A stretch of 64,000 bases of DNA from NCBI RefSeq assembly GCF_011769525.1, contig NZ_CP050440.1, positions 6,325,501-6,389,500 of the forward strand, in the 5' to 3' direction. This stretch comes from Tolypothrix sp. PCC 7910 (GTDB taxonomy: Bacteria; Cyanobacteriota; Cyanobacteriia; Cyanobacteriales; Nostocaceae). This document shows positions 1 to 64,000 of this stretch, piece after piece. The stretch's first letter is position 1. Every line of letters starts with the position of its first letter. The translations under genes were made by a program, and so were the position numbers. Below the pieces are notes generated by a model. That model was not told where the DNA came from, ran no database searches, and saw only the letters and a list, made by a program, of their open reading frames with translations.

Positions 1-816
1 AAAAGCATTATCAATAATTTCTATAACTATTCTCTTTAAGTGTGGCTCAGAAATTTTAACTATAATATCTTGTAAATCTAAATGTAAATCAGCTTTTCTA
101 CCTGACTGTTGAGCTTTTTCTAAAGCAATTTCCATAATAATTTTCTGAGAATCACTTTGATGTAATTCATTTCGTAGCGCTTTTATTTCTTCAGGATTTT
201 TTGCTAATAATTCTAGCTCTGCATAGAGTAAAAAATTTTGAGTTAATCTATATAATCTCTTGCCAGATATATTAATTAACTCCAGCATTTCTAAGACTTC
301 GCCTTTATCCATCGAATTGTAGTCTTCTATCAGCAATTCCGACAATCCAATAATGCCATTCAACGATGTATGTAACTCATGAGGAAGAGACAGTGTAATA
401 TTACTCCTTAACTCTTCTATTTGTTTTTGAGATTGCCTATTGATAGCATCTTGTTTTTCTAATCGAATTGCGATCGCTTTCAGTAATTGTTTGGAAGTAA
501 AGGGTTTTGTTAAATAATCATCAGCACCTAATTCCATACCTAGGCGTAAATCTAACTTGTCAGCTTTAGCCGTGAGAAAAATTAAAGGAATATGTGCAGT
601 AGCTACATTTTGTTGTAAAAATCTCAAAACGCCATAGCCATCTAATTCTGGCATCATGACATCACAAAGAATTAAATCCGGAATTTGCTCTTTTATCTTC
701 TGGATACCAATTACACCATTCTCTGCTGTAATGGCTTCAAAGTTTTCCATTTCTAAGAGTTCCTGGACATTTTCTCGAATTGATTCTTCATCCTCAATCA
801 CCAAAATCTTGATCAT
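1..816 (-). CDS. Response regulator-histidine kinase hybrid (3' part cut by window edge)
   Basis: Translating the minus strand from the ATG at 814-816 gives an uninterrupted frame to base 1. It opens with a receiver domain (acidic pocket IEDEE at residues 7-11, phosphoacceptor Asp52 in LILCDVMMPELDG, Lys in the LTKPF motif). A HisKA-type dimerisation helix follows with the H-box LPHELHTSL. The window ends inside the kinase ATPase domain at the N-box VIEIIDNAF. This receiver-then-kinase order is common in cyanobacterial signalling proteins. The G boxes and the stop lie outside the window. The sensed signal is unknown; no input domain other than the receiver is visible. Confidence 0.85.
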   Translation of the reverse strand, partial: MIKILVIEDEESIRENVQELLEMENFEAITAENGVIGIQKIKEQIPDLILCDVMMPELDGYGVLRFLQQNVATAHIPLIFLTAKADKLDLRLGMELGADDYLTKPFTSKQLLKAIAIRLEKQDAINRQSQKQIEELRSNITLSLPHELHTSLNGIIGLSELLIEDYNSMDKGEVLEMLELINISGKRLYRLTQNFLLYAELELLAKNPEEIKALRNELHQSDSQKIIMEIALEKAQQSGRKADLHLDLQDIIVKISEPHLKRIVIEIIDNAF

Positions 817-1272
817 TTTTACCTTGATTTTTAAATAATTAATAAACTTGCTAATAAAAATTGTGTTATTGCTTATTTAGGGTTTAGGTTTTAGCATTTG
901 TCAACAGTTATGAGTTACTTCTCCCCTACTTCCTTATTCCTCACCCCACAGGTAGCCACTATGGGTCTACATCTCCCTCATCCTCAATCCCTACCCCTCA
1001 TTGGTAGCAGTACAGTCAACTTTGTGGCAAACACAACTACACTATTTATATAAATTTCCCCTCTATACAGTTCCACACACTTTTTTACAATTGATAACAC
1101 CAAGTCTGTAACAGCAATATTACCAATATTTTTACCTCGGTAGAATGACTTAAATAAACGTGCTATATCTTAGTCTTTAATTTGAAATACTACTGCTGAC
1201 TGTTGACAGATAAATCAAGAAAAGCAGTGCTTGAAGAACTAAATTTTTGACCCAAATTTTTAATAAATTAAA
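817..1272. other. Intergenic, no gene recognised
   Basis: AT-rich spacer of about 450 bases upstream of the kinase gene. I see no convincing reading frame, RNA gene or terminator. It presumably holds the promoter of the minus-strand kinase, but no clear -10/-35 pair stands out. Confidence 0.4.
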
Positions 1273-1764
1273 TTGGATTGCTATATTATATTTACTCCCA
1301 CAGTAGCAGCGTACTTAGATAATTATGGAGACAAGTCTGTGAGTAGTCTAGGCAAAAAAAGATTAGACACTGCTTTAGCGATCACTACTTATGCTGTTGG
1401 TAGTGGTACAGCCTCAGCAACGCCAACTCCAGGCGGAGAACTTCCTAAACAAATTCTGTTAACTGCTTCTGATATTTTGATGTACACCAACATCTGGAAA
1501 ATTTATTTTTTAGAGGATTTATCTCAAAAAGAACTGATCGATATTTTGTCAGAATTAGGATTAGTGACAGTTGCAGCCGCAGGGACAGCTTATGTTGTCA
1601 GCAAAGCCAGTACAGCAGTTCTAAAAGAGATTACTCAGTGGACTGGGCCACTGGGATGGGGTATGATAGCTGCGATCGCAGGTTCTTTAAGCGGCTTGTT
1701 TGGTTTCGTGTGGGCAATGTATTGCGATCAGCTTTATTTACAACAACAATCTCCGTTGACGTAG
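1273..1764 (+). CDS. Hypothetical hydrophobic protein, possibly truncated at both ends
   Basis: A 163-residue frame beginning at TTG, with in-frame stops just upstream (1261-1266) and no nearby ATG. Two hydrophobic stretches are visible, around residues 98-112 (Ala/Val-rich) and 128-150 (GWGMIAAIAGSLSGLFGFVW), suggesting a small membrane protein. The composition is protein-like and the helices are well formed, so I think it is or was coding. The TAG stop at 1762-1764 lies inside a dispersed repeat that begins at about 1761, so the C-terminus may have been cut by insertion of that repeat. I do not recognise the family. Confidence 0.45.
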   Translation: MDCYIIFTPTVAAYLDNYGDKSVSSLGKKRLDTALAITTYAVGSGTASATPTPGGELPKQILLTASDILMYTNIWKIYFLEDLSQKELIDILSELGLVTVAAAGTAYVVSKASTAVLKEITQWTGPLGWGMIAAIAGSLSGLFGFVWAMYCDQLYLQQQSPLT

Positions 1765-1838
1765 GATGCGTTAGCAATAGCGTAACGCATCAGTGCCCTG
1801 AGATTTTTTTAGAAATCAAATCGGATTCCTATAATAGG
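1761..1838 (-). repeat. MITE-like dispersed repeat, copy 1
   Basis: Read on the minus strand it runs TATAGGAATCCGATTTGATT, an AT-rich stretch with AATCTCAG, then a hairpin of GATGCGTTA/TAACGCATC (1765-1773 with 1782-1790), ending CATCCTAC. The same order of blocks occurs at 18839-18959, and a diverged version at 26455-26592. It overlaps the stop codon of the preceding frame. Confidence 0.6.
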
Positions 1839-2002
1839 TAAATTATTTCGTAATCCAGACTTCAGTCCTGATGTCAAGTACAGTCTGTACTAACTGCGAA
1901 ATTATCAAAATTCAGCAATAAACTACTAATTCACACACGCTGCTTTATGCCGTAGACTAACGCACCCTACTTCTAAATGCTACTTAATAATTAATTCTTC
2001 AA

Positions 2003-2194
2003 TTAGTGGTAAAGCACACCAATAATTAAGGTAATAATTATTGGTATCAGGATGGGGATAGCAACTACCAGTCCCCACTTACCCAACTTAATCTCTTCAC
2101 CTTCAGATTTTAGAAAAGCAATCCAACCCACAACTCCCATTACCAGCCAAAGAAACCCAAAGGAAAGAAATATAATAAATATTGAGTCATCCAT
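2003..2194 (-). CDS. Small two-helix membrane protein, unknown function
   Basis: 63 residues starting at ATG (2192-2194). Hydrophobic segment one covers residues 5-28 (IFIIFLSFGFLWLVMGVVGW). A short charged loop KSEGEEIKLGK follows, then hydrophobic segment two at about 39-60 ending LYH. The layout of two transmembrane helices joined by a charged hairpin supports a real small integral membrane protein. It stands alone between two intergenic stretches. I do not recognise the family and infer no function. Confidence 0.55.
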   Translation of the reverse strand: MDDSIFIIFLSFGFLWLVMGVVGWIAFLKSEGEEIKLGKWGLVVAIPILIPIIITLIIGVLYH

Positions 2195-2720
2195 TGTCCA
2201 TTAATTTGTATTAAAGTCTATATTTGAAGATAACGGACAAATTGATAAATTGCACTCCCTCTTGCAGACAAAAATTTTCTCTAGCTATTAATAGCTGTGT
2301 CTGAAAACCAGAGTCATATAGGAATCCTAAATGATTTGTGAAATATCGCATCACAATTCGTTGACTGTTGACTGTTGACTGGCACAACGGATATTTTTCA
2401 TAACTGAAAGAAGAGATATTCTTGTGCAGTTGGTGTGGAATTGATAGTAGGAGCCACTGTCTAGAGAATACTTAACCATCAGTTAATAGCCAAGATTTAT
2501 CCACTATCTTCCTGATTTTTGTTGTCCGCCCTGTCTATTGTACATAAATAGTTTGAAAAGCCCATGAAGGGTATCTTCTTACAATACCTCTTGGGTATAG
2601 TTTTATTATTGCATCTGTCAGATTATTGTGCTTAATTGGGTATTGCTTGCTATACATTTGTGATAGCTAGAATTACAATGCCACAAATAGGCCTAAAAAT
2701 AGAGCATTAGGAGTTTTTTC
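2195..2720. other. Long intergenic region with partial repeats
   Basis: About 520 bases without a convincing gene. A half copy of the MITE-like terminus (ATATAGGAATCCTAAATGATTT-like, near 2317-2339) and a TGTTGACTGTTGACTGG repeat (near 2360-2380) are visible. The promoter of the cNMP-binding gene is expected at its right end. Confidence 0.4.
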
Positions 2721-3104
2721 ATGTTAAGTCCGGTACAAACAATCAGCATCTTCCAAAAACAACTAGATCCTCAAGTATTTTCAGCAGGACAAGTCATCTT
2801 TGAAGAGGGACAACCGGGAGATTTTATGTATGGCATCATAGCAGGAGAGGTTGAGATATTCATCAATAACAAACTTATAGAAACAATCCAAGGAGGAGAA
2901 GTTTTTGGTATCGGTGTACTTGTAGGAATCAAAAATAGAACTTATACAGCTATTGCTAGAACTAATTGTCAACTTGCTTTCCTTAATGAACAAAGATTTA
3001 TTTTCGCAGTTCAAGAAACGCCTTTATTTGCCCTACAAGTAATCAAAAATTACTCAGAACGTCTAACTCGTCTAGAGCATCGCTTTTCTACCATTGCGAT
3101 TTGA
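2721..3104 (+). CDS. Cyclic nucleotide-binding domain protein
   Basis: 127 residues made almost entirely of a cNMP-binding (Crp-like) beta roll. The sequence shows the typical FSAGQVIFEEGQPGDFMYGIIAGEVEIF opening strands in outline, a glycine-rich turn GGEVFGIGVLVG where the phosphate-binding cassette lies, and a C-terminal helix. There is no DNA-binding helix-turn-helix, so it is a stand-alone sensor domain rather than a transcription factor. The cassette lacks the Arg-Ser/Thr pair usual for cAMP binding, so ligand binding is uncertain. The start is supported by AGGAG nine bases upstream of the ATG. It is monocistronic and converges with the methyltransferase gene. Confidence 0.8.
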   Translation: MLSPVQTISIFQKQLDPQVFSAGQVIFEEGQPGDFMYGIIAGEVEIFINNKLIETIQGGEVFGIGVLVGIKNRTYTAIARTNCQLAFLNEQRFIFAVQETPLFALQVIKNYSERLTRLEHRFSTIAI

Positions 3105-3225
3105 GAATTTGCATAAATAATATCTATTTCAATAAAGGCAGTTTTAATACAAGGGGTAAGGGGGATAAATAATTCAAGATTATCACCAAGAATTTTTGGA
3201 TTTTAGCCCTTGAACCTTGAGCGCC

Positions 3226-3261
3226 TAAATAAAAAGAAACCACTGTTTAACAGTGGTTTCT
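3226..3261 (-). terminator. Rho-independent terminator for the methyltransferase gene
   Basis: Perfect stem GAAACCACTG (3236-3245) with CAGTGGTTTC (3251-3260), loop TTTAA. On the minus strand it is followed by TTTTTATTTA. It sits 26 bases beyond the stop of the minus-strand methyltransferase. The plus-strand side lacks a U tract. Confidence 0.8.
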
Positions 3262-3286
3262 AAATAAGTAAAAAATATTTTATTTG

Positions 3287-4189
3287 CTATTCAAGTGGAG
3301 TGCTGTAAGCACTAAAACCATAAGCTAAAGTTTCTTTCCAAGCATCTGAAGGCTTCAAGCTTCTATTAATTGCTTTCGCAAATGGTAATGCAATACCTTT
3401 GATGGTTTCTGGCAAAATTGCATATTCTGTTGTTGGTTCCACTGTATATTGCGGACATTTTGCTTTGATACCAGCATTATTTAACATTTCTTCTACTTCT
3501 CGGGCTGAATATTGCTTGAGATAGATAGGATTTTTGCTAAATATGTTAAGGTTTCTAATGAAGTTATGGATAATATGAGATGGGCAAGCTTTGTTGTGAA
3601 AAGAATGATTAAACACAAAATTGCCGCCTGGTTTAAGTATCCGAAATACCTCAGCTAATAAGTTTCTTAATTGTGCGTCTGGTATATGCATAAAAACACA
3701 ATTAGAAATTACTAAATCTATAGAGTCATCTTCCAAAGGTAAGATTTCTGCTGAGTTACAAATTATATTAAATTCAGCACCAGGGAAAAAATCGTATTCT
3801 TGTTTTACTTTAATTAATCTTCTAAGTAAAGGTTCGGAGATATCAATAGCATAATATTTTTGGCATCTCAGATTTTTATCCTTTGAAAGATGCAATGGAG
3901 CGCGTCCGTAACCACAACCAATTTCTAGAATAGAATCTACAGACTTATTCACAGGAAATTTATTCCATGTGCCGCCTGGTTTTCCACCTAACAAAGTGTA
4001 ATCTTGTTTAATAGCTGATGTTTTGGGAAGCTGCTCAATTTTTTGAGAACCATAATAAGTCTTACCAATTTTATCCCATTTTTGTTTATGTTCAGTACTA
4101 TTTAAATGTTCGTAGTTCTGCGGAAAATAAATACCATCCCGCAACTGAAAGTCACTTAGGCTATTTCTAGATTTTTCTAATTGAGTCAT
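3287..4189 (-). CDS. Class I SAM-dependent methyltransferase
   Basis: 300 residues. A Methyltransf_11/25-type Rossmann fold begins near residue 86. Motif I is ILEIGCGYGRAPLHL (87-101), followed by the acidic strand end YYAIDIS, the post-motif DDSIDLVISNCVFMHIPD, and the motif FRILKPGGNFVFNHSF. These are the SAM-binding landmarks. The N-terminal 85 residues contain no recognised domain. The substrate cannot be inferred; the FMHIPD/LKPGG pattern is shared by small-molecule methylases of many kinds. It has its own terminator and no same-strand neighbour close by, so it is probably monocistronic. Confidence 0.85.
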   Translation of the reverse strand: MTQLEKSRNSLSDFQLRDGIYFPQNYEHLNSTEHKQKWDKIGKTYYGSQKIEQLPKTSAIKQDYTLLGGKPGGTWNKFPVNKSVDSILEIGCGYGRAPLHLSKDKNLRCQKYYAIDISEPLLRRLIKVKQEYDFFPGAEFNIICNSAEILPLEDDSIDLVISNCVFMHIPDAQLRNLLAEVFRILKPGGNFVFNHSFHNKACPSHIIHNFIRNLNIFSKNPIYLKQYSAREVEEMLNNAGIKAKCPQYTVEPTTEYAILPETIKGIALPFAKAINRSLKPSDAWKETLAYGFSAYSTPLE

Positions 4190-4500
4190 AAGAAGATTCT
4201 TAATTAATAGCTAGCTATTTTTTCTGTTATACTCTTAACCAACTATTAAGTGCAAGTGCTATTATCTCTACTTTAATTCATTAAAAATACATAAAATAAT
4301 TATCAAAATAATTCCTGATTTCATAATTCCTTAAAATCGCGGTTGTTTAGGAAAAAACTTATGCTAATAATCTAATTTTTATGCCTGGTATAGGCTAGTC
4401 TTATTGCCATTTGTCAGTAATTTTACGATGAAATGTTAGCATCGCTTTACAGATACTTTAAATTTAATTATAGATAGCAATAATCGGAGGCTAGTCTGCA
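4190..4500. other. AT-rich divergent intergenic region
   Basis: About 310 bases between divergently transcribed methyltransferase and flavoprotein genes. It must hold both promoters. I cannot assign specific hexamers with confidence. Confidence 0.4.
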
Positions 4501-6012
4501 ATGAAAGCAGAGTCACAACAAAAACGGGTAGTTGTTGTAGGTGCAGGTTGGGCTGGTTTAGGGGCTACCTACCATCTGGCAAAACAAGGATATGATGTAA
4601 CGCTTCTAGAAGCTGGGCCTTATCCTGGGGGATTGGTTGCAGGTTGGAAAACAGCCGCTGGACGTTCTGTAGAGGCGGGTATACATGGCTTTTGGTATCC
4701 TTACAGAAATATTTTTGCCCTCATCAATGAATTAGGAATTAATCCTTTTACAACTTGGACTCGTTCTGCTCAATATTCTCCTGCAGGATTAGAAGTAGAA
4801 TCACCGATTTTTCAAGACTTACCAAGGCTACCCACTCCTTTAGGAACTTTTCTTTACACTAAATTTCAACGGCTACCATTAATTGACCGTTTGAGTGCCT
4901 TACCTTTACTTTATGCTGTAGTTGATTTTGATAATTCTCCTGATGCTTGGCGACGTTATGATTTTGTCACCGCCAGGGAATTATTCAAAGACTTTGGGGT
5001 TTCAGCACGACTTTATAAAGAAGCTTTTGAACCAATGTTATTGGTAGGCTTGTTTGCCCCTGGTGAACAATGTTCAGCAGCCGCTACATTAGGAATGTTG
5101 TACTTTTTTATTTTGGCGCATCAAGCAGATTTTGATGTAGTTTGGTGTCGAGGAACTGTTGGGGAAAAAATATTCCGTCCTTGGGTAGAACTGATTGAAA
5201 AAGCTGGTGCAAAAGTATTATCTCAAAAACGAGTAACTGACGTAATTGTTGATAGTAATAATCGAGCAACTAGTGTAGTCTGTGGCGATGAAGTTTTTGA
5301 AGCTGATGCTGTAATTTTTGCGGTTGGTATCACTGGCATGAAGAAAATAGTTGCTAATAGCCCCAGCTTACAAAATCGAGAAGAATTTCGTAATTTAAAT
5401 AATTTAGGGGCAATAGATGTTTTAGCTACTCGCTTATGGTTTGACCGCAAAATTGATATTCCCCGTCCTTCTAATGCTTGCTTTGGGTTTGACGCAACTA
5501 CAGGATGGACATTTTTTGATTTAAACGCCATCCATGATGAATATAAAAATGAAACAGGAACAGTAATTGAAGCTGATTTTTATCATGCAAATCAATTCCT
5601 CAATTTAAGTGATGAGGAAATTGTGCCTATCGTTCAGGGTTATTTAACAACTTGTATACCAGCATTCCAAGAAGCAAAAGTAATTGATAGAAGTGTAATT
5701 CGCCTCGCAAATGCAGTGACTCATTTTGCACCAGGGAGTTATCGCTATATGTTGCCAGCTACAACCAGTTTTGCCAATGTGTTTATGAGTGGTGATTGGA
5801 TTATCACCCCTCATGGTTCATGGTCGCAGGAAAAAGCTTACGTTACTGGTTTAGCAGCAGCGAATTCAGTAATCTCCTATTTAGGAGCAGGTCAGCCAGC
5901 TAAGATTTTACCAGTAGAAGCAGATGAACCCCACATACAAGCGGCGCGATCGCTCAACCAAACAGTCCGTCAATTGAGCAAATCTATCCTACCTAACTTC
6001 TGGTTGCCTTAG
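4501..6012 (+). CDS. FAD-dependent amine-oxidase/carotenoid-desaturase-like oxidoreductase
   Basis: 503 residues. The N-terminus is a dinucleotide-binding fold VVVVGAGWAGLGATYHLAKQ (about 10-29) with the ribose-binding Glu in LLEAG. It is followed by the PGGLVAGW flavin motif and the HGFWYPYRN segment typical of phytoene/zeta-carotene desaturase relatives. The C-terminal FAD motif is VFMSGDWIITPHGSWSQEKAYVTG in outline, with the usual substrate-domain in between. Known of the family: FAD-linked desaturation or isomerisation of isoprenoids. The exact substrate is not determined here, and it is not clearly CrtP or CrtQ. GGAGG ten bases before the ATG supports the start. It is followed by tandem repeats rather than another gene. 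Confidence 0.8.
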   Translation: MKAESQQKRVVVVGAGWAGLGATYHLAKQGYDVTLLEAGPYPGGLVAGWKTAAGRSVEAGIHGFWYPYRNIFALINELGINPFTTWTRSAQYSPAGLEVESPIFQDLPRLPTPLGTFLYTKFQRLPLIDRLSALPLLYAVVDFDNSPDAWRRYDFVTARELFKDFGVSARLYKEAFEPMLLVGLFAPGEQCSAAATLGMLYFFILAHQADFDVVWCRGTVGEKIFRPWVELIEKAGAKVLSQKRVTDVIVDSNNRATSVVCGDEVFEADAVIFAVGITGMKKIVANSPSLQNREEFRNLNNLGAIDVLATRLWFDRKIDIPRPSNACFGFDATTGWTFFDLNAIHDEYKNETGTVIEADFYHANQFLNLSDEEIVPIVQGYLTTCIPAFQEAKVIDRSVIRLANAVTHFAPGSYRYMLPATTSFANVFMSGDWIITPHGSWSQEKAYVTGLAAANSVISYLGAGQPAKILPVEADEPHIQAARSLNQTVRQLSKSILPNFWLP

Positions 6013-6125
6013 CTGCTTAGGGATTGGGTATTAGGGATTGGGTACTGGGGATAAGGGGACAAGGTGGCAGGGGAACAATAACAAATCCCCATTACCAATT
6101 ACCAATTACCCAATGACAAATGACG
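6013..6125. repeat. Short tandem G-rich/C-rich heptamer-type repeats
   Basis: Irregular repeats of GGGATTGGGTA and GGGGATAAGGGG are followed by CCAATTACCAATTACC on the opposite strand sense. They form a loose inverted pair between convergent genes, typical of Nostocales spacer repeats. Confidence 0.6.
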
Positions 6126-6126
6126 A

Positions 6127-7455
6127 TTAAGCCACTCGGCTAAGTTTTTGATGAATGGGAATTTGAATTACAAATTCTGTTCCCTGTCCAGGTACGGATT
6201 GGCAAGAGAGACTTCCACTATGTTTTTCTACAATAATCTGGTGACTTATTGATAATCCTAATCCAGTTCCTTTACCAGAAGATTTAGTTGTAAAAAATGG
6301 TTCAAATAGCTTTGCTTTCACTTCTTCACTCATACCTGGGCCGTTATCTGCAATGTGAATAGCTACCCATTCCTTGCCAATCATCGTAGTCCGAATTTCT
6401 ATGCGGCTTGGTTGCTGCTGAATTTCTGCAAATGAACGCTGTTGATTATATTCATCTAAAGCATCGATAGCATTGGCAATAATATTCATAAATACTTGAT
6501 TAAGTTGCCCAGCATAACAATCAATAAGTGGCAATTGACTATAATCTTTGAGTAATTCAATTCCGGGACACTCTGGTTTGGGCTTGAATCGATAATTCAA
6601 AATTATCAGTGTGCTATCAATACCCTCATGAATATTTACAGCATTCATATTGGCTTCATCAGCACGAGAGAAAATCCGCATAGACTGCACAATATCACGA
6701 ATACGTTTTGCACCAATATTCATTGATTTGAGCAGCTTTAATAAATCTTCTTGAATAAAATCTAGGTCAATCTCAGCGAGTCCTGTTTGAATGCGAGGTG
6801 TAGGGCTGGGATATTCTTCTTGATAAAGGTGTAAGAGATTTAGTACTTCTTGAGTATATTCATTGGCATGCATGAGATTGCCATAAATGAAATTTACTGG
6901 ATTATTAATTTCATGGGCAATACCAGCAACCATCTGTCCTAAGCTAGATAATTTCTCACTTTGAATTAACTTAAGTTGCATTTCTTGTAGGTCTTGATAT
7001 GCCAGGCTAACTTCTGCAACTTTTTGTTCTAATAAAGCATTTTTTTGCTCTAGTTTTGCGGATAAATCATGTAACTTGAGGTGCAATTTAACTCTTGACA
7101 AAACTTCTTGCTGTTGGAAAGGTTTAGTAATATAATCTACAGCACCAACTTCAAAACCTTTGACTTTGTTAGCTGTATCAGAGAATGCAGTCATAAAGAT
7201 AACCGGAATATCTTTAGTAACAGGATTAGCTTTTAAGTGATTACAGGTTTCAAAGCCATCCATTTCAGGCATCATGATGTCCAGTAAAATCAAATCTGGG
7301 ATCACATATTTAATCCTTTCTAAAGCTATTTTGCCAGATTTCGCTATACATACTTCTAAGCCAACTTGATCTAGCGCATCAGATAAGACGCCTAAATTTG
7401 CAGAATTATCATCAACAATTAGAACTGTCGCCGTTTGTTCAGTTACCAGATTCAT
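6127..7455 (-). CDS. Response regulator-histidine kinase hybrid
   Basis: 442 residues. The receiver domain is at about 10-125 (acidic pair DD15-16, phosphoacceptor Asp59 in [13 protein letters not shown], Lys111 in YITKPF). A coiled linker spans 130-170. The HisKA-like H-box [15 protein letters not shown] has the phosphoacceptor His181, and the ATPase has N-box [11 protein letters not shown]1 ADNGPGMS and G2 [14 protein letters not shown]. It should phosphorylate itself under control of its receiver. The SD AGAGGTTGT precedes the ATG. It lies 62 bases downstream of the PAS-kinase gene on the same strand, so the two probably form one operon and may be phosphorelay partners. Confidence 0.9.
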
Positions 7456-7517
7456 ACAACCTCTAGGATGTGTGGAAACCCAGAAAAAGCAGGATTAATC
7501 CTGTCTTTTGGTGTTGG

Positions 7518-9758
7518 TCAAAGCTTTGACTTATAAGATTGAATGAGTGCCAGGATATCTTGGTCTTGATATCCTGTTGCTAGTTCATGCAGCTTTTTTG
7601 CAAAGGGAATGTAGTTTACATCCATTTGTTGAATTAAGGCTGCTTGTTTAATAATTCCCTTAAAATTACCTTTCATTACCAACTTGTACAGAGTTTCTAG
7701 TTCGGCTATGGGTGGAGCAATTAACTCAGTACGATCTAGCTCTCCCTGATGTATATTTTTCTGCTCTTCATAAAGCCATTCTAGATGCAGATGTTTCTGC
7801 AATTTTTGCAAGAGAACCATTGCTTGTACTGGTTTGGGTAAAAAATCATTTCCACCTACTTCCAAGCTGCGATGTTGATCGCTTTCAAACACACTTGCTG
7901 ATGACACAATAATTACAATATTTTTGAATGTTTCTGATTTACGAATGCGCTTGATCAGGGTAAAGCCATCGATTTCTGGCATTAGTAAGTCAGTCAGGAC
8001 AATATCTGGTTGAAATGCCCATAGTTTCAGCCATCCTTCTTGTCCATTGACTGCTTCAGCTACCTCAAAGCCAATGGGACTGAGTAAATTGTTAACGACT
8101 GAGCGATTTGCCCATTTGTCATCCACAATCAGAATTTTAGGACGGCAGTTTTTAATGCCAATAATTTGTCCTTTTTCATCGGCTTGAGATGTTTTGACCC
8201 ACTCATCAGCTTCAGGTAAGTTAACATCAAACCAGAAAATACTACCAACATTGACTTGACTTTGAACCTCAAGATGGCTTTCCATTAATTCGACAATTTT
8301 TTGACTAATTGCCAATCCTAATCCAGTACCCTCAGTTTGTTGCCGATGATTTCCTACTTGTTCAAAAGGTTGAAAAATGACTTGGAGTTTTTCTGAAGGG
8401 ATACCTATACCGGTATCACGGACTTGAAAGCGAATTTTTCCTTCTGAGGCATAGCTAACGGTCAAAGTCACGTTACCTGTATCGGTAAATTTGATGGCGT
8501 TGCTCAAAAGATTAATTAACACTTGCCGTAAGCGTTTTTCATCAGCATGAATGCCAATAGGTAATTCCGCAGCCAATTGATATTGAAAGTTAATATTTTT
8601 GAGTTCGGCGCGGATGCGACACATTTCAGCCACACCTTGCAAAAATGCTGGTAAGTGGAAATCAGTCGGCATCAGCTCCAATTTCTGGGCTTCAATTTTT
8701 GACAGATCCAGAATGTCATTAATTAGAGTCAGCAAATGTGAACCGCACTGGTAAATCACATCAATACGCGATCGCTCTTTTTCATCTAAGTGTTGGGAAC
8801 GTTGCAGAATTTGGGCATAGCCTAAGATACCGTTGAGGGGAGTCCGCAATTCATGGCTCATATTGGCGAGGAATTCGCTTTTAGCATAACTTGCTGCTTC
8901 TGCGGCTTCTTTAGCTTTGGCTAGGGCGATTTCAGCTTGTTTGCGTTCAGTAATGTTTCTTGTTGTAGCAATAATCCCCAGAATCTGGCCTTCAGCATCG
9001 CGCCAAGGAGCCTTTGTAGTCAGAAAAATTTCTCTAAAATCATTAGTAGATACTTCTTCCTCGTAAGTCTCTACCATTCCTGTTGCCAAAATCTGGCGGT
9101 CTTTCGCCATAATTTCCTTGGCTACATCAAAGGGTAATACTTCAGTATCGTCTTTGCCAATAATCTCGTTAATGGGCTTACCCAAGAATTTAGCTAAATT
9201 AGAGTTGAGGGCAACATGACGACCTTGGCAATCTTTCACAACAATAAAGTCTGGTGTACTTTCTAAAATAGAACGCAACAGCAAATTTCTGGCACGTAGG
9301 TCTTCTTCAGCTTGTTTGCGCTGGGTGATATTCTCACTAAACATTACCAGCCCACCGATTTCACCATTAACCTGATACCAAGGACGTATCAACCAGCTTA
9401 CCCACTCAATAGAACCGTCTGCACGTAGATAGCGGTCTTCATCTCGTTGCGCGATCGCACCTGCTAAACATTGTTGATGAATCTGCTTCCATTCTTCGGG
9501 GATATCAGGAAATACTTCGTAGTGGCTGAGTCCAATTACGTTATCGGTAATTTGATAGTTTTCTAACCATTTGCGATTCAGCGCCAAATAGCGCATTTCC
9601 CGATTTAATATAACCATCGCCACAGGACTATAATCAATAGCCTGCTGCAAATACGTTGTGTTCTCGCATGAAGCGATGTTTGTCAGATTACACCCAATCA
9701 TATTAATGTCCGCTCCCAAAGGTACCTGGGGGTTATCAGATGAGAATTGTTGGTTCAT
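7518..9758 (-). CDS. Hybrid sensor histidine kinase (PAS-PAS-HisKA-HATPase-REC)
   Basis: 746 residues, soluble. PAS domains lie at about 33-150 and 155-278, each ending in the PAC signature (NITQRKQAEEDL and NITERKQAEIAL). The H-box FLANMSHELRTPLNG has His302. The ATPase has N-box NLLSNAIKFTDTG, G1 VRDTGIGIP and G2 GTGLGLAIS. A receiver at about 545-660 carries VLTDLLMPEIDGF, and the roughly 70-residue C-terminal helical tail resembles the region where an Hpt would sit but shows no clear Hpt histidine motif. No transmembrane segment is present, so the signal is probably cytosolic (redox, light or small ligand; not decidable). It is the first gene of a two-gene operon with the hybrid kinase at 6127-7455. 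Confidence 0.9.
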   Translation of the reverse strand: MNQQFSSDNPQVPLGADINMIGCNLTNIASCENTTYLQQAIDYSPVAMVILNREMRYLALNRKWLENYQITDNVIGLSHYEVFPDIPEEWKQIHQQCLAGAIAQRDEDRYLRADGSIEWVSWLIRPWYQVNGEIGGLVMFSENITQRKQAEEDLRARNLLLRSILESTPDFIVVKDCQGRHVALNSNLAKFLGKPINEIIGKDDTEVLPFDVAKEIMAKDRQILATGMVETYEEEVSTNDFREIFLTTKAPWRDAEGQILGIIATTRNITERKQAEIALAKAKEAAEAASYAKSEFLANMSHELRTPLNGILGYAQILQRSQHLDEKERSRIDVIYQCGSHLLTLINDILDLSKIEAQKLELMPTDFHLPAFLQGVAEMCRIRAELKNINFQYQLAAELPIGIHADEKRLRQVLINLLSNAIKFTDTGNVTLTVSYASEGKIRFQVRDTGIGIPSEKLQVIFQPFEQVGNHRQQTEGTGLGLAISQKIVELMESHLEVQSQVNVGSIFWFDVNLPEADEWVKTSQADEKGQIIGIKNCRPKILIVDDKWANRSVVNNLLSPIGFEVAEAVNGQEGWLKLWAFQPDIVLTDLLMPEIDGFTLIKRIRKSETFKNIVIIVSSASVFESDQHRSLEVGGNDFLPKPVQAMVLLQKLQKHLHLEWLYEEQKNIHQGELDRTELIAPPIAELETLYKLVMKGNFKGIIKQAALIQQMDVNYIPFAKKLHELATGYQDQDILALIQSYKSKL

Positions 9759-10275
9759 GGTGAATTCTGACGTTCAGCAGTATAGAGCTTTTATGCGATC
9801 GCACTTAGGATTGCACACCTGAAGTTTTGAATCTAAACCCTAGTTTGGGTGTTCTTCAAATAGAGTTTGCTGTCAACTCGCAAAGATAAGTCTATTTCCA
9901 TTGAATCTAAATATACCGATGGTCGAGAACCGAGTAAAAACGGAAATAGTCAGATCTGTACTCTCATCTATGACTATAAAACACCGATATTCTTAACTTT
10001 TATGGGATTAAATCACTGTAAATTTACGGCTATCAGCAAAATCTCATATCAGCTTCTTCCGTAAAAATTGGTACTTAATATTTTGTAATGCCATAAAATT
10101 ATACTTATTTTTTACGAGAAGTCATTCCCAGGTAGGATGACAAAGAAACGGTTTGATACCTGTTGTATCAATAATTTCGTGAATTGGTATTAGCACATAG
10201 AAAATAGGGCATTGGTAACTTTTTCCATGCCCTATGCCCACAAAATCCAACTGCCTATTTTTTAGAAGAGGAATC
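9759..10275. other. Intergenic, no gene recognised
   Basis: About 500 bases. Short frames exist on both strands but none looks like protein. HIP1 sites are present. The promoter of the PAS-kinase gene is expected at the left end. Confidence 0.4.
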
Positions 10276-10722
10276 TTAAAGTTGTCTAACTCTTTGCCTT
10301 GTATATCGCCCATCCAGTCCTAGTTTGATCCAACTCAGACATTCGTATTCTGAATTGAATAATTTCGGTGCTGCAATATTATTCAATAACTCTGGTGGGT
10401 AGTGATCGTAAAAATATTTACCCTCCTGTTGAGAGACAATAATTAAATTGTGATGGTAAATATAGCGAGATTTAAAACTATCGCCGCTACTGATAAACTC
10501 TGAATTTTGGTCAATATGTTCTTTAGCAATATCAATGATATTACTGATACTACTGCCATAGATTCCCGCTGGATTCTCTGTTTTGTGAAATTGGCTATTA
10601 TGACCATTTTCTGCCAATAGTTTATAGGAATAAATTTCGTAATTATCGGCTTTGCCAAAAACAAATGGAATGATGAGATATCCTTTATATGACACTGAGC
10701 TTTCATAAAGAAGACGACTCAT
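10276..10722 (-). CDS. Hypothetical protein, 148 aa
   Basis: I place the start at the ATG 10720-10722 (MSRLLYESSVSYKGYLIIPF) because a very strong SD, AAGGAGGTTGAG, directly precedes it. A longer frame from 10767 would read through this site. The protein is soluble with mixed alpha/beta character and ends GLDGRYTRQRVRQL. Patterns such as YDHYPPELL and ECLSWIKLGLDG look conserved in style, but I do not recognise the family. No close same-strand partner is present. Confidence 0.7.
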   Translation of the reverse strand: MSRLLYESSVSYKGYLIIPFVFGKADNYEIYSYKLLAENGHNSQFHKTENPAGIYGSSISNIIDIAKEHIDQNSEFISSGDSFKSRYIYHHNLIIVSQQEGKYFYDHYPPELLNNIAAPKLFNSEYECLSWIKLGLDGRYTRQRVRQL

Positions 10723-11395
10723 CTCAACCTCCTTTGGTATAACTGCTTCCTGATAAATTGCCCCCATTACACCCCTACTAACAGTCGATATATTACTGTT
10801 AATCAGCGGACTGATCTCTATATCTTATTTTGTATTTTGCCAAGGGGGCTAACACCCCTTTTTTGATAAAATTAGATGTGATAGAGGCTGCCAGAAAATT
10901 ATTGCAAAATTAATTATCGCTTTTTTTGAAATGCATAATTATGAAATATATTGCAAAAGTCAAAAAATCATGAATTTCATCCTTTAGATAGATATAAAAC
11001 TCTTATTTGATTTTTCGATACTAGGTATAGATTTATTCTCTGATTGTCTGCTTTCTCGCATCTTTTCCTTGCTTAAAATATTTTCCTAAAAGATAGAAGT
11101 TCAAGACATCTTTTCTTTTTAAAGCCAAAATTTAAACAATCTTGTAGCCATAACACGTACATAAGGTCAAGAATTTTTAGACGATGGGTGAGGAACTGGG
11201 GGTAAGAGTTAGAAATTCCAGGTTTTTGACCGTTGTGGCATTTGTTGCCAATGATATCTGCATTTGATGATGAATTTACGAAGATTGCGATCGCTGCGGG
11301 TCAGTTGACGGGAGGATTATTTTGTATTCTTCCCTTTTTGCTCTTAACCAAAGAGTATTGACAGGATTGGCATCTGAGGAATCTTCATACTCAAT
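10723..11395. other. Long intergenic region with one terminator-like hairpin
   Basis: About 670 AT-rich bases. A stem AAGGGG (10842-10847) with CCCCTT (10855-10860) followed by TTTT looks like a plus-strand terminator, but no plus-strand gene precedes it. This leaves either an unseen small transcript or chance. Otherwise no gene is visible. Confidence 0.45.
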
Positions 11396-11425
11396 CTTAA
11401 CCAGACCTTATTTATTTATTAAAAA
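11396..11425 (+). promoter_or_regulatory. Probable Pho box upstream of the phoX-like gene
   Basis: Three 8-base units with 11-base spacing: CTTAACCA (11396-11403), CTTATTTA (11407-11414) and ATTAAAAA (11418-11425). The cyanobacterial SphR/PhoB box is described as direct repeats of PyTTAAPyPy(T/A) with 3-base spacers. The first unit fits fully, the second in seven of eight positions, the third poorly. A further CTTAACCA occurs at 11343-11350. The box ends 47 bases before the ATG of a PhoX-type phosphatase, exactly where phosphate control would be expected. Confidence 0.55.
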
Positions 11426-11472
11426 ACGATTTTTATTTTTTAAATCACTGACATTGGTCTGAATTGTTTCTC

Positions 11473-12846
11473 ATGAGCTTATCAAGACGTAACTTCTTTA
11501 AGTTGGCTGGTGCGAGTGCTGTTGGTGTGACGATGCTTTCTCCTTTAGAAGCCTTGTATGCAAGAGCAGCCAAGGGTCAAGTTGCTAACGGAATTGGCTA
11601 TGGGCCCCTAGAGGCAAAGCTACCTGAAAATGCAGATGAACTTGCTGGTTTTATTATTGGAGGAATTGACTTAGGCACCACACCTCTATTGGAACTTCCT
11701 CCTGGTTTTAACTACACTGCAATATCCTGTACAGGCCAATCTATGGATGATGGGACAATAGTTAGAGGTGGACATGACGGTATGGCTGCCTTTGTTGGCC
11801 CTAACAACACCACGATTCTGGTACGAAATCATGAGCTAAATCCTAGTAATTCCAATGGACTATTTGCATCTCGGCTGTATGACCAAATAGGAGGAGGAAC
11901 AACAACGATTGTTGTGGGCCCTAACCGTCGGGTGAGAAAGCATTTTGTTTCTCTAGCAGGAACTATTCGTAACTGTGCTGGGGGGCCAACACCTTGGGGT
12001 TCTTGGATTAGTTGTGAAGAAACCCTGACTATTGCGGCTAAACGTCATGGTTACAACTTTGAAGTTCCCGCAACAGCAGAAATTGCAGTTGCCGATCCAG
12101 TTCCTCTTGTAGCAATGGGTCGCTTTAATCATGAAGCGGTCGCTGTTGATCCAGATACTGGATATATTTATCAAACTGAAGACGACGGTAATAGCTGCTT
12201 CTATCGCTTCCGTCCGAATATTCGTCCGACTACTTATGGAGACCTCCAGAATCGTGGTGCAGGAGTGCTGGAAGCGCTAGTTCTAGACATCCCTGGAAGG
12301 ACTTCTCCAGTGAACACTCGGACAAATTTCATTCAATATAAAAACCAGCCGCTACCTGTTAAATGGGTACAAATAGATAATGTCGATCCTGGTATCGGTC
12401 AAACTTCCGTACGTGCTCAGGGTCAAAGTAAGGGTGCAGCCATCTTCTCTCGTGGTGAAGGTGCTTGGTTGGGTAACGGCTTGATCTACTTTACCTGTAC
12501 CAATGGTGGTAATGCAGGGCAAGGACAAGTTTTTGCTTACAATCCTAAAAAAGATACTCTCACCCTAGTTGTTGAGTCTCCTGAGGAGAACATACTAAAT
12601 TTCCCCGATAACATTACTGTCGCTCCCTTTGGTGATCTCTTCTTATGCGAAGATGGTAGCAATACTGAATATGTTATAGGCGTTAACCAAGAGGGTGAAC
12701 TATATCGCTTTGCAGCAAATGCTATTAACGGTAGTGAATTTGCTGGCGCTTGCTTCTCACCTGATGGCCGTACAATGTTTGTTAATATCCAATCGCCTGG
12801 AATTACTTGTGCTATTTGGGGCCCTTGGACTAGAAAACGAGCATAA
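11473..12846 (+). CDS. phoX: PhoX-family (DUF839) secreted phosphatase
   Basis: 457 residues from the ATG at 11473; a TTG three codons upstream is in frame but less likely. The N-terminus SLSRRNFFKLAGASAVGVTML is a Tat signal in outline (RR twin arginine then hydrophobic core), so export is folded, to periplasm or outside. Body motifs match the PhoX/DUF839 family: TPWGSWISCEET, GRFNHEAVAVDPDTGYIYQT, FPDNITVAPFGDLFLCEDG, and the end motif FAGACFSPDGRTMFVNIQSP. Known of the family: Ca/Fe-dependent alkaline phosphomonoesterase acting on organic phosphate. It is shorter than many PhoX proteins (about 600), so the activity is inferred. The upstream Pho box suggests induction by phosphate starvation. 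Confidence 0.8.
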   Translation: MSLSRRNFFKLAGASAVGVTMLSPLEALYARAAKGQVANGIGYGPLEAKLPENADELAGFIIGGIDLGTTPLLELPPGFNYTAISCTGQSMDDGTIVRGGHDGMAAFVGPNNTTILVRNHELNPSNSNGLFASRLYDQIGGGTTTIVVGPNRRVRKHFVSLAGTIRNCAGGPTPWGSWISCEETLTIAAKRHGYNFEVPATAEIAVADPVPLVAMGRFNHEAVAVDPDTGYIYQTEDDGNSCFYRFRPNIRPTTYGDLQNRGAGVLEALVLDIPGRTSPVNTRTNFIQYKNQPLPVKWVQIDNVDPGIGQTSVRAQGQSKGAAIFSRGEGAWLGNGLIYFTCTNGGNAGQGQVFAYNPKKDTLTLVVESPEENILNFPDNITVAPFGDLFLCEDGSNTEYVIGVNQEGELYRFAANAINGSEFAGACFSPDGRTMFVNIQSPGITCAIWGPWTRKRA

Positions 12847-12873
12847 AGTATTTGTTACAACTTTAGTTTTGAA

Positions 12874-12905
12874 CAAGCCTGGTTAAGGCTTGAAGCTGAT
12901 TTTTT
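12874..12905 (+). terminator. Probable terminator after phoX
   Basis: Stem CAAGCC (12874-12879) with GGCTTG (12887-12892), then a short spacer and TTTTTT at 12900-12905. It starts 28 bases after the phoX stop. The stem is modest and the U tract is displaced by seven bases. Confidence 0.45.
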
Positions 12906-13049
12906 ATAAGCTTAATCAAGCTAAATTTTGTTTTTGGTTGCTTGCAAAAATAAAATAAGGCCAGTTGCTTTACCCTGAAAACACACTTTATTGATGCAGT
13001 AAATTGAGTCATACAAAAAGTTAGATTCAGGCTAAAACTAGCTGCCCAT

Positions 13050-13078
13050 CTCCTCGAATTTTCTACAAATTCGAGGAG
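13050..13078. other. Strong 12-bp stem-loop of unknown role
   Basis: CTCCTCGAATTT (13050-13061) pairs perfectly with AAATTCGAGGAG (13067-13078) around a TCTAC loop. No T tract follows on either strand. It lies in the roughly 400-base spacer between phoX and the VirB10-like gene; the rest of that spacer shows nothing recognisable. Confidence 0.6.
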
Positions 13079-13250
13079 CTAAACCCTACTGAATTAAGCA
13101 ATATTAATAAGTGTATTGCTAACTATAGATAGGTATTTTTAGTTTAAGCAGATATAAAACCTCAACTGCTTAAAACTAAATTAAAAGCGGTTAAATATTT
13201 AATTAAAAAGGTAACAATCTCTTTAAAATTTAAATTACTCGATTGATAAT

Positions 13251-14837
13251 ATGACTCAGAATTTAATTTATTCCGATACTTCATCAGAAAATTTAGCTAA
13301 TACCAAATCTGATAACTATCTATTAGCTGTAGAATCTGATGATTGGGAATTACGAATGGCTCAATTAGTGGGTTTGGAAGTAGAGTCAATATCTGCTGAG
13401 GAAGAGGAATTATTAGAATCATCGGCTAACCTACAGCCACTACCATCTCAACCAACAGAAGAGAAAACTGAACAATCACTGTCATCAAATCCCTTTGCTA
13501 AATTAGGCTTGGTCGGTACTGGTACTTTAGTTATAGTTTTATTTGCTGGCGGGTTCTTATCTCAATTGATGAATAGTAATAATCAAAAGCCAACAAGGAA
13601 TATTGTTTCTTCAGAAATCAAACCATCAGTAAACCCAAAATCTAGAGAAGAAAGTTTAGCAGAAACAGTAGAGACTTTAAAAACGAAATTAGCTTTAACT
13701 GAACAAGCTGTAGCTGTAAAATCAGCACAACAACAGTTAAGAAGTGGCAGAATCAGAGCAGTTACACAAAATTCACAGCCAGATAATTCTCAATATAGAC
13801 AAACATTGGTAACAAGAATACCAACACCGAGTTCTATAGTTTACGTACCTACAACAGTTACAGGTGAGCGCATAGTTAGATATTCTAATCCTCAACAACC
13901 TGTTCCTCAACCCTCATTATTACCCCAATCGATAATTAGCCAACCACAAACTCAACTACCACCATTAGTAAATGTAACTCCTATAGCTACACCCAACCCA
14001 CTCCAAGATTGGGAACTGTTGGCAAAGTTGGGTAGTTATGGACAAGTCTCTGCTACTAATAAATCTAATCCGAATGTAAAAAATGTAGCAGAAGAAAATA
14101 ATAACCAAGAAGAACAACAAACCAGTAATAACCAGCCTGAACAAGCATTACAGCCAACCTCTAGAGTAGGTCAAAGATTACAACAAAGTCCGAAATCTGT
14201 AGCAATTGGAAGTCATAGCAAAGGTGTTTTAGCAACAGCTATATTTGGAGAAACGGCTAAATCAAAAGATAGCGATAATAGCAATATATTTGTAGCGAGG
14301 TTAAAGGAACCATTAAAAGCTGTAGATGGTGCGATCGCTCTTCCAGCAAATACTGAATTATTAACTGAAGTTAGCTCTATTTCTGAACAAGGTTTGATAC
14401 AGCTAAAGGTAGGCAAAATAATTTTGCCAAATCAAGGTCAAATCACAGAAAGAAGTCTACCAGAAAATGCACTAATCATTCGCGCTCCCCAAGGTAAACC
14501 CTTGATCGCTAATCAATTTCCTAATAAAGGGTCATCGATTGCCAGTATGGATCTAGGATTATTTGTTTTAGGTGGTCTTGGTAAAGCAGCAGAGTTAGCT
14601 AACCGTACTGAATCTCAAGTTGTCACTACAACTGCTGGGGGTACGATCGTGAGTAATACCAATCCTGAACGCAACATCTTTGCGGGAATTTTAGAAGGTG
14701 GGATCAACACTGTAGTTCCTCAAATTGTGCAACGTAATCAGCAAGCAATTTCCCAAATGAGCCAACGAACTAACGTTTGGTTTTTACCTGCAGGGACAGC
14801 AATTGAAATCTATGTCAATCAACCTATACAATTTTAG
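13251..14837 (+). CDS. TrbI/VirB10-like protein, isolated
   Basis: 528 residues with the architecture of VirB10/TrbI: a cytosolic acidic N-terminus, one transmembrane helix at about 85-107 (LGLVGTGTLVIVLFAGGFL), a long Gln/Pro/Asn-rich periplasmic spacer (about 110-330), and a C-terminal beta-barrel domain with LKAVDGAIALPANTELLTEV in outline, ending WFLPAGTAIEIYVNQPI. The terminal motif (high-salience PAGT.I.I.V) is typical of TrbI. In type IV secretion VirB10 spans both membranes, but no other secretion or conjugation gene is visible here. It may serve another envelope function. It is probably monocistronic. Confidence 0.75.
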   Translation: MTQNLIYSDTSSENLANTKSDNYLLAVESDDWELRMAQLVGLEVESISAEEEELLESSANLQPLPSQPTEEKTEQSLSSNPFAKLGLVGTGTLVIVLFAGGFLSQLMNSNNQKPTRNIVSSEIKPSVNPKSREESLAETVETLKTKLALTEQAVAVKSAQQQLRSGRIRAVTQNSQPDNSQYRQTLVTRIPTPSSIVYVPTTVTGERIVRYSNPQQPVPQPSLLPQSIISQPQTQLPPLVNVTPIATPNPLQDWELLAKLGSYGQVSATNKSNPNVKNVAEENNNQEEQQTSNNQPEQALQPTSRVGQRLQQSPKSVAIGSHSKGVLATAIFGETAKSKDSDNSNIFVARLKEPLKAVDGAIALPANTELLTEVSSISEQGLIQLKVGKIILPNQGQITERSLPENALIIRAPQGKPLIANQFPNKGSSIASMDLGLFVLGGLGKAAELANRTESQVVTTTAGGTIVSNTNPERNIFAGILEGGINTVVPQIVQRNQQAISQMSQRTNVWFLPAGTAIEIYVNQPIQF

Positions 14838-15149
14838 TCATGAGCCAATTCCACGAGAAATTGCTAAAATTTCATTGGCGAAGTCACATGTGTTTTGGCT
14901 AAAGAAAATTTGCATTTTTAATTGAGCAGTCAACAATTTTTTAGCTATCTCAGGTAACGATAAATCAAAAATTTTGTTTTAGGCGATCGCATTATTTCTT
15001 CCAATCGCAATAGGCAAAAATTTAGTAAATAGTAATCTTATGTTTTTTCAATTACGTAAATGCATTGAGTGTAATGATAAAAAGCATACTCAATAAATTG
15101 ATCGTCTCCAAACTGAGGTATCATAAAAATACCTTTACAAAAATCAACA
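14838..15149. other. Intergenic, no gene recognised
   Basis: About 310 AT-rich bases with one HIP1 site. No clear terminator beyond a weak GAAATT/AATTTC stem just after the VirB10-like stop. Confidence 0.4.
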
Positions 15150-15437
15150 ATGGTAGAACGCCCAATTAAGAAATCAGAACGTCAGGCCCAAGCAAATACT
15201 GACAATAATTCTGAAAATTTGGATTCTGTGACCCCTACAGAGCCCAATCCTCAAAAATCAAAATCAAGCGGTAATCGCTCATCTGGTAAAGGAAAAAAAG
15301 GATCTTTTAAGGATGAAGGTAAGCCACCGGTTAATCCTGCGTTAGTGCGTGGCCCTAGACCAGTTAAACCTAAAATTGATGTCAAAGCTAACTCTGAAAC
15401 TGATTCAGAACCTATTTCTGAAGAGTCTCAAGATTAA
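15150..15437 (+). CDS. Small disordered charged protein, unknown function
   Basis: 95 residues, almost entirely Ser, Lys, Asn, Pro and Glu, with a basic Gly/Ser/Lys tract (SSGNRSSGKGKKGSFK) and a Pro-rich stretch PPVNPALVRGPRPVKPK. It lacks a hydrophobic core and is predicted disordered. The regular codon structure, ATG start and spacing before the regulator gene support a real gene. No signal peptide. The basic centre could bind nucleic acid or membranes, but this is only a guess. Confidence 0.6.
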   Translation: MVERPIKKSERQAQANTDNNSENLDSVTPTEPNPQKSKSSGNRSSGKGKKGSFKDEGKPPVNPALVRGPRPVKPKIDVKANSETDSEPISEESQD

Positions 15438-15730
15438 CGTATTAATCATTTCAGGTTAAATACTTGTAACTAAGACTGCAAGGGGAGCCAGCACGTTAGG
15501 CGGCTTTCCCGACTTGTAGCAGATGAGGTAGCAAAGTTCTAATAGGAGGGGGGAAAGAGTTTTCAGGTTTTTGCACAGATGCAGACATGATAGATGGCCA
15601 TAAAGGCTAGAGCCTAGGGATTAGGGACGGGAAAAGTCAACCGTTCTGTTTATGGTTTGTATGCCATATTATGCTTTATCCTTGGGAGTCCGCTATATTG
15701 TATATATTTGGATTTTCTTGACACCGAACA
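15438..15730. repeat. Intergenic with remnant of a dispersed cyanobacterial repeat
   Basis: Contains GGGAGCCAGCACGTTAGGCG followed by TTTCCCGACTTG. It matches from memory a sequence type scattered in Nostocales spacers (AGCCAGCGCGTTGCGG...TTTCCC). The right end holds the regulator promoter region, with a possible TATATT -10 near 15698. Confidence 0.4.
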
Positions 15731-16150
15731 ATGCCAGCAAGGTTGCAAATAAAAGCTGAAGATTGCTCCCCCCTAGGACGATTCATTCTCCAATATTTGG
15801 AAGAACAGGGTATCAGTATGAACCGTCTGGCGGATTTGTCTGGTGTTCCTCAACCTCGGCTCAGAGGTGCTTGCTTTAAGGGAACTTGTCCTACGCCTGA
15901 AACTTTGCGGAAACTTGCTAGAGTGATGGGGAAACATCACTTGGAGCTGTATACGCTAGCATACGAGGCAAGAATTGAGAAGCTACCGGAAGATGCAGAT
16001 GATACTTCCTTGGATATCTTAATGCGAGATCTATTTGAGACTGCTAGAGAGATGGGATTAGCAGTTCCTAAAGTTCGTCCTTCTAAAGCCAAAATCCGCA
16101 AGGCTCTCCTAGAGTTAGGATTTAGTGAAGAGAATAATGAATGTGCTTGA
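15731..16150 (+). CDS. XRE-type helix-turn-helix protein
   Basis: 139 residues. Residues about 15-70 form a Cro/CI-like HTH: LGRFILQYLEEQGISMNRLADLSGVPQPRLRG, with the recognition helix SGVPQPRLRGACFKG, then TPETLRKLARVMG. The C-terminal half is helical (LDILMRDLFETAREMGL...IRKALLELGF) and has no recognised domain. It is probably a small transcriptional regulator conserved in cyanobacteria. It is followed by a plain AT-rich spacer and the convergent linker genes; its targets are unknown. Confidence 0.75.
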   Translation: MPARLQIKAEDCSPLGRFILQYLEEQGISMNRLADLSGVPQPRLRGACFKGTCPTPETLRKLARVMGKHHLELYTLAYEARIEKLPEDADDTSLDILMRDLFETAREMGLAVPKVRPSKAKIRKALLELGFSEENNECA

Positions 16151-16402
16151 ATGTGAATTCAAAATTTCAAATTTAAAAGTATATATAGAGTGCTGAGTTT
16201 TGAGTAAATAATACTATTAACTAGCCCCTTTTTTATCTTTTATTTGGTGTCTGCAGTTTATGAGGGCTAGTTAGCATATATGCAAACTAGAGGTGGTTTA
16301 GTAGATTAAAACTAGAAGAGCGTATGCCATATTTCTATAAAGTACGACAGACGTATCTTTATATAAATACAACATACGCTATGGTTAAGTTGTTATTTCA
16401 AC

Positions 16403-17158
16403 TTATTTACGGCGATAAGGAACACTTCTCTCGATATCAATATTTTGTACTGAGATCTGCTGAGGTGCGTTACCTGTAGCGTTGATACTTCTTGCCATAT
16501 CAAGGAAGAGAGCAGGATTACCAGCTGTAGGCTTCCTCTCTTGAGGGGTAAAGCCACGAACGGTAGTTTGCCAAATGATTTGGGGGAAGCCCAACTTAGC
16601 ACGATGGTATGCATCGTAGCGAGGAGACTTGATGTTGAAAGGTAGTTCACCTGCTACACGACCAGGTAGTACCCGACGACGTTGGTAAGGTACGGTGTCA
16701 TATCCAAAGGCTTGGAGGTACTCATCAGAGTTGAGTAGGTCATCAACAAAACCTTGAATACCTTTTGTCGCTACAACAATTGACCAAGCAATCTTTTCGC
16801 GGTCGTTGTATGGATCGCGGCCTAGGACGCGTTGTACAGTCTGTTCAACAAAACGATAGTTGCTGTTCAGATCGTAGAAACTACGCTTGTAAGTATTAGA
16901 TAGCAACAAGCCGCGAATGAAGTCACGTACTGTGATCTGACCGCTGCGGAGTTGGGACTCTAGAAAACGTTCGCGATCAGCAGCAAACGCATGGAAAAAA
17001 ATCTGACGATAAGCTGCTTCAATCAGAATATCTAAATCTGTTGCGGAAAGTAAGTTTTCTGTAGAGAAGGTCCTTGGTTGTTCATCCCCAGGAACTTCAA
17101 AACTTGCTACCCGCTGATTTTGAGAAATTGGGGAATATTCTAAAAGAGGAATTGTCAC
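16403..17158 (-). CDS. cpcG: Phycobilisome rod-core linker, CpcG type
   Basis: 251 residues from a GTG start preceded by AAGGGAGA. The start [17 protein letters not shown] and the PBS-linker domain (about 20-170: [26 protein letters not shown] in outline, then [67 protein letters not shown]) are those of CpcG, which attaches phycocyanin rods to the allophycocyanin core. The C-terminus is hydrophilic (ending VPYRRK), so it is not the membrane-anchored CpcL type. It lies downstream of a CpcD-like gene on the same strand with a 286-base gap. No phycobiliprotein genes are nearby, so it is a stand-alone, possibly condition-specific linker. Confidence 0.88.
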
Positions 17159-17444
17159 GAATACAAAATCTCCCTTTCCTTAATGAAATCTTACAAAGTT
17201 ATCATAATCATAAAGGAGAAGAGGGAGAATTATTCGATTTGGTTTGATAAACATTACATAACTTAATTGATTTTTTCAGTAATGCTGAAACGCCTTGCCC
17301 AAGGGGTTTAGAGATTCAAAAAGTTGATATTGGCAAGTGCAACACCACCGGGAATATGGGGAAAGTCATGGTTCTCAAACCTACCGCAATCAATATGCAA
17401 TGAGAAAATTATGAGAGAAACTGGTGCAACAATTCTTTTCAATC

Positions 17445-17726
17445 TTAGCGTCTACCACCACCACGGTGAGGTACTGCGCTAGGATTAGCGATCGCTACAT
17501 TTAAAGGCTCAATGTTGACAATCTTACCACCTAGACGGCTAATCCTTTTCATTTCTTGATTCATGCGATTGTAGGGGACATTGATAAATACGCTGCCACT
17601 ATGCCGAATGTCGTATTGATTTTTGTCGCTTTCGGAGGTTTGCCGCAAACCTACTACTTCGTAACGGAATACTCGGCTATTGGATGAAGGCGTGCTACCA
17701 CCATCAAGTTCAGTTTGACCTAACAT
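17445..17726 (-). CDS. CpcD-type rod-capping small linker
   Basis: 93 residues. The CpcD domain runs from about 16 to 80: SRVFRYEVVGLRQ, then the FINVPYNRMNQEMKRISRLGGKIVNIEPL landmark motif. In phycobilisomes such 8-10 kDa linkers cap the distal end of rods. SD AGGAGATTG precedes the ATG. The Gly/Arg-rich tail (RGGGRR) is unusual but short. Located upstream of the CpcG-like gene on the same strand, probably cotranscribed, and apart from the main cpc operon. Confidence 0.85.
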   Translation of the reverse strand: MLGQTELDGGSTPSSNSRVFRYEVVGLRQTSESDKNQYDIRHSGSVFINVPYNRMNQEMKRISRLGGKIVNIEPLNVAIANPSAVPHRGGGRR

Positions 17727-18256
17727 GAGTTATTCAATCTCCTATATATGAGTTTTTTGGAATACCACTTACCGATAAGTTAAAGGTCAAAAGAAATACT
17801 AGTATGCAGATACTATATGTTGATTTAAGGCAGAAATGATTGGATGTTCACAATCTAATCTCTGCCTATCAACTCAGTAGACTGTCATTAAAATGACTCC
17901 AAGATATTTTAACCAAGAATGTAAAAATTGCCATCATTTAATTTAGGGATGGGTAATCGGTAATTGATAATGGCTGAAAGGGACGAAATTCATCCCAAAT
18001 CTCAAATCTAAAATTTTTACGCTTGCATATGGCATAGCGGTTGAGAACACCGGAAATGCAGGTTAAGATCAAACTGCTTCAGGGAGAGCATCGTGGCGCA
18101 AGACTGATGGTGTCTGCCTTGATATTATTTCAAGGTAGGGAAGAATGCAGACGAGCAGGGAGAGAATTAATTTAGAGTAATTCCTAATATTCAGTTACAC
18201 CGGAAGCTTGTCGCATTACAAATTAGAGCTTGGTAATTTCCCATTTGACTAAATTC
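17727..18256. other. Intergenic upstream of the linker genes
   Basis: About 530 bases. No reading frame or RNA gene is evident. It should carry the linker promoter at its left end; I cannot assign it. Confidence 0.4.
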
Positions 18257-18631
18257 TCAACTATTTTGCCTTTTCCAAGCGAAGTAAGAATTTAAATCTC
18301 TACTGGTGACCATATAAATCAGGATAATGATACTAAGAACAGCCATAATCAAACTTCCGATACTGAGAAAAAGGGAAAGTTTGCCACTTAGTAAAATAAC
18401 CATTGTGGCTAGAATTACAGCCAAGAAACTACAAAGACTGATCATCACCCATTTTGCCCATTTATGCCCTAGCAGCACGAAGTACATAACTACAATTGTG
18501 AGTAAAATGCGTCCAATAGCCCATCTATCTCGTGCAGCGATCACCAGCGTAGTATCTAAAATACAAAGCAATATAAACATAGCAAGTAATGTATTTCGAG
18601 CTTTTAAGGCAGCTTGATCTATCTGGAGCAT
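18257..18631 (-). CDS. Four-helix membrane protein, unknown function
   Basis: 124 residues from ATG. Four hydrophobic segments: about 13-33 (NTLLAMFILLCILDTTLVIA), 38-56, 60-82 and 86-108, with a charged C-terminus FAWKRQNS. The second segment starts after a short RDRWAIGR loop. No catalytic or transport signature is visible. It sits alone between the linker genes and a repeat-rich region. Confidence 0.6.
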   Translation of the reverse strand: MLQIDQAALKARNTLLAMFILLCILDTTLVIAARDRWAIGRILLTIVVMYFVLLGHKWAKWVMISLCSFLAVILATMVILLSGKLSLFLSIGSLIMAVLSIIILIYMVTSRDLNSYFAWKRQNS

Positions 18632-18701
18632 GGCTTTTTAATGATAATAGGATATTGATAGTTAAGTAGGTTGGCGAAATTAAAGACAACTGGCTGAGGC
18701 T

Positions 18702-18758
18702 GTCATTGGCCATTGGTCATTGGTCATTAGTCATTGGTCATTGGTCATTGGTCATTGG
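18702..18758. repeat. Short tandem heptamer repeat (ATTGGTC)
   Basis: About eight copies of the seven-base unit ATTGGTC with single-base variants (ATTGGCC, ATTAGTC). This is a short tandemly repeated sequence of the kind common in heterocystous cyanobacteria. Confidence 0.85.
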
Positions 18759-18838
18759 TAAGGATTTCAAAAATATTTACGTTTCTTAACATAGTTGGGT
18801 TGATTTTTACCGACTTACTTATTAGCGAATAACTGTAT

Positions 18839-18959
18839 ATATAGGAATCCGATTTGATTTATTAAAAAATCTCAGATCGAAAAGCGTTGGTGCTAATGCC
18901 GTACTCTTGCTTCTAACGCATCCTACGAGAACTTCAAAAATCAAATATGAGTCCTATAT
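18839..18959. mobile_element. MITE-like element with 22-bp imperfect terminal inverted repeats, copy 2
   Basis: The left end (18839-18860) begins ATATAGGAATCCGATTTGAT. The right end (18938-18959) is its inverted complement with three mismatches. The 121-base element has no coding capacity. An internal GCTTCTAACGCATCCTAC matches the other copies at 1761-1838 and 26455-26592. The surrounding spacer (18632-19346) shows no gene. Confidence 0.65.
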
Positions 18960-19346
18960 GCACATAAGCAGTCAGTTATTATGTTATTTTATGCCTATAC
19001 GGAAATAATTAAATATTAATTTAGCGCTTTAAATTAATGCAAAGCAGAGAATAAATAATCGCCGCATTTCTACTATGCTTATCAGCGAATTGCTTTCAAA
19101 CCGTGGATTAATTCATTTATAAAAACTAGCTTCAGCTAATATTATTTCATATTATGACAGATTGTATACACACAGCCTGTTAATTGATACTAGACTGCTT
19201 GACATCTGCAAAATTCTTGAGATTTTAGATTTTGGATTGAACATTCACAACTTAAAATTTAAAAAAGTCTGGTTGCTCCATGTCAGCATTAAAGCAAGCA
19301 AGATTATTTGTGAAACCAATCCAAAATCCAAAATAGATTGGTTTAG

Positions 19347-19784
19347 TTATAACCATTCTTCTGTAAAAGTGTATTCTCCTGAACTCAAAACTGGAATCGG
19401 TTGTGGTTCATTTTTTACTGGAGTTGGTTGTTTAATCTGACAACTTTCACTAGAGTGGTTCTGTTCTTGATGGTGAAGCGATGAAAAGTGAGATTCAGCG
19501 TGATGTGCTGAAGCATGGACATTGCTTTCAACAATGTCGGATTGTGGTTGAACTAACTCAATATTTGAGAGTTGAGTATGGGAAGGTGATAAGGTAACGC
19601 GGGTAATCTTACCACCAAGGCGATTAATACCCTGAATCGTTTGAGATAAACAACTATAAGGAATTGTCTTGATGTACTTTGCCTTCCGCATTAATGCGCG
19701 ATGACAGCCCCCTATCACTTCAATTGTCACTTGGCAATCGCTATAGTCACTAAAATCGCCAGGATCAATTATTGTGGTTGCCAT
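19347..19784 (-). CDS. CpcD-like protein with a His-rich C-terminal extension
   Basis: 145 residues from the ATG at 19784, chosen because AAGGTGA lies just upstream; the frame opens 11 codons earlier. Residues about 18-68 form a CpcD-like fold (CQVTIEVIGG...YIKTIPYSCLSQTIQGINRLGGKITRV in outline), matching the capping-linker motif of the neighbour at 17445. The remainder, about 69-145, is an extension unlike normal CpcD. It has seven His between 90 and 110 (in SAHHAESHF and LHHQEQNH), then a Pro/Glu stretch and an aromatic end YTFTEEWL. It could be a specialised rod cap or a metal-responsive protein. Phycobilisome association is inferred only from the domain and neighbours. Confidence 0.65.
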   Translation of the reverse strand: MATTIIDPGDFSDYSDCQVTIEVIGGCHRALMRKAKYIKTIPYSCLSQTIQGINRLGGKITRVTLSPSHTQLSNIELVQPQSDIVESNVHASAHHAESHFSSLHHQEQNHSSESCQIKQPTPVKNEPQPIPVLSSGEYTFTEEWL

Positions 19785-19949
19785 ACAAATCACCTTGAAT
19801 TTCGATGCTATTAGCAACTTATCATCAACCTGAATCGATAGACAACCGAAGTATTAAGTAAATGAATTACATACTGTAATTAAAAGGCAACAGAAAAATC
19901 TCCATAATTAAAATTAGGGTGCAATTAAATTATGGGTTCTTAATTTTTC

Positions 19950-20429
19950 TTAATAAGGCGTACCGTCTTTATGGGTAAACTGCCACTTACCTTCTACAAG
20001 TAAAGCTTGAATATCGTCATCGGGATATGTACCTTCATCCCCTGGAGTGCGATCGCCTATTTCTAGGTATAAAACTTCCTCTGAGGTTTCGTTAATGAGG
20101 TTGTGTCCGTTCCCAGTCCCTGCCTTGAAGCCTGCACACATACCAGGTGAGAGTTGAGTTCGCCCTTCATCAGTTTGTAGCGTGGGGTTCCCCTGCAAAA
20201 TGTAGATGAACTCGTCTTGCTGAGAGTGAGCATGACGCAGGGCAGAAATTGCATTTGGCGCTAATCGTGTGAGATTGACACCAAAGTTTGTTATACCAAA
20301 TAAGTCGCCCAGGGGACGTTTCTCCCTACCCACCATGCGAGACGCAAACGGTTATGGATAGTTTGTCAGCTTAGTACGCAGTGGTGCTTCAGTGGCGATG
20401 ATAGCAATTGGATTAATCGGTGATGTCAT
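19950..20429 (-). pseudogene. Cupin-domain protein gene interrupted by an in-frame TAA
   Basis: From ATG 20427-20429 the minus strand reads MTSPINPIAIIATEAPLRTK, then LTNYP, then TAA (20352-20354), then PFASRMVGREKRPLGDLFG and on for 128 codons without a stop. The frame is continuous on both sides, so a single sense codon (Gln CAA is one step away) has become a stop. The 3' part has a complete cupin core (HAHSQQDEFIYILQG, then PGMCAGFKAGTGNGHNLIN). Translation may restart at the Met at 20334-20336, giving a 128-residue protein that still has the whole barrel. It could be a true pseudogene, a shortened functional gene or a base error. Confidence 0.7.
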
Positions 20430-20549
20430 AAAAATGCTCTAAAAACAGAAGATGAGGGCTAACATAATTATTATGCTGAAACAGGCAACATCGAAGGCGA
20501 TCGCACTTATGCAAGGAGTCAAGCGATCGCTCGATCATTCAGAGAAACG

Positions 20550-20741
20550 ATGATGCTAGATATGAATGGTATTGCTAGCTTTCAGGCGCTCCAATCTGAT
20601 GCTGAAACTGAACAAATTCCGGTTATTCTGTTAACTGCCATAGCACAAACGGCAGAAAAGCATCAGTTTCATGATTTGGGATTCTGTGGTGTAATTACCA
20701 AACCCTTGAACTCCCTAGAACTGAAAATTCTTTATTGGTAG
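20550..20741 (+). pseudogene. Remnant of a response-regulator receiver domain
   Basis: 63 residues matching only the C-terminal half of a receiver: MMLDMNGIASFQAL (usual MMPDMNG, with the Asp phosphoacceptor region missing), QIPVILLTAIAQTAEKHQF and GFCGVITKPLNSLEL (Lys switch region). The upstream sequence in this frame does not encode the acidic pocket or phosphoacceptor strand. It abuts the start of the complete regulator at 20750, suggesting a decayed regulator that once preceded it. Confidence 0.6.
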
Positions 20742-20749
20742 CTGCATCC

Positions 20750-22708
20750 ATGAAAATTTTGCTTGTAGAAGATGATGAGGTATTAATTAAGGTTCTGACC
20801 AAAATTTTGACAACCCAGAACTATATTGTAGATGTTGTCAAAGATGGGGAAATGGGCTGGACTTATGGCTCTACCTTTGAGTATGACCTCATATTACTGG
20901 ATATCATGCTGCCAAAGTTGGATGGCATTAGCTTATGCAAGCGTTTTCGGACACAAGGATACACTGTCCCGATTCTATTGCTGACAGCTCAAGATAACAT
21001 TACCGCCAAAGTACAAGGGTTAGATGCAGGTGCAGATGACTATGTTGTTAAACCCTTCGAGCAAGTAGAACTCATAGCCAGGATTCGCGCATTACTGAGG
21101 CGAGGAAGTAATAATCCTTTTCCCTTGCTAACTTGGGGGGATTTACTGCTGAATCCTAGTACTTGTGAAGTTACTTACAACGGCCGCCCCCTGAACCTGA
21201 CAACAATGGAATATGATTTGCTAGAACTGTTACTGCGGCAATGTCAGCATGTGTTTAGTAGTGAAGAACTTCTAGACAGATTATGGTCTTCAGAAGATTT
21301 TCCCTCTGAGGCTACAGTACGTTCCCATATTCGGCGGCTGCGGCACAAACTAGTGGCTGCAGGTGCCCCCCATGATTTTATTGCTACCATGCATGGACGG
21401 GGCTACTACCTGAAAGCACCTAACACCGAAGAAGTGAGCGATTTATCGGCAACACCTCCAGAGAATAATTCTCAAAGCGTTTCTACAATAGCTACATCTA
21501 GAGAAACCCAGAGCGATCGCCCACAGGATTTGATGCAGCCAGACTCGCAACAACAATACCTGGCATTTCTCAATGAGACTTGGACAAGGACTAAACCCCA
21601 AAGTCTTGACCAAATGGGTATTTTATTACAAACTGTTAGAGACTTACAAACCAATCAACTTACAGCCCAGCAACAAGTACAGGCGCAACAGGTGGTTCAC
21701 AAACTCGCAGGGACTTTGGGAATTTTTGGGCTAACTAAGACAATGCACATTGCACGGCAATTGGAGTATTGGTTAGGCGGTCGAGAACCACTGCAACCAA
21801 AACACGCACCATTAATGAAAACTCTGGTGACGGCTCTGCAGCAAGATATTGACCATACCACACTGATTCAAATGTCCCAGATTTCTGCTGGACAGTCACC
21901 GCTGTTGCTAATTATCAGTTCGGATACTGAGTTTAACCAGTCAATTGTAGCCGTAGCAGCAAGCCGAGGAATTCGCATTCAGATTGCTCCAGCCGCAGAT
22001 GTGGCTCAAGCCTTGCTGACAAACGAATCTGTTTTGGATGGTTTAGGAGAAGATCCTGATGTCATCCTGATGCGGTTACCCTCAATTCCATCTAGATCGG
22101 AACTTATCGATCAGCCTAACCCTGAGATCAGTAACTTTTGGGAGACATTGCAGACATTCGCACAACGTTACTCTAACTTGCCAATAGTCGTCATCGGCGA
22201 TCGCGGTGACATGGGCGATCGCTTAGAAGCAATGCGACGGGGTGGAAAACTTTTTTTAGTAACGCCAACTCCAGCAGAGCAGGTGATTGATACTGTAGTC
22301 AATTTATTACGAGATCCAGAAATTCCCAATAAGGTTATGATCCTTGATGACGATCAAGATTGGTTACGCACTCTCCCCACCTTGCTGAAACCCTGGGGAT
22401 TCAAGGTCACAACCCTTGCCGATCCGCAACAATTTTGGACAGTACTCCAAGCAGTTGCTCCCGATGCTTTGGTGTTAGATGTAAATATGCCACAAATCAA
22501 TGGATTTGAACTCTGCCAAATTCTCCGCAGCGATCCCCATTGGCAGCGTTTACCAGTATTATTTCTGAGTGTGCTAACAGATTCCACTACCCAGAATCAA
22601 GCTTTTGCTGTTGGTGGTGATGATTATCTGTGTAAACCTGTTAAAGGCGTGGAATTAGCTAACCGGATTCTGCGGCGGTTACAAAGAGTGAGAGCTTGGG
22701 CGAATTGA
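20750..22708 (+). CDS. Multidomain response regulator (REC-wHTH-Hpt-REC-like-REC)
   Basis: 652 residues from ATG 20750. The receiver is 1-118 (DD8-9, Asp51 in LILLDIMLPKLDG, Lys in YVVKPF). The OmpR-type winged helix is at about 125-225 (TMEYDLLELLLRQ, SEATVRSHIRRLRHKL, TMHGRGYYL). An Hpt-like helical domain at about 275-370 carries HKLAGTLGIFGL with a phosphotransfer His. A degenerate receiver spans about 385-515 (LLLIISSDTEFNQS) and a full receiver about 525-645 (ILDDDQDWLR, DALVLDVNMPQINGFEL, YLCKPV). This is a DNA-binding phosphorelay hub on one chain, a type found in filamentous cyanobacteria. No cognate kinase is adjacent, so partners are unknown. Confidence 0.88.
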   Translation: MKILLVEDDEVLIKVLTKILTTQNYIVDVVKDGEMGWTYGSTFEYDLILLDIMLPKLDGISLCKRFRTQGYTVPILLLTAQDNITAKVQGLDAGADDYVVKPFEQVELIARIRALLRRGSNNPFPLLTWGDLLLNPSTCEVTYNGRPLNLTTMEYDLLELLLRQCQHVFSSEELLDRLWSSEDFPSEATVRSHIRRLRHKLVAAGAPHDFIATMHGRGYYLKAPNTEEVSDLSATPPENNSQSVSTIATSRETQSDRPQDLMQPDSQQQYLAFLNETWTRTKPQSLDQMGILLQTVRDLQTNQLTAQQQVQAQQVVHKLAGTLGIFGLTKTMHIARQLEYWLGGREPLQPKHAPLMKTLVTALQQDIDHTTLIQMSQISAGQSPLLLIISSDTEFNQSIVAVAASRGIRIQIAPAADVAQALLTNESVLDGLGEDPDVILMRLPSIPSRSELIDQPNPEISNFWETLQTFAQRYSNLPIVVIGDRGDMGDRLEAMRRGGKLFLVTPTPAEQVIDTVVNLLRDPEIPNKVMILDDDQDWLRTLPTLLKPWGFKVTTLADPQQFWTVLQAVAPDALVLDVNMPQINGFELCQILRSDPHWQRLPVLFLSVLTDSTTQNQAFAVGGDDYLCKPVKGVELANRILRRLQRVRAWAN

Positions 22709-23261
22709 TTATGGGGCATGGGGCATTGGGCATGGGGCATTGGGCATTGGGCATTGGAAAGACAGATTTTCAAGTTTGGGTGTGCCAAAACCTGGTGTGA
22801 ATGGCCGACTTGAAGGAGTCATTGGTCATTGGGTATTGGGTAATGCTGATCGCTCTCTACTGTGATCGCTTGAAAGTTTCTGGGGAAAGCTAGGAAAGGC
22901 GGGACAGATTCGCGGTCTATCCCGGCATGTTGTTAACGGAAACGGAAAAACAAATGAGTGATGGATTTGTGTTAGGTGATAGCGATGTCCTCTCTATGGG
23001 AATCGATAAAAATTTCGCAAAAACTACAACCTCGACGGTAAAGGAGGTTAAGCAAGGGATAGGGTGTCTGCGATGGTTGCGCTTTGGGAACCACGGGAAT
23101 GAAAGATTGGGCTCTGGGTGGTCTGCATCTGTGGAATGTGAGGCTGCGGCTGTTACAGATGAATACGATGCCAGCTTTTGATCAGCCAATTTATCTTACA
23201 AAATCGGTAATAAGCTGTCACACATTTAAGTTGCATAATTAAATGTATTTTAGTTTAAAAT
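22709..23261. other. Repeat-rich intergenic; ambiguous small frame at 22927-23181
   Basis: Starts with GGGGCATTGGGCATTGG-type tandem repeats (22711-22757 and 22819-22843). A plus frame at 22927-23181 (84 codons, MLLTETEKQMSDGF...TDEYDASF) and an overlapping minus frame are both open. The plus translation looks slightly more protein-like and ends like a transposase-associated tail, but I cannot identify either. I leave it as possible remnant DNA. Confidence 0.35.
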
Positions 23262-23639
23262 ATGGTTTTTCAATATACCGATGCACTCGTTACCATAGCA
23301 ACAATTAATTTTGATAATTTAGTGAGTTTTTATACCAATCTTTTGGAGCAAAAACCAACAACATTACTCCCTAATGTTTACGCGGAGTTTCAACTTTCTG
23401 GTTTACGCTTAGGTATTTTTCAACCAAAAAACACACACCAGACCGAATTTGAAACTACAGCCAAAAGTAAGATAAGTTTGTGTTTAGAAGTAAGTAACTT
23501 AGAAATTGCGATCGCTCACCTTACCAATTTGGGCTATCCCCCACCTGGAGAGATTTCCGTCGCTTCCCACGGCAGAGAAATTTACGCTTACGATCCTGAT
23601 GGTAATCGCTTGATTTTACATCAAGGGATTGGGGATTAG
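23262..23639 (+). CDS. VOC/glyoxalase-like domain protein
   Basis: 125 residues with one vicinal-oxygen-chelate fold of two beta-alpha-beta modules. Module one has FDNLVSFYTNLLEQKP and an LRLGIF strand. Module two has ISLCLEVSNLEIAIAHLTNLGY and the closing EIYAYDPDGNRLILHQ motif, where Glu is the usual metal ligand. Known members include glyoxalase I, dioxygenases and resistance proteins. The first-module His ligand is not evident, so enzymatic class cannot be assigned. The gene is followed directly by a dispersed repeat. Confidence 0.75.
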   Translation: MVFQYTDALVTIATINFDNLVSFYTNLLEQKPTTLLPNVYAEFQLSGLRLGIFQPKNTHQTEFETTAKSKISLCLEVSNLEIAIAHLTNLGYPPPGEISVASHGREIYAYDPDGNRLILHQGIGD

Positions 23640-23640
23640 G

Positions 23641-23790
23641 GACTGGGGAACTCGGGGCCCCCTCTGGGGATAAGGGGTAATGGGGATTTGGGGATAAAGG
23701 AGATGAGGAAGCAGGGGAGAAATTTCTATTACCAATTACCCATTACCAATGCCCAATGCCCCATGCCCCAATAACAAATGACAAAGGACA
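23641..23790. repeat. Dispersed G-rich/C-rich inverted spacer repeat, copy A
   Basis: Bases 23644-23686 are identical over 43 bases to 45408-45450 (beginning TGGGGAACTCGGGGCCCCCT). Both copies lie immediately after a stop codon and both are followed by a C-rich arm (ATTACCCATTACCAATGCCC, then CCATGCCCCA) that can pair with the G-rich arm. Confidence 0.75.
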
Positions 23791-23798
23791 AATAACCA

Positions 23799-24680
23799 AT
23801 GGCTTTAACTCAAAACTATAAATTAAATGTGATCCAATGGTATCCCGGTCACATTGCTAAGGCGGAAAAGAATTTAAAAGAACAGCTAAAGCGGGTAGAT
23901 GTAGTACTGGAGGTACGAGATGCACGTATTCCTTTGGCGACGCATCACCCGCAAATAGAAGAGTGGGTGGGAAGTAAAACGCGGTTATTAGTAATGAACC
24001 GCTTGGATATGATTTCTCCCCAAGTGCGATCGCTTTGGATAGACTGGTTTAAACGCCAAGGTGAGGTAGCTTTTTTTACTAATGCTCAACAGGGTCAAGG
24101 TGTAACAGCAGTGTTAAAAGCAGCACAAGCTGCTGGGGTAGAATTGAATAAAAGACGACGCGATCGCGGGATGTTACCTCGTCCTGTGCGCGCTGTAGTA
24201 ATTGGTTTTCCTAACGTTGGTAAATCAGCTTTAATTAATCGGCTTTTAGGAAAAAGAGTAGTAGAAAGTGCAGCACGTCCGGGGGTGACTCGTCAACTGC
24301 GGTGGGTGAGGATTTCTGACCAATTAGAATTATTAGATGCTCCTGGCGTTATTCCCCTCAAGTTGGAAAACCAAGAAGCAGCATTAAAATTAGCTATTTG
24401 TGATGATATTGGCGAAGCGTCTTACGATAATCAACTAGTAGCAGCAGAATTAGTAAATATACTGAATTACCTTCAAGATGTAGCTACAGATTTATTACCA
24501 ACTAAACCTTTGGAAGCACGCTATGAACTTGACTCTTCGCCCCACACAGGCGAAGCATATTTACACGCTTTAGCAGAACATCGCTATAAAGGCGATGTCG
24601 AAAGAGCCGCCAGACATCTTTTAACAGATTATCGTAAAGGTTTAATGGGCGAAATTCCCTTAGAATTACCTCCCAATTAG
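23799..24680 (+). CDS. rbgA: Ribosome biogenesis GTPase YlqF/RbgA
   Basis: 293 residues with the circularly permuted G-motif order of YlqF/YawG GTPases. G4 NRLD is at 67-70 (usual NKxD), G1 GFPNVGKS at 136-143, G2 Thr164 in PGVTR, and G3 DAPG at 180-183. The N-terminal WYPGHIAKA motif and the C-terminal helical domain (AYLHALAEHRYKGDVERAARHLLTDYRKG) are characteristic. Known role in the family: late assembly of the 50S subunit. Arg replaces Lys in G4, a conservative change seen in some members. It sits between repeat-filled spacers and is probably monocistronic. Confidence 0.92.
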   Translation: MALTQNYKLNVIQWYPGHIAKAEKNLKEQLKRVDVVLEVRDARIPLATHHPQIEEWVGSKTRLLVMNRLDMISPQVRSLWIDWFKRQGEVAFFTNAQQGQGVTAVLKAAQAAGVELNKRRRDRGMLPRPVRAVVIGFPNVGKSALINRLLGKRVVESAARPGVTRQLRWVRISDQLELLDAPGVIPLKLENQEAALKLAICDDIGEASYDNQLVAAELVNILNYLQDVATDLLPTKPLEARYELDSSPHTGEAYLHALAEHRYKGDVERAARHLLTDYRKGLMGEIPLELPPN

Positions 24681-24872
24681 AGCAATTTTGGATTGGGGAC
24701 ATTGGTAATGGGTAATGGGCAATGTTAAGCTCATCCCACCCCTAAAAGGTTGGCAATGCAATCTAAATAATGCGATCGCACCCAGAAAACCTTATTTTCT
24801 CTCTCGTTTAATTGGGGGTATGGGGCATTATTGGCTTTTCCCATGTCCAATGCCCCATGCCCCATCCCCTAA
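24681..24872. repeat. Spacer with G-rich and C-rich repeat arms
   Basis: GGTAATGGGTAATGGGCAAT at about 24705-24724 and CCAATGCCCCATGCCCCAT at about 24848-24866 form an inverted pair across a short unique segment with one HIP1 site. Same repeat family as at 23641 and 45401. Confidence 0.6.
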
Positions 24873-25526
24873 TTACGGAGTAGTACTTGGTGTTGGGGTG
24901 CTGGTTGAAGCTCCAGGATTAGCAACAGATTGAGCCTGTTGCAAGTGGTCTTGGAGGATGGGTAATGTTTGTGCGGCAAATGCTTTCACATCTGCATCTT
25001 GTCCTTCTTGAGCTTCACGTTGAAACAAGGCTACAGTTTTTTCATGATCTTGAACCATGTGGTTCATGTATTGGCGATCAAAGTTACGCCCGGAAAGCTT
25101 TGTTAACTGTTGTTTAACTTGCTGATGTTCGCTGTTAAGAGTGGTTGGTAACGTCACACCTTTTTGCTTTGCTAGCTGCTGAAGCTGACTATTTGCTTGG
25201 GTATGCTCTTGAACCATGCGCTGTGCATATTGTTTGACTGTATTGTTAGCGCCACGTTGTGATGCAAGTTGTCCTAGTTGAACTTCTGCTAAACCACCTT
25301 GAGCAGCTTCAGTCATAAACGCCCTATCAGCAGAACTGAGGTTATTTTGCCCTGCAGTAGTAGGTGATGTGGTTGGTGATGTAGTTTCAGTTGTTTGTAC
25401 AGGCTGAGTTGTACCAGACGGGGCTTCTGATGTATTTTGGTCTTGCTGGGCAGTAGGAGCACAAGCAGTAGCTAGAGATATAGAGATTGCTACTAAACCG
25501 GTAGAGAGTATTTTGTTAAGCATCAT
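24873..25526 (-). CDS. DUF4142 ferritin-like lipoprotein
   Basis: 217 residues from ATG 25526, supported by AAAGGAAACATTG upstream. An N-terminal signal with lipobox-like SLATAC suggests a lipid-anchored periplasmic protein. A Thr/Ser/Pro-rich linker (about 27-60) is followed by the DUF4142 helical bundle (about 62-200: DRAFMTEAAQGGLAEVQLGQLA, QYAQRMVQEHTQANSQL, FDRQYMNHMVQDHEKTVALF), with the recurrent EH...DH acidic/His pairs of this family. The function in bacteria is not settled; a stress-related envelope role is often suggested. The tail is low-complexity Pro/Ser/Thr. It is separated by 67 bases from the DJ-1/PfpI gene on the same strand, so cotranscription is possible. Confidence 0.82.
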   Translation of the reverse strand: MMLNKILSTGLVAISISLATACAPTAQQDQNTSEAPSGTTQPVQTTETTSPTTSPTTAGQNNLSSADRAFMTEAAQGGLAEVQLGQLASQRGANNTVKQYAQRMVQEHTQANSQLQQLAKQKGVTLPTTLNSEHQQVKQQLTKLSGRNFDRQYMNHMVQDHEKTVALFQREAQEGQDADVKAFAAQTLPILQDHLQQAQSVANPGASTSTPTPSTTP

Positions 25527-25593
25527 CAATGTTTCCTTTAATCAAGCTGTAGTTTGTAGTCATGAAAGCGATCGCACTGTTAACAACCCACGA

Positions 25594-26160
25594 TTAACGT
25601 GAGCTAGATCCCGCCGGTGTAAACTGTGCAAATAGATTCAACATTTCTTGATTGAATGCGGGGATATCATCTGGTTGGCGGCTTGTCACCCAGTTTTTAT
25701 CTACAACAACTTCCCGATCCAGCCAGTTACCACCTGCATTACGGATGTCATCTTGAATTGTGTAATAACTAGTTAAGGTGCGTCCTTTTACCAAGTTGGC
25801 AGAAATTAATTCCCAAGGTGCATGACAAATAGCAGCGAATGGCTTCCCATTTTCCTGCATTTTTTGCAGGAAAGATTGCACCTTTGTCCCCATTCTTAGC
25901 GTATCTGCATTAAGCGCCCCACCAGGCAATAACACCGCATCATATTCGCTGGCTTGTGCTTCATCAATCAGGCGATCAACACTCACACTTATTCCTTTAT
26001 CATGATGCCGAAACTCTTGGATTTGTCCTGATTTTGTCGAGAGAATTTCTACTCTTGCACCAGCTTCTTTAAGCGCTCGTACAGGTTCTATAAGTTCTGG
26101 TTCTTCAAAGCCATCGGTTACTAAAACTGCAACTCTAAAATTTGGTAATTCAGCAATCAT
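25594..26160 (-). CDS. DJ-1/PfpI family protein
   Basis: 188 residues covering a complete type-1 glutamine-amidotransferase-like fold. Landmarks are VTDGFEEPEL (acidic residue facing the nucleophile), YDAVLLPGGALNADTLR, and the nucleophile elbow AAICHAPWELI with Cys112-His113. The C-terminal SRQPDDIPAFNQEML is typical of the PfpI/YhbO stress subfamily. Known activities: deglycase/glyoxalase-like or chaperone-like, and sometimes protease. SD AAGGTAGACATT precedes the ATG. It is upstream of the DUF4142 gene on the same strand; the pair looks like a general stress operon. Confidence 0.88.
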   Translation of the reverse strand: MIAELPNFRVAVLVTDGFEEPELIEPVRALKEAGARVEILSTKSGQIQEFRHHDKGISVSVDRLIDEAQASEYDAVLLPGGALNADTLRMGTKVQSFLQKMQENGKPFAAICHAPWELISANLVKGRTLTSYYTIQDDIRNAGGNWLDREVVVDKNWVTSRQPDDIPAFNQEMLNLFAQFTPAGSSSR

Positions 26161-26657
26161 AATGTCTACCTTTTGAGCGATGATTTCACTAATGCGAAAG
26201 AAAATTTTGTCTTAGCAAAGAATTCTGATTTGCTAAAGTTGTTTCTAAACTAGGCGCGCAATAGATAAAGCTCATGCTGTTAAATATTGATTGCACATGG
26301 TTTCTACCTGAATTTATTCAGGAGCTTCTATGCCAGACGCGCGAGGGAAATATCTTTTGAACTTTTGTGAATGGAAACCCTATTAGCTTAGATTTAGGGT
26401 TCCTGTTTCAGCCTTTGTCTTAGGATAGATTTTATTTGCTCACGTACAATCAATAGGAATCAAATCGGATTCCTGTAAAAATCCCCGTATCATGTAGCGT
26501 ATGTGAAATTTAAGCCGTAAAGCACAAAAAGCTGTGCCACAGGTGCCGTACTCTCGCTGTTAACGCACCCTTGAATTTTAAAAATCAAATATATCAACAT
26601 GGTAAAGGTAAAAGGAAAAAGGTTTTAGCCAATTACCAATTACCAATTACCAATTCT
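26161..26657. repeat. Intergenic with diverged MITE-like repeat, copy 3 (26455-26592)
   Basis: AGGAATC and GATTCCT (26455-26474) form a short palindrome matching the terminus of the family at 1761 and 18839. GCCGTACTCTCGCTGTTAAC with GCACC follows, and AAAATCAAATAT ends it. CCAATTACCAATTACCAATT repeats follow at about 26630-26653. No gene recognised. Confidence 0.5.
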
Positions 26658-27533
26658 CTACTTCAAATATTTCTGCAACAACAATCCTAATTTTTCTTTT
26701 GTCGCTGTTGGTGCTTTATCCAACTGAGTCAAAATCGCATACTTCAAAGCCGAATGTGCATCGCTAGCAGGTGGATTTTCACTTAAGCGACGTACAGTTT
26801 CTTGAATTACCTTTTGAGCATTAACTGCATTACGCTGTAAATTTCTAATCACCATTTCCACTGTGACACTATCGTGATCGGGATGCCAACAATCGTAATC
26901 TGTTACCAGTGCTAAAGTTGCATAGGCAATTTCTGCTTCCCTAGCTAACTTTGCTTCGGGTAAATTTGTCATACCAATTACTGTTGCGCCCCAACTGCGG
27001 TAAAGATTTGATTCCGCTTTGGTGGAAAATGCTGGCCCTTCCATGCATACATAAGTGCCACCGCGATGCAGAGTTACTTCTGGTAAATTCAAAGATGCGA
27101 TCGCATCTGCTAAGACACCAGCCAAGTTATGACAAACCGGATCGCCAAAGGCAATATGAGCTACAATCCCTTCACCAAAAAACGTTGAAATCCGGTTTTT
27201 TGTTCTGTCAATAAATTGGTCGGGAATTACCATATCTAGTGGTTTGGCTTCTGCTTTTAGTGAACCCACCGCACTAGCTGAAATTAAGTACTTTACACCT
27301 AATTGCTTCATGGCATAGATATTGGCACGAAATGGCAACTCTGATGGCAATAACGTATGATTGCGACCATGACGAGCCAAAAAAGCTACTTTAGTGCCAT
27401 CTAATCTCCCCAAAATTAACGCATCAGAAGGTGAACCAAACGGCGTATCTACTTGCACTTCTTCTATATCTTTGAGTGCATCCATTTTGTAAAGACCACT
27501 GCCACCAATAATCCCAATTTGCGCTTCTGCCAT
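26658..27533 (-). CDS. mtnP: 5'-methylthioadenosine phosphorylase
   Basis: 291 residues, the usual MTAP length. Landmarks: [14 protein letters not shown] (phosphate loop), [53 protein letters not shown] (substrate pocket with Met preceding Glu-Gly-Pro) and [18 protein letters not shown], then LVTDYDCWH. The reaction cleaves methylthioadenosine with phosphate to adenine and methylthioribose-1-phosphate in methionine salvage. No other salvage genes adjoin. Monocistronic, divergent from the HAD gene. Confidence 0.93.
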
Positions 27534-27783
27534 GATAATTAACCTATCCTTTCCAAAGCTGCCAAGTTATTTTACCGAAAAGGCAACTCTCATAGCAGTC
27601 AGACAATTTTGGATTTTAGATGGATTTCAAGGATAAATCTGCTTTCTCTCTACAATCAAAGAATAATTGCTCAATAAAATAGCAACTAAAAATGAGTAAT
27701 TTAACCAAGATTAAATCTAAACTTAAAAAAATCATATACACTATGTAAATAAACTTAACAATTATTTAAATAATACCGAAACC

Positions 27784-28470
27784 ATGCTATCTGCAATTCT
27801 CTTTGACTTAGACGGTACTATTGTAAACACTGACCCCATACATTACCTGGCTTGGAAACAAAAGCTAGCTGATTATGGCCTAGAAATTGACGAGGCTTTC
27901 TACAAATCTAGAATTAGCGGACGACTGAACCCAGAAATTGTTAAAGACATTTTGCCACAATTATCAGACGCAGAAGGACTAAAATTTGCCGATGAAAAAG
28001 AAGCACTTTTCCGAGAACTTGCACCCAATTTGCAGCCTCTAAACGGATTTTCGGAACTCTTAGCTTGGACAGATGCACATCAATTAAAGCGTGCTTTAGT
28101 CACAAATGCTCCTAGATTAAATGCTGAATTTATGCTAGAAGTTTTAGGTATCAAACAAGCTTTTGACCTAGTTGTTTTAGCAGAAGATTGTACAGCAGGT
28201 AAACCAGACCCTACACCTTATCAAGTTACTCTCAGTAAATTGGGGATTAAGCCAGATCAAGCGATCGCTTTAGAAGACTCACCCTCAGGAATTCGTTCTG
28301 CTGTCGCTGCTGGTATCCGCACCCTTGGTATTGCTTCTACCCACGATCCTAAAATCTTACTAGAAGTTGGTGCTTTTATCGCAATACCTGATTTTACAAG
28401 CTTGCAACTTTGGACATTACTCAATTCAATGACCGAAGAAGATTTGAGTAGTATATCAAAATACAGTTAA
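27784..28470 (+). CDS. HAD-superfamily hydrolase, beta-phosphoglucomutase-like
   Basis: 228 residues. Motif I is DLDGT with nucleophile Asp8 and Asp10. An alpha-helical cap (about 15-85) follows, motif II Thr in LVTNAP, Lys in CTAGKPDPTPY, and acidic motif IV ALEDSPSGIRSA. The cap and ending match the PGMB/phosphoglycolate-phosphatase-like subgroup. The substrate is a small phosphate ester or sugar phosphate, not decidable. Ends with an unremarkable hydrophilic tail. Confidence 0.88.
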   Translation: MLSAILFDLDGTIVNTDPIHYLAWKQKLADYGLEIDEAFYKSRISGRLNPEIVKDILPQLSDAEGLKFADEKEALFRELAPNLQPLNGFSELLAWTDAHQLKRALVTNAPRLNAEFMLEVLGIKQAFDLVVLAEDCTAGKPDPTPYQVTLSKLGIKPDQAIALEDSPSGIRSAVAAGIRTLGIASTHDPKILLEVGAFIAIPDFTSLQLWTLLNSMTEEDLSSISKYS

Positions 28471-28547
28471 GTTCAGAAAATTAATTGATAACAAAACCAA
28501 AAAACTAGTTACTCAACAAAAAACGGAACAATCATTTTGGAGGGGGT

Positions 28548-28582
28548 TTGGGGGAGAATCCCCCAATGCTTCTAGCTTTTTT
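28548..28582 (+). terminator. Possible terminator after the HAD gene
   Basis: Stem TTGGGGGA (28548-28555) with TCCCCCAA (28559-28566), loop GAA. A TTTTTT tract begins about ten bases later. The T tract is displaced and the GGGGGTTTGGGGGA core also occurs as a dispersed cyanobacterial motif, so this is tentative. Confidence 0.45.
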
Positions 28583-28740
28583 AATAACTAACAAATCAAT
28601 CGCTAATGACCTTAACCCAAGCGTATTGCAGTATATCATCTAATTTTTAACCGCAAAAAAGGGGAAAGAGGAAACAACATTTTTAGTGATTTACTTACCC
28701 TTTCCCCATCACCAATTAGCAATTACCAATCACCAATTAT

Positions 28741-29835
28741 CTATTTCCCAATCTGGCGATCGCGGGATATAGATCTTACTTTAACTATTAAACCCAGCCC
28801 CATCAAAGAGGCTAACCAAGTTGTTGGTTCTGGTACATCACTTGAGTTTGTTGCGTCTAGTCTTGGTGCTTCTGATTGTGGAACTGTTATTTCCTGTAAA
28901 ATTTTATTCCCACTGACAATTGGCGGATTGATGTAACTAGAACTAGTTGCTTTACCAGCACCAACAATCTGTGGTAATCCTAGTCCAGCAATTACAGAAC
29001 CTAATAAAATTTCTCCTGTTCCTCCGCCTCCCCCTCCTGCTCCGTCAGGTATTATAGGAGGTAACATGGCTTCTTTATCTACCTTTCTCACTGCCCATTC
29101 TTCTACTCCACCTTCAGCATTAGTGAATTGAGAGAATAGGTAAACATATTGCTGTTTTTCCTGTTTTTTGACTTGTGCCGAAAAGAAACTTTCCTTAATA
29201 TATACAAAATAATCGTAGCTATTCTTGTCAGAGTTGATATCTTGCAGCAGAACTGAATTTTGCTCAATATCAAAAATTTTGCTAGCATTGCCATCAAAAG
29301 TGGGATAATTAGTCAAATTAGGAGTATTTCCTAAGAAAATTTCTAACTTTTCTAAAACAATTTTTGATAAATCTTGGTTATTATTCGTAATACTTGGCTC
29401 ATTAATTCTTAAGATAAACTCACGATACTCTGTACCACCAATATTAACTATTGGTACATCACTTAATTTTAATGAGTGAGAAGCTATCTCTGTACCGAGA
29501 GACTTATCTAAAAGTGCATCTGTGTTATAACCTTGCTGGCTAGAACTAGCCGCAGAGGATTCAATCCGCAAAAATATATCAATTTCCTCTTTATCTGAGA
29601 GAATTTCATCGCTAATCTTCTGAACGCAAGCATCCTTACCTCTAATACAGGTGGATAAACTAGGATGAATAGCACTGATTTGCATAGCAGAAGTTTCATC
29701 AACCACAATGCTGACGAGGAAAACCATCTCACAGATTGCAATCAAGCCAACTTTTTTAAGAATTGTCCAAGCTTTGGGCAAAAATATAGTTTTTGTGCTG
29801 TGTAAATATAAATGATCGTTTAAATACGTAGACAT
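28741..29835 (-). CDS. PEP-CTERM-sorted exported protein
   Basis: 364 residues. A hydrophobic helix at about 29-46 (VGLIAICEMVFLVSIVV) serves as signal or anchor. The C-terminus has the sorting triad: VPEP (Pro335-Glu336-Pro337), a short hydrophobic helix TWLASLMGLGLIV and a basic tail SISRDRQIGK. The body is Ser/Thr/Asp-rich with no recognised fold, and a Gly tract (DGAGGGGGG) precedes the sorting region. Known of the system: PEP-CTERM proteins are processed by an exosortase and tend to accompany polysaccharide loci. It adjoins the glycosyltransferase cluster, which fits. No exosortase gene is in the window. Confidence 0.75.
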   Translation of the reverse strand: MSTYLNDHLYLHSTKTIFLPKAWTILKKVGLIAICEMVFLVSIVVDETSAMQISAIHPSLSTCIRGKDACVQKISDEILSDKEEIDIFLRIESSAASSSQQGYNTDALLDKSLGTEIASHSLKLSDVPIVNIGGTEYREFILRINEPSITNNNQDLSKIVLEKLEIFLGNTPNLTNYPTFDGNASKIFDIEQNSVLLQDINSDKNSYDYFVYIKESFFSAQVKKQEKQQYVYLFSQFTNAEGGVEEWAVRKVDKEAMLPPIIPDGAGGGGGGTGEILLGSVIAGLGLPQIVGAGKATSSSYINPPIVSGNKILQEITVPQSEAPRLDATNSSDVPEPTTWLASLMGLGLIVKVRSISRDRQIGK

Positions 29836-30267
29836 AACAATTCTGCCATTTTATTTTTAGGTATAATTTTTTAGAGTTTAAAGAATATTCTCAGTGATAA
29901 TGACTAAGCTAATCCAAAGATTACCAGTATTAAAAGTCAAAAATGTTATTTTTATACAATCTTTATATAAGCTACTGGGAATTATAAAATTCCTTAAAGT
30001 ATCATTTAAAGAATCTAGGGTAGTAATTATAACTAGAAATCAAGCTGTAATATAGAGCGATCGCAGCGCAGCAGTTTGATGTAGTTTGAGGTCAAACTAC
30101 TTTCAATGAATGCGATCGCCTACTAGAAAATTTGCTAACCCACAGAAGACGTTGCAAAACTGCTTCTTCAAATGGGGAAACTTCCACCAGGAAATAGTTT
30201 CGCCAAATAGCACTGCTTCTTTGCTGATAAAATTGCCGAATTTTCTGCCTAAATCCCTGATTAATCC
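29836..30267. other. Intergenic with a perfect 9-bp inverted repeat
   Basis: About 430 bases. GTAGTTTGAGGTCAAACTAC (30081-30100) is a perfect inverted repeat with a two-base centre, between two HIP1 sites. With so short a loop it suits a dimeric protein site better than an RNA terminator. No gene recognised. Confidence 0.5.
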
Positions 30268-31437
30268 TCAATTCTGGGAATTAGGGAGGTTAGGCTTAAG
30301 CTTCTTGTCTAGTAAATTTAGAGATTTGAGATACCACAATACTACAACTAGGGGCAGAACATATTTTTCCCAAGGATAAGCTTTCAGCATAATCCCACAG
30401 TTCATGACCACCAGCCAGAAAGCCAAATTAATCCGAGAAAAGCGGACACAACTTAGAAAAGCTAAACAGTAAAATACAGCAACTTTCAATAAATCTCCTG
30501 GTAAGAAATTAGTTAATTTATTCATCAGCCCATGAGATTGTAAGGAACTAGAAAATATTAAAAATAAAGGTAGTAAAGTTACGGCTATAATAAAATTTTT
30601 ACGATTAAAGATATTTTGCTTTTGCAACTTTCGAGAAAATAAAATCCACTCAACAATTACGAAATGTAAGCCTAGCCATGATAAAAAATAAAGGCTACCA
30701 TTTAGGGAAAAAGACCAGGCTATTTGTTGAATTACTGGTGTTACATTCTTCTCTAAACCAGCTTGGGGAGCAAGCCCACCAAACAGCCAAATCCAAACGA
30801 AAATAGATGATAACGCAATTACAGGAGCTAATAATTGGATGCGTAGCTTTACCCCATTTTTTCTAGAAGTAAAAAACTCGTGAACAGCTAGAGCTACAGG
30901 GAAAGCTAGCATATATTGGCGTGAAGCAATTGCCAAAATAAAAGCCAAACTGCTGAGAATATGATGAGAACTTGTATAGAACCAAAAACCTAGGACAACA
31001 AAAAAAATAGCAATAATATCTGTATATAACAGCCCACTATACATGAGATAATATGGGCATATTAAAAGTCCAAATGCTGCTAGTAATCTGTATCTAATAT
31101 ATTTACGGCTAGAAAATGCAATTAGGCAGATAATTGTAAAGGAAAGTAAGAAATTCAATAACCTTCCAGCAAATAAACCACCATGAAATAGATACTCAAG
31201 AATACCAAAGATAATAAAGGGTAGTGGTGTGCTCAACTCAGCATAATTTTTTAACTGAGATATATCAGGAATCAAACTCTTACTGAATAAAAGACTAGTG
31301 CGCCAAAAGCTATTTTCATCCCAAATTGGTGCAAATTGTAGTTTATTTAAAAATAGGAAAACTCCTAAGTATAATGCAAATAAAGCCAAAATAAAAAATA
31401 TAGATAATTTATTTTTTTGGTTATATATTTTGAACAC
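30268..31437 (-). CDS. Polytopic GT-C-like membrane glycosyltransferase
   Basis: 389 residues from a GTG start, with about 9-10 hydrophobic helices through the whole length. The first extracytoplasmic loop carries acidic PIWDENSFWR, and a later segment reads LLYTDIIAIFFVVLGFWF. The layout and these two patterns resemble GT-C enzymes, in particular the ALG10/PMT-like type, which use polyprenyl-phosphate sugars. That likeness is from memory and low-resolution. It lies in the polysaccharide region upstream of the flavoprotein and GT2 genes in the same strand block (30268-34204), so a role in lipid-linked glycan assembly is inferred. Confidence 0.65.
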   Translation of the reverse strand: MFKIYNQKNKLSIFFILALFALYLGVFLFLNKLQFAPIWDENSFWRTSLLFSKSLIPDISQLKNYAELSTPLPFIIFGILEYLFHGGLFAGRLLNFLLSFTIICLIAFSSRKYIRYRLLAAFGLLICPYYLMYSGLLYTDIIAIFFVVLGFWFYTSSHHILSSLAFILAIASRQYMLAFPVALAVHEFFTSRKNGVKLRIQLLAPVIALSSIFVWIWLFGGLAPQAGLEKNVTPVIQQIAWSFSLNGSLYFLSWLGLHFVIVEWILFSRKLQKQNIFNRKNFIIAVTLLPLFLIFSSSLQSHGLMNKLTNFLPGDLLKVAVFYCLAFLSCVRFSRINLAFWLVVMNCGIMLKAYPWEKYVLPLVVVLWYLKSLNLLDKKLKPNLPNSQN

Positions 31438-31579
31438 AGAGCTATGATAATAATTTCCTACAAGATTTAGTTGCTATGTAATTGCGGAAGAGAATATTAA
31501 TAAAAAAATTGAATTGGTAGATGAACACCTGGGGTAAATAATTGCTAATTGCCATTAGTGAGAGATTTGTGATTGATAT

Positions 31580-33034
31580 TTAAAATCTTTGCACCATGAG
31601 TGCTTTAGATTTAGACTTCAGCTCATCTTTAGTGAAGTCTTCATAGTAAGAGCGTTCAGTATTGACTTCCCACAAATTATGATTTTCACCAAGTAAATTC
31701 CTTACTGCTAACATACCTGTCAACATCGAGTGGTCTTGATTGTTATAGCGATGCATTCCATTACGACCAATTGTTTGCATGTTATCAAATTTTGCTAAAT
31801 AGTTTTGAATTACTTGCAAATGCTGGCGGTAATCACGGTCATATACTGGATAAGCTTTTGCTTGGCGTAATACTACACCATCCTCAACTATACTTTCATC
31901 AGCAAGCCCTAATTTGGCAACTTCAGATGTTGCTAAATCAAGTAATTCGCTATCAGACATAGTCCAGATTTCATCACCATCGCTACAAAAATATTCCATC
32001 CCCAAACAAGTTTTATTGGGGTCGGGAACCATAGCAGCACTCCAATTCTTAAAGTTTTGGATCCGGCCGACTTTCACCTCGGAACTATGAACATAAATCC
32101 AGTTATCGGGAAATAAATCTTTAGCATCAATGATCAACGATACAATGATAAAATTCCGATAATTGAGAGATTTTGCTGCCTGAATCACCTCATCTGGCGC
32201 TGGAGGATCGAGACGGCTGACTAGTAGTGTTACAGGCATGGTGGAGATAAAATGCTCTCCAGTAATTTGGCGAATTTTACCATCTTCCTGAACAGTAATA
32301 CTCTTAATCTCGGTGCCTTCGCGTTGAATCCGAGTGACTTTAGTATTGAGGCAAACTTCACTTCCTTTGCTTTCTACCGCTTCTTGGAAACGTTGCCACA
32401 TCAAACCTGGCCCCAAAACTGGATAATCAAATTCCTTGATTAAGGTTTTAGTATCGTTACTACCAAATAAGGCATTCAACACAGCTGCCTTCAAAGATAA
32501 TCCTTTAATGCGTTGCGCCGCCCACTCTGCTTGAATTTTATTGCAGGGAATACCCCATACTTTTTCAGTATAGGTTTTGAAAAATATTTTGTAGAGGCGA
32601 CTGCCAAAACGATTAGTTACCCACTGATCTAAAGTTTTTTCTTCAGGGTTAGGCCACAATTTGGCCTTGAAGTAGCTCAATAAAATCAAGACACTTTCAA
32701 CGATACCAAGATTTGATAGCGCGTTGAATGCTGATAGAGGATAGTTAAAGAACTTACCCCGGTAATAAATGCGTGACAAACGAGGGACTTTGAGAAACTC
32801 TTCTCCCAAGACTTCTTGCCAAAGTTGCTTTACTTCCTCGACTTTAGTGTAAAAACGGTGACCGCCAATATCGAAGCGGTAGTCTTTATAAACTTCCGTG
32901 CGAGCAATACCACCTACTTTATCAGCTTTTTCCAGCACTATAGATTTTATTCCATGCTTGATCAGTTCGTAGGCAGCAGTCAAACCAGCTGGGCCTGCGC
33001 CAATGATTACTACAGGATGTTTTCTCAAAGTCAT
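31580..33034 (-). CDS. FAD-dependent UDP-galactopyranose-mutase-like oxidoreductase
   Basis: 484 residues. Rossmann FAD motif VVIIGAGPAGLTAAYEL (8-24) with the acidic end of strand two VLEKADKVGGIART. The following RFDIGGHRFYTKVEEV is typical of UDP-galactopyranose-mutase-like and protoporphyrinogen-oxidase-like flavoproteins in glycan clusters. FKTYTEKVWGIPCNKIQAEWAAQRI adds support. The C-terminal FAD-contacting region contains NMQTIGRNGMHRYNNQDHSM. It probably modifies a nucleotide or lipid-linked sugar, though reaction and substrate are not proven. It lies between the GT-C-like gene and a GT2 gene, all on the minus strand. Confidence 0.82.
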   Translation of the reverse strand: MTLRKHPVVIIGAGPAGLTAAYELIKHGIKSIVLEKADKVGGIARTEVYKDYRFDIGGHRFYTKVEEVKQLWQEVLGEEFLKVPRLSRIYYRGKFFNYPLSAFNALSNLGIVESVLILLSYFKAKLWPNPEEKTLDQWVTNRFGSRLYKIFFKTYTEKVWGIPCNKIQAEWAAQRIKGLSLKAAVLNALFGSNDTKTLIKEFDYPVLGPGLMWQRFQEAVESKGSEVCLNTKVTRIQREGTEIKSITVQEDGKIRQITGEHFISTMPVTLLVSRLDPPAPDEVIQAAKSLNYRNFIIVSLIIDAKDLFPDNWIYVHSSEVKVGRIQNFKNWSAAMVPDPNKTCLGMEYFCSDGDEIWTMSDSELLDLATSEVAKLGLADESIVEDGVVLRQAKAYPVYDRDYRQHLQVIQNYLAKFDNMQTIGRNGMHRYNNQDHSMLTGMLAVRNLLGENHNLWEVNTERSYYEDFTKDELKSKSKALMVQRF

Positions 33035-33154
33035 AATTTGCGAATTCTAGAATCTTTATGGATTACCGAATGGAGAGAAGAAGTAAGCAGCATGATTAAG
33101 TGTTTCTCCAACTTTATGATGCTACTGTGCAATATCACAGCTAGCCTTTGATAC

Positions 33155-34204
33155 TTAACGACTACCGAAAGAAAGCTTTTCCAACAACCACAAAGAGAGC
33201 CAACGATTATGAAATATTTGATGATGGATCACACCAACGGCAAATGCCAGACCACTGTAAAAGTAATACAACCAATGCCAAATCACGGTTTGCAGAGCAA
33301 ACAAAAACCCTCGTTTAGTGTGAAAAAATTGGTAAACAGGAGCATTGAGTATCAGCAGTATAAAGCTCAAAACCGAAGTCAATATTAGGGAACTTGCCCA
33401 CCAAAAACTTGCTCCCAGGCTAACTAGAATTGTGTAAATTAACACAATGCTAATTCGGCTTTTCAACTTCAAATTTAAGTCGTTAATCATTTGGCGATCG
33501 CGTAAGATTAACGCAGTCCAAGGAAGGGCCCGATAGAAAAATTCGGCTTTGAGTAAAGAAATTACTTCCCATCGCTTGAGATGTTTGACTTGAATGTTCT
33601 TACAAAGCTTAATTCGATGATTATTCCGCTTCAGGCGATAGCCTAACTCAATGTCTTCTACAGATGGACGACGATATTTTTCATCAAAACCACCTATTTC
33701 CCAAAAAATATCTCTGCGGATAGAGCCACAAGCGCCCCAAAAGGTAGATGCATCTTCTGATGCTGTCTGATGAGTATAGTGATGAAATAAATTCTTGTAT
33801 TGAGACAAGAAATTTTTGGCTCCGGGTGCGTCATCGTAACAGCCAATTAATGCTGATATATCTGCTTCCTGCTGAAAAGTCAAAGCAACTTTTTCTAAGG
33901 TATCAGGATAAATTTCCACATCAGCGTCCACAAAAAAAAGTAACTCACCTCGAGCCATTTTTGCACCTAAGTTACGTGCTTTGGCTGGGCCAACGGAGAT
34001 AGGATTTCTAATTACTGTGACTCCAAAATTCTTAGCTAAGAGCCAAGAACCATCTGTATCACCATCAGCTACTACGATTACTTCATAGTCTGGATATACA
34101 GTTTGGGAAATACTCTGAAGACATTTGTTAAAATCTTTGCCACCATTGTAGACAGGAATAATCACAGAGATACTAGGTAAATCTTGCAATGTTGATAAAG
34201 TCAA
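33155..34204 (-). CDS. Family 2 glycosyltransferase with C-terminal membrane helices
   Basis: 349 residues from a TTG start (AGGTAAAAG lies upstream). GT2 fold: SVIIPVYNGGKDFNKCLQS, YEVIVVADGDTDGS, AKARNLGAKMARGELLFFVDADVEI with the DxD at Asp93-Asp95, and a later GACGSIRRDIFWEIGGFDEKYRRPSVEDIELGYRLK acceptor-side motif in outline. Two or three hydrophobic helices at about 255-300 anchor it in the membrane. The donor is probably a nucleotide sugar. It is the first gene of the minus-strand block, divergent from the plus-strand GT operon. Confidence 0.85.
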   Translation of the reverse strand: MTLSTLQDLPSISVIIPVYNGGKDFNKCLQSISQTVYPDYEVIVVADGDTDGSWLLAKNFGVTVIRNPISVGPAKARNLGAKMARGELLFFVDADVEIYPDTLEKVALTFQQEADISALIGCYDDAPGAKNFLSQYKNLFHHYTHQTASEDASTFWGACGSIRRDIFWEIGGFDEKYRRPSVEDIELGYRLKRNNHRIKLCKNIQVKHLKRWEVISLLKAEFFYRALPWTALILRDRQMINDLNLKLKSRISIVLIYTILVSLGASFWWASSLILTSVLSFILLILNAPVYQFFHTKRGFLFALQTVIWHWLYYFYSGLAFAVGVIHHQIFHNRWLSLWLLEKLSFGSR

Positions 34205-34498
34205 TTTCTTTTACCTAAGTAGTAACTTGTGTGCATGTGTATTCTAACTATTTTTATTAAGACTCATTAAAGCGAAACAGTATTCTCAGCATCTTCACGG
34301 TATCTTAAAAATCTTATGAAGTTTTCGTAAAGTATTAAAAAATACAAATTTAATGTGTTAGCCTCACTTTTTAGAGGGCAACTACCGTTGTGCATCGACC
34401 TGGTCATCAAGTAGATAATTTTTTGCTTAGATAAAAAATACGTAAGTACCAGCCGTTTTGCAGTACAACAGAAAAAAAATTACATATGTACTTAGACA
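34205..34498. other. Divergent promoter region of the polysaccharide locus
   Basis: About 290 AT-rich bases between two divergent GT2 genes. Both operon promoters must lie here; I cannot fix hexamers. No gene recognised. Confidence 0.45.
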
Positions 34499-35638
34499 AT
34501 GGGTAGCTATCAGCCACATTCTCAGATTTCTTTGCTTAATTTGCCTTTGGTATCAGTGATTGTTCCTGCATATAATGCAGCGGATTTTATTCAGAAAACA
34601 TTACGCTCTATTATTTCACAGACATATAAAAATATAGAGGTATTAGTAGTAGATGATGGTTCTCAAGATAGAACAGCCGAGATAGTGGAATCAATTGCGT
34701 TACAAGACCAACGTGTAAGATTATTACGCCAGAAAAATTCTGGGGTAGCTGCTGCTCGCAACTTAGCAATTCAAAATTCCCAGGGCGAATTTATTGCACC
34801 AATTGATGCAGATGATATCTGGTATCCGCAAAATCTAGAAAAGCAAGTGCAATGTATTTTAGAGGCAGGTTCAGATGTTGGTTTAGTCTATGGATGGTCG
34901 GTAGATATTGATGAAAATGACTTACCTACAGGGGCTTTTCGTGTTTCTCATATCGAAGGTAAGGTTTACAAAACATTGTTATGCCACTATTTTTTAGGCA
35001 ATGCTAGTGCTTGTTTAATTCGGAGTACTTGTTTAAAAGCTCTAGGTGGCTACAACTGCAATTTTCAAGCAAATAATGCCCAAGGCTGTGAAGATTGGGA
35101 ACTCTCCCTACGAATAGCAGAAAATTATCAATTTAAAGTTGTGCCGGAATTTCTGATTGGCTATCGTCAAGTTGGTAGCAGTATGTCTGGAGATTATCAG
35201 AAAATGGCGAAATCTCATAAATTAATGTTGGATGCTGTACGCAGAAACCATCAACAAATCCCCAACTTAGTTTATGGGTTATCCAGCAGTAGTTTTTATA
35301 TGTACTTAGCACGCCAAAGTAGTCAAAGTGGAAGCGATCGCAATACTCTATTCTGGCTATCTCAAGCTTTAAAATCCAATTACCTTACACCTATTTTGCA
35401 TTTAAATCTATATATCTTAAGTATTAAAACGCTGTGGAGACGTATATCTAAGTTTTTACCGTGGCTATTTGTCTTTCAGGCAGATATCTTTGGCAAACTC
35501 CAACAGATGCTCAGGAAAAATAAAGTAAATCAGAGATATCAATATATTCATGTTACCAACATCCATAAGTCGCAATTAAACATCCAATTAAAAATTTTAT
35601 TTAGCAGTATGTTACATCGGGCGATGGAATTAATTTAG
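34499..35638 (+). CDS. Family 2 glycosyltransferase
   Basis: 379 residues. The GT2 A-fold covers about 17-240: VSVIVPAYNAADFIQKTLRSI, VLVVDDGSQDRTAEIV, AAARNLAIQNSQGEFIAPIDADDIWYPQ (DxD-type DADD), and the GCEDWELSLRI catalytic-base region. The C-terminal 120 residues are helical and poorly characterised; a weak hydrophobic stretch is present. First gene of a tightly packed plus-strand block that runs to the ABC exporter, 11 bases from the next gene. Confidence 0.85.
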   Translation: MGSYQPHSQISLLNLPLVSVIVPAYNAADFIQKTLRSIISQTYKNIEVLVVDDGSQDRTAEIVESIALQDQRVRLLRQKNSGVAAARNLAIQNSQGEFIAPIDADDIWYPQNLEKQVQCILEAGSDVGLVYGWSVDIDENDLPTGAFRVSHIEGKVYKTLLCHYFLGNASACLIRSTCLKALGGYNCNFQANNAQGCEDWELSLRIAENYQFKVVPEFLIGYRQVGSSMSGDYQKMAKSHKLMLDAVRRNHQQIPNLVYGLSSSSFYMYLARQSSQSGSDRNTLFWLSQALKSNYLTPILHLNLYILSIKTLWRRISKFLPWLFVFQADIFGKLQQMLRKNKVNQRYQYIHVTNIHKSQLNIQLKILFSSMLHRAMELI

Positions 35639-35649
35639 GAAACTACAAT

Positions 35650-36840
35650 ATGGCAACTGCTGTTCTTGACATTGATTTAAAGCAACTCCCCCAGGAAATT
35701 TGCGGATTAGATCGTTACCAAAAAGCATTTATTTTAATTCGATTACAAGGCCAACCCATTGGTAAGGCACTGCTCCCAGTAACTAAAGGACGAATAAGTG
35801 GAGTTGAATTGCAAGAGCAGCTCATCCATGCAGCAGGCCCATTATTGTGGGAGCGTTGGCTACACAATTACTTAGAGTGGGATGAAACAGGTACAGGTAA
35901 CTCTGAGCTACCAACAGCAACTGTAGCTGTTTGTACGCGCGATCGCCCCGATGACTTAAAGCGTTGTCTCGACGCACTTATGCAATTACCTGATGATGGA
36001 CAAGAATTTTTAGTAATTGATAATTGCCCATCAACCGATGCCACGCGCTGTATTGTGGAGAGTTATCCCCGAGTTCGCTACGTCAGAGAAGATTTTGCCG
36101 GCTCAAGCGCAGCCCGTAACCGAGCATTGCGTGAAGCAAAAAACGAAATTGTGGCGTTTACAGATGATGATGCCAAACCAGATCCGAATTGGTTGAGAGC
36201 TCTCGTCCGCAACTTTCACGATCCCCGGGTAGTTTGCGTGACTGGTCAAGTCATGCCACTAGAACTAGAAAATGAAGCTCAAGAATGGTTTGAGAATTAT
36301 AGCCCTCTGGGAAGAGGCTTTAAACGTCTAGTTTTTGATGGTACTACTTCTCACAGATTTCATGTAGCAAAACTCGGTGTATCAGCCAACATGGCTTTAC
36401 GTCGGAACATACTTGATAGCATCGGTGCTTTTGATGAGGTACTTGGTGTTGGTACACCTACCCGTTGCGGAGAAGACCACGAATTATTCTCCCGCATTTT
36501 AGCTGGAGGTTACAAAGTTATCTATGAGCCAACTGCATTGAGCTGGCACCGCCACCGCCGGACATGGGAAGAAACACGCAAAGCACTTTATGGTTACGGA
36601 GTAGGTGTATATAGTTTCTGGACACGCTGTTTATTGCTAGAAAGAGAGTTTGGTGTACTTTTGCTGCCTTTGGGTTGGTTTTTACACGATCAAATACCTA
36701 ACCTGATTAAGTCTGTTTTCCGCTTTCCCGGTAGTAAACCATTAGATTTACTTTTAGCTGAACTACAAGGGTGCTTGGTAGGCCCTTGGTCTTATTTCGT
36801 TTCTCGCCAACAATACAAACTCAAGAGCAAACAACTATGA
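35650..36840 (+). CDS. Family 2 glycosyltransferase with extra N-terminal domain
   Basis: 396 residues. An N-terminal region of about 90 residues (FILIRLQGQPIGKALLPV...) precedes the GT2 core, which begins TVAVCTRDRPDDLKRCLDAL and includes IVAFTDDDAKPDPNWLRALV (DDD motif) and the catalytic GEDHELFSRI. The same N-terminal extension occurs in the paralogue at 39213, and I know no name for it. The C-terminus has an RHRRTWEETRKALYGYGVG motif and one or two hydrophobic helices. Its stop overlaps the next start (ATGA), which implies translational coupling. Confidence 0.85.
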   Translation: MATAVLDIDLKQLPQEICGLDRYQKAFILIRLQGQPIGKALLPVTKGRISGVELQEQLIHAAGPLLWERWLHNYLEWDETGTGNSELPTATVAVCTRDRPDDLKRCLDALMQLPDDGQEFLVIDNCPSTDATRCIVESYPRVRYVREDFAGSSAARNRALREAKNEIVAFTDDDAKPDPNWLRALVRNFHDPRVVCVTGQVMPLELENEAQEWFENYSPLGRGFKRLVFDGTTSHRFHVAKLGVSANMALRRNILDSIGAFDEVLGVGTPTRCGEDHELFSRILAGGYKVIYEPTALSWHRHRRTWEETRKALYGYGVGVYSFWTRCLLLEREFGVLLLPLGWFLHDQIPNLIKSVFRFPGSKPLDLLLAELQGCLVGPWSYFVSRQQYKLKSKQL

Positions 36841-38144
36841 GTGCAAATACACCATTGATCAGCGTGATAATTCCTACTCATAACCGATGTCAATCTCTAC
36901 AACGGCTCTTAAATGCACTTCAGACTCAGAGTTATCCTCTAAATTGCATAGAAGTCATAGTAGTAGCTGATGGCTGTAGTGATACAACTATCGAGATGCT
37001 CAAAGAATATCAAGCGCCCTATACCCTACGTTTTTTAGAGCAACCAGGACAAGGAGCTGCTACCGCACGCAACCAAGGGGCAGAAATGGCTACAGGTAGT
37101 CTGTTGCTGTTTTTAGATGACGATATTGAACCATCTCCGCATCTTGTTGAAGCACACATTAACGCTCACTATGTACCTAATCGGGTAGTAATTGGTTACT
37201 TACCGCCCAGTTTACAAAGCCAATCTAGCTTTTTTCATATTAGTTTATGGGCCTGGTGGGAAGAAAAGTTTCAAACTATGTGCCAAATAGGTCATCGCTA
37301 TAGTTATGATGACTTGCTCAGTGGCAACTTTTCCTTACCAGCAAAATTGTTTAAGTTAGTTGGTGGTTTTGATTCTACATTTAAGTGTCGTGAAGATTAT
37401 GAATTAGGCGCACGATTAATTAAAGTTGATAGCGACTTTATTTTTGTGCCTGATGCTTTAGGTTACCATCGTGACGAAGTTACCAATCTTGATCGTTCAC
37501 TCCGACGTAAACGGCAAGAAGGACGTGCTGATGTATTATTTGGTCAACGCCACCCTGATTTAATCTACAAATTACGCCTTTCCTACTTTGGCGATGCGCT
37601 ATCTTTTATAGATCATATTTTTCTATTTCTTGCCTTTCGCATTCCAGCAATCAGTGATTTGCTAGCGACTGGATTACGACAAGTACTTAACTTGTTAGAG
37701 TGGCTGCGTATCCGAAGTATATGGTTAGAACTGAACAATAAGCTGCATGGATATTGGTATCTTAGGGGAATTGTCGAGCAATTGAAAACTCATAAAGCGC
37801 TGACAAATTTATTGCAGAGCGGATTAATTCGCCTTGATCGCCAAGATACAGAACTGGAATTAGATCTCCAACAAGGGCTAATAGCAGCAGAGCAACTATT
37901 GGATAAAACACGCCCTATGAGTGCGCGGATTCGCTATGGCCAACAATTTGTCGGTCTGATACCACCCAAAGCTGGCGCAGAAAGGCTTCGAGGAGTTCAC
38001 CTTCGTCGTATTTTGGCAACAAATTTATCATTCCCTTTCTTACAAGCATTAGCTTTTGAAGGTGTACTCGATCAGAGAATTGACAAAAAAGTAGAGTCCC
38101 TCAACGGCAATATAGAGCCTGTAAAACTCATGGGAATTTTGTGA
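36837..38144 (+). CDS. Family 2 glycosyltransferase
   Basis: 435 residues when started at ATG 36837, which overlaps the previous stop as ATGA; the frame is open 22 codons further upstream inside the neighbour. The core has LISVIIPTHNRCQSLQRLLNAL, VIVVADGCSDTTIEML, AATARNQGAEMATGSLLLFLDDDIEPS (DDD) and CREDYELGARLIK. The C-terminal 170 residues, helical and hydrophilic, have no recognised domain and are longer than in the neighbours. Part of the polysaccharide operon. Confidence 0.85.
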   Translation: MSANTPLISVIIPTHNRCQSLQRLLNALQTQSYPLNCIEVIVVADGCSDTTIEMLKEYQAPYTLRFLEQPGQGAATARNQGAEMATGSLLLFLDDDIEPSPHLVEAHINAHYVPNRVVIGYLPPSLQSQSSFFHISLWAWWEEKFQTMCQIGHRYSYDDLLSGNFSLPAKLFKLVGGFDSTFKCREDYELGARLIKVDSDFIFVPDALGYHRDEVTNLDRSLRRKRQEGRADVLFGQRHPDLIYKLRLSYFGDALSFIDHIFLFLAFRIPAISDLLATGLRQVLNLLEWLRIRSIWLELNNKLHGYWYLRGIVEQLKTHKALTNLLQSGLIRLDRQDTELELDLQQGLIAAEQLLDKTRPMSARIRYGQQFVGLIPPKAGAERLRGVHLRRILATNLSFPFLQALAFEGVLDQRIDKKVESLNGNIEPVKLMGIL

Positions 38145-38256
38145 ATCATGCTCACAAAAATTTTACTTTTTTGCTGAACAAAGTAAAAAGTATTTTTTTA
38201 TATGCATCATTAAGTTTTTTGGTGGTCAACTGTTGTAACGAATTGAATAAAATTTC

Positions 38257-39201
38257 ATGAATAACATAATTGGAAATACCATTAGTAAATTACCAATTGT
38301 CAAACAATTGTCTGCAGAAATACAACAACTACAAGGTAAAATTGTCAATCTCCAATCTACACTTAACCAATATCAAATGGGTTGGCCACCAGGACACTTT
38401 TATTCACCTATTCCATCTATAGAAGAAGTTAAGGCGAGGGCAGAAAAAATTTTTGCTGATATCCCTAGAGAAATTTTGGGTATCAATCTCAATGAAGAGA
38501 AACAAATAGCATTATTAAACGATCTGGCACAATATTATCATCAGCAACCTTGGAGCGATAGCAAACAAGAAGGGCTGAGATTCTTTTTTGATAATCCTAA
38601 TTATTCTTATGGAGAGGCAATTATCCTCTATAGCCTCATCCGACAAATTCAGCCTCAAAGAATTATTGAAATTGGCTCTGGTTATTCTTCCGCAGCAATT
38701 TTAGATACTAATGAATTATTTTTGGATAATAAAATAAATTGTACTTTTATTGAGCCTTATCCGCAATTATTAAGTTCACTTTTGAAAGCATCTGATTTGA
38801 GTAGAATAGAGATAGTTCCTACAAAGTTACAAGAAACAGAGATTAATATTTTTTCCTCTCTAGCAGCAGGAGATATCCTGTTGATTGACTCTACTCATGT
38901 TTCAAAAATAGATAGTGATGTCAACCATATTTTATTTAGAATATTACCACAACTGGCTCGTGGAGTTTATATTCATATTCATGACATCTGTTATCCGTTT
39001 GAGTATCCCCAAGCATGGATATATCAAGGAAGAGCTTGGAATGAGGCTTATATTTTAAGAGCTTTTTTACAATATAATAGCGCCTTTGAAATCCTATTTT
39101 TTAATTCTTTTTTTGGTTACTTTCATAGCGATATATTAAAGGAAAAAATGCCTTTATGTGCTAAAAATCCTGGAACTAGTATTTGGCTGAAGAAAATATA
39201 A
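38257..39201 (+). CDS. SAM-dependent methyltransferase of the polysaccharide operon
   Basis: 314 residues. The first 40 residues form a coiled coil (VKQLSAEIQQLQGKIVNLQS). The methyltransferase core begins near 150: RIIEIGSGYSSAAIL (motif I), CTFIEPYP (acidic end of strand two), GDILLIDSTHVSKIDSDV and a GVYIHIHDICYPFEYP metal-like patch. This resembles the class I Methyltransf_24/glycan O-methyltransferase group with an HxHD motif. It probably methylates a sugar of the exported glycan; that is inferred from its place between GT2 genes. It has an AT-rich base composition compared with its neighbours. Confidence 0.75.
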   Translation: MNNIIGNTISKLPIVKQLSAEIQQLQGKIVNLQSTLNQYQMGWPPGHFYSPIPSIEEVKARAEKIFADIPREILGINLNEEKQIALLNDLAQYYHQQPWSDSKQEGLRFFFDNPNYSYGEAIILYSLIRQIQPQRIIEIGSGYSSAAILDTNELFLDNKINCTFIEPYPQLLSSLLKASDLSRIEIVPTKLQETEINIFSSLAAGDILLIDSTHVSKIDSDVNHILFRILPQLARGVYIHIHDICYPFEYPQAWIYQGRAWNEAYILRAFLQYNSAFEILFFNSFFGYFHSDILKEKMPLCAKNPGTSIWLKKI

Positions 39202-39212
39202 GGTGAATATTT

Positions 39213-40457
39213 ATGCCAACAAAGGTATTAGATTTAGAATTTTCTGAGGAGATTGAGCCGATTTGGGGTGGCGAAGGTTACGATAGCCTGTGGATTTTAG
39301 TGCGCTATCATCGAGTGCCAATTGGCTGGGTTTGGGTTTCTTTTACTAACCCAAGTATGCCGATGGTTTCTGCGGAACAGTTGCGACAGGCGATCGCACA
39401 GCAGTTAGGACAAAAGATATTGCTAGCAACAGTTGGCAGTCAATACTTAACTCAGGAAGTAGAGCAGCAAACTAAAGAACCGATCAGCGTCGTTGTCTGT
39501 ACCCGCGATCGCGCGGAGCAACTTGCTGATTGTTTGCAAGGGCTGTTAGCGCTTGATTATCCAACTTATGAAATTATTGTTGTAGATAATGCACCCAGTA
39601 ACGATGATACTTACAAGCTTGCTACTCGCTTACCAGTCCGCTACGTCCGGGAAGAGCGTCCTGGGCTAGACTGGGCGCGTAACCGGGGAATTGCGGAAGC
39701 TCGCTATGGTATTGTTGCTTTCACAGACGATGATGCACGTGCCGATCGCTTTTGGCTGCAAGCCATTGCGAAAGCCTTTGCTGAACCAGAAGTAATGGCA
39801 GTTACAGGATTTGTCGCTCCAGCCGAACTAGAGACACCAGCCCAATTTATATTTGAACTCGACTACGGGGGTATGGGTCATGGATTCGGCCGTAGAGTAG
39901 TCAGAACAGAAACACTGACGGAGCGACATCTCTTGTGGGCCAGTAGCTTTGGTGTTGGTGCCAACATGGCTTTTCGTCGAGATATCTTCACCCACATCGG
40001 CAATTTTGATATTGCATTGGATGTTGGTACTCCCAGTCATGGTGCTGGTGACGTTGAGATGTTTCATCGTCTTGTTGCTCAAGGTCACACCCTAGTTTAT
40101 GACCCAGCCGTAATAGTGTGGCATACCCATAGAAGGTATAAATCGGCTTTGTACCGCCAAATTTATGACAATGGTCGCAGTTTTGGCTGTTATCTCCTTA
40201 CTTGTTGGCGTAATCGTACTGTTCAAGGAACCTCAATCTTGAAATTCTTTTTGTATGATTGGCTATTTAAATGGATCTTGCACAACCTCGTTCGCCCACC
40301 ACGCAAGTTACCCCGCTATATTGCAGTGATTGAGTTAGCAGGAATGCTGACAAGTCCTCTAGCTTATAGAAAATCCCAAGCTTGGGCAAAGAAAATCTCA
40401 GCTACCTATGTAGAATCAGAAATCGAGAAAAACCAAAATCACGCAGTTATCTTATGA
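39213..40457 (+). CDS. Family 2 glycosyltransferase with extra N-terminal domain
   Basis: 414 residues, SD AAGGTGAATATTT. It is a paralogue of the protein at 35650, with the same N-terminal region (LWILVRYHRVPIGWVWVSF...) before the GT2 core SVVVCTRDRAEQLADCLQGL. The core has IVAFTDDDARADRFWLQAI (DDD) and HGAGDVEMFHRLVAQGH with the catalytic Asp. A WHTHRRYKSALYRQIYDNGRSFG segment and a membrane-proximal C-terminus follow. The stop overlaps the exporter start as ATGA. Confidence 0.86.
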   Translation: MPTKVLDLEFSEEIEPIWGGEGYDSLWILVRYHRVPIGWVWVSFTNPSMPMVSAEQLRQAIAQQLGQKILLATVGSQYLTQEVEQQTKEPISVVVCTRDRAEQLADCLQGLLALDYPTYEIIVVDNAPSNDDTYKLATRLPVRYVREERPGLDWARNRGIAEARYGIVAFTDDDARADRFWLQAIAKAFAEPEVMAVTGFVAPAELETPAQFIFELDYGGMGHGFGRRVVRTETLTERHLLWASSFGVGANMAFRRDIFTHIGNFDIALDVGTPSHGAGDVEMFHRLVAQGHTLVYDPAVIVWHTHRRYKSALYRQIYDNGRSFGCYLLTCWRNRTVQGTSILKFFLYDWLFKWILHNLVRPPRKLPRYIAVIELAGMLTSPLAYRKSQAWAKKISATYVESEIEKNQNHAVIL

Positions 40458-41245
40458 AGTCTTTTGGTCTATCGCGCTCTCATAGTCAATTAGGTCAAAA
40501 ATTTGATGTCCTGCGCCAATTGGTTGAGCGCGATATGAAGTTACTCTATAAAAGGTCAGTTTTAGGAGTAGCTTGGACACTAATTAATCCATTACTGCAA
40601 TTGGTAGTTTTTGCCTTTGTCTTTCAAGTCATACTACCTGCTGGTATTCCTCGCTATGCCTCATTTACATTTACTGGTTTGCTAGTTTGGAACTGGTTTA
40701 GCAGTTCTTTATACCAAGCTACAGGAGTGATCATTGCTAACCGACCACTAATTAGACAACCTGGTTTTCCCCTCGCTATCTTACCAATAGTAACTACAAC
40801 CACAGGGTTAATTCACTTTTTGCTCGCATTACCTGTTTTAATTATCTTTTTACTAGTTGATGGTATTCAGCTAAAAACTGTTGTTTTATTTTTACCAATC
40901 TTACAAGCTCTACAGTTTTTACTAACTGTTTGTTTGGCTTACTTATTAGCAGCATTAAATGTCAGTTTGCGAGATACTCAGCATACTCTTGGTGTGATAT
41001 TACAACTATTATTTTATGTCACACCAATTTTTTACGATATTAAAAATGTACCGCCCACATTTCATTTCTTTTATAATCTCAATCCGATGGTGCATATTAT
41101 TAGTGCTTATCGGGCTGTACTCATCCAAGGAACACAACCTGATTGGCAATCTTTGGGAATCATCGCTATTATTATGTCCATTTGTTTACCAATTGGGTTG
41201 AAATTTTTTCAGCGACAGAGCGATCGCTTTGTGGAGGAGATATAA
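40454..41245 (+). CDS. ABC-2 type polysaccharide exporter permease (Wzm-like)
   Basis: 263 residues starting at ATG 40454, overlapping the upstream GT stop. The N-terminal amphipathic LRQLVERDMKLLYKRSVLGVAW is the conserved entry of O-antigen/teichoic-acid exporter permeases. Six hydrophobic helices follow, including WNWFSSSLYQATGVIIANRPLIRQ and a PIFYDIKNVPPTFHFFYNLNPMVHII outlet motif. With the ATPase at 41246 it should export a lipid-linked glycan across the inner membrane. The next gene starts directly after the stop. Confidence 0.9.
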   Translation: MKSFGLSRSHSQLGQKFDVLRQLVERDMKLLYKRSVLGVAWTLINPLLQLVVFAFVFQVILPAGIPRYASFTFTGLLVWNWFSSSLYQATGVIIANRPLIRQPGFPLAILPIVTTTTGLIHFLLALPVLIIFLLVDGIQLKTVVLFLPILQALQFLLTVCLAYLLAALNVSLRDTQHTLGVILQLLFYVTPIFYDIKNVPPTFHFFYNLNPMVHIISAYRAVLIQGTQPDWQSLGIIAIIMSICLPIGLKFFQRQSDRFVEEI

Positions 41246-42496
41246 ATGCAAGATGCCATTATTGTGCAGGGGTTAGGAAAGCGCTACAGCCGCTATCATG
41301 CGGAAAAACCCATGACGATTATGGAAGCAGCGCTCAAAGGGTTCCGCCAGATGAAAGCAGTGGAAAAATTTTGGGCGTTACGAGATATTAGCTTTAATGT
41401 TACTCCTGGCGAAATGTTAGGAATTATCGGCAAAAATGGAGCAGGTAAATCTACGCTTTTACAACTTTTGGGTGGTGTTGGTTCTCCTGATGCAGGGAAA
41501 GTAAAAGTAAAAGGTAGAATTGGTGCTTTATTAGATTTAGGAGCTGGTTTTTCTCCTGATTTAACCGGAAGGGAAAATGTTTTTGTCTCTGGTGTGGTTG
41601 GCGGTTTAACTCGCAAAGAAGTTTCGCGGCGTTTCGATACTATTGTAGAGTTTGCAGAACTCACAGATTTTATTGACAATCCTGTACGCACCTACAGTAC
41701 AGGTATGCAAATGCGCCTAGCTTTTTCCATAGCTATACATACTTACCCCGAAGTGCTATTGGTCGATGAGTTTCTGTCAGTGGGAGATATTTCATTTCAG
41801 GCTAAGTGTCTAGAACGCATTGCTTATCTTAAAGAACAAGGCTGTGCCATTGTCTATATTTCTCACGATACTCAACAAATAGCAGAAATATGCGATCGCG
41901 CCTTATGGTTGCAAGGAGGAAGAATCGTAGCTTATGGAGAACCAGAATTTGTTGCTGAACAATACACGGCTGAGATGCATCAACAAACCCGCAAACGTAC
42001 TCCTGCAAGGCCTGTTCGGCTGACCAACTCAGGTTTAGAACTCCGAGTCAACGAAAATCGCTTTGGCTCATTAGAAATGGAAATTACGCAAGTTAAAATG
42101 TTACCTAGCTCAGAGATTAATAGCGGTGATGCTTTAACTCTGGAGATTGAGTACTTTTCAAATCAGCTAATTGAGTTTCCTATCTTTAGCATTGATATTA
42201 GCCGCGAAAATGGTCAAGTCTGTTTTCAGACTAATACTGAAAGAACAGGGTTGACTTTCCAAAAAATTTTAGACCAAGGAAAAATTAAACTACATATCGA
42301 CCGCTTAGATTTGGCGGGAGGTAAGTATTTTATTGATATAGGAGTTTATAAGCATAATTGGGAATATGCTTATGATTATCACTGGCATGCATACCCTCTA
42401 ATTGTTAATTCAACTGTTAAGGGCAATAGTATTTTGTGTCCCCCATTTCGCTGGGAAATTAATAACTTACAAACATCACCAATTAAACATTTATAA
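41246..42496 (+). CDS. ABC-type polysaccharide exporter ATPase with C-terminal glycan-binding domain (Wzt-like)
   Basis: 416 residues. The nucleotide-binding domain has Walker A GKNGAGKST (62-70), a Q-loop area, signature STGMQ (152-156) and Walker B LLVDE (171-175). Residues about 265-410 form a beta-rich C-terminal domain (ITQVKMLPSSEINSGDALTLEIEYFS in outline, FPIFSIDISRENG), matching Wzt C-terminal domains that recognise the glycan end. The presence of that domain implies chain recognition before export. GGAGGAGA precedes the ATG. This is the last gene of the block. Confidence 0.9.
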   Translation: MQDAIIVQGLGKRYSRYHAEKPMTIMEAALKGFRQMKAVEKFWALRDISFNVTPGEMLGIIGKNGAGKSTLLQLLGGVGSPDAGKVKVKGRIGALLDLGAGFSPDLTGRENVFVSGVVGGLTRKEVSRRFDTIVEFAELTDFIDNPVRTYSTGMQMRLAFSIAIHTYPEVLLVDEFLSVGDISFQAKCLERIAYLKEQGCAIVYISHDTQQIAEICDRALWLQGGRIVAYGEPEFVAEQYTAEMHQQTRKRTPARPVRLTNSGLELRVNENRFGSLEMEITQVKMLPSSEINSGDALTLEIEYFSNQLIEFPIFSIDISRENGQVCFQTNTERTGLTFQKILDQGKIKLHIDRLDLAGGKYFIDIGVYKHNWEYAYDYHWHAYPLIVNSTVKGNSILCPPFRWEINNLQTSPIKHL

Positions 42497-42718
42497 CCAT
42501 CCTGAACGTATTTTTATATCGATTTTTTGATTTGATTTTGGGATATTTTAAGTAATGTGCTAAAAAAGCCATCTGACACTACTTTATCCTCCAGAGCTTT
42601 CCAGGTATTTAGCATTACTTAGAAACTCAATGTTATCACTAAGCGATCGCACAATAATTATTGAGGACATCATACCAAAAACGCGATCGCACTCCACAAA
42701 CCAAAACGCGTAGACGCA

Positions 42719-42997
42719 CCACAGTACCTGGATACCAATTGGTGTTTTGCTTCGATGTTCTAGGTAGCCGCCAAGATGAGCGATACCTTCGGCACACTTC
42801 GTGAACGCTTCCACAGCCCAACTAACTGTTAACACCTTGGCTAGTTTCGGAGATTTAGCTTTCAAAATCCTCAATTCAAGGGGATTAAGAATTTCAATTG
42901 CCGGGGCTGAAGGCTGGGTGCGGTGGAGATAAGGAATACCTTGACCTGCTTGAAAAGCAGCAGGACGAACAAGGCGATCGCTAATTTCATTGCAGCA
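42719..42997 (-). mobile_element. Transposase C-terminal remnant (IS4-like)
   Basis: On the minus strand an open frame without its own start reads EISDRLVRPAAFQAGQGIPY...HRTQPSAPAIEILNPLEL...ILKAKSPKLAKVLTVSWAVEAF, then HLGGYLEHRSKTPIGIQVLW. The LGGYL...P.G...LW block is the usual C-terminal signature of IS4-family transposases. After LW (42719) similarity stops. No start, catalytic DDE part or inverted repeats are visible. It lies in the gap after the exporter genes. Confidence 0.6.
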
Positions 42998-43122
42998 TTA
43001 AAACGTTATTATCTTTGAATTTCCTGATAACGACTAAGCTCACCGGACGCAGACAACCTTTGCAACTCAACCGATCTCAATTGATACGTTCCGGTGCAGC
43101 GCGGTTTGTTAGCTTGCTCCCA

Positions 43123-43905
43123 TTACAGCATGACTCTTAGCAAGTTTCCTGTTTGGGTTGCCACCACGAGTTGATCACCGATGGTCGTCAGCGTTGTTGG
43201 GAAGCCATTGCCAATTTCCACAAAATTGATCACGGGAGATAACGTTCCATCGGGCTTTAGAGCTACTAGCCAACCTGTAGTGGTGGTGATTATCCAATCC
43301 TCTTTAAGGCGAGTGATATCGAGAGGGTTGCCAAGTTGTGCCTGTTCCAAATTAGCAATTATGGAAGTTTTTCCTGTGAAAGTAATTCGCAGTACCGATC
43401 CATTTTCCTGGGTAGCGATCACGTAATCTTCTGCAATCCCAACGCCAAAAGGCGCGTTTGCTAAGGTAGCTAAGACCGTGGTTCTGCCGGAGCGCGTCAC
43501 CCGCGCAATTAAGCCAGCGGAGCCGATCACATCAGTCGAAATAGCAACCATATAGTAAGGGTAATAGCCCTCGTGGGCTGCCACTGCAAACAGTGCGCCA
43601 AATTCTCCAGCAAGGACGGATAAATCAGCCAGAGGTAATATCTTACCTTGTGAAGTCACCTGGATTAGAAAATGTCCTGATTCTTGTGCTGAAACAGCTA
43701 CAATGAGCGTCTCCTTTAACCCTACAATTCCGGTAGGAATGCCATAACGTGCCACATTCACCCAGGTTGTCAAGGTTCCATCTGGTGCAACATACACCAG
43801 ATCAGCCTGAAGTGTCGCTACGACAATTCTCCCCCGAAAGGTCGTAAGACCTTGAAATGACAAAAGTTTTAATCCTGAGGCAAGAACGGTGACTGTGCTT
43901 GTCAT
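43123..43905 (-). CDS. Beta-propeller-like protein, unknown function
   Basis: 260 residues with six or so repeated strands of the form VVATLQADLVYVAPDGTLTTW, DQLVVATQTGNLLRV and EDYVIATQENGSVLRI. Each is a short blade with an ATxxG turn, as in NHL/SMP-30-like propellers. No signal peptide and no catalytic residues are recognisable. Codon use and base composition appear more G+C-rich than the surroundings, and it lies between a transposase remnant and a MITE, so acquisition by transfer is plausible. Confidence 0.6.
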   Translation of the reverse strand: MTSTVTVLASGLKLLSFQGLTTFRGRIVVATLQADLVYVAPDGTLTTWVNVARYGIPTGIVGLKETLIVAVSAQESGHFLIQVTSQGKILPLADLSVLAGEFGALFAVAAHEGYYPYYMVAISTDVIGSAGLIARVTRSGRTTVLATLANAPFGVGIAEDYVIATQENGSVLRITFTGKTSIIANLEQAQLGNPLDITRLKEDWIITTTTGWLVALKPDGTLSPVINFVEIGNGFPTTLTTIGDQLVVATQTGNLLRVML

Positions 43906-43930
43906 GCTGCTTGTATGTCTTCTCGATGCT

Positions 43931-44040
43931 AAGGGACTTCCAGAAAATAAATTATCCCCTTTACTCAGATAATATTTTTATTTCTCCCCCTGCCCCCTGC
44001 CTAGGCAGCGATGGTATATTTTTTAATTTGGAAGTCCCTT
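43931..44040. mobile_element. MITE with perfect 12-bp terminal inverted repeats
   Basis: AAGGGACTTCCA (43931-43942) and TGGAAGTCCCTT (44029-44040) are exact inverted repeats. Similarity continues inward (AAAATAAATTAT versus AAATTAAAAAAT). The 110-base interior has no coding capacity. The flanks show no obvious target duplication. It lies in the gap upstream of sat. Confidence 0.8.
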
Positions 44041-44217
44041 CCCCTTTAACCTTTCCTCTTTTTCCCTCTCTTGCAAAAAGCACTTTTGCCAGAGGTTTAC
44101 TATCCTCAGGATGGATTGTGCAACTTAAAAGCAGAATAGCTTATCTAGAAGTGTCAGCATTTTGATAAGTTAGTACATAGTTTGAAACAATTACCTTAAC
44201 TCGAAGAGGGGATTACG

Positions 44218-45396
44218 TTGAGTCACCATCCAGAAGCCATAGCCCCGCACGGTGGACAGTTGGTTAATCGCATCGCCACACCAGAACAAAGAGAAGAATT
44301 TCTCTCAAAGGCTGAGTTTTTGCCACGAGTGCAACTTGACGAGCGAGCCGTTTCTGATTTAGAGATGATTGCGATCGGCGGTTTTAGTCCACTCACAGGT
44401 TTTATGAACCAGGAAGACTACGATCGCGTGGTTACGGAAATGCGCCTAGCTAACGGTCTTGTGTGGTCGATTCCCATTACACTGTCGGTAACCGAAGAAG
44501 TAGCTTCTCCTCTCAAGGAAGGTGGCTTAATTCGTCTGGATAACCCTAATGGCGAGTATATCGGGGTTTTACAGCTATCCCAAAAGTATACCTACGACAA
44601 AACCCGCGAAGCTATTAATGTCTATCGCACTGATGATGCTAAACATCCAGGCGTGCAAGTACTCTATAACCAAGGGTCTGTAAATCTGGCTGGTGATGTC
44701 TGGTTATTACAACGCAACCCCCATCCTCATTTTCCCGCCTACCAAATCGATCCTGCCGCATCTCGGCAAATGTTCCAAACCAAAGGCTGGAAAACTATCG
44801 TTGGCTTTCAAACTCGCAACCCCATCCACCGCGCCCATGAATATATTCAAAAGTGCGCTTTGGAAACCGTAGATGGTCTATTTTTGCACCCATTAGTAGG
44901 GGCAACAAAAGAAGATGACATCCCGGCTGATGTGCGGATGCGCTGCTATGAAATTTTGCTGGAACATTACTATCCTGTGGATCGGGTGATTTTGGCAATT
45001 AACCCAGCCGCTATGCGTTACGCTGGCCCCAGAGAAGCTATTTTCCATGCATTAGTCCGCAAGAACTACGGTTGTACTCACTTTATTGTGGGACGCGATC
45101 ATGCTGGCGTTGGTGATTACTATGGCACCTACGATGCTCAATACATCTTTGATGAATTTGAGCCCGGCGAATTGGGTATTGTTCCCATGATGTTTGAACA
45201 CGCGTTTTACTGTACCCGTACCAAACAAATGGCGACAACCAAAACTAGTCCCAGCAAACCAGAAGAACGCGTTCACCTATCAGGAACCAAAGTCAGAGAA
45301 ATGCTGCGCCGGGGTGAACTACCTCCCCCAGAATTTTCTCGTCCAGAGGTAGCGGCGGAGTTAGCAAGAGCAATGAAAGTGCAAGTGTTGGCTTAG
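44218..45396 (+). CDS. sat: Sulfate adenylyltransferase (ATP sulfurylase)
   Basis: 392 residues from TTG 44218; GAGGGGATTACG lies upstream and no ATG fits the conserved N-terminus. The key catalytic motifs are [14 protein letters not shown] (QTRNPxHRAH) and the ATP-binding [30 protein letters not shown] and [13 protein letters not shown] support it. It converts sulfate and ATP to adenosine-5'-phosphosulfate, the first step of sulfate assimilation. The cyanobacterial-type N-terminus lacks the kinase domain of fungal enzymes. Followed directly by a dispersed repeat. Confidence 0.95.
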
Positions 45397-45400
45397 GGAC

Positions 45401-45550
45401 TGGGGATTGGGGAACTCGGGGCCCCCTCTGGGGATAAGGGGTAATGGGGACTGGGGAGATGGGGTGACAAGGGGACAGGAAGATATTCCAATTACCAATT
45501 ACCCATTACCCATTACCAATGCCCAATGCCCCATGCCCCATGCCCCATGC
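45401..45550. repeat. Dispersed G-rich/C-rich inverted spacer repeat, copy B
   Basis: 43 bases (45408-45450) are identical to 23644-23686. It follows the sat stop directly and ends in CCATGCCCCATGCCCCATGC. The arms could form a long imperfect hairpin after sat transcription. Confidence 0.75.
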
Positions 45551-45641
45551 TATTGCCAAACAGTATCGAGTTTAACTTTACACTACAGGCTTCAGCCCTT
45601 TAAGCTGTTATGCTGATGGGCTGAGGGCTGATAGCGAATTT

Positions 45642-47762
45642 ATGAAGCGTCGGACTTTTTTACAACGGATTGGTTCAACTCTCGCAGTTTTGGGTATAAC
45701 TGAAGCTGAGTGGTTGAACTGGGGAAATCGCTATTACCAAGCGTTAGCGCAACCTAGTGTGCGTAAGTTGGCATTATTGGTTGGCATTAATCAATACTCC
45801 CAAAATCCTGTTCTGAGTGGGTGTTTGACTGATGTTGAACTGCAAAAAGAACTGCTGATGCATCGCTTTGGCTTCCCCGCAGCCAATATCCTCACGTTAA
45901 CGGAAGAACAGGCTAACCGAGAATTTATCGAAGCGGCTTTTTTAGAACATCTGGGTAAGCAAGCGAGAACAGGTGATGTTGTGGTATTTCACTTTAGCGG
46001 CTACGGTACTCGCATCAATGTAGAAGCCGATCAAGTGCAAAATGCTCTCATCGCAGTTAATACACAAAATAGTCAAAATAGCAATTATTTATTAGAAGAA
46101 ACTTTATTATTATTGTTGCGATCGCTCCCTACTGATCGGGTCACTGCGGTATTAGATACTAGCTACTATGCGCCAAATAGTGCTGGTTTACCAGGATTAA
46201 GAGTGCGTTCCCGTCCTGAAGTAGATAGTCAGCTAGCAACTGCAGAACTGGAATTTCTTAAACAGCTGAAAACGCAAAATTCTTTCACTAAGGGAGAAGT
46301 TACCCCACCCTTGCTATTGTCCGCCACAGGAGATTCTAAGCAAGCAGCGCGGGAAGTTTTGCTATCAGGTTTTAGCGCTGGGTTATTTACCTACGCTTTG
46401 ACGCAATATTTATGGGAAGTTACACCAACTAAGACAATTCAAGTCAGCCTTTCCCAAGTAGAAACTGCAATGCGTAAGCTGGGTAGCAAGCAGCAGCCAG
46501 CTTTAGCAAGTAGTAAGAAAAATCCCCAAGCGGCTTTAATTGCGGATAATTTTGCCCCTGATACCTCAGTAGGGGGTGAAGGTGCAATTACAGCCATAGA
46601 AGAAGATGGCAAAACCGTGAGTTTATGGTTAGCGGGATTACCACCCCAAGTATTGGAAAACTACAGTATTAACTCCCGATTTAGCTTAGTTACCGGGGAA
46701 CCGCTAATATTGCGATCGCGTACTGGATTAACAGCCAAAGCACAACTTTCCGCTGCTAATCCTACTAATCCTTTACAGGTAGGGCAATTGGTACAAGAAT
46801 CCGTGCGCGTTTTACCCCGCAATATTAGTTTAATTGTCGCTTTAGATACAGCACTAGAAAGAATTGAACGAGTAGATGCTACCAGCGCCTTTTCTTCAGT
46901 CGCCCATGTTTCGGCTGTTGTGGCGGGAGAACAACCAGCTGATTATCTATTTGGCAAACTGTCACCAACACCTACACGCTACAGTTTATTTTCTCTCAGT
47001 GGCGAAGCCATACCCAACATTGCTGGCGAACCTGGAGAAGCGGTAAAAATCGCAGTGCAAAGGGTAGCACCGAAATTACCCACCTTGTTAGCGGCCAAAT
47101 TATGGCGACTTACCGAAAATGAAGGTTCTTCCCGGTTAGCTATCAAAGCCAGCCTCGAGATTGTTAATACTTTATCGCCGCGTGTGATTATGCAACGGGA
47201 AACCATGCGGACGCTGGGTAATGAAACAGCAACCAGCAAATCACCCAGCACAGGGATTGTACCTATTGGTAGTAAATTGCAATATCGCTTACAAAATTTA
47301 GGCGATCGCGCCGTATATTTTATCTTGCTGGGATTAAAGAATAACAGAAGTGCGATCGCATTTTATCCCTGGCAAACATCTTCAGAACCCAACAGTTCCC
47401 CAAGCAAACCCTTGGTGAAGCAATTAGTTATAGCCCCAGGTGAAACATTTACCTTACCACAAAGCGCGGCGGCGGCTGAATGGGTAATTCCAGGCCCAGC
47501 TTATGAATGCGAACATCAACTAATTTTTAGCACCAGTCCCTTCAATGAAACCCTAACTACTTTGGAAACTGCTAAAAATCAGACGACAGATCAACAACCC
47601 ATTGGCCCATTATTAAATCCCTTAGAAGTTGCTCAAGCTTTACTACTAGATTTACATAATGCTAGTCCTGTAAAAGCAGAAATTAACAGTACTGCTGCTG
47701 ACTCTTATGTATTAGATGTTAATAATTGGGCAACTCTCAGCTTTAATTTTCAAGTTGCTTAG
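45642..47762 (+). CDS. Caspase-like (metacaspase p20) protein with Tyr/Ser in place of His/Cys
   Basis: 706 residues. The N-terminus MKRRTFLQRIGSTLAVLGI has a Tat-like RR motif. The p20 domain is at about 40-300: KLALLVGINQY, then GDVVVFHFSGYGTR, where canonical enzymes have HFSGHG, and VLDTSYYAPNS, where they have DSCHSG. So the catalytic His is Tyr121 and the Cys is Ser174. The rest, about 310-700, is beta-rich without a recognised family. Pseudo-variants of this YS type are known among cyanobacterial metacaspase homologues from published surveys. A scaffold or regulatory role is more likely than proteolysis. Confidence 0.85.
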   Translation: MKRRTFLQRIGSTLAVLGITEAEWLNWGNRYYQALAQPSVRKLALLVGINQYSQNPVLSGCLTDVELQKELLMHRFGFPAANILTLTEEQANREFIEAAFLEHLGKQARTGDVVVFHFSGYGTRINVEADQVQNALIAVNTQNSQNSNYLLEETLLLLLRSLPTDRVTAVLDTSYYAPNSAGLPGLRVRSRPEVDSQLATAELEFLKQLKTQNSFTKGEVTPPLLLSATGDSKQAAREVLLSGFSAGLFTYALTQYLWEVTPTKTIQVSLSQVETAMRKLGSKQQPALASSKKNPQAALIADNFAPDTSVGGEGAITAIEEDGKTVSLWLAGLPPQVLENYSINSRFSLVTGEPLILRSRTGLTAKAQLSAANPTNPLQVGQLVQESVRVLPRNISLIVALDTALERIERVDATSAFSSVAHVSAVVAGEQPADYLFGKLSPTPTRYSLFSLSGEAIPNIAGEPGEAVKIAVQRVAPKLPTLLAAKLWRLTENEGSSRLAIKASLEIVNTLSPRVIMQRETMRTLGNETATSKSPSTGIVPIGSKLQYRLQNLGDRAVYFILLGLKNNRSAIAFYPWQTSSEPNSSPSKPLVKQLVIAPGETFTLPQSAAAAEWVIPGPAYECEHQLIFSTSPFNETLTTLETAKNQTTDQQPIGPLLNPLEVAQALLLDLHNASPVKAEINSTAADSYVLDVNNWATLSFNFQVA

Positions 47763-47925
47763 AACATCTGGCATTAATTTTTAAGCTGTTCTAATTCATT
47801 CTTAATCACAAATTTAATATAAAAAAATTGGCAGTTTGGTAGACAAATGGGTAGGGACAAGGCACTGCCTTGCCCTCTAGAATATTTATTGATATCTCGC
47901 AAACATTATTTGATTTGGTATTATA

Positions 47926-48435
47926 TTATCTTGCTGCATTGGTATTATCAACAGCCAAAAAGAAGTGAACATAATTAGGATAAATATCCATAAAATAACT
48001 ATGCTCCACGTATATCCCCCCGCCAAGTTCTAAAAATTTGATTAATGGCTCATAAGGTTCAGGAAGCTCATTTTTGGAAACTGCATCAATTTCCTTGAGA
48101 CGGCACCAAGATAAATAATTATATAATCCTTGAATAACATAACTTCTACCACGCCAAGGTCGTATCCGGTTGCTATTTTTTAAATCTTCCAACCATTGCA
48201 CTATAAAACATGGAAGTTCGATATCAGGGCGAATTTGGATAGCAAGATTTTGAAAAATATGCCTTTGCTCACTTTGCAAAAATTTTGCCCATTGTCTAAC
48301 TCGCGACAGAAATTCTACCATTAATTCTGTTAGTCTTTCGTCTTTTTCTCCCATACCCAGCCTATCCCATTGAATAGCCTGAAGCCTTACAAAAGCACTA
48401 TTCAAATCTTCTGATGCGGGAAAATTACTAGGCAT
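47926..48435 (-). CDS. Hypothetical protein, 169 aa
   Basis: The start is placed at ATG 48433-48435 (MPSNFPASEDLNSAF); a TTG four codons upstream is possible. The protein is soluble and helical, with many Trp (WDRLGMGEKDERL, VRQWAKFL, IVQWLEDL, YLSWCRLKEID). The end VHFFLAVDNTNAAR is unremarkable. No domain recognised. It lies 110 bases from the PaO-type oxygenase gene on the same strand, so cotranscription is possible. Confidence 0.6.
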   Translation of the reverse strand: MPSNFPASEDLNSAFVRLQAIQWDRLGMGEKDERLTELMVEFLSRVRQWAKFLQSEQRHIFQNLAIQIRPDIELPCFIVQWLEDLKNSNRIRPWRGRSYVIQGLYNYLSWCRLKEIDAVSKNELPEPYEPLIKFLELGGGIYVEHSYFMDIYPNYVHFFLAVDNTNAAR

Positions 48436-48545
48436 AAGAATATTCAAATACTGATTAGTAAATAATTAAGCGAAAAAGGTAAAGGGAAAAGGCAGATAAA
48501 AACCTTTCACCCTTACCTTTTAACCTTTCCGCCAAACTATTATTT

Positions 48546-49982
48546 CTATCGCTGGCGTTCAGGTAAATTTCTCAGCGGGACTTCCCTACCTTCGTAAAAT
48601 CTTCTCTCCAACTTGCCTAAACCAAACCATATTCCGCCACCAAACAAAGTAGCAACGCTAGATATAGCAACAGTCATCGCAGAAACTTCACCCTGAATCA
48701 ACATGATTAAAGGCAATAAACCCCAAATCAACGCTGTGACTACAGCTAATCCCATCCGCAACCGTTGTAGGTTTTTCAAAGCAGTGCTGCAACTAGCGCA
48801 GTGTTTTGTATGAGAATGGTATCTATCGAGTAAAACTTCCTTGGGTAGTGGTGGTGCTAAACTCTCTCCAGGGAAAGATTCAGCACTATATTGATTCACC
48901 CAGGAACGCAACTGCGAGACAAAACTATCGGCTGTGGTTGGCAAATAGAATGCTTTATTAAAGTTAGCGCTACCACCACGCTTTTCTAAATACCGTTCTT
49001 GATAATGCAGGAAAATCTGGTCATCTTCTAGCACACCATTTTGACCAATGTGTGAGTACCAACGGGGAGTTAGCTTGAGGAATATTCCTGGTAATTTGGA
49101 AGAGAACTTAAAAGGAAAACGGGCAAATAGGCGACATTCTCCCTTACGAATCGGAGTTGCATACACTACTGTAACTGTCCTGCCAAACTTTTTGGAAGTC
49201 AAGTCATGCCACATTAATCCCGGCGCAATAAAAGTAGTATCTTGTCGCCCTAAAGTTCCTTTGCGTGGCCCTTCTTCCCAAGTACCTTTAAATCCCCACT
49301 TCCCAGATTCTACAACTTCTAATTCCACCGCAGACACGTTAGCCCGGTTACCGACAGTGCGGTGGTGGGTGTAAGGGATGTGGCTGGAGTCGAGGACGTT
49401 TTCCATCAACGTTAAGGCATCATAAGGTATGTCTCGAAAAGTATTTAGACATACCCAGCCATCAGCGTCTTCTTCTAAAACATCGACAATAGGAACCTTT
49501 GTCTGTGGTGCATTCTCAGCTTTACCAGGATAAACAAATAAAAGTCCTTGACGCACTGTGGTAGGTAGTGAAGTAGCACAAGCACGTTGAGATACTTCAG
49601 CCTTTCCTCCTGCTTTTTGTTGGGGAATTACCTCACACTTACCAGTTCCCGAAAAAGCCCAGCCATGATACGGACATTCTATCCAGCCGTGTTCATTAAT
49701 TCTGCCTTCAGAAAGTGGTGCTAAACGATGCGGACATTGATCTTCAAACGCCCGCCAAGTATTTTCATTGTTATCCCACCACAACACTAAATCTCGTTCT
49801 AGCAAAGTAAAGCGAGTTAGCTGAGATTTATCTAAATCTTCAATGTAAGCGACAGGATACCAAACTTCCTGCCAGTCAAAGCGATTGGGATCGAGTCCAC
49901 CAGCAGTCAGGTTTTGTGATACTTCGGGTTGAGAAATTATGTTGAGAGAATTTTCCTCTGAGTGTAAAACACTTTGAGACAT
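48546..49982 (-). CDS. Rieske 2Fe-2S oxygenase of the pheophorbide a oxygenase (PaO) family
   Basis: 478 residues. The Rieske cluster ligands are Cys83-x-His85 (CPHRLAP) and Cys103-x2-His106 (CPYHGW). Mononuclear iron motif ENVLDSSHIPYTHHRTVG supplies Asp and two His. The C-terminus has HCASCSTAL, the CxxC thiol pair that marks PaO/TIC55/PTC52 relatives, followed by two hydrophobic helices (about 410-455) that anchor it to a membrane. Plant members act on chlorophyll catabolites; the cyanobacterial substrate is not established. Needs ferredoxin-type electron supply. Upstream of the 47926 gene on the same strand. Confidence 0.88.
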   Translation of the reverse strand: MSQSVLHSEENSLNIISQPEVSQNLTAGGLDPNRFDWQEVWYPVAYIEDLDKSQLTRFTLLERDLVLWWDNNENTWRAFEDQCPHRLAPLSEGRINEHGWIECPYHGWAFSGTGKCEVIPQQKAGGKAEVSQRACATSLPTTVRQGLLFVYPGKAENAPQTKVPIVDVLEEDADGWVCLNTFRDIPYDALTLMENVLDSSHIPYTHHRTVGNRANVSAVELEVVESGKWGFKGTWEEGPRKGTLGRQDTTFIAPGLMWHDLTSKKFGRTVTVVYATPIRKGECRLFARFPFKFSSKLPGIFLKLTPRWYSHIGQNGVLEDDQIFLHYQERYLEKRGGSANFNKAFYLPTTADSFVSQLRSWVNQYSAESFPGESLAPPLPKEVLLDRYHSHTKHCASCSTALKNLQRLRMGLAVVTALIWGLLPLIMLIQGEVSAMTVAISSVATLFGGGIWFGLGKLERRFYEGREVPLRNLPERQR

Positions 49983-50289
49983 GGTGGAACCTGGCAGAAA
50001 ATAAGGGTATATGGGGAGTAAGGATACTGAAACTAGGTGTTTGTTGACTGTTGACGGTTAACTGTCAACGAAATTCCATATCGCTATACCCTTACACCCC
50101 TTTTTAGTCAACAAAGATTTGTCTATCTAAAAGAAATGTAACAATTTTTCAACGATAATGGAGCGCCAGAGTAGAGAAATCAACCAATGGTGTGAAGATT
50201 AAAGTTAGTAGTCAAAACTTGAATGATAGATTTTGCAGCAATATAGTGCTGACTATGAAACTTTGTATTCAATTCCAGTGCGATCGCTC
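49983..50289. other. Divergent intergenic region
   Basis: About 300 bases. GTTGAC and GTCAAC flank GGTTAACT near 50045-50070, giving a short inverted repeat. A TTG-initiated frame entering the next small gene begins here but I start that gene later. No other feature recognised. Confidence 0.4.
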
Positions 50290-50424
50290 ATGATAAATAT
50301 TTTGATGTTGGATGACTTGCAACTGAATTTATCTAGTAATTGGCAGGAATGGGTAACTGTCTTCGGATACTTAGGTTTAACAGCCGTTGTGATCTGGGGT
50401 GTGTTTACCGCACAGAAGAAATAA
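50290..50424 (+). CDS. Single-helix small membrane protein
   Basis: 44 residues from ATG 50290 (alternative ATG at 50305 gives 39). A hydrophilic start MINILMLDDLQLNLSSNWQE is followed by one transmembrane helix (about 22-40: VTVFGYLGLTAVVIWGVFTA) and a QKK end. The size and layout resemble the many one-helix thylakoid subunits of cyanobacteria, but I do not recognise a specific one. It converges with the 50428 gene with a three-base gap. Confidence 0.5.
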   Translation: MINILMLDDLQLNLSSNWQEWVTVFGYLGLTAVVIWGVFTAQKK

Positions 50425-50427
50425 AAA

Positions 50428-50721
50428 CTACTTCTTGAAGAAATTGCATATCAGATTACCAGGGTCTTGAGGCGCAAATGGCAAGATTTCTCCATCCTGT
50501 AAAATTTTAACTTGAGCGCGGCAGTTATAAACTGCCATAGGCTGTTTCACTCCATCCACACTAATGGTTGCTCTGTATTCCCAGTAATTTTTAGCGCTTC
50601 GTTGAATACTGAGAACGCAAATTTGATGTCCGTTGTAATTTCTGCATACAGACGCAGCTGCGGGAAAGGCTATTGACAAAGAAAGTATCAATACCGCCAA
50701 AAGAGTTATGGATCTGCTCAT
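50428..50721 (-). CDS. Small secreted Cys-containing protein, unknown function
   Basis: 97 residues. A clear signal peptide (MSRSITLLAVLILSLSIAFPAAAS, cleavage after AAA/S) leaves a mature domain of about 73 residues with four Cys (VCRNYNGHQICVLSI, YNCRAQ, NLICNF), probably forming two disulfides. It is probably periplasmic or extracellular. No family recognised. The ATG is well placed. Confidence 0.65.
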   Translation of the reverse strand: MSRSITLLAVLILSLSIAFPAAASVCRNYNGHQICVLSIQRSAKNYWEYRATISVDGVKQPMAVYNCRAQVKILQDGEILPFAPQDPGNLICNFFKK

Positions 50722-50884
50722 GCTGATCTCAAATGTTATTTGCGGGCAATCATATCACTTAGCCAATACTTCACTAAAAAGTCTTGAGATTAAACAAAGC
50801 ATATGTTGGGAAACTATGAGAATTCACGGTAAATTTTGTATCACTAGTAACATATTTTGCTTTTTATTGTAATTAACGCATTGC

Positions 50885-50890
50885 TATAAT
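50885..50890 (+). promoter_or_regulatory. Consensus -10 element (TATAAT) of a small transcript
   Basis: TATAAT at 50885-50890 with a weak TTTTTAT -35 about 17 bases upstream. It fits a transcript that would end at the strong terminator 50964-50990. Confidence 0.4.
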
Positions 50891-50917
50891 GCAATTATTG
50901 AATATAAGGGTGTTAAT

Positions 50918-50974
50918 ATGACCCTAAAAAATGCGATCCTCGTGAGTGGGAATAAAGATGAACGCCCCCGGTAA
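50918..50974 (+). CDS. Possible 18-aa peptide inside the small transcript
   Basis: ATG to TAA encoding MTLKNAILVSGNKDERPR, with AAGGGTG eight bases upstream as a possible SD. The stop codon lies inside the 5' arm of the terminator hairpin. Peptide and RNA functions cannot be separated from sequence alone. Confidence 0.25.
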   Translation: MTLKNAILVSGNKDERPR

Positions 50975-50990
50975 TTACCGGGGGCTTTTT
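50964..50990 (+). terminator. Strong Rho-independent terminator
   Basis: GCCCCCGGTAATTACCGGGGGC is a perfect 22-base palindrome (50964-50985; written here as arms GCCCCCGGT and ACCGGGGGC around AATT), followed by TTTTT at 50986-50990. Very stable stem with a U tract on the plus strand. Confidence 0.85.
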
Positions 50991-51024
50991 GTTTGCTGAT
51001 GCAAAAGCACTACATTGAAAGAGA

Positions 51025-51823
51025 TTAAGCTTTAAACGTCAATATGGGACTCAACTGTGCGACTACATCCACCATATCCGCCTCTACCTGCACATCAATC
51101 ACAGACTGAATAGGTTTGTAAGCGGCTGGTGCTTCTTCAATTCGGCGTTCTTCTGGTTCCTAGTCCGCCATCGCGTACCAATCCATCATCGGGAACCAAT
51201 TCTGCCGGCGCAAGTTTCCAGTTACCATTCATAAAGCCATCCAAGAAAATGCGATCGCACTCTTGGGATAGCTGCTGTAAATCAGACTTAACTACACTCC
51301 CCGTAGCGTTATCTAGCATCACATCCAACCAACCGGGAACGCCATACTGGAATAATGCACGCATTGCATGAGCAGTCATGGTGACATCGCGAGTTCCAAA
51401 AAAGTAATCGCCTTTCATGCGTTCTACAAATAAATCGCGTTTTTTGAGGAATTCATCGATTGTCAAATCAGCAACATGGAGGCGCATCCCACAATTAATG
51501 TCAGAACCAACAGCACCAGGAATAACTTGATCAACAGTTTCCACCACCGAACCAATAGCAACGCCAGCATCGCCAGGATGAAAATCAGGGGTAGCACAAG
51601 CACGACAGACACATCCACCTGCAGGATGGCGTACGTTAGCGAGATTTGCTAATTGTTTGAGTGCTTTAGCTTCCACAGGAAAGCCTTCCGGTAACAGAAC
51701 CTCTGCTGCTGGGGTATCAGGAGAATTAGCAAGCCGAACAGAATATATGCGATTGCTATAAGTAACATCTAAACCTTGTCGTCCTAAAGCACGCAAGAGA
51801 CGTTGAAGATTTTTTGGCTGCAT
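51025..51823 (-). pseudogene. rtcB: rtcB RNA ligase gene with internal deletion and frameshift
   Basis: The 5' part (51137-51823, 228 codons) matches the N-terminal half of RtcB: TPDFHPGDAGVAIGSVV and GSDINCGMRL with the conserved metal-binding Cys. It stops soon after VRDGGLGT, where full-length RtcB continues with GGGNHF and its His ligands. The frame then reads RRTPN and TAA. In another frame, bases 51025 to about 51151 encode the RtcB end EERRIEEAPAAYKPIQSVI, then VAQLSPILTFKA and stop. So the central catalytic part (about half of a normal 400-480-residue protein) is missing and the junction is out of frame. RtcB seals RNA 2',3'-cyclic phosphate ends; this copy should be inactive. Confidence 0.85.
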
Positions 51824-52391
51824 GAAAAATTCACGGGAGTCTTGAAAAAGACTCTTGAGATTGAAGAGATTAAGAGACTGGGGTTCAGCAGCCGCGTCTC
51901 AAGTGTAGTAGGAGGATTTTTCCCAGGCTTTGGGGAAAACTATATTTTAATTCTTACTATATTCGAGAGTCAATATTTGTGGATGGGTTAAAGCTTCAGC
52001 GCTGAACAATAGCACTCTTGCTTTCTCAGCCTCCTTAACTTATCCGAACCGGATTGTATGCCTTACTGCTTCTAGCCTGTGAGTGTGTGCGTGTGGTGGT
52101 AATGCAACCATAAGAGCGCGCGATGTCTGACGACAAGCCACTGCGTGTCTACGCTCACCAATGCCCTCATCTTTCGATATCCAACTTTAGTTGGAGACAG
52201 TTTGATTGAGATCCATCTTTTGGTAATCCAAACTTTCTGCCGATGGCTTTCCTTGGGCAGATTTCCTACTATGAACACATGAAGCGAAACGAAAAGCGCA
52301 GCGAAAATAACCAAGATAAAACAAATTATAACCTGGTTAATACAAGCTGCTAAATCTTAAAACATTACACAATTAACAAGGAAGAAAAGTC
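51824..52391. other. Upstream region of the peptide array
   Basis: About 570 bases, including a TTTTCCC/GGGAAAA stem near 51918-51939 and degenerate repeat text around 52110-52160. A lone AACCTGG half-site at 52330-52336 matches the 5' arm of the hairpins downstream. The promoter for the peptide genes is presumably in 52250-52370, not assignable. No gene recognised. Confidence 0.45.
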
Positions 52392-52649
52392 ATGTCTAAC
52401 GAAATCAAAAACATCGCTGCTGTTGAACTTTCTGAAGATGAATTAGATAACGTTGCTGGTGGTTTTGGAATTATTCTCGGTGGTGGTCAAACCCTAGGAC
52501 TGACTACTGGCAGCACCTTTGAACAAAAGAATCTCGCAGTTGGTCAACAAACATTTGCAGGCCCAGGTGGTGCAGGTACCACAACCTTAGTTAACGCTCA
52601 AGAAATCTTCAGCAATGCTGGTCAAGGCTTATTCGTAGGTAACGCTTAG
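52392..52649 (+). CDS. Double-glycine-leader peptide precursor, unit 1 (core type A)
   Basis: 85 residues. The leader MSNEIKNIAAVELSEDEL...NVAGG ends in the double glycine that C39-peptidase ABC transporters cut; ELSEDELDNVAGG is the classic form in cyanobacterial bacteriocin-like precursors. The core, about 61 residues, is FGIILGGGQTLGLTTGSTFE in its first third and has no Cys. It ends GLFVGNA. It is probably a secreted peptide, and toxin, signal or matrix roles are all possible. The first of five tandem copies; SD AAGGAAGAAAAGTC precedes the ATG. Confidence 0.85.
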   Translation: MSNEIKNIAAVELSEDELDNVAGGFGIILGGGQTLGLTTGSTFEQKNLAVGQQTFAGPGGAGTTTLVNAQEIFSNAGQGLFVGNA

Positions 52650-52656
52650 AATTAAC

Positions 52657-52699
52657 AACCTGGTTTGGTCACAACTAGATATTTAATCAATACCAGGTT
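52657..52699 (+). promoter_or_regulatory. Intergenic hairpin 1 of the peptide array
   Basis: AACCTGGT (52657-52664) pairs with ACCAGGTT (52692-52699) around a 27-base loop. The closing inner pair is T-A here and in unit 5, but C-G in units 2-4. Confidence 0.7.
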
Positions 52700-52760
52700 A
52701 TCTCTTCTACATCACATTCGTAAACACACATTAACTCATTAAATTGCAAGGAATAAAGTC

Positions 52761-53021
52761 ATGTCTCACGAAATCAAAAATATCGCTGCTATTGAACTTT
52801 CTGAAGATGAACTAGATAACGTTGCTGGTGGTTTTGGTGGAATTGTGATTGGTGGCGGTCAAAATCTTGATTTATTTACCAACAGCAGCTTCCAACAAAA
52901 AAATCTCGCAGTTGGTCAACAAACAATTGCAGGCCCAGGTGGTGCAGGTACAACCACATTGGTTAACGCTCAAGAAATCTTCAGCAATGCTGGTCAAGGG
53001 CTGTTCGTAGGTAACGCTTAG
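52761..53021 (+). CDS. Double-glycine-leader peptide precursor, unit 2 (core type B)
   Basis: 86 residues. Leader MSHEIKNIAAIELSEDEL with NVAGG. Core type B starts FGGIVIGGGQNLDLFTNSSF and shares the conserved second half (QKNLAVGQQT, AGPGGAGTTTLVNAQEIF, GLFVGNA) with all copies. It differs from unit 3 at a single residue (Ile11 versus Val). No Cys, so no disulfides or lanthionines. SD CAAGGAATAAAGTC. Confidence 0.85.
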   Translation: MSHEIKNIAAIELSEDELDNVAGGFGGIVIGGGQNLDLFTNSSFQQKNLAVGQQTIAGPGGAGTTTLVNAQEIFSNAGQGLFVGNA

Positions 53022-53028
53022 AATTAAC

Positions 53029-53071
53029 AACCTGGCTTGCTTATAATTCAACACTAAATCAACGCCAGGTT
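53029..53071 (+). promoter_or_regulatory. Intergenic hairpin 2 of the peptide array
   Basis: AACCTGGC (53029-53036) pairs with GCCAGGTT (53064-53071). Inner closing pair C-G. Confidence 0.7.
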
Positions 53072-53132
53072 ATCTCTTCTACATCACATTGGAAATCACA
53101 CATTAACTCATTAAATTACAAGGAATAAAGTC

Positions 53133-53393
53133 ATGTCTCACGAAATCAAAAATATCGCTGCTGTTGAACTTTCTGAAGATGAACTAGATAACGTTGCTGG
53201 TGGTTTTGGTGGAATTGTGATTGGTGGCGGTCAAAATCTTGATTTATTTACCAACAGTAGCTTCCAACAAAAAAATCTCGCAGTTGGTCAACAAACAATT
53301 GCAGGCCCAGGTGGTGCAGGTACCACAACCTTAGTTAACGCTCAAGAAATCTTCAGCAATGCTGGTCAAGGCTTGTTCGTAGGTAACGCTTAG
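53133..53393 (+). CDS. Double-glycine-leader peptide precursor, unit 3 (core type B)
   Basis: 86 residues, identical to unit 2 apart from Val11 in the leader. Same type B core and same Shine-Dalgarno region. The near-identity of units 2 and 3 suggests the most recent duplication or a conversion event. Confidence 0.85.
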   Translation: MSHEIKNIAAVELSEDELDNVAGGFGGIVIGGGQNLDLFTNSSFQQKNLAVGQQTIAGPGGAGTTTLVNAQEIFSNAGQGLFVGNA

Positions 53394-53400
53394 AATTAAC

Positions 53401-53443
53401 AACCTGGCTTGTTCATAATTCAACACTACATCAACGCCAGGTT
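53401..53443 (+). promoter_or_regulatory. Intergenic hairpin 3 of the peptide array
   Basis: AACCTGGC (53401-53408) pairs with GCCAGGTT (53436-53443). Inner closing pair C-G. Confidence 0.7.
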
Positions 53444-53504
53444 ATCTCTTCTACATCACATTAAAAATCACACATTAACTCATTAAATTGCAAGGAATAA
53501 AGTC

Positions 53505-53765
53505 ATGTCTCACGAAATCAAAAACATCGCTGCTATTGAACTTTGTGAAGATGAATTAGATAACGTTGCTGGTGGTTTTGGTGGAATTGTTCTGGGTGAC
53601 GGTCAAACCCTAGGACTGACTACTGGCAGCACCTTTGAACAAAAGAATCTCGCAGTTGGTCAACAAACATTTGCTGGGCCTCAAGGTGCAGGTACCACAA
53701 CCTTAGTTAACGCTCAAGAAATCTTCAGCAACGCTGGTCAAGGTTTGTTCGTAGGTAACGCTTAG
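53505..53765 (+). CDS. Double-glycine-leader peptide precursor, unit 4 (core type A)
   Basis: 86 residues. The core front FGGIVLGDGQTLGLTTGSTF is type A, like unit 1, while the leader start MSHEIKNIAAIEL is like unit 2. Two single-copy changes: Cys in place of Ser in the leader (ELCEDEL) and Gln in AGPQGAG. A mosaic of the two lineages. Confidence 0.85.
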   Translation: MSHEIKNIAAIELCEDELDNVAGGFGGIVLGDGQTLGLTTGSTFEQKNLAVGQQTFAGPQGAGTTTLVNAQEIFSNAGQGLFVGNA

Positions 53766-53772
53766 AATTAAC

Positions 53773-53815
53773 AACCTGGCTTGGTCATAATTCAACACTA
53801 CATCAACGCCAGGTT
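53773..53815 (+). promoter_or_regulatory. Intergenic hairpin 4 of the peptide array
   Basis: AACCTGGC (53773-53780) pairs with GCCAGGTT (53808-53815). Inner closing pair C-G. Confidence 0.7.
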
Positions 53816-53876
53816 ATCTCTTCTACATCACATTGAAAATCACACACTAACTCATTAAATTACAAGGAATAAAGTC

Positions 53877-54134
53877 ATGTCTCACGAAATCAAAAAGATT
53901 GCTGCTATTGAACTTTCTGAAGATGAACTAGATAACGTTGCTGGTGGTTTTGGTGGAATTGCTATTGGTGGCGGTCAAAATCTTGATTTATTTACCAACA
54001 GCAGCTTCCAACAAAAAAATCTCGCAGTCGGTCAACAAACAATTGCAGGCCCTGGTGGTGCTGGTACCACAACCTTAGTTAACGCTCAAGAAATCTTCAG
54101 CAACGCTGGTCAAGGTTTGTTCGTTGGTAACTAA
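53877..54134 (+). CDS. Double-glycine-leader peptide precursor, unit 5 (core type B)
   Basis: 85 residues. Type B core with two changes (Lys7 in the leader, GGIAIGGG). It ends FVGN, lacking the last Ala of the other units because the sequence after the Asn codon diverges. This marks the right edge of the array. Otherwise as unit 2. Confidence 0.85.
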   Translation: MSHEIKKIAAIELSEDELDNVAGGFGGIAIGGGQNLDLFTNSSFQQKNLAVGQQTIAGPGGAGTTTLVNAQEIFSNAGQGLFVGN

Positions 54135-54148
54135 TTCTCTTCATTAAC

Positions 54149-54184
54149 AACCTGGTTTGGTCACTATTTCATCAACACCAGGTT
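54149..54184 (+). promoter_or_regulatory. Intergenic hairpin 5, end of the peptide array
   Basis: AACCTGGT (54149-54156) pairs with ACCAGGTT (54177-54184), with a shorter 20-base loop. Inner closing pair T-A as in hairpin 1. No T tract follows, so it is not a standard terminator. Confidence 0.65.
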
Positions 54185-54323
54185 ATTGGGGGAGGCTGAG
54201 GAGCAAAAGCGTTATTGTTCAATGCCTTTTATGTCCGCCAGCCACCCTCGCTCCCCTAGTTCGCCTCAAAAAAACAATTTTTTAACCGAATAGCAAATCA
54301 GTATCCTAATATATACAGATAAA

Positions 54324-54358
54324 AAGACTTGGAGTTAAATTATTTATCTCCAAGTCTT
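54324..54358 (-). terminator. Terminator of the pyruvate dehydrogenase E2 gene
   Basis: AAGACTTGGAG (54324-54334) pairs with CTCCAAGTCTT (54348-54358), an 11-bp stem. On the minus strand the run TTTTT follows. It lies about 35 bases beyond the E2 stop. Confidence 0.75.
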
Positions 54359-54390
54359 AAAAGTAATTTTCTTTTATTAAAGAATCTTTG

Positions 54391-55704
54391 TTACATAGTC
54401 AAAGATTGTGGATTAGTCTCAATCAACTTAGCTAAATCTTGCAAGAATGCAGCAGCATGAGCACCGTAAATAATACGATGGTCTGAAGTAATATTTACCT
54501 GCATTTGTTGACGTACCCCAAACAAACCATCAGCGGTTGCTACAACTTGCGGACGGGATGCACCAATCGCTAAAATTGAACCTTGCCCAGGTGGTAAAAT
54601 TGCATCAAATGTATCTACACCAAACATCCCCAAGTTGGACACGGTAAATGTGCCACTGTTGTATTCGTCTGGTTGCAGTTGTTTTGCTCTAGCACGTTCT
54701 ACTAAAGACTTCCAACTGCGGGATAGGGAATAAAGATCTACTATGTCTGCATTCTTTAATACAGGTGTAATCAATCCGCCATCATCCATTGCTACAGCTA
54801 CGGAAATGTTGATGTCAGAATGATAAACAATTCCTTGATCGGAATAGCTAGCATTGAGTAGCGGGTGTTTTTGCAACGTTACTGCTACGGCTTTTGCCAG
54901 TAGCGCTGTCATTGTTACCCCTTTGGACTTCACCTGCTTATAGAGCTTGTCTAGTGCATCGGTGGTAATTGTGTAACCCACACGGAAAACAGGTACAGAT
55001 AAGGTAGCTACCATATTCCGTACTACTGCATTTTGGAAAGTAGTTAGAGGTACTACCTGACCAGGGACAGCGCTAGCAACTGCGGGAACAGGCGCAGCTG
55101 CAGGTGCAGCCGTCTTAGCTGGTGGTGCAACTGGAGCGGTTGTTGGTACAGATGGTGGCGGTGTAATTGGTGCGCTAGCGGCTGGCTTACCTTTATTTGC
55201 AGCAGCTTCCACATCTTCAGCAACAATACGACCGTAGGGGCCACTGCCTTGAAGCGTCTTTAAATCAACTTTTAACTCTTTTGCCAATTTGCGGGCCCGT
55301 GGAGAAACTACGAGCCTTCCTTCTTTGTGGTTTGAGCCGTTTTGAGACGCTAAGACTGGTGTTCCAGCAGAAACAGCGGCGGCGACTGGTTGAGGCGCAG
55401 CAGGAGCAGGAGTAGCAGCGCTACTAGAATTAGCAGCAGCCTTAGCAGCTTCGATTTCAGCTTCCGTTTCTACAACGAAAGCGATCGCATTTCCTACAGC
55501 CGCACTTTCACCAGCTTGCACTAAAATGTGAGCCAGATATCCTTCATAGAAGGATTCCACATCCATATCTGCCTTATCTGACTCGACAACCACCACTGTT
55601 TCGCCTTTTTCCACTTTATCGCCTGGAGACTTTACCCAAGAGACAATTTTGCCTTCGGTCATGGTGGAACTCAGCGCCGGCATAAATACTTCGTAAATGC
55701 TCAT
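54391..55704 (-). CDS. pdhC: Pyruvate dehydrogenase E2, dihydrolipoyllysine acetyltransferase
   Basis: 437 residues. The lipoyl domain is at 1-75, with Lys44 in VVESDKADMDVES as the lipoylation site. An Ala/Pro linker (about 85-130) leads to the E1/E3-binding domain (about 135-170: VSPRARKLAKELKVDLKTLQGSGPYGRIV in outline), a second Ala/Pro linker (about 175-220) and the catalytic domain to 437. The catalytic end reads TSDHRIIYGAHAAAFLQDLAKLIE. The His of DHR is present but the usual Asp of DHRxxDG is Tyr, a form I recall from plastid-type E2. It transfers acetyl groups to CoA within the complex. E1 and E3 genes are not adjacent. Confidence 0.93.
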   Translation of the reverse strand: MSIYEVFMPALSSTMTEGKIVSWVKSPGDKVEKGETVVVVESDKADMDVESFYEGYLAHILVQAGESAAVGNAIAFVVETEAEIEAAKAAANSSSAATPAPAAPQPVAAAVSAGTPVLASQNGSNHKEGRLVVSPRARKLAKELKVDLKTLQGSGPYGRIVAEDVEAAANKGKPAASAPITPPPSVPTTAPVAPPAKTAAPAAAPVPAVASAVPGQVVPLTTFQNAVVRNMVATLSVPVFRVGYTITTDALDKLYKQVKSKGVTMTALLAKAVAVTLQKHPLLNASYSDQGIVYHSDINISVAVAMDDGGLITPVLKNADIVDLYSLSRSWKSLVERARAKQLQPDEYNSGTFTVSNLGMFGVDTFDAILPPGQGSILAIGASRPQVVATADGLFGVRQQMQVNITSDHRIIYGAHAAAFLQDLAKLIETNPQSLTM

Positions 55705-56120
55705 AGGGTGGTTTCAGAATCAATGAATTTTATGGACTTTAACAGCTTTCACCAGATCGAATTGTATCTTGGTGTGAGAATTTTCGGTTCAGGATTTTTG
55801 GAGATTGGGGATCGGGGATTGGGGATTAGGGATTAGGGACTGGGGACTGGGGAAATAAGGGAGAAGCTAATTACCATTACCCATTACCCATCCCCAGGAA
55901 CTTAAAGCTAAGACGAAAGTCTATATATAAATGCAATTCTCAAGGGTTCCTATATGATGCAATTGCGATCGCGTAAGTTGGTTATATATCTTTATTTTCA
56001 GCGGGATCGCTCACTAGGGCAAGAAGTTTGACCACAATCCCAAGGTAGAAGCTCAGCGGTGAGGCTTCCATTTACAATTCAAAATTGATAATTTACTGTT
56101 TGAAATTCTTGTTTAATTTT
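55705..56120. other. Repeat-containing intergenic region
   Basis: About 415 bases with GGGGATTGGGGATTAGGG-type repeats (55803-55852) and a C-rich arm (ATTACCCATTACCCAT near 55875). GGTTCCTATATGATGC near 55946 resembles a half terminus of the MITE-like family. No gene recognised. Confidence 0.45.
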
Positions 56121-56669
56121 ATGTCAGTAAAGTGGAAATTGTTCTTGATTTTGATACTCAGTATGTTTGCCACTACTGGCGCTGGAGTTTATCTTTTCCA
56201 AAACCAGCAATTTACAACTAGTGTTGATATAAGTCATGGACAAACTCAGCAGGTAGCAGCAACTCAGATATCTCAGAATCTTGCAACTGAACCAGAGCGT
56301 ATCCACTATAAAACTATACCTCTAGAAAGTATTAACTCGAATCTTCAAGGTAGCGATCCGGCTACATTGGCCCTGAATGCATTTGAGGAAACGGCATCAG
56401 ATGTAGGAACGCGTAAGGTAGAAGTAGTATATCCGCAACGCAATCAGGCTTTAGTGACAATTACGCAAATTTCTCATAGTGATAATTTAGTTGGTGCAGT
56501 TAAATATCGGTTTGAGATGGCTACCTTCGGGCGATCGCTGTTAGTAAGTTCCCCTCCTGTATGGCAAATTGTCTGGGCTGGCTCTCAAGTACAATGTTTC
56601 AGTGGAAATAGCTCTAGAAAGAATTTCACTCAGACTTGTCAACCATCCTATCGAGAGCTCCGAAATTAA
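56121..56669 (+). CDS. Membrane-anchored protein, unknown function
   Basis: 182 residues from ATG 56121 (MSVKWKLFLILILSMF); the frame is open 12 codons further upstream. A single N-terminal hydrophobic helix (about 5-25) probably anchors it with the remainder outside. The mature part has a beta-rich domain at about 60-160 (RKVEVVYPQRNQALVTITQI, VKYRFEMATFGRSLLVSSPPVWQIVWAGSQVQC) and two Cys near the end. No family recognised. Divergent from the ferredoxin gene by a convergent spacer of under 70 bases. Confidence 0.6.
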   Translation: MSVKWKLFLILILSMFATTGAGVYLFQNQQFTTSVDISHGQTQQVAATQISQNLATEPERIHYKTIPLESINSNLQGSDPATLALNAFEETASDVGTRKVEVVYPQRNQALVTITQISHSDNLVGAVKYRFEMATFGRSLLVSSPPVWQIVWAGSQVQCFSGNSSRKNFTQTCQPSYRELRN

Positions 56670-56736
56670 TATTTAGTCCGAAAAACTGCTTTCAACCCCT
56701 AACTTTTAGGTAGTAGAAGAAGAATTAGGTGATACC

Positions 56737-57024
56737 TTATTTAAATTCTCTAATCTCTAAATTTCCTGTAATGTATATTTGACAGGCTAATCGTATATTA
56801 GGATAATTAGGCGCTAATGTATCTAACATTTCCTGTTCATCTAGTTGGGGAGGAGAAATTTCACCAATCACCTCAACTAAGCAAGTTCCGCAAATACCAG
56901 TTCGACAACCAAACAATACAGGTGAATTTTGAATTGTTAAATGCTCAGATAAATTTTGATAAGGTTGCAGATTTATGGGGGGATAGTTAGTTCCCGGAAA
57001 GGATATTTTACAAAGTTCAGACAT
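56737..57024 (-). CDS. Plant-type 2Fe-2S ferredoxin
   Basis: 95 residues. Cluster ligands Cys-x4-Cys-x2-Cys in GCRTGICGTCLVEV and the fourth Cys in RLACQIYI. The fold is shortened at its N-terminus compared with photosynthetic ferredoxin. It may be a specialised electron donor for the Rieske oxygenase or diiron enzymes a few kilobases upstream on the same strand. Reductase not seen. Confidence 0.88.
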   Translation of the reverse strand: MSELCKISFPGTNYPPINLQPYQNLSEHLTIQNSPVLFGCRTGICGTCLVEVIGEISPPQLDEQEMLDTLAPNYPNIRLACQIYITGNLEIREFK

Positions 57025-57184
57025 AATTCATCAATTCACCCACAGGGACACAAACATACAATCTCTACCACTGAAAAGCCTGCGATCGCACAATTGTAAA
57101 TCTGCAATTAAATAAGTAGGATTAGGCATACAATTTGCACATTGTATACCCAATCAATTTTATTTACTTAGCTGGCTTTTTTCG

Positions 57185-57394
57185 TCAAACATCAACATTT
57201 ATCTGTTCTATCTGTCTAGCAGCTTTCTCCCACAGCTTTGCTGAATGTTCGTCTTGCCAATGAGTTCTCAAATTTTCTGCTTTTTTGTGGCATAAGCGCT
57301 CTAACATTTCTAAAATTGCAGATAATGTCAATTTATCAAGTAATGTTTCTAGAATCTCCATATATTCTTTGTGCATGATATCTACCTCTGGCAT
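57185..57394 (-). CDS. Small helical protein in the oxygenase cluster
   Basis: 69 residues from ATG 57394 (a GTG two codons earlier is possible). It is all-alpha and charged, with HKEYMEILETLLDKLTLSAI and LERLCHKKAENLRTHWQDEH patterns. No domain recognised. Between the ferredoxin and the AurF-like gene on the same strand, so it probably belongs to the same transcript. Confidence 0.6.
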   Translation of the reverse strand: MPEVDIMHKEYMEILETLLDKLTLSAILEMLERLCHKKAENLRTHWQDEHSAKLWEKAARQIEQINVDV

Positions 57395-57455
57395 GTCCAC
57401 TGATATATTCTGACAAAAGCTATGTAGATAACTTTTGTTTTATCAAATATATAGA

Positions 57456-58643
57456 TTAAGATTTATTTCCATATTGATAATTTTGAAACCTTTGAAAAGC
57501 ACTTTTTTGAGTTGCTAGATATCGAGTCAGGGAATTAGCTGCCATGATTGACATTTCTCGATTCTGCTGCCAAAGATAATCAAGCTTTTCTACATATACT
57601 TTATAAGATGCCATCGCTTCTTGATGGGTTGAAAAACTACGATGCAATCCTTCAGACTCTTCTGTAAAACAGCGACGCATCATTTCTTTAGCATCATTAT
57701 CGCTCATAGAAAAAATTGGCGATCGCAACAATTTATAAATCTTGCCATACAGTGCCGGATCGTACCAGAAAATCCCGTTAATCGCTGCTGAAAAGTGAAA
57801 GTGATCGCGCTGACAGCCAAGCAATCCTAAATTAGCAACTAGGCTCTCAAATGCCGTTGGTGCGGGCAGGCAGGTAACGACATCGTGAGATATAATTGTC
57901 GAACTATTAAAGTGAAAGCTTTCATCTAGAAAGTGGTAGTAAGAGATTTTTGCAGGAATAGGCGCAGTTTCGGGATGAGGATGTTTCTGATAATAATTGC
58001 TGAGTTTATGCTGGACTAATTTACCATTCAGCGTCCGCACGCCTCTGACTGTGAAATATTGACAAGCTAAAAATGTATTATTTGCAGAAATCAATCCAAA
58101 GTATTGCAGTTGAATTTTTTTCCACCAAGTTTTGAGAGCGTTTGTGTCAGCAAAAACCATTGTTTCTGTAAACGGGCCGCGCATGGGGTAAGTAAAGATG
58201 AGTTCTCCAAATAATTTTTGTTCAACCTGTTTAGCAGTTGTGCGAAAAGCATTAATATGCGCTCTTTCTTGGGAAGATTCTAAATCTAAAGTATCGCAAA
58301 TTAAGCGGAAATCTTCGTGAGCATAAAGTCCGGCTGCGCTCGTTTGATTAAAATATATAGTGGCAATTTCAGCAGAAACAATTTGTGAGTAGTATGCTAC
58401 CCAGTAAAGGTGATTTAAAATTATACGCTGATGTGGGCTAGATTGTTCCCATAAAGCTGTACCGTAGAGTAGAGAGAATTCTTCGGGATTCCAATACTCG
58501 TTTTGACAATCTTCATAGCGAAAATTAGCGGTTGCTTCATCCATCAAAGCAGTATGGTCTTGCTGTTTATTGCGGCTGTGGTTAATTTGTAATTTCCGAT
58601 AAATGGTTGGATTTTCTGTTAACTGGTGAATAGTATTTGTCAT
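57456..58643 (-). CDS. AurF-like diiron protein
   Basis: 395 residues, mainly helical. Candidate iron ligands follow the AurF/PABA N-oxygenase pattern: Glu92 (VSAEIATIY), Glu126-x2-His129 (ERAH), and His237-x3-Glu241-x2-His244 (HFLDESFH). The spacing matches the known family arrangement (E, ExxH, HxxxExxH). I do not find the fourth carboxylate (AurF Glu196 position) in the expected region, which reads ISANNTFLACQ. The enzyme might oxidise an amine or C-H bond of a small molecule. Its neighbours, ferredoxin and Rieske oxygenase, suit an O2-dependent pathway. Confidence 0.6.
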   Translation of the reverse strand: MTNTIHQLTENPTIYRKLQINHSRNKQQDHTALMDEATANFRYEDCQNEYWNPEEFSLLYGTALWEQSSPHQRIILNHLYWVAYYSQIVSAEIATIYFNQTSAAGLYAHEDFRLICDTLDLESSQERAHINAFRTTAKQVEQKLFGELIFTYPMRGPFTETMVFADTNALKTWWKKIQLQYFGLISANNTFLACQYFTVRGVRTLNGKLVQHKLSNYYQKHPHPETAPIPAKISYYHFLDESFHFNSSTIISHDVVTCLPAPTAFESLVANLGLLGCQRDHFHFSAAINGIFWYDPALYGKIYKLLRSPIFSMSDNDAKEMMRRCFTEESEGLHRSFSTHQEAMASYKVYVEKLDYLWQQNREMSIMAANSLTRYLATQKSAFQRFQNYQYGNKS

Positions 58644-58828
58644 AAAAAAATTTATAGATAGAATTCTTTAAACATGAGGTAAAAACCAATACTAAAAAGG
58701 GAAGAAGGGATTAAATTACTGTATCTATTTTATTTGTAGCCTATGGCGTGGCGTTGTTTATGCTTTGATTATTGTGCAAGATGTAAAGTAGAAGATAAGC
58801 ACAAGTCACAAAACTTACCAAAATCGCT

Positions 58829-59578
58829 ATGAGTCTTTTTTGTCTAGTTCACGGTGCGTTTCAAGGCGCTTGGTGTTGGGATTTGTTAATTCCTTATTTA
58901 GAAGCCCAAGGCCACAAAACAATAGCAATGGATTTGCCAATTGAAGATGCATCTGCAAGTTTATTGCAATTTGCTGATGTAGTACTTCAAGCGCTACCAA
59001 AAACTGATGATGATATTGTTTTAGTTGGTCATTCAATGGCTGGTACCTTTATTCCTCTTGTGGCTGAAGTACATCAAGTACGTCAATTGGTATTCCTGAA
59101 TGCCCTGATTCCATACCCTGGAATTAGTACAATTGATCAATTTTCTCATAACCTTGATGGGGATAGTCTTAAATCATTAAATTACGAACCAAAAGATGTA
59201 AGTAAACTTGCACAATTTAATGATGAACCTGATATGTTTAAGCCGGATTCTGTTGGTAGAGACTATTCAGAGAAAGCAGTATTGATTGAACTTTTCTATC
59301 ACGATTGTGAACCAGATGTAATGCACTGGGCGCTTGTAAAAAGTCGTTCACAGCAATCAATGGCATATATTTTTGAGTCTAATCCTTTGAAAGATTTACC
59401 AAAAATAGAGTGTAGATATATTGTTTGTACTGATGACCGAATAATTTCTCCAGCATGGTCACGCTACGCTGCACGTAAGCGTTTGGGCGTTGATGTTATT
59501 GAAATGCCTGGAGGACATTGTCCCCATTTGTCTCGTCCTGCTGACCTTGCCTCCATATTGACTAATTTTGATTATTAA
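58829..59578 (+). CDS. Alpha/beta hydrolase (esterase/hydroxynitrile-lyase-like)
   Basis: 249 residues. LVHGAFQGAWCWDLLIPYLEA is the oxyanion-hole region. The nucleophile elbow is GHSMAGTF with Ser, and the acid lies in CTDDRIISPAWSR with His in GGHCPHLSRP. This is the SABP2/hydroxynitrile-lyase-like branch with a lid of 60-80 residues. The likely substrates are small esters. It is convergent with the ferritin-like gene, and their stop codons overlap by four bases (59575-59578). Confidence 0.88.
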   Translation: MSLFCLVHGAFQGAWCWDLLIPYLEAQGHKTIAMDLPIEDASASLLQFADVVLQALPKTDDDIVLVGHSMAGTFIPLVAEVHQVRQLVFLNALIPYPGISTIDQFSHNLDGDSLKSLNYEPKDVSKLAQFNDEPDMFKPDSVGRDYSEKAVLIELFYHDCEPDVMHWALVKSRSQQSMAYIFESNPLKDLPKIECRYIVCTDDRIISPAWSRYAARKRLGVDVIEMPGGHCPHLSRPADLASILTNFDY

Positions 59579-60492
59579 TACACACATTTATCAAGTGGGA
59601 GTGGTTGAAATGCGCCGCGTTCGTCTAAAGCTTGTATAATAGCTTCTGCAGATGCACCACGCATGAGCGATCGCAATTTCTCTAATCTGCTTCCACTGTG
59701 GGTTTGTGTATCAAGTTCTTCAAGGATTTGGATTTTTTGCGATCGCGTCAGATGTCCTTTTACTTGTTCAATGGCTGATAGAACTCTTTGCGGCCCTACC
59801 TGTACCATAGATAGAAAGCTGGCTAAAACCTCGATTGCAGCTGCTTTACTTGCTGCCGAAACAGGATTGCGGTTAAATAGCATTGTGCCTGTACCATGAT
59901 GGCGAGATTCTGCTTGGAGAAAGCTTGAGAAAATTTCGCTTAAAATGGGATGATCACACTCTTTAGACAAGCGGCGGTAATGGCTTAACCCCCATCCTTC
60001 TAAAACTACTTGCAGCACAAACAACAATACTGTTTTATCTGCACTTTCCACTACTTCTGTTAATAAATTCAGAAATGGATCATTGCTAGTAGTAGATGCA
60101 ATTTCTGGTAAAAAATTAATGATTTGGCTGAGGTGAGTAGCTTCATCAGCGCTAAAGAGTGCATAAAGCATTCGCTCTTCTACTGTTTCGGCTAACAATA
60201 CCATTTTTGCCATGTAACCAACGCCAGCTTTCTCAATAAAATAAGATTCTTCTAATAAGCTGTGATTGGTAAACTGAAGTATGGCAGATTGTTCATCTAA
60301 ACTCGCTTGTTGAAAAATTTGGACTTGATGTAAATTGAAAAATTTTTCATCCCAATAATTTAATTGTGGCAGTGAAGTCTTATCGTTTTGATTAGGTAAT
60401 GCGGCTATAAGTATCCGCCGCAATTTATCATCATAATTTATGTGTGGTAAATCGATTCCGGCAATTTTATATGACAAATCAATGTTTTTCAT
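59575..60492 (-). CDS. Ferritin-like diiron protein
   Basis: 305 residues from ATG 60490-60492, 14 bases inside the end of the Rieske gene. The four-helix bundle provides Glu87 (IEKAG), Glu117-x2-His120 (DEATH), Glu165 (LEGWG) and Glu195-x2-His198 (AESRHH), the complete E-ExxH-E-ExxH pattern of a ferritin-like diiron centre. The C-terminal 100 residues are helical. Translational coupling with the Rieske gene suggests one pathway or complex. The reaction is unknown; oxidase or desaturase chemistry is plausible. Confidence 0.75.
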   Translation of the reverse strand: MKNIDLSYKIAGIDLPHINYDDKLRRILIAALPNQNDKTSLPQLNYWDEKFFNLHQVQIFQQASLDEQSAILQFTNHSLLEESYFIEKAGVGYMAKMVLLAETVEERMLYALFSADEATHLSQIINFLPEIASTTSNDPFLNLLTEVVESADKTVLLFVLQVVLEGWGLSHYRRLSKECDHPILSEIFSSFLQAESRHHGTGTMLFNRNPVSAASKAAAIEVLASFLSMVQVGPQRVLSAIEQVKGHLTRSQKIQILEELDTQTHSGSRLEKLRSLMRGASAEAIIQALDERGAFQPLPLDKCVY

Positions 60493-61528
60493 GTTCACAT
60501 AAAGATACAGGTGAAGTAGGAGAATCAACAGTTTCCCAAGTTCCCCAATTTAAAGCTTTTTGCTGATTGACGTGCTGAATAAATTGCAGAATTGACTGAT
60601 CTGCTTTAGTAGGTGTTTTTAAATCAAATTTAATAGTTTGAAATACTTGGGTATCACCTTTAGCAAAGTAATTACCAACCTGCTGTGTTAGCCACAGTAA
60701 TACACGATTTACACTCCATCCTAAAAACCCATTGCGTTTAGGAGTTACTAAGATTGTTTGCCCTTCAGTTTTGCCATCCTCTAACATTCGCAACGCAAAG
60801 ATAATATAGAAGTGTAGAAAATCTGGCCCTAGTGTTACAGTCCCAGTGCTGCCATACCAATAGCACATACTATAAGTAACTTGATTGCGATACAAGGGAC
60901 GAATCAGGCGGATTAACCAGGAATCATCGCCTCCCCTTGTAATGTTGCTGAAGGTAATAGCATTAGGGTTGAGGTTTTGGGAATCAAAGACAATTTCTAA
61001 AGGCAGATTATGTACTGTATTGAAATGGTGAGCATCAATTGCATTAATTAATAACACATTGGGATGAGAATTTTTAACAAACCGGGTTCCTAATATATAG
61101 TCACATTCTACATTTTCTAGTTCCGGTACAAAAGGTAATTTACTTGGCTTATCCTCTCCTAACCAAACCCAAATCATGCCATATTTTTCTGCTGTTGACC
61201 AAGTTTTGATACACACAGGTAAGGCTTTTCCTAAAGAAGGAACCTCTACACAAATTCCGCGCTCATCATATTTCCAATTATGAAAAAAACAGCGAATTCC
61301 TTCACCTTCTACTTTACCTTCTGCTAAATGTGCGCCCATGTGCGGGCAATAAGCATCCACTGCTATTACTTTTCCACCGGCTCCGCGATAAATTGCTAGA
61401 TTTCTACCCAGTAGGGTTACAGCTTTTACTTTGCCAATCTTTAACTTTTTTGATGGTAATGCCCAATACCATCCCTCAACAAATAGTTTCGGATTATTAA
61501 AAATAGAGCTTGGGCTAGTAGAATGCAT
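60479..61528 (-). CDS. Rieske non-heme iron oxygenase
   Basis: 349 residues. Rieske ligands: Cys61-x-His63 (CPHMGAHL) and Cys80-x2-His83 (CFFHNW). Catalytic iron ligands: Asp165-x2-His168-x4-His173 (AIDAHHFNTVHNL). No C-terminal CxxC and no membrane helix, so it differs from the PaO-type protein at 48546. Substrate unknown; a ring-hydroxylating or demethylating role is possible. It overlaps the downstream ferritin-like gene by 14 bases and may take electrons from the ferredoxin at 56737. Confidence 0.88.
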   Translation of the reverse strand: MHSTSPSSIFNNPKLFVEGWYWALPSKKLKIGKVKAVTLLGRNLAIYRGAGGKVIAVDAYCPHMGAHLAEGKVEGEGIRCFFHNWKYDERGICVEVPSLGKALPVCIKTWSTAEKYGMIWVWLGEDKPSKLPFVPELENVECDYILGTRFVKNSHPNVLLINAIDAHHFNTVHNLPLEIVFDSQNLNPNAITFSNITRGGDDSWLIRLIRPLYRNQVTYSMCYWYGSTGTVTLGPDFLHFYIIFALRMLEDGKTEGQTILVTPKRNGFLGWSVNRVLLWLTQQVGNYFAKGDTQVFQTIKFDLKTPTKADQSILQFIQHVNQQKALNWGTWETVDSPTSPVSLCEHEKH

Positions 61529-61577
61529 ATAATGATTTGAATTAGAAAATATATATGATTTAAATTAATTGATTGGT

Positions 61578-61605
61578 GGTGCGTTACGGCGAAGCCTAAC
61601 GCACC
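61578..61605. repeat. REP-like palindrome between two same-strand genes
   Basis: GGTGCGTTA (61578-61586) pairs with TAACGCACC (61597-61605), with an inner GGC/GCC stem and GAA loop. It matches the hairpin part of the dispersed repeat at 1761-1838. No T tract; possibly an mRNA-stability or attenuation element. Confidence 0.65.
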
Positions 61606-61645
61606 CTACAACTTAACTATCTACGCCTATTTCATCTCAGTTAAT

Positions 61646-63346
61646 TTAATCATTTAACTCTAGCAACTCTGGAGATTTTAAATTAGCCGCTACAGGTTGA
61701 GAATGTTGAGGACTAATAGAGTAAATAGCATCTGTAGTTGTTTCAAAGCAATTAGATAATCCAATTGTTTGTAACAATCCTGAACGTTCTAATAGTTGTT
61801 GAACCTGTGGCTGTAAACCTGTGAGAATTAAACGACAATTGTGCCTTGCTAAATCATGATAAATATCTTCTAAAGCTACTAAACCAGTAGTGTCCATATT
61901 CGGCACAAACCGCAACCGCAGAATTAAATACTTCACTTCTGGTTGCTCTCTCAGGAAGGTAACAAACCTTTCCGCAGCACCAAAAAATACGGGGCCATCT
62001 ACACGATAAACTGCAATTTCTTTGCTTAATTCTAAAGGAATACCAGGGGGAAATACTTCTGTTTCTGGGATTTTCGCCAAGCTTAAATCGCTCATGCGCT
62101 TGATAAATAATGCGCCAGCTGCAATCAATCCCACTTCCACAGCCAGAACCAAATCAAATAATATTGTGACTAGCCAGGTGAGAATCATCACCGCAAAGTC
62201 AGAGTAGGTAGCGCGTAGCAGTAAGCCAATGGCTTCCCACTCAATCATTCGCAGACTAACTACCATCAAAATCCCCGCCAACGCCGCTAAGGGAATCTGC
62301 GCTGCGAGGGGTGCTAAAGTCAACACAATCAGCGCTAAAGCAACGCCGTGAATTACCCCAGACAAGCGGGTTTTCCCACCAGAACGGACGTTAACCGCAG
62401 TTCGGGCGATCGCACCTGTGGCGGGAATGCCACCGAAAAATGGAATAATGATATTGGCTAAACCTTGACCAATTAATTCGCGATCGCTGTTGTGTTTTTC
62501 GCTCACCGTCATACCATCAGCCACCACTGCTGACAGCAAGGATTCAATACTTCCCAATGCTGCTAAAGCCAAAGCAGGATTAATTAGTTCCCGAATTAAG
62601 CCAAAATCATTCCAGTGGGGAATACCTTGCAGCATTGGTAAAGCTTGCGGGATGGCTCCAATAGTGGGAACATCGAGATGCAAATAAGATGCGATCGCAG
62701 TTGCCAATACCAACCCCATCAAAGAACCGGGTATTGTAGTATTAATTTTGGGCCATAGAAGATTCGTTGCAATTACCAGCGTTGCTAATAAAACTGCTGC
62801 CCAATTTAACGCTTCTACATGAGTTAAACTTTGCCAAAGTCCTGGCAAAAAATGTTCTTGGCGTGGTAGTTGCAAGCCAAAGAAATTATTTAATTGACCA
62901 CAAAAAATAATAACGGCAATCCCATTAGTAAAACCAGCCGTTACTGGATAGGGAATAAATTTAACTAATTGTCCCAGTTTGGCAATTCCTAAAGCAATCT
63001 GGATGATTCCAGCCATTACCCCAGCAATCCAAACTTTTTCTAGTCCGTACTTGGCGACAATTCCCACCAAAATTACAGCCATTGCACCTGTAGGGCCTGT
63101 AATTTGTACTGGTGAACCGCCAAAAATTGCTGCGACAATTCCTGCCACAATAGCAGTGTACAGTCCCGCCTTTGGTTCCACACCACTAGCCACCGCAAAG
63201 GCTAACGCTAAAGGTAAGGCTACCACAGCAGCCGTCAGTCCTCCTGCAAAATCACCCTGCAGGTTACTAAACAAGCGACTAACACCGAAAAATTGTGGTG
63301 CTTCTACAGTCTTAGCTATTACTATCTCTTCAGTTTTAACTTTCAT
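61646..63346 (-). CDS. SulP-family anion transporter with STAS domain
   Basis: 566 residues from ATG 63346 (a GTG two codons earlier is in frame). It has about 12 hydrophobic segments with the SulP opening LQGDFAGGLTAAVVALPLALAFAVASG and VQITGPTGAMAVILVG. The C-terminal STAS domain (about 440-545: AVYRVDGPVFFGAAERFVTFL, LRLRFVPNMDTTGLVALEDIYHDL) is complete. The relatives include BicA, the cyanobacterial Na-dependent bicarbonate transporter; whether this one moves bicarbonate, sulfate or another anion is undecided. It is 19 bases downstream of the 63372 gene on the same strand. Confidence 0.9.
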   Translation of the reverse strand: MKVKTEEIVIAKTVEAPQFFGVSRLFSNLQGDFAGGLTAAVVALPLALAFAVASGVEPKAGLYTAIVAGIVAAIFGGSPVQITGPTGAMAVILVGIVAKYGLEKVWIAGVMAGIIQIALGIAKLGQLVKFIPYPVTAGFTNGIAVIIFCGQLNNFFGLQLPRQEHFLPGLWQSLTHVEALNWAAVLLATLVIATNLLWPKINTTIPGSLMGLVLATAIASYLHLDVPTIGAIPQALPMLQGIPHWNDFGLIRELINPALALAALGSIESLLSAVVADGMTVSEKHNSDRELIGQGLANIIIPFFGGIPATGAIARTAVNVRSGGKTRLSGVIHGVALALIVLTLAPLAAQIPLAALAGILMVVSLRMIEWEAIGLLLRATYSDFAVMILTWLVTILFDLVLAVEVGLIAAGALFIKRMSDLSLAKIPETEVFPPGIPLELSKEIAVYRVDGPVFFGAAERFVTFLREQPEVKYLILRLRFVPNMDTTGLVALEDIYHDLARHNCRLILTGLQPQVQQLLERSGLLQTIGLSNCFETTTDAIYSISPQHSQPVAANLKSPELLELND

Positions 63347-63371
63347 AAGCACGTTGATAGACGCATAGGTT

Positions 63372-64000
63372 TTAAATCAGAACCGAATCTTGGATAAATT
63401 CTAACAACGCTTCCGAATGCCACATTCTTTGTCCAGCACGAGTAAGATTGTCATAACTGATTTCTGTTAAACAAACCAATTCATCCCCTTGGCGATAACC
63501 TGGGTTTTTTTGCTCAAAAAACTGAATATGCGGGTTAGTCTGTCTTCCTGTAGGAATTTCAATTAAATTCTCGCGCAGAATTTGCGGATTTTGGAAGCGA
63601 ACAATACCACTGGCTTGTTGATAAGAATCACCATAATATTGCTGTCCCAAACTCGCTATCAAGTTGGTGATATGGGTAGGTGTAATGATATTGTGGCGGG
63701 GGTAAAACTCTTGCCAAAAAGTCGGGAGAAAGCGGTAAGTACGAAAGCCAGAACAAATTAGCAGCCAGTATAACTTATTTTCCACATAGTGTTGGCGCAG
63801 AAAATTCACAGCATTAATCCAGGAACGTGGTAGCGTTGTACTCGACCAAGCACTAGGATCAACAATGGTATCGCCAGAATAAATTACACTAATTTGCTCT
63901 CCTGCAAAAGTCGTCTGGCTCAACATCAGAGTAGAAAAGCCTTTCAGGGTATGGGTGATGTCATCCCGCAACAACAACACCCAGTTTTTACGCTCCAAAT
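63372..64000 (-). CDS. Hypothetical protein, probably cut by the right window edge
   Basis: 208 residues are visible, beginning at a TTG (63996-63998). The frame is open to the edge, so the true start may lie outside. It is soluble, with alpha/beta character (NFLRQHYVENKLYWLLICSGFRTYRFLPTFWQEFYP and a YRQGDELVCLTEISYDNL segment). No domain recognised. Only 19 bases before the SulP gene, so it may be cotranscribed. Confidence 0.55.
   Translation of the reverse strand, partial: LERKNWVLLLRDDITHTLKGFSTLMLSQTTFAGEQISVIYSGDTIVDPSAWSSTTLPRSWINAVNFLRQHYVENKLYWLLICSGFRTYRFLPTFWQEFYPRHNIITPTHITNLIASLGQQYYGDSYQQASGIVRFQNPQILRENLIEIPTGRQTNPHIQFFEQKNPGYRQGDELVCLTEISYDNLTRAGQRMWHSEALLEFIQDSVLI

Follow-up and report, generated by a model that had tools for sequence, protein, structure and literature searches.

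The five-gene array at positions 52392-54134 of the window (the whole 64,000-nucleotide stretch of Tolypothrix sp. PCC 7910 DNA analysed here, C1:6325501-6389500 of an 8.76 Mb genome) is a genuine and conserved operon of peptide genes, whose family already has a name. Sequence comparison indicates that the array very probably belongs to a CTB/NHLP-type peptide secretion system, of whose precursor part it appears to be an orphan, transposed extra copy. The scattering of this system, the exporter matched to it, a dedicated upstream element and a predicted hairpin core are new. Comparison alone matched the orphan array to a likely exporter, an adaptor, a sensor pair and an upstream element, and therefore the substrate, the transporter and the regulator can each be tested by removing single genes.

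A conserved tandem array of CTB family precursors

By ORF calling, we found five precursor genes on the plus strand (85, 86, 86, 86 and 85 aa) that start 369, 372, 372 and 372 bases apart, are separated by 111 bases in all four gaps and encode proteins with 84-99% pairwise identity. The first-pass annotation had described five tandem double-glycine precursors of 85-86 residues repeating every 369-372 bases, and both points hold. The leader end that it gave, ELSEDELDNVAGG, is present in four of the five precursors but is replaced by ELCEDELDNVAGG in gene 4, and the range that it drew to 54184 runs past the stop of the last gene at 54134 to include the trailing hairpin. Its picture of a Cys-free core of about 61 residues, rich in Gly, Gln and Asn, agrees with what we see: the cores have 61-62 residues, no Cys, 21-23% Gly and 16-21% Gln+Asn, compared with 6.6% and 10.3% in a background of 121,963 residues from called genes of more than 150 aa in the window and the fetched loci. 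The features of the array are as follows.

52180-52195 (no strand): palindrome TCCAACT-TT-AGTTGGA, the first of the two halves of the upstream element specific to such arrays (upstream alignment, pattern scans)
52225-52246 (+): second conserved block AATCCAAACTTTCTGCCGATGG (alignment of 18 upstream regions)
52264-52280 (+): TCCTACTATGAACACAT with a -10-like TACTAT, palindrome start 84 bases before (pattern scans; putative promoter)
52392-52649 (+): CTB precursor 1, 85 aa, NF038167 76.4 bits
52647-52709 (+): hairpin after gene 1, z -3.1
52761-53021 (+): CTB precursor 2, 86 aa, NF038167 71 bits
53019-53081 (+): hairpin after gene 2, z -4.7
53133-53393 (+): CTB precursor 3, 86 aa, NF038167 71 bits, the one used for the structure model
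53391-53453 (+): hairpin after gene 3, z -5.8
53505-53765 (+): CTB precursor 4, 86 aa, ELCEDELD in the leader, NF038167 75.1 bits
53763-53825 (+): hairpin after gene 4, z -5.8
53877-54134 (+): CTB precursor 5, 85 aa, NF038167 79.1 bits
54146-54187 (+): hairpin after gene 5, z -2.5
54324-54358 (no strand): strong hairpin that separates the array from the convergent E2-like gene, z -4.9, a possible terminator

All five precursors match NCBIfam NF038167, 'CTB family bacteriocin', at 71-79 bits (curated cut-off 32 bits) and over profile positions 1-72 of 72. By this profile they are members of an already named family and not a new one, which agrees with the earlier hint at cyanobacterial bacteriocin-like families. 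No Pfam family reached its cut-off on the window precursors, and the Nif11-type leader model (TIGR03798) scored no higher than 12.7 bits (cut-off 32.3). NF038167 exceeds its cut-off at 17 places in the window's genome and is found in 140 of 217 family genomes (E 1e-7) and in 44 of 386 genomes sampled across the phylum (E 0.001; 36 of these over the cut-off). Tandem CTB arrays are common among relatives, which include Nostoc linckia FACHB-104, Calothrix membranacea FACHB-236, Nostoc carneum NIES-2107 and Calothrix sp. NIES-3974 (9 loci). The window shares the tandem arrangement with the family at large; its core type is a subtype, which a profile of that core (A2, threshold E 1e-10) detects in 26 of the 217 family genomes and in all eight genomes of the genus. 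Within the window's genome, ten genes at three loci carry this core type: the five in the window, four at C1:540958-542337 and a singleton at C1:6769661. We excluded a chance origin of the array because all five genes match NF038167 and because the core type recurs in the family and throughout the genus.

Within the genus, about 210 bases of the upstream regions can be aligned well; outside it the alignment is weaker. In a scan that allowed up to one mismatch in the palindrome and two in TCCTACTATNAACACAT, both halves of the element occur in 20 loci, which are 19 distinct places (L082 and L135 are the same place). From the start of the palindrome (TCCAACT-NN-AGTNGGA) there are 84 bases to TCCTACTATNAACACAT (83 in L120) and 198-223 bases to the first ATG in the 20 loci measured. 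The palindrome half only is found in L123, L124 and L128, and the scan of the fetched loci gave no palindrome in L077, L129-L131 or L136-L139. The window's genome has an exact palindrome at its two window-type loci and versions with a single mismatch at the singleton and in five further places; such single-mismatch matches are not above the reversed control (14 matches). A composite two-part pattern matched 20 sites, spread over 13 of 217 genomes, and had no match in the reversed control; all 20 lie just before core-type arrays when compared with the core-type search; the pattern was built from sites already seen and recovers those by construction, so its weight lies in its absence elsewhere. 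The orphan copies therefore appear to have kept their control region. We infer from this conservation that the element acts as the promoter or control region of the array.

Hairpins directly follow the stop codon in all four gaps (z -3.1 to -5.8), and in L088 and L123 their sequence differs and their place is kept; they may stabilise the transcript. A reverse-strand frame at 52072-52314, whose relatives fell into one cluster, was dropped as a by-product of the conserved upstream DNA, and a short frame after 52280 was rejected on visual inspection, since L121 and L083 carry one additional base at this place. A known RNA element at the array was also rejected: Rfam gave five matches with E values up to 1, of which none came close to its gathering score. 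A plasmid origin was set aside after tblastn against 72,556 plasmid records gave no match.

The E2-like gene of 54391-55704 is present in all eight genus genomes. A leader of the window type lies within 1.5 kb of it in three of them (L149-L151) and is absent in five (L152-L156), and the site of the window array therefore looks recent. This recent site, together with a broken RtcB gene beside the array, would fit a relic copy, in which the transposed array is silent and the second array alone works, but the five ORFs are intact, the upstream element is intact at its usual spacing and the gap hairpins are kept, which makes a relic very improbable.

A probable scattered secretion system and its candidate exporter

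The first-pass annotation had pictured an orphan precursor set, with no transporter or modification genes nearby, that relies on a remote C39 exporter, and it had made this reading depend on a GG-cleaving transporter being found in the genome. We found 13 C39 matches genome-wide, all over the Pfam cut-off (two are weak, with 41.9 and 27.4 bits) and none of them inside the window. Two exceed the TIGR03796 cut-off, so that a double-glycine leader and a C39 exporter are both present in this genome. No modification genes were recognised beside the array among the neighbouring ORFs inspected, some of them with Pfam and NCBIfam. The need for a remote exporter is thus upheld and has a candidate; however, the array is not alone, since it is one of three loci and other parts of the system lie elsewhere in the genome.

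The arrangement of a complete system is seen in a relative, L205 of genome G536, where everything lies within about 15.6 kb: c2, c1, three CTB genes, an accessory precursor, a TIGR03896-like protein, HlyD, a TPS-domain adhesin, ABC1 and ABC2. The adhesin (PF05860) sits between HlyD and ABC1 in L205, and in L123 a TPS-domain adhesin sits between the array and the accessory gene. The L205 CTB genes are 41-49% identical to the window core type and thus have a distant core, and L205 was without a palindrome in the upstream scan, where its array is covered by L137. L205 and L206 rule out that window-type loci in other genera are without a local exporter. The TIGR03896-type protein has a double cyclic-nucleotide domain, and its partners are an NHLP-type HlyD, an NHLP ABC1 with the C39 domain, and ABC2. 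It was the L077 proteins on which the TIGR models gave their matches; other loci were assigned by BLAST similarity, while the genome's own ABC1 genes match TIGR03796 directly. The accessory gene encodes another double-glycine precursor; of its eight aligned members, most end in a cationic C-terminus.

In the window's genome, the corresponding parts are dispersed. We found c2, c1 and the second array at C1:538.5-543.1 kb (L075), the accessory, TIGR03896-like and HlyD genes at C1:170.1-173.3 kb (L079) and ABC2 with ABC1 at C1:7906.8-7912.2 kb (L145). The window array and the singleton each lie by themselves, apart from the other parts. The L079 TIGR03896-like and HlyD proteins are 79% and 76% identical to the pair beside the array in L123, compared with 60% and 59% to the pair in the genome's own L077. 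A protein of 464-479 aa, with no recognised function, recurs near several loci and is left unexplained by this model of the system; no modification enzyme was recognised in the window or in L205.

The genes c1 and c2 are divergent from the array and were seen in 14 and 13, respectively, of 35 neighbourhood sources (window included), some of which overlap or share one genome. c1 encodes a membrane protein with a Tll0287-like domain (PF11845) and a HAMP domain, and in L075 also a CXXCH motif; we found no catalytic output domain in it. c2 encodes a MinD/ParA-like ATPase. Of 66 c1 relatives with 48% identity or more, at least 44 have a CTB gene or an NHLP ABC1 no farther than 20 kb away. The signal at the ancestral locus is probably read by this periplasmic c-haem sensor/HAMP protein together with the MinD-like ATPase. 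A defence role was set aside, as PADLOC gave no match for the precursor, c1 or accessory proteins; two PDC-M28B models align to parts of the MinD-like ATPase.

A strict leader pattern applied around the 13 C39 matches found eight precursors in L077, two in L078, one in L079 and none around the others. The exporter at C1:7350505 (L077) was favoured at first because its neighbours carry ELSAEELDNVAGG leaders, and it was displaced by the exporter tree and by co-inheritance. In the tree (21 rows, all from genomes chosen for having CTB genes), the orphan ABC1 of L145 falls in a 100/100 clade with the ABC1 of G395, G396, G397, G434, G499, G410 and G442, separate from the L077 type; in G395, ABC1 directly follows the accessory, TIGR03896-like and HlyD genes. 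Matches to this clade of at least 77% identity occur in 22 family genomes, and the other matches listed have 75% or less. The clade is present in 21 of 26 core-type genomes compared with one of 191 others (p 1.7e-23), and any TIGR03796 gene (E 1e-230) in 24 of 26 compared with 109 of 191 (p 3.9e-4); these genomes are related, and both p-values therefore overstate the evidence. The one other genome, G533, has c1, a precursor whose core is read as N, the accessory and the TIGR03896-like gene on one short contig. Among the five core-type genomes without the clade, G435 has no exporter match at E 1e-250, G400 and G401 have matches of 71-72% identity or less, and G537 and G542 have weak matches, with no identity given among the matches listed. 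The tree, the co-inheritance and the one-locus relative all point to the orphan NHLP ABC1 at C1:7910009-7912213 as the candidate exporter of the window peptides. The L077 exporter, whose neighbours have nearly the same leader, may also serve them.

L077 and L205 resemble the group V bacteriocin clusters of Wang et al. 2011 (PMC3140520), which are described there with HlyD, a short C39 ABC protein, a second, peptidase-free ABC protein and a two-CAP_ED protein. According to the part of that paper covered here, the search for precursors was limited to 20 kb around such clusters, and the window array would therefore be missed; searches restricted to exporter surroundings miss whole operons. The terms MinD, ParA, DUF3365, HAMP and promoter have no match in its text, and a literature search joining cyanobacterial bacteriocins with MinD, HAMP or heme gave no relevant title among the matches listed.

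Predicted fold and constraint of the core

To describe the core, we used an AlphaFold2 model built with 56 related sequences. It has a leader helix at residues 15-21 and one long hairpin with strands at 34-58 and 61-85, and the predicted turn coincides with a conserved GPxG. Block pLDDT is 81-89 over residues 31-80; for the model as a whole the mean pLDDT is 78.2 and the pTM only 0.37; the core is thus predicted to be one long beta-hairpin. Over the 56 rows, F44 is invariant, G58 and G61 are conserved in 55 and P59 in 50. The model of the accessory precursor was too poor for use (mean pLDDT 53.9).

Foldseek found no significant relative in the PDB (best E 0.42), and a profile search for relatives of known structure gave two chance-level matches (best E 0.31). 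Stems of pore-forming proteins head the non-significant Foldseek list, as would be expected if the hairpins inserted into a membrane and oligomerised into a pore; however, at a best E of 0.42 the likeness is one of shape alone and was therefore not used as evidence, and the strands lack the hydrophobic/polar alternation of a beta-barrel pore, with mean hydropathies at even and odd positions of -0.09 and -0.35 in one strand and 0.07 and 0.25 in the other (56 sequences). We regard a pore as extremely improbable.

The core is under purifying selection: dN/dS is 0.26 in the core and 0.19 in the leader (pooled over pairs, 26 of 56 rows). The NHLP/Nif11-leader precursors of Haft et al. 2010 (PMC2887384) share the exporter type (TIGR03794, 03796, 03797) and the double-glycine end. 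In contrast to those precursors, which that source describes as having hypervariable cores, the window core type is constrained and Cys-free, the leader is short and the one-locus relative has no recognised modification enzyme.

Proposed role of the peptides

The explanation as a whole, that of a transposed orphan array of a scattered hairpin-peptide secretion system with a structural role, has in our judgement about an even chance of being right. The array-specific upstream element would drive a five-gene operon with hairpins between the genes, and the orphan NHLP exporter would cleave the ELSEDELDNVAGG leader with its C39 domain; the likely partners of this exporter are the ABC protein at C1:7906778-7909681 and the HlyD/TIGR03896-like pair at C1:170.6-173.3 kb. 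The core, unmodified, would then form its predicted hairpin, turned at GPxG. Because a single hairpin lacks a core that could pack, many copies would line up next to one another at the cell surface or within the matrix, and the cationic accessory precursor may start this assembly. The near-identical copies would serve dose and not diversity.

The first-pass annotation had left the choice between a bacteriocin and a matrix peptide open, and we lean towards the latter: a self-assembling surface or matrix component is the favoured reading, at somewhat less than an even chance. Cys-free cores, the lack of a recognised modification enzyme in the one-locus version and of a recurrent immunity-like neighbour, near-identical copies and sequence constraint would all suit a structural product made in quantity. 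Some of the same observations bear on the reading that the peptide is a true bacteriocin or allelopathic peptide, which harms related cyanobacteria while remote or intrinsic immunity protects the producer. The NCBIfam family name says bacteriocin, the exporter type is that of microcin-like peptides, and a Nodularia CTB operon is reported to rise under phosphate starvation, while a second does not (PMC9846622, in part). However, the neighbourhood gene clusters (ORFs of at least 55 aa called) contain no recurrent small immunity gene, the cores are conserved and the copies near-identical. The label 'bacteriocin' spans all the family genomes with NF038167, and in the literature using the CTB name, as far as covered here, we found no activity test. 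We consider a bacteriocin unlikely.

It is improbable that the peptide is a secreted signal which neighbouring filaments sense, for example during differentiation or when hormogonia form. Pheromones are also among the substrates of C39 exporters, HetC has a role in heterocyst differentiation (PMC10986499, in part) and sensor genes adjoin the ancestral locus, but five near-identical copies of a Gly/Gln/Asn-rich core of this length make a large, costly signal, and the Tll0287-like c-haem domain of the sensor suits a gas or redox cue and not a peptide.

The structural reading has a parallel in Synechococcus elongatus. As described in the parts of PMC4997328 and PMC9981879 covered here, the four tandem GG-motif proteins EbfG1-4 are needed for biofilm, are secreted efficiently only with the catalytic Cys of PteB, and EbfG1-3 form amyloid. 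Like the window array, this is a tandem operon of small double-glycine proteins with a Cys-dependent peptidase-exporter. Mature EbfG is reported, in what we cover of that work, to be without homologues in other cyanobacteria, and NF038167 gives no match in the S. elongatus control genome. We therefore favour a likeness in the way of working, with no claim of kinship. The words bacteriocin and CTB are absent from the main text of an exoproteome paper (PMC11424642).

Taken further, the parts could form a regulated extracellular-fibre system of filamentous cyanobacteria that the bacteriocin label conceals, in which a c-haem sensor of NO or redox, via the MinD-like ATPase, controls the release of a polymerising beta-hairpin with a cationic accessory starter and a dedicated two-ABC exporter; this would be a route to functional amyloid separate from those of curli and EbfG, with parts that can scatter over the genome and yet are co-inherited. 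This fuller picture is rather unlikely. The c1 protein of L075 is similar to the Tll0287-like (sCache_heme) sensors, with a CXXCH as in a HAMP-linked relative that binds NO according to part of a preprint (PMC12889525), and it differs from these sensors in its usual neighbour, the MinD/ParA-like ATPase.

Further precursors of Tolypothrix sp. PCC 7910

At the end of the organism's second array (L075), we found two more precursors whose leaders are of the window type and whose cores are quite different; in one of the two, FPS units are repeated in the core. Its complete NHLP cluster (L077) holds eight double-glycine precursors with several core types.

L075:6460-6696 and L075:6816-7058, array-end precursors
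L077:6761-9473, NHLP cluster
L079:2134-2409, accessory double-glycine precursor

The accessory precursor, aligned with seven relatives (A5), is conserved and adjoins export genes, and in most of these eight proteins the C-terminus is cationic, often LFGRR. It is possible that this precursor serves as a starter or anchor.

Neighbours of CTB loci

L075:2549-4529, Tll0287-like/HAMP membrane protein and MinD-like ATPase
L205:6227-9061 and L123:8924-11950, TPS-domain secretion proteins resembling adhesins
L123:1649-3055 and L205:16281-17693, recurrent 464-479-aa protein

The membrane protein and ATPase, with their relatives, form a pair that recurrently adjoins CTB/NHLP loci, and two CTB loci enclose the adhesin-like proteins. 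On the far side of the sensor/ATPase pair the 464-479-aa protein recurs, with relatives in L124, L126 and L137; its L205 copy has no Pfam match.

Other genes of the window

51028-51823 (-), broken RtcB-like gene near the array
45642-47762 (+), 706-aa protein
48546-49982 (-), Rieske-type oxygenase-like protein

When the RtcB-like pieces were compared with a 491-aa orthologue in L135, they covered residues 1-223 and 457-491, and the middle part was not found. The 706-aa protein bears a caspase domain (PF00656). The Rieske-type assignment comes from weak NCBIfam matches, and we take 60479-61528 (-) to encode a second such protein by its motif only.
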